The notes under the pieces are model-generated. The model made no database searches. It was not told the origin of the DNA and saw only the letters and a program-made list of their open reading frames with translations. A DNA stretch of 13,774 nt, taken from contig JAUYMQ010000142.1 in NCBI GenBank assembly GCA_030698575.1, positions 1-13,774 on the forward strand, in the 5' to 3' direction. Below are positions 1 to 13,774 of this stretch, in pieces. Position numbers and translations under genes: made by a program. Within the stretch, counting starts at the first letter, position 1. Each line of letters starts with the position of its first letter. This stretch comes from Deltaproteobacteria bacterium (GTDB taxonomy: Bacteria > JAUYMQ01).

Positions 1-283
1 GAATGCCAATGACGATCATCTGCCCGCCGTGCCCGCCGGATGCGAACATCAGGTACTCGTCATGGCGGCCGCTGGGCGTGTAGGTCATCAGCGCCGCGAC
101 GATGTCATCGGGGGACAGCTTTCTTTCAGCGGCAACCTCCGAGGCGCGGCTCGACAGGCCGGCCATCTTCTCGGCCGTCGCCGATTCGGATTTGGGCTTC
201 GGCGGCTCGCAGGCCGAGGCGATGAAGACGGCGCTCAGGATTGCGAGCGCGCTCATGAAGAAGCTTGGTCGTGGCTTGCGCAT
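1..283 (-). CDS. nosZ: nitrous-oxide reductase NosZ, clade II type, N-terminal part
   Basis: Partial gene: the start is inside and the rest lies beyond the left edge, leaving about 94 codons. NosZ is the periplasmic copper enzyme that reduces N2O to N2. The frame opens MRKPRPSFFMSALAILSAVF and reaches IASAC at residues 21-25, a hydrophobic Sec-type signal with a lipobox-like Cys25. A helical segment (ATAEKMAGLSSRASEVAAER) follows, then YTPSGRHDEYLMFASGGHGG and QMIVIGI. The DEYLMFASGGHGGQ-IVIG stretch is the start of the seven-bladed propeller as I know it in clade II NosZ. The twin-arginine signal of clade I is absent. The ATG at 281-283 is preceded by a strong GGAGGGAG ribosome site. The copper ligands (CuA and CuZ) would all lie outside the window, so the assignment rests on this N-terminal similarity only. 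Confidence 0.78.
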   Translation of the reverse strand, partial: MRKPRPSFFMSALAILSAVFIASACEPPKPKSESATAEKMAGLSSRASEVAAERKLSPDDIVAALMTYTPSGRHDEYLMFASGGHGGQMIVIGI

Positions 284-572
284 GTTCTCCCTCCGGAAGA
301 GTCACCTTCCGCCGTCACCCGTGCGGCGGGACGCCCCCCAGGGGGCATCGGGTGCAGGAACTATCGTGCGGGCAAAAACCGGGAAACGGGTGATGGAACG
401 AACCCCCAGTTCGCTCCCTCCCGGAGCAGGAACCATGCCCATTGCAAATAGCGCTTTCAGGACGCGCTTCATGAAAGGAACCCTGTGCAGTATTAGCATG
501 ATTACCCGAAGCCGCTCCTTTTGCCGCAAATACTGCGGGGCTCCGGAAATGGGAAATGGTGAACGTACCCAT
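284..572. other. non-coding gap upstream of nosZ
   Basis: This 289-bp gap separates the sulfotransferase stop from the nosZ start, both read leftward. It should hold the nosZ promoter and the end of the sulfotransferase transcript. I see a short imperfect stem at 523-541 (CCGCA/TGCGG arms, 5-nt loop) without a T-run in the leftward direction. I found no TTGAT-N4-ATCAA (FNR/Dnr-type) site and no convincing -35/-10 pair. No ORF here looks like a gene. Confidence 0.4.
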
Positions 573-1583
573 TTATTCGCGGAGCAGCACGTCGAGAGCG
601 AAGCGAAGGCGCTTCAGCTGCCGGCCGAGCCAGTTGTGGTGGATGTTGCGGCGGAGGACGACGAGCAGCTTGCGCTCGAGCCGGTAGCGGGTGAGCCGCG
701 CGCGCCGCTCCGGGAGCGGCCGGCCCTGGAAAGCCGCGATTGCATCATAGAGCCGCGCCTGCGGATAGCCCCAGACCTCGAGGTCGGCCGGGTCGAGCCG
801 GTCGGTCATCCGCCGCACCTTCTCGAGCTTCGCCGCATCGCCCCCCAGTGTCTCCGCCCACTTTTCCACCGATGCCGTCATGGGCCGCGTGTGCCGCCCC
901 ACCGTGATCGGATCGCCCAGCCCGGCCACCTTCGGCCCCTCCGCCTCGCCCCCGTATTCGATCGTGCCTGCTTCGAAGGGAAGCCCGACGAAATCGAGTA
1001 TCCGCTTCATCTCCGCCTCGGGCTCCGACACGAGCGTCTCGTAATTGAGGTGCACCAGCGGCGCGGGTTTCTCCCGGAGAAATTCCGCGATGGCCGGGAC
1101 GTACCGCTCCAGGATGGGATTGTGCGCGTGTGCCACGTCGTAATCGTCGTCGAAGAACGACTCGGCGAAGGAAGCGAACACCGCCGCGGGGTGCCGTGTG
1201 AGCACGACGTAGCGCGCGTTCGGATAGAGCGCGGCGAGAAAGGGGAGCACCAGGGCGTTCGCCGGCGTCTTGTCGAGCAGGAACCGCTTGCCGCTCTTCG
1301 CCAGCATTCGCCCGTACAGGTGATCGGTGTAGGCGCGCAGGGCATCGAGGTAGTCGCGCTCGCCGGCGGGGAGGCCCTCGACGAGCGTGCGCGCGGCCTC
1401 GGCGACGATGAAGGGATCGTAGGGCGCCTTGTCCACGCGCCCGTGGTAGCCGAGGTGGGCGATCGGGGTGATGAGATGAGGCTCGGGGCCGCCGTGTACC
1501 GCGGAGTGCGCGCCCAGCATGCGAGCGAGCAGCGTGGTGCCGGATCGCGGCGCGCCGATGAGAAAAATGAGCCTGTCCTGCAT
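573..1583 (-). CDS. PAPS-dependent sulfotransferase family protein
   Basis: Predicted cytosolic enzyme of 336 residues that would move a sulfonate group from PAPS to a hydroxyl or amine of an unknown acceptor. Residues 7-20 (FLIGAPRSGTTLLA) form the P-loop-like 5'-phosphosulfate-binding loop. DKTP at 104-107 and the strand RYVVLTRHPAAVFASF at 124-139 give the 3'-phosphate-binding Arg130 and Ser138 of the family. The length is typical for single-domain bacterial members (about 280-350). A basic C-terminus (residues 290-330, many Arg/Leu) ends the protein. The ATG at 1583 has only a G-rich stretch (CGGGGG) upstream, so its ribosome site is ordinary to weak. The gene lies between nosZ and a PEP-CTERM remnant; neither neighbour points to a substrate. 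Family membership is secure, the acceptor is unknown. Confidence 0.88.
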   Translation of the reverse strand: MQDRLIFLIGAPRSGTTLLARMLGAHSAVHGGPEPHLITPIAHLGYHGRVDKAPYDPFIVAEAARTLVEGLPAGERDYLDALRAYTDHLYGRMLAKSGKRFLLDKTPANALVLPFLAALYPNARYVVLTRHPAAVFASFAESFFDDDYDVAHAHNPILERYVPAIAEFLREKPAPLVHLNYETLVSEPEAEMKRILDFVGLPFEAGTIEYGGEAEGPKVAGLGDPITVGRHTRPMTASVEKWAETLGGDAAKLEKVRRMTDRLDPADLEVWGYPQARLYDAIAAFQGRPLPERRARLTRYRLERKLLVVLRRNIHHNWLGRQLKRLRFALDVLLRE

Positions 1584-1646
1584 TCCGCGACCCCCGGGCA
1601 GCAGCCGGCGCCCTCTCCCGCCCGGGCGCCCGCAGGCAGGTTAACC

Positions 1647-1814
1647 ATGCCCGAAAGATTAGGCAATCCGGGCAAGCACGTGGCGGCAAGCGACTGGCTC
1701 TTCATCGGCGAGGATGTCACGCCGCCCCAGAACATCCCGGAGCCCGGCAGCCTGGCCCTGCTCGGGTCCGGCCTGGCCGCGGGCCTGGCCCGCCGCCGGA
1801 AGGCGCGCCGCTAG
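1647..1814 (+). pseudogene. orphan PEP-CTERM sorting tail, probable gene remnant
   Basis: A 55-codon open frame whose C-terminal half is a textbook PEP-CTERM signal: IPEPGSLALLGSGLAAGLAR followed by RRKARR and stop. It has the Pro-Glu-Pro motif, one hydrophobic helix and an Arg-rich end. PEP-CTERM tails are cut by exosortase/archaeosortase-type enzymes and normally end long exported proteins with an N-terminal signal peptide. Here the part before the tail is only about 30 residues (SDWLFIGEDVTPPQN just before the motif) and has no signal peptide. Upstream the frame runs into antisense of the sulfotransferase gene, whose start lies 64 bp away on the other strand. I read it as the surviving 3' end of a PEP-CTERM gene. 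A genuine 55-residue protein is possible, but its ribosome site (GCAGG) is weak. Confidence 0.6.
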
Positions 1815-1847
1815 CGCTGGGCGACAACGTCACGCAAGGGTTCTTTC

Positions 1848-1877
1848 AGGAAGGCCGCCCCCACGGGCGGCCTTCCT
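1848..1877. terminator. perfect 13-bp hairpin after the PEP-CTERM remnant
   Basis: Arms AGGAAGGCCGCCC (1848-1860) and its exact complement (1865-1877) enclose the 4-nt loop CCAC. The stem is long and GC-rich and begins 33 bp after the remnant stop. There is no T-run on the plus strand, so it would be an atypical intrinsic terminator. It may have served the lost PEP-CTERM gene or be a dispersed stem-loop repeat. Confidence 0.45.
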
Positions 1878-2011
1878 GCGTTCGTGCGCCGCGACTCGCC
1901 CATCCTCGCCGATCTTCAGAATGACATGCGATGCCGGCTTGACCCGGCTTGACGAGAACGCAGGGCCCCGGTAGCGTGGCCCCGAATTCACAACAACGGG
2001 GAGGGGGATCC

Positions 2012-2527
2012 ATGGCGGCACGACGAAAGCGCGCGGCGAAGACCCACGCGGGCGGCGCGAAGGCGCCCGCCAGCAAGCGCGGGGGGAACAAGGAGAGGAT
2101 CATCGAGGCGCTGAACACCGTCCTCGAACTCGAGCTGGCCGGAGTGGTGCGCTACCTGCACTACTCGCTCATGGTGTTCGGCCACGCGCGCATTCCGATC
2201 GTGAAGTGGATGCGGGACGAGGCGACCCAGTCCGCCGATCACGCGGCGCAGGCAGGTGAGCACGTCACGGCGCTCGGAGGACATCCGTCGCTGAAGATCG
2301 GAAAGCTTCTCGAGACCCACAAGCACGATATCAGCCAGATCCTGCTCGAGGCCCTCGAGCACGAGCGCGAAGGGGTGGCGCAGTACAAGAAACTCCTGTC
2401 GCTCGTCCAGGGAAAGGACGTCTGCCTCGAGGAATACGCGCGCAGTCTCATCCACGAAGAGACCATGCACATCAGCGAGATCGAGAAGATGCTGCGCCGT
2501 CCGGGCGATCTCGAGCCCGCCCTCTGA
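2012..2527 (+). CDS. ferritin-like (bacterioferritin-type) protein with basic N-terminal tail
   Basis: A 171-residue four-helix ferritin-like protein, expected to oxidise and hold iron or protect against peroxide in the cytoplasm. The ATG at 2012 is chosen over an in-frame ATG at 1949 because a GGGGAGGGGG ribosome site lies just upstream. Residues 1-28 are Lys/Arg/Ala-rich and probably disordered, like DNA-binding tails of some Dps proteins. Helix A carries Glu39/Glu41 (LELELAGVVRYLHY), helix B Glu70 and His77 (RDEATQSADH), helix C Glu118/Glu120 (LEHEREGVAQY), helix D Glu149/Glu150 and His153 (EETMH). Glu and His thus recur on all four helices as in a diiron site. The helix-B spacing is not the plain ExxH of classical bacterioferritin, and I see no heme-Met equivalent. 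The gene stands alone with its own terminator. Iron storage versus another ferritin-like role is open. Confidence 0.85.
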   Translation: MAARRKRAAKTHAGGAKAPASKRGGNKERIIEALNTVLELELAGVVRYLHYSLMVFGHARIPIVKWMRDEATQSADHAAQAGEHVTALGGHPSLKIGKLLETHKHDISQILLEALEHEREGVAQYKKLLSLVQGKDVCLEEYARSLIHEETMHISEIEKMLRRPGDLEPAL

Positions 2528-2552
2528 CCGCTCGATAACAATCTTTCCCGGG

Positions 2553-2586
2553 AACCCCGCGTCCGCAGCGCGGGGTTTTTTCTTTT
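2553..2586 (+). terminator. strong intrinsic terminator of the ferritin-like gene
   Basis: Arms AACCCCGCG (2553-2561) and CGCGGGGTT (2569-2577) form a perfect 9-bp stem with a 7-nt loop. It is followed directly by TTTTCTTTT and starts 26 bp after the stop codon. This is the best canonical terminator in the window. Confidence 0.9.
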
Positions 2587-2960
2587 CCCCGCTGCTCTGA
2601 GCGCGCGCCCCGGGGAAGGGGACACCGCCAGGGGCCGGGAGGGCGCCGATCACGATATCGTGCGAGGGGGAGCCGCAAACTGTGTCACTTCCGGGGGAAC
2701 GGGGTGACGCATTCCGGCCCCCGAAGCCCGGCGGGTGAGATAATTCGCAGTAATTTGAACGCTTTTCCGACAGGGAGGAATAGCTGGGGAAACCCTACGG
2801 TTCGGCACGCCCCTTGCTTGGTCAAGAAGGGAGCACGACGCCCCCGATCCGGCCGCGCACGGGACGGATGTCTTTTCTCAAGGCGGGCAGGCCAATCGGC
2901 CGAAAGGGCTAGGAGCAGCTTTCCGCAGCCGCAGGGCGGAAGACCAGCACAAGGCGGTTC
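2587..2960 (+). promoter_or_regulatory. control region of the diguanylate cyclase gene
   Basis: From the ferritin terminator to the GGDEF start there is no credible gene. The stretch holds a perfect 12-bp palindrome CACGATATCGTG (2651-2662), a wider inverted pair GTCAC/GTGAC (2684-2688 and 2704-2708), the sigma-54 promoter listed separately, and about 130 nt of transcribed leader. The leader contains a hairpin with arms TTCCGC (2921-2926) and GCGGAA (2936-2941) ending 19 bp before the ATG. The two palindromes lie roughly 95-150 bp upstream of the promoter, where enhancer-binding activators of sigma-54 usually bind. That role is inferred from position only. I compared the leader by eye with class I c-di-GMP riboswitches and did not see the conserved core. 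Confidence 0.4.
2804..2817 (+). promoter_or_regulatory. sigma-54 (RpoN) promoter
   Basis: The sequence CGGCACGCCCCTTGCTT (2803-2819) matches the -24/-12 consensus TGGCACG-N4-TTGCW at all but the first base. The invariant GG (2804-2805) and GC (2816-2817) are exactly 10 bp apart. Transcription would start near 2829, giving a leader of about 130 nt before the diguanylate cyclase ATG. Sigma-54 promoters need an ATP-dependent enhancer-binding activator. In PEP-CTERM/exosortase bacteria one such activator is PrsR, but no prsR gene is in the window. Confidence 0.7.
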
Positions 2961-4274
2961 ATGGAAGATCTCGGAAATCTTGTCGTCGGGCACCTGTCCG
3001 AACTCGGACTGCTCGCATTCGTCTCGCTGACGTTCGGTTACTTGCTCGGCCGGGGCTCGAGTTCGAAGCAGGCGGGCGGACGCATCCGCGATCTCGAGAA
3101 AATTGCGGCGCGCAGCGAGATGAGCTCGCAGGAGCACCAGCGCTCGGCGCAGGATCTTTACGAGCGCGCCGAGCGCGCCGAGCAGACGGTTCGCAAGCTC
3201 GAGCGCTCGCTCATCGAGCTGCCCGAGGTGGCCCAGCGACTCTCCTCCGTGCACGAGCTCCAGGAGATCCCGCACCGTGCCCTCGAGCTGGTCAAGGAAC
3301 TGTTCGATCCGACCTATGCGGTGTTCTTCAAAACGCGCCGGGGAATGCTCGTGGCCCAGTCGGTGCTGGGCGCCTCTCCTTACAAGCTCGGGCAGAAGAT
3401 CAGGCCGGGTGAGGGGATCGTGGGTCTGGCGGCCGTGAAGCAGCTCCCCTTCACGCCTGTGGATCTCCGGTTCGAAACGGCGCAGGTCAAGCATCAGATG
3501 GCCGCAAGCGGCGTGGGCGAGACCGACTTTTCCCTCTGCCTGCCGGTGGTGGCCGAGCATCTGACCATCGGCGTCATCATGGTGGGCCCCATGTTGCGGG
3601 AAATTCCGAACGCGCGCGACGTGGGACGCACGGTGGCGCTGCTCACCTCGGTGGCCATGATGAGCGCCGCCGTCCTGAAGCAGCAGAAGTTGCTCGCGAA
3701 GACCGACGGCCTCACCGGGCTCCTGAACCGGGTCCACATCGTGAAGCGCGCCTCGGAGATCATCGATGCCGAGGGCGACACGCCGAGGACGCTCTCCGTT
3801 TTCATTTTCGACATCGACCACTTCAAGCACTACAACGACACGAACGGCCATCTCCCCGGTGACGATCTTCTCAGACACCTTGCGGCCCTACTGAAGGAAA
3901 CGGTGCGCGAGGGAGAGAGCGTGGGCCGGTACGGCGGAGAAGAGTTCTTGATGGTGATGCCCGATACCGACCGGGAGGCGGCGTTTCAGGCCGCCGAGAG
4001 AATCCGCCAGCTCATCGAAAAGCAGGACTTCGCCTTCGGCGACAAGCAGCCCGGCGGCCGCATCACGGTGAGCGGCGGCGTGGCCACCTGGCCGGCGGAC
4101 GCGGAGGCGATCGAGCCGCTCCTCAAGCGCGCCGACGACGCGCTTTACAAGGCGAAGCGGGCGGGCCGGAACCGCGTGTTCACCTACACCCCGCAGGCCC
4201 TCGGCAGCGACGATCCCTACGATCCCGCGACGGGGGAGTTCCACTCTCTTCTGGTCGAAGACGGCGACGAATAG
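2961..4274 (+). CDS. membrane-tethered GAF-GGDEF diguanylate cyclase
   Basis: A 437-residue enzyme predicted to make c-di-GMP from two GTP. An N-terminal hydrophobic segment (about 13-30, ending GYLLGRG) would anchor it in the inner membrane. A charged coiled-coil follows at about 40-90 (many E/R/Q with heptad spacing), then a GAF-like sensor domain at 95-240, then GGDEF at 245-410. The active-site loop is RYGGEEF (323-329), Asp284 lies in FDIDHF, and FKHYNDTNGHLPGDDLL is the GTP-binding strand-helix; all look intact. The inhibitory I-site position reads R316-E-G-E319 instead of RxxD, so feedback inhibition may be altered. The ATG has an AAGGCGG ribosome site 3 bp upstream. The C-terminal tail (415-437) is acidic. 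The gene is monocistronic under the sigma-54 promoter. The ligand of the GAF domain is unknown. Confidence 0.93.
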   Translation: MEDLGNLVVGHLSELGLLAFVSLTFGYLLGRGSSSKQAGGRIRDLEKIAARSEMSSQEHQRSAQDLYERAERAEQTVRKLERSLIELPEVAQRLSSVHELQEIPHRALELVKELFDPTYAVFFKTRRGMLVAQSVLGASPYKLGQKIRPGEGIVGLAAVKQLPFTPVDLRFETAQVKHQMAASGVGETDFSLCLPVVAEHLTIGVIMVGPMLREIPNARDVGRTVALLTSVAMMSAAVLKQQKLLAKTDGLTGLLNRVHIVKRASEIIDAEGDTPRTLSVFIFDIDHFKHYNDTNGHLPGDDLLRHLAALLKETVREGESVGRYGGEEFLMVMPDTDREAAFQAAERIRQLIEKQDFAFGDKQPGGRITVSGGVATWPADAEAIEPLLKRADDALYKAKRAGRNRVFTYTPQALGSDDPYDPATGEFHSLLVEDGDE

Positions 4275-4431
4275 CCGCGCACGCGACCTTACTCCGACCC
4301 TTCAAGCCGGTAGAGCCAGATCACGTTCCCCACGCGGGCGATGGAACGGCGGCGTTGCAGCCCGCGCCCTCCTCAGCCGTGCCTCTCCCACCGCTTCCCC
4401 CCAGGGTTCTCGGGCCAGGAGCGAATGCTTC

Positions 4432-4461
4432 AATAACGGGGTCTGACCCCTTTATTTTAGC
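4432..4461. repeat. GGGGTC-N-GACCCC palindromic repeat, copy A
   Basis: Core GGGGTC (4438-4443), centre T, GACCCC (4445-4450), extended by AATAA (4432-4436) and TTATT (4452-4456) that also pair. The TAA stop of aguA (4457-4459, minus strand) is directly at its edge. The flanking TATTTTAGCGG is shared with copy C at 11928-11938, so the unit is larger than the palindrome. Same orientation as copy C, opposite to copy B. It may act as the 3' stem-loop of the aguBA transcript. Confidence 0.8.
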
Positions 4462-5644
4462 GGGGCTGAGGCTGGGTGAGGCAGTGGAGCGAGCCGAGCC
4501 CCAGGATGAGATCCACCGAATGAACCCCGATCACTTCCCGCCCCGGGAACAGCCGCCCCAGCGTGTCGAGGGCGAGATGATCGCTGCGATCGTTGAAGGT
4601 GGGCACCAGGACGACCCGATTCCCGATGTAGAAGTTCGCGTAGCTCGCCGGCAGGCGGTAGTCCTCGAAGTGGATCGGCTCGGGCATCGGAAGCGTCACG
4701 ACGCGGAAGGCCCGCCCCCGCCCATCCCGCGCCTCGCGCAGGCGCGCCAGGTTGTCGGCCAGCGGAGCGTGATTCTCGTCACGCCGGTTCCCCTCCCGCG
4801 CCACCACGATCGTCTCCGGATCGACGAACCGCGCGATGTCGTCCACGTGTCCATGCGTGTCGTCGCCCGCGACCCCCCGCCCCAGCCAGAGGATCTGCTT
4901 CACCCCCAGGTGCTCGCGGAAGACCTTCTCGAGATCGGCCCGTGAGAGATGGGGATTTCGCGCCTGCACCTTCGAGAGGTGACACTCCTCGGTGGTGATC
5001 ATCGTGCCCTGCCCGTTCACCTCGATGCTTCCCCCCTCCAGCACGACCGGCTTGCCGCCCGCCTCGGGGACGATGCGCTCCATCTCCAGCACGCGCGCGA
5101 GCTTCGCGTTCACCGCGTTGTCGAGGCGCCAGTTCGAGTACCTGGCCCATGCGTTGAACTTCCAGTCCGTCATGACGATCTCCCGGCCACGGCGAACGAA
5201 GATGGGGCCGAAATCGCGCATCCAGGAGCGGTTGGTCGGCACCACGTAGAAGCTGACCGCGCTCTCGTCGACCCGCGCCTTCGCGAGCATGCGCCGCACC
5301 CGCTTGCGCATGGCGGTGTCCTTCACCAGGATGCGCACCGGCTCGCTTCGCGCCAGGAGCCGCGCAATCTCGACGTAGACCCATTGGATGGCGGCGAGCT
5401 TCCCGGGCCAGTCGGCGGCGTGGTGGGGCCAGGCGATCCAGGTCGCCGCGTGGGGCTCGAACTCGGCGGGCATGCGGTAGCGGGGAGGCGCCTCTCGGGG
5501 GAGCGCGGGCTGTCGCGCGCCGGAGCGGGGACGCGACGGAGAGCCCGGCGATCGCTCCTTCGGTGCGGGCTTCTTCGCAGGGGCAGACTGCGGCGAGAAC
5601 GCCCCGCGGGATTGGGCGCCACGCCGGGAGCGTCGTCGGCTCAC
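4457..5644 (-). CDS. aguA: agmatine deiminase (peptidyl-arginine deiminase family)
   Basis: Hydrolyses agmatine to N-carbamoylputrescine and ammonia in the cytoplasm, the step before the enzyme encoded upstream. The guanidine-deiminase fold shows Asp144 in WMRDFGP, Glu203 in LEGGSIE, His264 in DDTHGHVDD and the nucleophile Cys388 in GLGSLHCLTQ near the C-terminus. I chose a GTG start at 5644 that overlaps the upstream aguB stop by four bases (GTGA). Homology as I know it begins a few residues before Met58 (PPRYRMPAEFEPH), which leaves the ATG at 5473 slightly too late. That ATG (338 aa) also lacks a good ribosome site. The GTG start gives 395 residues, about 50 more than usual. The extra part is Arg/Lys/Pro/Ser-rich, low-complexity and probably disordered. 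The stop codon sits at the edge of a palindromic repeat. The enzyme call is strong; the start is uncertain. Confidence 0.9.
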   Translation of the reverse strand: MSRRRSRRGAQSRGAFSPQSAPAKKPAPKERSPGSPSRPRSGARQPALPREAPPRYRMPAEFEPHAATWIAWPHHAADWPGKLAAIQWVYVEIARLLARSEPVRILVKDTAMRKRVRRMLAKARVDESAVSFYVVPTNRSWMRDFGPIFVRRGREIVMTDWKFNAWARYSNWRLDNAVNAKLARVLEMERIVPEAGGKPVVLEGGSIEVNGQGTMITTEECHLSKVQARNPHLSRADLEKVFREHLGVKQILWLGRGVAGDDTHGHVDDIARFVDPETIVVAREGNRRDENHAPLADNLARLREARDGRGRAFRVVTLPMPEPIHFEDYRLPASYANFYIGNRVVLVPTFNDRSDHLALDTLGRLFPGREVIGVHSVDLILGLGSLHCLTQPQPR

Positions 5645-6531
5645 GGGTCGATGAATCGCCGGGTAATGGGCGCGTAGGCGTCCACGCGCCGGTCTCGAAG
5701 GAAGGGCCAGTCGCGGCGCACGCTCTCCTGCAGCGCGGGATCGCACTCGGCGAGCAGCACCGTCTCGGACTCGGCGGCCGCCGCAATGAGCCGCCCGAAG
5801 GGATCCGCCACGAAGGAGTGGCCGAAGAATTCGATGCCGTCGCCGGCGCCGGGCTTCTCGTAGCCGACACGGTTCACGGCCGCGACGTACACGCCGTTCG
5901 CGATGGCGTGCCCCCGCTGCACCGTCTGCCAGGCGTCGACCTGGGCGCGACCCTCGGCCTCTTTCTCGGCCGGGTGCCAGCCGATGGCCGAGGGGTAGAG
6001 AAGCACGTGCGCTCCCTGTAGCGCCGTGAGCCGCGCCGCCTCGGGGTACCACTGGTCCCAGCAGATGAGCAGCCCGATGCGCGCCACCCGGGTGTCGAAG
6101 CAGCGGAAACCCAGATCACCCGGCGTGAAGTAGAACTTCTCGTGGTAAAGCGGATCATCCGGGATGTGCATCTTCCGGTAGTGCCCGAGATAGCTCCCGT
6201 CGGTGTCGATCACCGCGGCGCTGTTGTGATAGATGCCCGGCGCCCGCCGCTCGAACAGTGGCGCTACAATCACCACCTCGAGCGACTTCGCCAGCTTTCC
6301 GAGCGCCTCAGTCGTCGGCCCGGGGACGGGCTCGGCAAGATCGAAGTGCGCGGGGTCCTCGCTCTGGCAGAAGTACGGAGCAAGGAACAGCTCCTGCATG
6401 CACACGATCTGCGCTCCCTCGCGGGCCGCCTCTTCGATGCGCGACGACGCCAGGGCGAGGTTCTCCGCCGGATCGTTGGTGCAGGCCATCTGGACGAGGC
6501 CGAGGGTGAATTTGCTCGCGGGAACCGTCAT
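5641..6531 (-). CDS. aguB: N-carbamoylputrescine amidase (nitrilase superfamily)
   Basis: A 296-residue carbon-nitrogen hydrolase that cleaves N-carbamoylputrescine to putrescine, CO2 and ammonia. The Glu-Lys-Cys triad is visible: Glu47 in CMQELFLAPYF, Lys120 in HYRKMHIPDD, Cys157 in LLICWDQWYPE. The segments HIPDDPLYHEKFYFTPGD and SAIGWHPAE match AguB proteins more closely than general nitrilases. The length is standard. It lies 50 bp after the radical SAM gene and overlaps aguA by 4 bp, so translation of the two Agu enzymes is probably coupled. The ATG at 6531 has a pyrimidine-rich upstream stretch and no clear ribosome site, so it may be read through from the upstream cistron. No arginine decarboxylase to make agmatine is in the window. 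Confidence 0.92.
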   Translation of the reverse strand: MTVPASKFTLGLVQMACTNDPAENLALASSRIEEAAREGAQIVCMQELFLAPYFCQSEDPAHFDLAEPVPGPTTEALGKLAKSLEVVIVAPLFERRAPGIYHNSAAVIDTDGSYLGHYRKMHIPDDPLYHEKFYFTPGDLGFRCFDTRVARIGLLICWDQWYPEAARLTALQGAHVLLYPSAIGWHPAEKEAEGRAQVDAWQTVQRGHAIANGVYVAAVNRVGYEKPGAGDGIEFFGHSFVADPFGRLIAAAAESETVLLAECDPALQESVRRDWPFLRDRRVDAYAPITRRFIDP

Positions 6532-6581
6532 GCGACGGGAGGGTAGAGAGGGGCCGGGGGGATGTCAATCGCGCAGCACAT

Positions 6582-8024
6582 CTAGATCCATTCGCGCTGC
6601 GCAACCGTCGGCTCTGCGCAGCAGTACCAGGGCTCGCTCATGCGCGGCGCGGGAGCGGCGCGGAACGCATCCGGACCCGGAGGAGGCGCATCATGAAGAC
6701 CGGCCCGCGTGTGTGCGCGCTCCCAGATGCGCCCGAAGAGTTCCCGCCGCGGTGCATCCGGCGCGGCCTGCGCCAGCGCCTCCAGCTCGGCCTGCAGCGC
6801 ATCGACGCGGGCGTCGGGGTTGCGCCAGGGGTGGCAGAGCGCCTGCGCGTCGAGCGGGCCGGCGAGGGACTTCACCTCGTCGAGATCGAGAAGCCGCGAG
6901 CCCGAAGGCAGGAGCAGCCTGATCGCGAGGTGCACCGGCGCGACGCGCTCGGCGATTCCGAGCGCCGCCACGTCCCGCAGGAGATCGAGGTAGCCCTCGA
7001 GCGTCGTCCAGGGCGTGAAGGGAACGAAGGTGGGCGCGAGCGGGAGCCCGGCCTCCTCGCAGATCGCCACCGCGTGGTGGAAGCCGGCGCGCGTGTGCCC
7101 CTTCAGGAGCCGCGCGAGCACACGGTCGTCGACCGACTCTGCCGCCGAGGTCACGAAGAGGCATCCGGTTTCCTTCAGGAGCGCGGGAGCGCCGGGCGTG
7201 TCGAGCAGATGCGAGATCTTGATGGTCACGTCGTAGGTGATGTCGGGAAAGGCGGCCTTGAGCGCCCGGATGATCGCGAAGGCGTGCTTCGGGCCGTTCA
7301 GAAAATCCGGATCGCCGAACGTGACGTGCCGCGCGCCGGCCGCCACCTGCTGGGCGACGTCCGCTATCACCACGTCGGGGGGCACCACGCGGAACCGCCC
7401 GTCGTAGACCGGCACCACGGGGCAGTGCCGGCAGCGATGCTTGCACCCGCGGCTTGCCTCCACGTAGCCCGCCAGGCGCTCCGTTCCATCCGGGAGCACG
7501 AGCTTCGCGTAGCGATCGAGCGGGGGGAGACCAGTGCGGTCGGGCACGCGGAAGCGCTGCCGCGCCGTAGAGATGCGCGGCTCGGGTTGCGCTGACTCCA
7601 GTTCCGGCCCGCCGGTCGCCGGAGCCGGGCCGTTCCTCTCAAGACTCTGGGCAAGACGCTCGGCGAGCGCGAGGAGCCCCGCTTCGAACTCCCCGCCGAG
7701 GACCGTCCTGACGCCGAGCTGGCGCAGGTAGGGCTCGTTCATCGGGGCATAGAGGCCGTAGGCCGCGAGGTGCGCCGCGGGGTTCAGCGACCTGAGGCGC
7801 GGCAGCAGGCTGGCCGCCAGGCGGGTGGCGGTGTGCATGGGGAGATAGAGGGCCACGAGATCGGCGTCGCGAACGGCTGTCTCGTCGAGAGCGTCGATAC
7901 TCAGATCGAGCAATTGAACGTCGTGCCTGTGGGGCGCTTCGGCGTCACGGAGCCAGGCCGCGGGCTCGGCCAGGCCGAAGGGCGGCCGCCCCAGCTCGTA
8001 TGTGGAGAGCAGCAGGATCTTCAA
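6582..8024 (-). CDS. B12-binding-type radical SAM protein with CCAEP tail
   Basis: A 480-residue radical SAM enzyme of unknown substrate. An N-terminal Rossmann-like domain (1-125: KILLLSTYELGRPP, LVALYLPMHTATRLA, VLGGEFEAG) resembles B12-binding domains, but I see no DxHxxG cobalamin-His motif. A linker rich in Pro/Glu follows (130-165). The 4Fe-4S cluster motif is Cys194-x3-Cys198-x2-Cys201 (ASRGCKHRCRHC). The barrel continues with VTFGDPDFLNG and a long helical C-terminal region. The protein ends WYCCAEPTVAQREWI, with Cys468-Cys469-Ala-Glu-Pro. That is the signature of the family NCBI calls CUAEP/CCAEP-tail radical SAM (seleno)protein, in which many members have selenocysteine at the second position; here both are TGC Cys. 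The start is a TTG at 8024 behind GTGAGG, chosen because homology to KILLLS begins there; upstream in-frame sequence is antisense of nothing but the DUF169 gene. It lies 25 bp after the DUF169 gene. Confidence 0.85.
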   Translation of the reverse strand: MKILLLSTYELGRPPFGLAEPAAWLRDAEAPHRHDVQLLDLSIDALDETAVRDADLVALYLPMHTATRLAASLLPRLRSLNPAAHLAAYGLYAPMNEPYLRQLGVRTVLGGEFEAGLLALAERLAQSLERNGPAPATGGPELESAQPEPRISTARQRFRVPDRTGLPPLDRYAKLVLPDGTERLAGYVEASRGCKHRCRHCPVVPVYDGRFRVVPPDVVIADVAQQVAAGARHVTFGDPDFLNGPKHAFAIIRALKAAFPDITYDVTIKISHLLDTPGAPALLKETGCLFVTSAAESVDDRVLARLLKGHTRAGFHHAVAICEEAGLPLAPTFVPFTPWTTLEGYLDLLRDVAALGIAERVAPVHLAIRLLLPSGSRLLDLDEVKSLAGPLDAQALCHPWRNPDARVDALQAELEALAQAAPDAPRRELFGRIWERAHTRAGLHDAPPPGPDAFRAAPAPRMSEPWYCCAEPTVAQREWI

Positions 8025-8049
8025 GGACGCCTCACCGCGCGCGGGCTTC

Positions 8050-8763
8050 TCATCCGGGATGCGCGGCGCGCATCTCGTCGTACATCCCCTGCATCGCGCG
8101 ATTGGCGGCGGAGGTTTGCTCGAGCGCCGCGACGAGCGTCGCCGCGCCCGCCGCAGGTACGACGCCCAGAAGCTTCGCGTCGTCGAGATCGGTGAAGGTG
8201 CGCATGCCGGCGCATCCGAACGAAAGCACGGGGCGTCCGTCGGCCAGCGCCACGGGGAGCGCGGCGCAGGAGGGGCGCCCGAAGGCCGGCATCGATGCCG
8301 GGCGGTCCCAGCGCGCATCACCCGAACCTTCCTGGAACAGCATGGCCTGCCGCGCGTCGAGCCAGAGCAGGATGAGATCGGGCGTGTCGGGGAAGGCAGC
8401 AAGGGGGCCGTAGAGCACGCCCGCCTTCGTCTTTCCCACGCGCGGGATGCGCGCGGGTTCGGGCGGCGCGAGGTAGCCCGCCCCGGTCATGCGCGTGATG
8501 ACGGCTTCGAGGTTCCGCTCTCCCTCGGCGCCGAGGGTGAAACCGCTGGTCAGCGCGCCGACCGGGCAGTTCATGTGATCCTCGGCGGAGGCGAAGAAGA
8601 CGCTACTTTCGGCCCGCCGCCAGAAGGTGCAGGCAGAGGGGACGGGTCCGCCGTCCCAGCGGGGCGTGCCCGGCGGCGGCTCGTCGAGATAGGCGAGCGC
8701 CACGGGAGGCGACGCGAGGCCGAGGAGGTGGGTGAGCGAGCCGGCGATCTGCTTCTGCGACAT
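8050..8763 (-). CDS. DUF169 family protein
   Basis: A 237-residue cytoplasmic protein of the DUF169 family, whose biochemical role is not known to me. The typical order of motifs is present: PPVALAYLDEPPPG near the N-terminus, CTFWRRAESSVFFASAEDH with Cys45, and NCPVGALTSGF with Cys66. A later LSFGCAGMRTFTDL follows. Conserved Cys and His around 45-66 suggest a metal or cofactor site. ATG at 8763 has a GGAGG ribosome site 9 bp upstream. It is the first gene of the leftward operon with the CCAEP radical SAM, aguB and aguA, and faces the ATP-grasp gene across 84 bp. As first gene beside a Cys-rich radical SAM enzyme it may supply or accept a cofactor or substrate; that is inference. Confidence 0.85.
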   Translation of the reverse strand: MSQKQIAGSLTHLLGLASPPVALAYLDEPPPGTPRWDGGPVPSACTFWRRAESSVFFASAEDHMNCPVGALTSGFTLGAEGERNLEAVITRMTGAGYLAPPEPARIPRVGKTKAGVLYGPLAAFPDTPDLILLWLDARQAMLFQEGSGDARWDRPASMPAFGRPSCAALPVALADGRPVLSFGCAGMRTFTDLDDAKLLGVVPAAGAATLVAALEQTSAANRAMQGMYDEMRAAHPG

Positions 8764-8847
8764 CGGTGGGCCTCCGTGATTGGCGCGGGGTCGTCCCCCG
8801 GTTTGATTCCGAGGTTGAACCGCCTATTCTTGCCTCGAGAGGCAAGG
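8764..8847. promoter_or_regulatory. divergent promoter region between DUF169 operon and ATP-grasp gene
   Basis: Only 84 bp separate the two start codons, so both promoters must lie here or overlap the genes. A rightward candidate is TTGATT (8803-8808), 16 bp, TATTCT (8825-8830), each box matching 4 of 6 consensus bases. Next to it the inverted repeat TGCCTC-GA-GAGGCA (8831-8844) overlaps the presumed start point and the ribosome site of the ATP-grasp gene. It could be a repressor operator. I found no clear leftward promoter by eye. Confidence 0.4.
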
Positions 8848-10086
8848 ATGAATCGGGTCTTACTGCTGCTTCCGACGACCACCTATCGCGCGCGGGATTT
8901 TCTCGATGCGGCGCGGCACCTGGGTGTCGAGGTGGTCGTCGGCACCGAGGGACATCAGGCGCTCGAGAAGGTCGCGCCGGGGGGCACGATCACGCTCGAC
9001 TTCTCAGACACCGCCGCCGCCACCGCGGCCATCGTCGAATTCAGCAGGACGCACCCGCTAGAGGCCATCGTGGGGACCGACGACGAGACGGCCCTGCTTG
9101 CGACACAAGCTGCCACGGCGCTGGGGCTGCGCGCAAACCCGCTCGGGGCCGTGGCGCTCACGCGCAACAAGTACCGGCTGCGCCGGGCGCTGGCGGAAGC
9201 CGGCCTCCCCTCCCCGCCCTACAAACTCCTCACGATCACCGACGACCCCCGGGCTGCCGCCGGAGAGGTGCCTTTCCCCTGCGTGCTGAAGCCCACTTTC
9301 CTTTCGGCGAGCCGCGGGGTCATCCGGGCCGACGACGCCGACGCCTTCGATGCCGCCTTCTACTGCATCGCGGGTCTCCTTGCCGATCCCGACGTGCGGC
9401 GGCGAGGCGGCGACGCCTCCGGGGAGATCCTCGTCGAGGGATACATCCCGGGCGAGGAGTACGCCGTCGAGGGGATGCTCGAGAAGGGAGGGTTCCGGCT
9501 TCTCGCGTTGTTCGACAAGCCCGACCCCCTCGAGGGGCCCCACTTCGAGGAGACGATCTATGTGACGCCCTCGCGCGCGACGAAAGAGCGCCAGTCGATG
9601 ATCCTCGAGAAGATGCGCATGGCGCTCGTGACGGTGGGCCTGCGCGAGGGCCCGGTGCACGCCGAGCTGCGCTGCAACGACGAGGGCGCCTTCATTCTGG
9701 AGATCGCGGCCCGTTCGATCGGCGGCCGCTGCGCGCGCGTGCTGCGGTTCGGGGCGGGGCTGTCGCTCGAGGAGCTGATCCTCCGCCACGCGATCGGCAA
9801 AGAGGTCGCGGACCTCGAGCGCCAACCCGGCGCGGCGGGGGTCATGATGATCCCGATCCCGCAGGCGGGCATCCTGAAAGAGGTGAAAAACCTCACGGCT
9901 GCGCGGGCCGTCAGGGGGATCGAGGAAATCGACATCGCGATCGCGCGGGGGAAGCCGCTCACGCCGCTCCCCGAGGGCAATCGCTACCTCGGGTTCATCT
10001 TCGCCCGCGGCGCCGCGCCCGAGGAGGTCGAGGCCGCGTTGCGGGAGGCGCACCGTCGGCTCGAGATCGTCGTGGCGCCGGCCTGA
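8848..10086 (+). CDS. ATP-grasp ligase, substrate unknown
   Basis: A 412-residue ATP-grasp protein expected to couple ATP hydrolysis to joining a carboxylate with an amine or thiol. The N-terminal Rossmann-like domain (1-100) opens MNRVLLLLPTTTYRARDFLD and contains IVGTDDETALLA. The ATP-grasp core has NKYRLRRALAEAGLPSPP (107-124), Lys148 in FPCVLKPTFLSASRG, ILVEGYIPGEEYAVEG (194-209), and the Mg-binding ILEIAARSIGGR (283-294, Glu285). A C-terminal domain follows (about 320-412). The pattern fits the amino-acid-ligase / carboxylate-amine ligase branch rather than biotin carboxylase or PurK. ATG at 8848 follows GAGAGGCAAGG. An upstream in-frame opening is only antisense of the DUF169 gene. Divergent neighbour of the DUF169-radical SAM-agu operon, so probably the same pathway; a polyamine or its derivative as amine donor is a guess. 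Confidence 0.88.
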   Translation: MNRVLLLLPTTTYRARDFLDAARHLGVEVVVGTEGHQALEKVAPGGTITLDFSDTAAATAAIVEFSRTHPLEAIVGTDDETALLATQAATALGLRANPLGAVALTRNKYRLRRALAEAGLPSPPYKLLTITDDPRAAAGEVPFPCVLKPTFLSASRGVIRADDADAFDAAFYCIAGLLADPDVRRRGGDASGEILVEGYIPGEEYAVEGMLEKGGFRLLALFDKPDPLEGPHFEETIYVTPSRATKERQSMILEKMRMALVTVGLREGPVHAELRCNDEGAFILEIAARSIGGRCARVLRFGAGLSLEELILRHAIGKEVADLERQPGAAGVMMIPIPQAGILKEVKNLTAARAVRGIEEIDIAIARGKPLTPLPEGNRYLGFIFARGAAPEEVEAALREAHRRLEIVVAPA

Positions 10087-10114
10087 GCCGGGTCTCGCTT
10101 CGCCCGGAAATGCG

Positions 10115-10137
10115 AACGCCCCCGGAAGGGGGCGTTT
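10115..10137. terminator. hairpin terminator after the ATP-grasp gene
   Basis: Arms AACGCCCCC (10115-10123) and GGGGGCGTT (10128-10136) with a GGAA loop lie 28 bp after the ATP-grasp stop. The following bases are TCTGCG, so the T-run is short. It sits between the convergent ATP-grasp and NfuA genes and may stop both transcripts. Confidence 0.65.
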
Positions 10138-10158
10138 CTGCGGGCGGGCGCGCGGCGC

Positions 10159-10761
10159 CTACTTCCCGGCCTGGTAGTAAGGATTGGAGCCTGACCCGTG
10201 GTCGGTGCTGTCGAGCACGGCGATGATCTCGGGTATCTCGGCCTTGAGTGTTTCCTCGATCCCCTGCTTCAACGTGACGTCGGCCATGCCGCAGCCCTGG
10301 CAGCCGCCGCCCATCCGGATGTACACGTTCCCATCCTTGACGCCGAGCAGCGTGATGCTCCCGCCGTGGCTTGCGACGCCGGGGTTGATGCGATCTTCGA
10401 TGACCTTCTGCACGCGCATGACGAGGGGATCGGAAGCGGCGGGCGGCTGATTGGGGTTCTCGAACTTGAAGCCGCTGCTCGACATGCCGCTGACGAAGTC
10501 GAGCGTGGCGCCTTGTAGGCGCGGGACGGTTTCCTTGTCGAGATAGACCATCACGCCGGCGGCATCGACGACCTCGTCGTCTTCGCTCTTCTCGTCCTGG
10601 CTCACCAGGCGAAGATCGTACTTCCAGGCGGCCACACCCTCTTCGGTGACCGTCACGCGCACCGCCGTATCGAGCCGGTTCTGTGACTCCTGGATCTCCG
10701 TGATCTTTTCCCGGGCTCCATCCGTCAGCGTCAGAATTTCTCCGTCGATTTCGTCTGCCAT
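10159..10761 (-). CDS. nfuA: NfuA-type Fe-S cluster carrier
   Basis: A 200-residue cytoplasmic scaffold/carrier that delivers 4Fe-4S clusters to apo-enzymes. Residues 10-105 form a degenerate A-type (IscA/HesB-like) domain: LTDGAREKI, GVMVYLD and GFKFENPN are recognisable but the cluster Cys residues are absent, as is normal for NfuA. Residues 112-185 form the NifU C-terminal domain with VASHGGSITLLGV and the cluster-binding pair Cys154-x2-Cys157 in GGCQGCGMAD. The ATG at 10761 is the only good start in frame. A strong AAGGAG lies 20 bp upstream, too far for an ideal ribosome site. Such a carrier could mature the cluster of the nearby radical SAM enzyme, but NfuA serves many clients. Transcribed toward the ATP-grasp gene. 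Confidence 0.92.
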   Translation of the reverse strand: MADEIDGEILTLTDGAREKITEIQESQNRLDTAVRVTVTEEGVAAWKYDLRLVSQDEKSEDDEVVDAAGVMVYLDKETVPRLQGATLDFVSGMSSSGFKFENPNQPPAASDPLVMRVQKVIEDRINPGVASHGGSITLLGVKDGNVYIRMGGGCQGCGMADVTLKQGIEETLKAEIPEIIAVLDSTDHGSGSNPYYQAGK

Positions 10762-10800
10762 GGCCCCATTGTAACCGATCTCCTTCCTATGGCCAGAGGC

Positions 10801-10833
10801 CTTAAATAATGGGGTCAGACCCCTTTATTTAAG
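10801..10833. repeat. GGGGTC-N-GACCCC palindromic repeat, copy B
   Basis: The most complete palindrome of the family: outer arms CTTAAATAA (10801-10809) and TTATTTAAG (10825-10833) pair fully. Inner arms GGGGTC (10811-10816) and GACCCC (10818-10823) pair around a single A; one T/T mismatch separates the two parts. The TGA stop of the RAYT gene (10815-10817, minus) lies across its centre. In reverse orientation it matches copy C at about 30 of 33 positions. Confidence 0.85.
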
Positions 10834-11753
10834 CCCATGCATTGAAGAATTCGCGCGCCCTCGCCGCTCCTGGCAAGCTTTCCGTGAATTTGCGACACGC
10901 GCGGTTGAGACACCCCGCACCGCTCGGCGATCTCGGCGAGTGGCAGCTTCGCCCAATGCCGCAGAAGGAAAACGGCCGCCTGAAATGCATCCCTGTTCGA
11001 TCGATCGAGCACCGACGCGGCATCCAGTTCGAACGCGCTTGCAACCGCACCGAGAACATCGCCCGCGTCGGGCGGCTCGCCTTCGGTCCAGGGAATCAGG
11101 GGCGCAAGTCGCTGTTCGCGCGCGGCCGATCCGGGCATTATCATTGTCGAACGCCTGCCACCCAGTCGCGCCGTTTTCCGTAGCTCCTTCAGCGGCGATC
11201 TCGCGCCGATCCCGCCCACGACTAAACGCTCGTAGGCCTCACTGCCGTTCTCGCCCGGCCCTTCGAATTGACCAAGAACCCAATCCGTAGTCAGCCATGA
11301 AGGCCGTCGCGCCTTCCCGACCGTCGCCCTGTAGCTGCTCCATGCCCACCGTGCCGGGAACTCCGCCAACCCCGCCCGGACCGGGTTGAGAACGATATAG
11401 CGGCTCAGTTCCAGCAGATAAGCGTCCCGATCAACGAGCTTGCCCTTGAATCGACCCTGGAACAAATGCCCCACGCGCTGGTGGCGCCAATTGAACCACT
11501 GCGTATACAGCCCGTTCAATTGCTGCATGCCTTTGGAAAGATTCGCCAACGGCGTTTCCAGAAGAAGGTGAAAGTGATTGGGCATCAGGCAGTAGGCATG
11601 GCAAAGCCAATCCTGGTCGCGGACTGCATCGCCGAGATGTTTCAGGAAGCGCCGGTAATCCCCGCTGGAAAGGAACGTCTTCTGACGTGCGTTTCCGCGT
11701 GAAGTAACGTGGTAGATCGCTCCGTCGAACTGCACCCGCGGTTTTCTTGGCAT
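10815..11753 (-). CDS. REP-associated tyrosine transposase (Y1/HUH family)
   Basis: A 312-residue single-strand DNA transposase-like protein. The N-terminal Y1 domain shows AIYHVTSRGNARQ, the HUH metal-binding pair His60-x-His62 in MPNHFHLLLE, GHLFQGRFKGKLVD and ELSRYIVLNPVRAG, where Tyr119 is the likely nucleophile. The C-terminal part (265-300, PLAEIAERCGVSQPRVSQI) is a helix-turn-helix resembling the DnaA-type domain of long RAYTs. I start at the ATG at 11753 because GGAGG lies 5 bp before it. An in-frame ATG four codons earlier (11765) has none. The last residues GLNKGV and the stop are encoded inside palindrome copy B. The catalytic motifs look intact, so it may be active. Confidence 0.9.
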   Translation of the reverse strand: MPRKPRVQFDGAIYHVTSRGNARQKTFLSSGDYRRFLKHLGDAVRDQDWLCHAYCLMPNHFHLLLETPLANLSKGMQQLNGLYTQWFNWRHQRVGHLFQGRFKGKLVDRDAYLLELSRYIVLNPVRAGLAEFPARWAWSSYRATVGKARRPSWLTTDWVLGQFEGPGENGSEAYERLVVGGIGARSPLKELRKTARLGGRRSTMIMPGSAAREQRLAPLIPWTEGEPPDAGDVLGAVASAFELDAASVLDRSNRDAFQAAVFLLRHWAKLPLAEIAERCGVSQPRVSQIHGKLARSGEGARILQCMGLNKGV

Positions 11754-11772
11754 TGTTGCCTCCATGCAAGAA

Positions 11773-11831
11773 CGGGCGAAGCAAGCCGGTGCCCTCCGTG
11801 CACGGGCACGGACCGGTGCGAGATTCGCCCG
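11773..11831. repeat. nested inverted repeats before the RAYT start
   Basis: Outer arms CGGGCGAA (11773-11780) and TTCGCCCG (11824-11831) enclose CCGG/CCGG (11786-11789, 11813-11816) and an inner hairpin GTGCCC/GGGCAC (11789-11794, 11804-11809). The 59-nt block could fold into a branched structure 20 bp upstream of the transposase start. It may be an end recognised by the RAYT or a leader structure that limits its translation. Confidence 0.5.
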
Positions 11832-11902
11832 GTTGTCCTCATTCGACAGGGAGAACGACGGTGAAACAGGGAGTTGCGGCTTGGGGAAATCCGTCCCGGG
11901 AG

Positions 11903-11938
11903 CTTAAGTAAAGGGGTCTGACCCCACTATTTTAGCGG
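11903..11938. repeat. GGGGTC-N-GACCCC palindromic repeat, copy C
   Basis: Core GGGGTC (11913-11918), T, GACCCC (11920-11925); the outer arms CTTAAGTA and TATTTTAG pair imperfectly. The TAA stop of the lipoprotein gene (11932-11934, minus) is in its outer arm. It shares TATTTTAGCGG with copy A, 7.5 kb away in the same orientation. It forms the right boundary of the RAYT unit. Confidence 0.8.
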
Positions 11939-13083
11939 CCGGGGAGGCCGGGGGAGAGGGCCTTGAAGCGGTAGAGGGGGTGGGGGGCGGTCTTGGCGAC
12001 GTCGGATTTCGATTTGAACATGATGCGGTTCAGCTGGCTGTCGGTCACGTAGATCCAGCCGTCGGGGCCAAACGAAAGGCCGTCGGGCCAGACGAGCCGC
12101 TCGTCGCGGATGAGCGTCTCGCCCTCGCGGTTCGGCCGCAGCACCGCGATCGCGCGGTCCTCGATCGCAGTCAGGTAGAGGTTCCCCTCGCGGTCGATCG
12201 TGAGCCCGTCGGAAAGCGGTTTGGGCGCGAACGCCTCGATCTCGAGCCCCAGCTGCGTGTCGTCCATGTCCTCGTCGAGCAGCGCCGACGTCGGTATCCG
12301 GTACATCGTCGTGCCCGACATCGGCCCGTAGTAAAGCGTCTCGCCGTCGAGCGACAGCACGATCGAGTCGACGGCCACGCGCAGCGGCATCACGCCGAAA
12401 AGCGTCACCTTCTCGCCCTCCACGATCATGTCGACCGGCTCCTCCTTCACCGAATGGTGATCCTGCAGCACGCGGCGCACGCGCCCTTCTCCAATGTCGT
12501 AAACGATGATCGCCGGATTGAAATTGAAGTTCGCCGTGTCGGCGATGTAGGCAACGCCGCGATCGGCGTCGACCGAGAGATCGTTCAGGTAGGAGCCCCA
12601 GCCCGCCTCGTCGCGCCTGAAGTTATGGCGGTGCGCCAGCTTGCCCGTCGCGATGTCGAAGGCGATGAGCGCGGGCGTGCCGAAGCCGTTCTTCCCGTGA
12701 TCGAGCACCCAGAGCCGTCCCCGGCTGTCGAGCACGATGCCCTGGGGTGTCTGGAAGCCGTCGTCCTTCGACTGCCATGCTTCATCGGGGTAGGGGACCG
12801 ACGTGCCGTCCGGCAGGATCTCGGCGACCTTCACCTTCGGGCCGGCGAGCGGGTGGTAGGTGATGAAGATGCGCCCATCGGCCGACACGGCCACATTGCC
12901 AAGCGGGGCGTCGAGGGCGGCGACCAGCTCGAGGGCCTCGGGGCCCTCCGCGAGGGGCGCACCCAGACGGTAGTCGGGCCGGGGCGCGACATCGGCGCCG
13001 CAGCCGGCGAGCAGAGCCAGGCCGGCCAGCGCGGCGGTGAGCAAGAGCGCTGGTAGAAAGGGGGACTGTCCCGCTTTCCCCAT
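11932..13083 (-). CDS. lipoprotein of the yellow / major royal jelly protein family
   Basis: A 383-residue beta-propeller-type protein, of the group annotated in bacteria as L-dopachrome tautomerase-related. Function in bacteria is unknown to me. The N-terminus is a lipoprotein signal: PALLLTAALAGLALLAGCGA with lipobox LAGC and Cys28, so the protein should be anchored to a membrane on the outside of the cytoplasm. Recurrent propeller-strand motifs follow: VAVSADGRIFITYHP, IVLDSRGRLWVLDHG, LSVDADRGVAYIAD, LTIDREGNLYLTAI, LSFGPDGWIYVTDS. ATG at 13083 has GGAGGGGGG 6 bp upstream, so the start is well supported. The first residues MGKAGQSPF come from a GGGGGAC-N-GTCCC repeat. The stop lies in palindrome copy C. 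The peroxiredoxin-like gene lies 55 bp upstream in the same direction and may share its transcript. Confidence 0.87.
   Translation of the reverse strand: MGKAGQSPFLPALLLTAALAGLALLAGCGADVAPRPDYRLGAPLAEGPEALELVAALDAPLGNVAVSADGRIFITYHPLAGPKVKVAEILPDGTSVPYPDEAWQSKDDGFQTPQGIVLDSRGRLWVLDHGKNGFGTPALIAFDIATGKLAHRHNFRRDEAGWGSYLNDLSVDADRGVAYIADTANFNFNPAIIVYDIGEGRVRRVLQDHHSVKEEPVDMIVEGEKVTLFGVMPLRVAVDSIVLSLDGETLYYGPMSGTTMYRIPTSALLDEDMDDTQLGLEIEAFAPKPLSDGLTIDREGNLYLTAIEDRAIAVLRPNREGETLIRDERLVWPDGLSFGPDGWIYVTDSQLNRIMFKSKSDVAKTAPHPLYRFKALSPGLPGR
13057..13080. repeat. GGGGGAC-N-GTCCC repeat, copy D
   Basis: AAAGGGGGAC (13057-13066), T, GTCCCGCTTTCCC (13068-13080) forms an interrupted palindrome inside the 5' end of the lipoprotein gene, just after its ATG. 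It is a direct repeat of copy E, 64 bp away, with few changes. Confidence 0.65.
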
Positions 13084-13120
13084 CAGGTTCCCCCCTCCGG
13101 TCGCGTGTTCGGCCCCCCGG

Positions 13121-13144
13121 AAAGGGGGACCGTCCCACCTATTT
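13121..13144. repeat. GGGGGAC-N-GTCCC repeat, copy E
   Basis: AAAGGGGGAC (13121-13130), C, GTCCCACCTATTT (13132-13144). It overlaps the TGA stop of the peroxiredoxin-like gene (13139-13141, minus strand), so it forms the 3' flank of that gene. It has the same orientation as copy D and may act as a stem-loop between the two cistrons. Confidence 0.65.
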
Positions 13145-13732
13145 CACTTGTCGCTTCGCGGATTTCGGGCGCCGGGCCTTGGCGCCGTCGGGCTTCTTCT
13201 TACGCGGCTTGTCGAGCGCGGCCAGGATATCGGCGGTGTCGGCGTGGTCGCCGGCCTCTTTACTCCTCTGCGTGAAGAGCACCTTGCCCGCGGGCGTGAT
13301 GACGAATACCCCACCCTGCTGCCACGGATCGCCCTTCACCGAGGTCTGCACGTTCCCACTGCTGAGCGCGCGCAGCCCATGCAGCATCGACCGCGGCCCG
13401 AGCGAGCTGATGAGCCCGCGCCGCAGCCCCGCCGCCCGATAGGCCTCGAGGGCCGGGTCGGTGAGCAGGGGGAATGTGATCTTCTGCTTCTCCTTGAAAT
13501 CGCGGGCCTGCTCGGGCCGCCCGTTGCCGACGACCACCAGCTCCGCGCCGCGGTCGTGTATCTGTTTCAACTCGCCCCGCAGATCGGCCACCTGCTCCCG
13601 GCAGAAGAGGCAGCCGAAGTGCCGGATGAACGCCAGGACAACCGGCTTCTCCCCCCACATGTCCCCCAGCCGCACTTTCTTGCCCGACGGGTCGAGGAGA
13701 TCGATGCCCGCCAGCTTGGTCGCAACGCTCAT
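13139..13732 (-). CDS. peroxiredoxin-like (AhpC/TSA, PRXL2-type) protein
   Basis: A 197-residue thioredoxin-fold protein of the peroxiredoxin-like group. The expected role is thiol redox or peroxide handling in the cytoplasm; no signal peptide is visible. Residues 31-50 carry VVLAFIRHFGCLFCREQVAD with Cys41-x2-Cys44, the CxxC that replaces the single peroxidatic Cys of classical peroxiredoxins. Fold motifs GKKVRLGDMWGEKP, ELVVVGNGRPEQARDF, FPLLTDPALEAYRAAGL and GGVFVITPAGKVLF follow in the expected order. The C-terminal 25 residues are Lys/Arg/Pro-rich, an unusual basic tail. ATG at 13732 follows GGGAGG at 7 bp. The stop codon overlaps repeat copy E. Probably first gene of a pair with the lipoprotein gene. 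Confidence 0.88.
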   Translation of the reverse strand: MSVATKLAGIDLLDPSGKKVRLGDMWGEKPVVLAFIRHFGCLFCREQVADLRGELKQIHDRGAELVVVGNGRPEQARDFKEKQKITFPLLTDPALEAYRAAGLRRGLISSLGPRSMLHGLRALSSGNVQTSVKGDPWQQGGVFVITPAGKVLFTQRSKEAGDHADTADILAALDKPRKKKPDGAKARRPKSAKRQVK

Positions 13733-13751
13733 GGTCCATCCTCCCGGCCCC

Positions 13752-13757
13752 AGTATA
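13752..13757 (-). promoter_or_regulatory. possible -10 box of the peroxiredoxin-like gene
   Basis: Read leftward, TATACT (5 of 6 consensus bases) lies 20 bp before the ATG. The matching -35 would fall at or beyond the window edge, so it cannot be judged. Confidence 0.4.
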
Positions 13758-13774
13758 GACCATAAGCCCCCACG

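Follow-up and report, generated by a model that had tools for sequence, protein, structure and literature searches.

The window analysed here is a stretch of DNA of 13,774 nucleotides, and the genes and codons under study are listed in Table 1. An earlier note, made from the letters alone, had placed five genes at this locus. ORF coordinates and domain or profile matches confirmed their positions and families, as well as the gaps of 50 bp (AguB/radical SAM), 25 bp (radical SAM/DUF169) and 84 bp (DUF169/ATP-grasp). The 4-bp overlap of AguB and AguA holds only with a GTG start of AguA; homology begins at about residue 55-57, and translation from the ATG at 5473, likely the true start, yields a normal protein and leaves about 167 bp between the two genes. 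An Nfu-type gene, convergent with the ATP-grasp gene and 72 bp from it, is a module gene left out of the range first considered.

Table 1. Features of the locus, with coordinates in the window.
Feature	Coordinates	Strand	Remarks
AguA-like agmatine deiminase	4457..5644	-	PF04371 (PAD_porph), 390 bits; probably bystander
AguB-like N-carbamoylputrescine amidase	5641..6531	-	CN_hydrolase; probably bystander
CCAEP-tail radical SAM protein, 480 aa, TTG start	6582..8024	-	NF040546 (rSAM_CUAEP)
Codons of the Cys468-Cys469 pair, radical SAM C-terminus	6618..6623	-	CU, UC or UU in relatives
DUF169 protein, occasional partner	8050..8763	-	PF02596, 64 bits
ATP-grasp ligase, L-amino-acid ligase family, 412 aa, divergent	8848..10086	+	ATP-grasp_4 + LAL_C2
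Codon of invariant ligase Cys295 (IGG-x-C)	9730..9732	+	TGA (Sec) in four relatives
Fe-S_biosyn + NifU-domain (NfuA-type) iron-sulfur carrier	10159..10761	-	PF01521 + PF01106

The radical SAM protein scores 589 bits against NF040546, the CUAEP/CCAEP-tail family, and passes the curated cut-off of 500. Its CxxxCxxC motif spans residues 194-201 (C194, C198 and C201) and its CCAEP motif residues 468-472, within the tail WYCCAEPT; the cluster cysteines are invariant in 99 homologues, and Cys288 is kept in 94 of the 99. The nearest solved fold to the predicted model (pLDDT 92.9) is AprD4 (Z 25.9). AprD4, OxsB, TsrM and MgmA-type enzymes have the same N-terminal Rossmann domain and radical SAM core, but the DxHxxG motif for B12 has matches in only 3 of the 99 N-terminal regions of the homologues, and the CC/CU tail is unique to the CUAEP/CCAEP protein. 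Some B12 enzymes of this type of fold lack the DxHxxG motif.

The ATP-grasp protein contains the domains PF13535 (104 bits) and PF18603 (57 bits). Its best profile and fold match, over the full length, is BL00235 (3vot), which has the same two domains (E=1e-70; TM 0.84 to the predicted model, pLDDT 91.5). By domain content, profile and predicted fold, it is a member of the L-amino-acid (dipeptide) ligase family. Identity to BL00235 is only about 24%, and directly after the HAE-R and E-x-x-x-R-x-IGG motifs, where BL00235 has a Ser, the window-type ligase has Cys or Sec at position 295. This column is invariant, its codon being TGC, TGT or TGA in 81 of 81 matched ligase sequences. Unlike BL00235, the window-type ligase is nearly always found with the CUAEP/CCAEP radical SAM family.

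The link between ligase and radical SAM gene suggested in the earlier note is real and stronger than proposed. Among 386 genomes, the ligase occurs in all 19 with the radical SAM tail protein and in 6 of the 367 others (Fisher p = 2e-27); collapsed to families, the figures are 13/13 with and 5/243 without the radical SAM gene (p = 4e-18). The co-occurrence persists in genomes where the two genes are far apart. At 53 of 84 relative loci the ligase lies near the radical SAM gene (44 of them at 400 bp or less), counts that are weighted towards Acidobacteriota and the best 80 matches and come from related genomes that are not independent. The phylum-level sets around G000 and G048 comprise one genome each, and a broad set of relatives was used instead. 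Four genomes carry the ligase without a radical SAM gene of the CUAEP/CCAEP type, and a search of the ligase-only genomes for a divergent copy found none except one weak match. Judged from this distribution, the radical SAM protein and the ATP-grasp ligase are a conserved functional unit, inherited together across many bacterial phyla. Their co-occurrence does not prove that they catalyze consecutive steps.

Both proteins exchange Cys for Sec at fixed positions. The tail pair of the 99 radical SAM sequences is CU in 60, CC in 37, UC in one and UU in one, and changes between Sec and Cys have occurred there at least 8-13 times. SelB is present in 17 of 17 genomes with a TGA radical SAM tail vs neither of the two with a CC tail; SelD is missing from exactly these two, the source genome of the window and G180. 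The window's own ligase has Cys295, and an in-frame TGA occupies this position in the ligases of L083, G094, G233 and G363, the last three being the genomes examined for SelB, which all possess it. All four TGA ligase genes have a hairpin, GGGAC-CGGGAT-GTCCC, that starts 21 nt from the TGA with 5/5 pairs, and the same positional hairpin is found in only 1 of 63 Cys-type ligase genes; MFE z-scores by themselves separate Sec and Cys genes poorly (means -0.6 and 0.5, respectively). Reading of the TGA as anything other than Sec is disfavoured by the match with SelB and SelD and by Cys as the sole alternative. The TGA at the Cys position, the Sec machinery and the bSECIS-like hairpin together indicate that the TGA ligases of these relatives are selenoproteins. 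A Sec-containing ATP-grasp ligase appears to be undescribed, with an earlier mention possible in the 2023 and 2025 papers of Haft and co-workers; in an inventory of 119 selenoprotein families (PMC13188914), the CUAEP radical SAM family is missing, as is any ATP-grasp protein. Because the radical SAM enzyme and the ligase are co-inherited and show Cys/Sec swaps at fixed positions, they probably build a small molecule jointly.

It had also been suggested that this molecule is a modified or conjugated polyamine, with putrescine made by AguA and AguB as the amine joined by the ligase, and at this locus the Agu genes are indeed co-directional with the radical SAM gene. Agmatine specificity of the pair is likely, with both scores under the curated equivalog cut-offs (AguA, 279 bits against TIGR03380, cut-off 382; AguB, 318 bits against TIGR03381, cut-off 410). 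No AguA homologue was found at the 84 related loci, where AguB is represented by only two weak nitrilase-superfamily matches of 28-30% identity; the nitrilase adjoining the ligase at L036 (7060-7479) is only 30% identical to it and no orthologue. Among the 386 genomes, 55 carry a strong orthologue of AguB; they include 5 of the 19 that have the radical SAM gene, a distribution not associated with that gene (Fisher p = 0.17). In the four of these five other than the window's genome, AguB is on a different contig or megabases away. The kin of the ligase are amino-acid ligases, not polyamine ligases. With neighbourhoods and genome distribution both against it, a polyamine product is very improbable, and AguA and AguB look like chance neighbours of the module, at this locus only. 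The radical SAM and DUF169 genes were found near the ATP-grasp gene in relatives, as the earlier note anticipated, but not near agu genes. DUF169 itself, taken there as a partner, is found as a homologue close to the radical SAM gene at only a minority of the loci, 7 of 84.

A partner that the earlier note overlooked is an iron-sulfur or iron-handling protein: domain checks of the neighbours identified YggX (PF04362) and Nfu (PF01106/PF08712) genes. An Nfu-type gene lies near the radical SAM or ligase gene at 11 of 85 loci, and an Nfu-type or YggX gene is beside the module at 47 of the 85, never both. Such an arrangement may indicate a role in iron-sulfur homeostasis, in which the module makes a small ligand or modifies a component for cluster building or repair by Nfu or YggX, in place of a secreted or storage metabolite. 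Consistent with this, Nfu adjoins the ligase in other genomes even where no radical SAM gene is nearby, and a cysteine-desulfurase-like gene follows the ligase in one genome lacking the radical SAM gene. Yet Nfu and YggX may only serve a demanding radical SAM enzyme, and the YggX association is inflated by the gene order conserved around it in Acidobacteriota, with aconitase also near. The module is present in 19 of 386 genomes, and most bacteria that use iron-sulfur clusters do without it. We regard this role as unlikely, although it deserves some weight.

The next-best radical SAM family for the window's protein is ArsL (NF040542; 263 bits, under the curated cut-off of 450), the RCCLKC-tail radical SAM protein of arsinothricin biosynthesis (PMC8552651). 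ArsL and the CUAEP/CCAEP proteins belong to one branch of radical SAM proteins and have the CxxxCxxC motif and vicinal C-terminal cysteines in common, but they are only 29-32% identical and their tails differ; the CUAEP/CCAEP family, unlike ArsL, has the extra Cys288, Sec forms and Nfu/YggX partners, and no ars genes nearby. A distant ATP-grasp ligase was found in five of the six ArsL/RCCLKC clusters examined, including clusters with ArsM, implying that the pairing of radical SAM enzyme and ligase recurs; it shows 22-26% identity to the window-type ligase and lacks the Cys. Other CU-motif selenoproteins, SaoL, HgcA, MbdU and a CopZ form, are organometallic or metal-binding (2026 inventory, PMC13188914), the first three sharing the Cys-Sec pair and a metal or organometal annotation but having folds unrelated to the CUAEP family. 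These parallels would suit an ArsL-like metalloid pathway, in which a carbon-metalloid bond is formed at an arsenic-type atom bound by Cys or Sec and the ligase produces a peptide. The gene context gives no support for arsenic as substrate: ArsM, ArsR and ArsQ are not found in the window, and 1.44 Mb of related loci contain no homologue of ArsR, ArsB, ArsH, ArsN1 or ArsQ and only four weak or isolated matches to ArsM, ArsC or ArsI. The analogy with ArsL may thus fall short of the substrate, and a metalloid pathway is improbable. Selenium is also unlikely as the soft atom, since the window's genome, like G180, has the module and appears to lack SelD.

We propose, at about even confidence, a two-enzyme pathway to an amide-linked, dipeptide-like metabolite that is handled by soft Cys/Sec ligands. 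ArsL is predicted to transfer the 3-amino-3-carboxypropyl group from SAM to arsenic; by analogy, the radical SAM enzyme of the module would generate an intermediate resembling an amino acid, and its flexible C-terminal Cys-Cys/Sec pair would bind either a soft atom or an intermediate that reacts with thiols. The ATP-grasp enzyme, via Cys/Sec295, would then couple this amino acid, by way of an acyl phosphate, to a second amine. Nfu or YggX may provide the radical SAM enzyme or the pathway with iron-sulfur clusters or repair them, and in a minority of lineages DUF169 would act as an accessory.

Redox sites commonly show interchange of Sec and Cys, and YggX and Nfu are tied to oxidative stress in other bacteria. 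This would allow the two enzymes to have nothing but redox protection in common, with the CU/CC tail and the ligase Cys as regulatory or redox sensors of separate pathways under common control. However, the co-inheritance holds for unlinked genes, which shared transcription does not explain, and the placement of Cys295 just past the two ligase motifs, aligned with the Ser of BL00235, also argues against a sensor; we consider this quite improbable. A fuller version of the two-enzyme pathway is put forward tentatively and with less confidence than its outline: a natural-product or cofactor pathway of many phyla, so far undescribed, whose two enzymes act in succession and both bind one soft-atom intermediate by means of catalytic Cys or Sec. 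The ligase would then be the first ATP-grasp enzyme that depends on selenocysteine.

With the ligase, a radical SAM family that was an orphan in hundreds of bacterial species gains a dedicated partner with a predictable reaction type, so that its product becomes searchable. A Sec-containing ATP-grasp ligase, if true, would represent a new type of selenoenzyme, falling outside a catalogue dominated by mostly thioredoxin-like redox proteins. The ligases in ArsL clusters suggest that radical SAM-ligase pathways may form a wider class, perhaps including unrecognised arsinothricin peptides.

All five genes placed by the earlier note were reproduced at their positions in the window. The window spans the whole of C110, one of 653 contigs in an assembly that totals 4.1 Mb and is 91.6% complete. 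The radical SAM gene has a TTG start at 8024, with DUF169 25 bp upstream and AguB across a 50-bp gap; the ATP-grasp gene starts 84 bp beyond DUF169, on the side away from the radical SAM gene. A 4-bp overlap of AguB and AguA holds only with a GTG start; homology begins near residue 55-57, and the ATG at 5473 is more natural. The radical SAM protein scores above the cut-off of NF040546, the CUAEP/CCAEP-tail family (589 bits), and its next-nearest family is ArsL (263 bits). AguA and AguB match the correct families, yet score under the equivalog cut-offs. Four Cys motifs (around AC/GC-x-x-W, NCP, RPxCA and GCxGxR) are common to the window's DUF169 protein and six relatives, as if to bind a metal or an Fe-S cluster. 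The window also encodes a SelL-related redox protein (NF040769 at 142 bits); neither SelB nor SelD was detected in its genome. A REP-associated tyrosine transposase-like gene adjoins the Nfu-type gene (76 bits against a curated cut-off of 80).

Coordinates of features in the window and in loci of relatives (L numbers)
Feature	Location	Positions	Strand
AguA	window	4457-5644	-
AguB	window	5641-6531	-
Radical SAM gene	window	6582-8024	-
DUF169 gene	window	8050-8763	-
DUF169, Cys-motif protein	window	8053-8763	-
Ligase gene	window	8848-10086	+
Nfu-type gene	window	10159-10761	-
Transposase-like gene	window	10815-11765	-
SelL-related gene	window	13139-13732	-
UUAEP radical SAM protein	L101	6200-7579	
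UCAEP radical SAM protein	L100	10001-11377	
Ligase copy, genome G094	L178	10015-11247	
Ligase copy, genome G094	L179	8770-9990	
Methyltransferase/CdhD-like layout	L065	11109-13042	
Methyltransferase/CdhD-like layout	L079	11949-13903	
Ligase and desulfurase-like gene, genome G190	L176	8556-10979	
ATP-grasp gene, ArsL/RCCLKC cluster, plasmid	L171	1483-2706	
ATP-grasp gene, ArsL/RCCLKC cluster, plasmid	L172	1436-2668	
ATP-grasp gene, ArsL/RCCLKC cluster, plasmid	L173	6572-7777	
ATP-grasp gene, ArsL/RCCLKC cluster, plasmid	L185	6709-7773	
ATP-grasp gene, ArsL/RCCLKC cluster, plasmid	L186	1741-2964	

A single scan covering 84,980 species genomes gave at least 563 radical SAM relatives; the best 80, with four loci from whole genomes and a plasmid, formed an 84-locus set searched by tblastn with every window protein. 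In these counts, which use the 80 closest relatives and are biased toward Acidobacteriota, the ligase occurs at 53 of the 84 loci; at 44 of these 53 no more than 400 bp separates it from the radical SAM gene, and at 47 it lies downstream of that gene on the same strand. The Nfu-type protein is found at 11 loci and DUF169 at seven; AguA is found at none of the 84, and AguB matches at two (28-30% identity) are to the nitrilase superfamily only. Clustering of all open reading frames brought out a further common neighbour, YggX (PF04362), at 37 loci. With the window counted, 36 of 85 loci have YggX close to the radical SAM gene, 11 have the Nfu-type protein there and none has both; conserved gene order in Acidobacteriota inflates the YggX count, but in unrelated genomes, too, YggX sits immediately upstream of the radical SAM gene. 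A family scan of one DUF169-type locus, L065, showed a SAM methyltransferase and a CdhD-like ferredoxin-domain protein following; L079 was judged to share this layout from similar sequence starts and gene arrangement.

Both profiles were also searched in one set of 386 genomes (about 256 family codes). Of these, 19 encode the radical SAM protein and 25 the ligase, every one of the 19 being among the 25 (Fisher p = 2e-27); these genomes are not independent, and collapsing to families, which takes away much of that, gives 13/13 versus 5/243 (p = 4e-18). The two genes lie on separate contigs in several genomes (G039, G111, G137, G249, G275, G317 and G377), so their co-inheritance is more than mere linkage. 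A ligase away from the radical SAM gene often adjoins an Nfu-type gene; in G190, which has no radical SAM gene, a cysteine-desulfurase-like gene follows the ligase. AguB is present in five of the 19 radical SAM genomes and 50 of the 367 others (p = 0.17, no association). The cassette proposed in the earlier note is thereby redrawn: its radical SAM/ligase pair stands, DUF169 is an occasional member, and the Agu genes are best read as neighbours on the window's contig only. By the locus and genome counts, what is conserved is thus the radical SAM gene with the ligase and either Nfu or YggX.

Among 99 radical SAM sequences the tail is CU in 60, CC in 37, UC in one and UU in one, and the tree requires 13 changes, of which well-supported branches force at least eight. 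Chloroflexota members include a UUAEP double-Sec tail and a UCAEP tail. The ligase has an invariant Cys295 within an IGG-x-C motif. Across all retrieved loci, 74 sequences have TGC or TGT as the Cys295 codon and seven have TGA, with nothing else; the seven represent four genes (L083, G094, G233 and G363), some of them retrieved twice. Each adjoins a Sec-type radical SAM gene, and since these partners form one clade, Sec in the ligase probably arose once. In all four, a hairpin (GGGAC-CGGGAT-GTCCC) begins 21 bases away from the TGA, and five pairs form at the same place in one of 63 Cys ligase genes; as the four are related, it is a suggestive Sec mark. G094, G233 and G363 each carry a Sec-type ligase by the radical SAM gene and a Cys-type copy elsewhere. 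In the 19 radical SAM genomes, SelB is above cut-off in 17 of 17 TGA genomes and below it in both CC genomes (the window's own and G180), in which SelD is undetected; G137 has only a weak SelD match. The in-frame TGA is accordingly taken to encode Sec, and the pathway is independent of selenophosphate.

The radical SAM model (pLDDT 92.9) best matches AprD4 (Z 25.9, rmsd 3.8 over 399 residues), followed by OxsB, MgmA and TsrM. The DxHxxG cobalamin motif is rare, matched in just 3 of 99 homologues. Besides the radical SAM cysteines, Cys288 (94/99) and the tail pair are conserved, whereas ArsL-type proteins have Val at the Cys288 position and one extra tail Cys; three predicted soft ligands in each family would make an interesting parallel. 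The ligase model (pLDDT 91.5) matches the dipeptide ligase BL00235 (3vot, TM 0.84), which is reported to make Met-Gly and Met-Met (PMC6920838) and has Ser at the position aligned with Cys295.

NCBIfam already names the radical SAM family as a (seleno)protein, a name that gives no function, and to our knowledge no member has any known biochemistry. Two other radical SAM families, TIGR04167 and NF045646, appear in a 2026 inventory that covers 119 families of prokaryotic selenoproteins; the CUAEP/CCAEP family and any ATP-grasp protein are absent from it (PMC13188914). A literature search of incomplete coverage found no description of either, and a Sec-containing ATP-grasp ligase is apparently undescribed.

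We propose that the radical SAM enzyme, as judged from ArsL, would generate an amino-acid-like intermediate. The Cys-Cys/Sec tail may hold a soft atom or an electrophilic intermediate, as the Cys/Sec interchange and the CU-motif metal proteins among selenoproteins (PMC13188914) suggest. The ligase, its class shown by family and fold, would activate a carboxylate with ATP to form an amide, with Cys/Sec295 placed near the substrate. Nfu and YggX are associated with the module, and either would support the Fe-S enzyme or be served by the pathway product; the main rival explanation takes Fe-S homeostasis itself as the module's role. We rate the module as a radical SAM and ligase pathway akin to ArsL-type clusters. 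An ATP-grasp gene is present in five of six inspected ArsL/RCCLKC-tail loci (two Priestia, Alicyclobacillus, Pantoea and Klebsiella), the Pseudomonas arsQLM cluster having none. The three encoded proteins that were compared with the window's ligase are distant homologues (22-26%, profile E down to 1e-44) without the Cys. In two families, then, members of this radical SAM branch are paired with an enzyme resembling amino-acid ligases. The CUAEP loci showed no arsenic gene context, so the ArsL parallel speaks more for the kind of reaction than for the element involved. In the ArsL/RCCLKC clusters themselves, the ATP-grasp genes suggest arsinothricin-type peptides.
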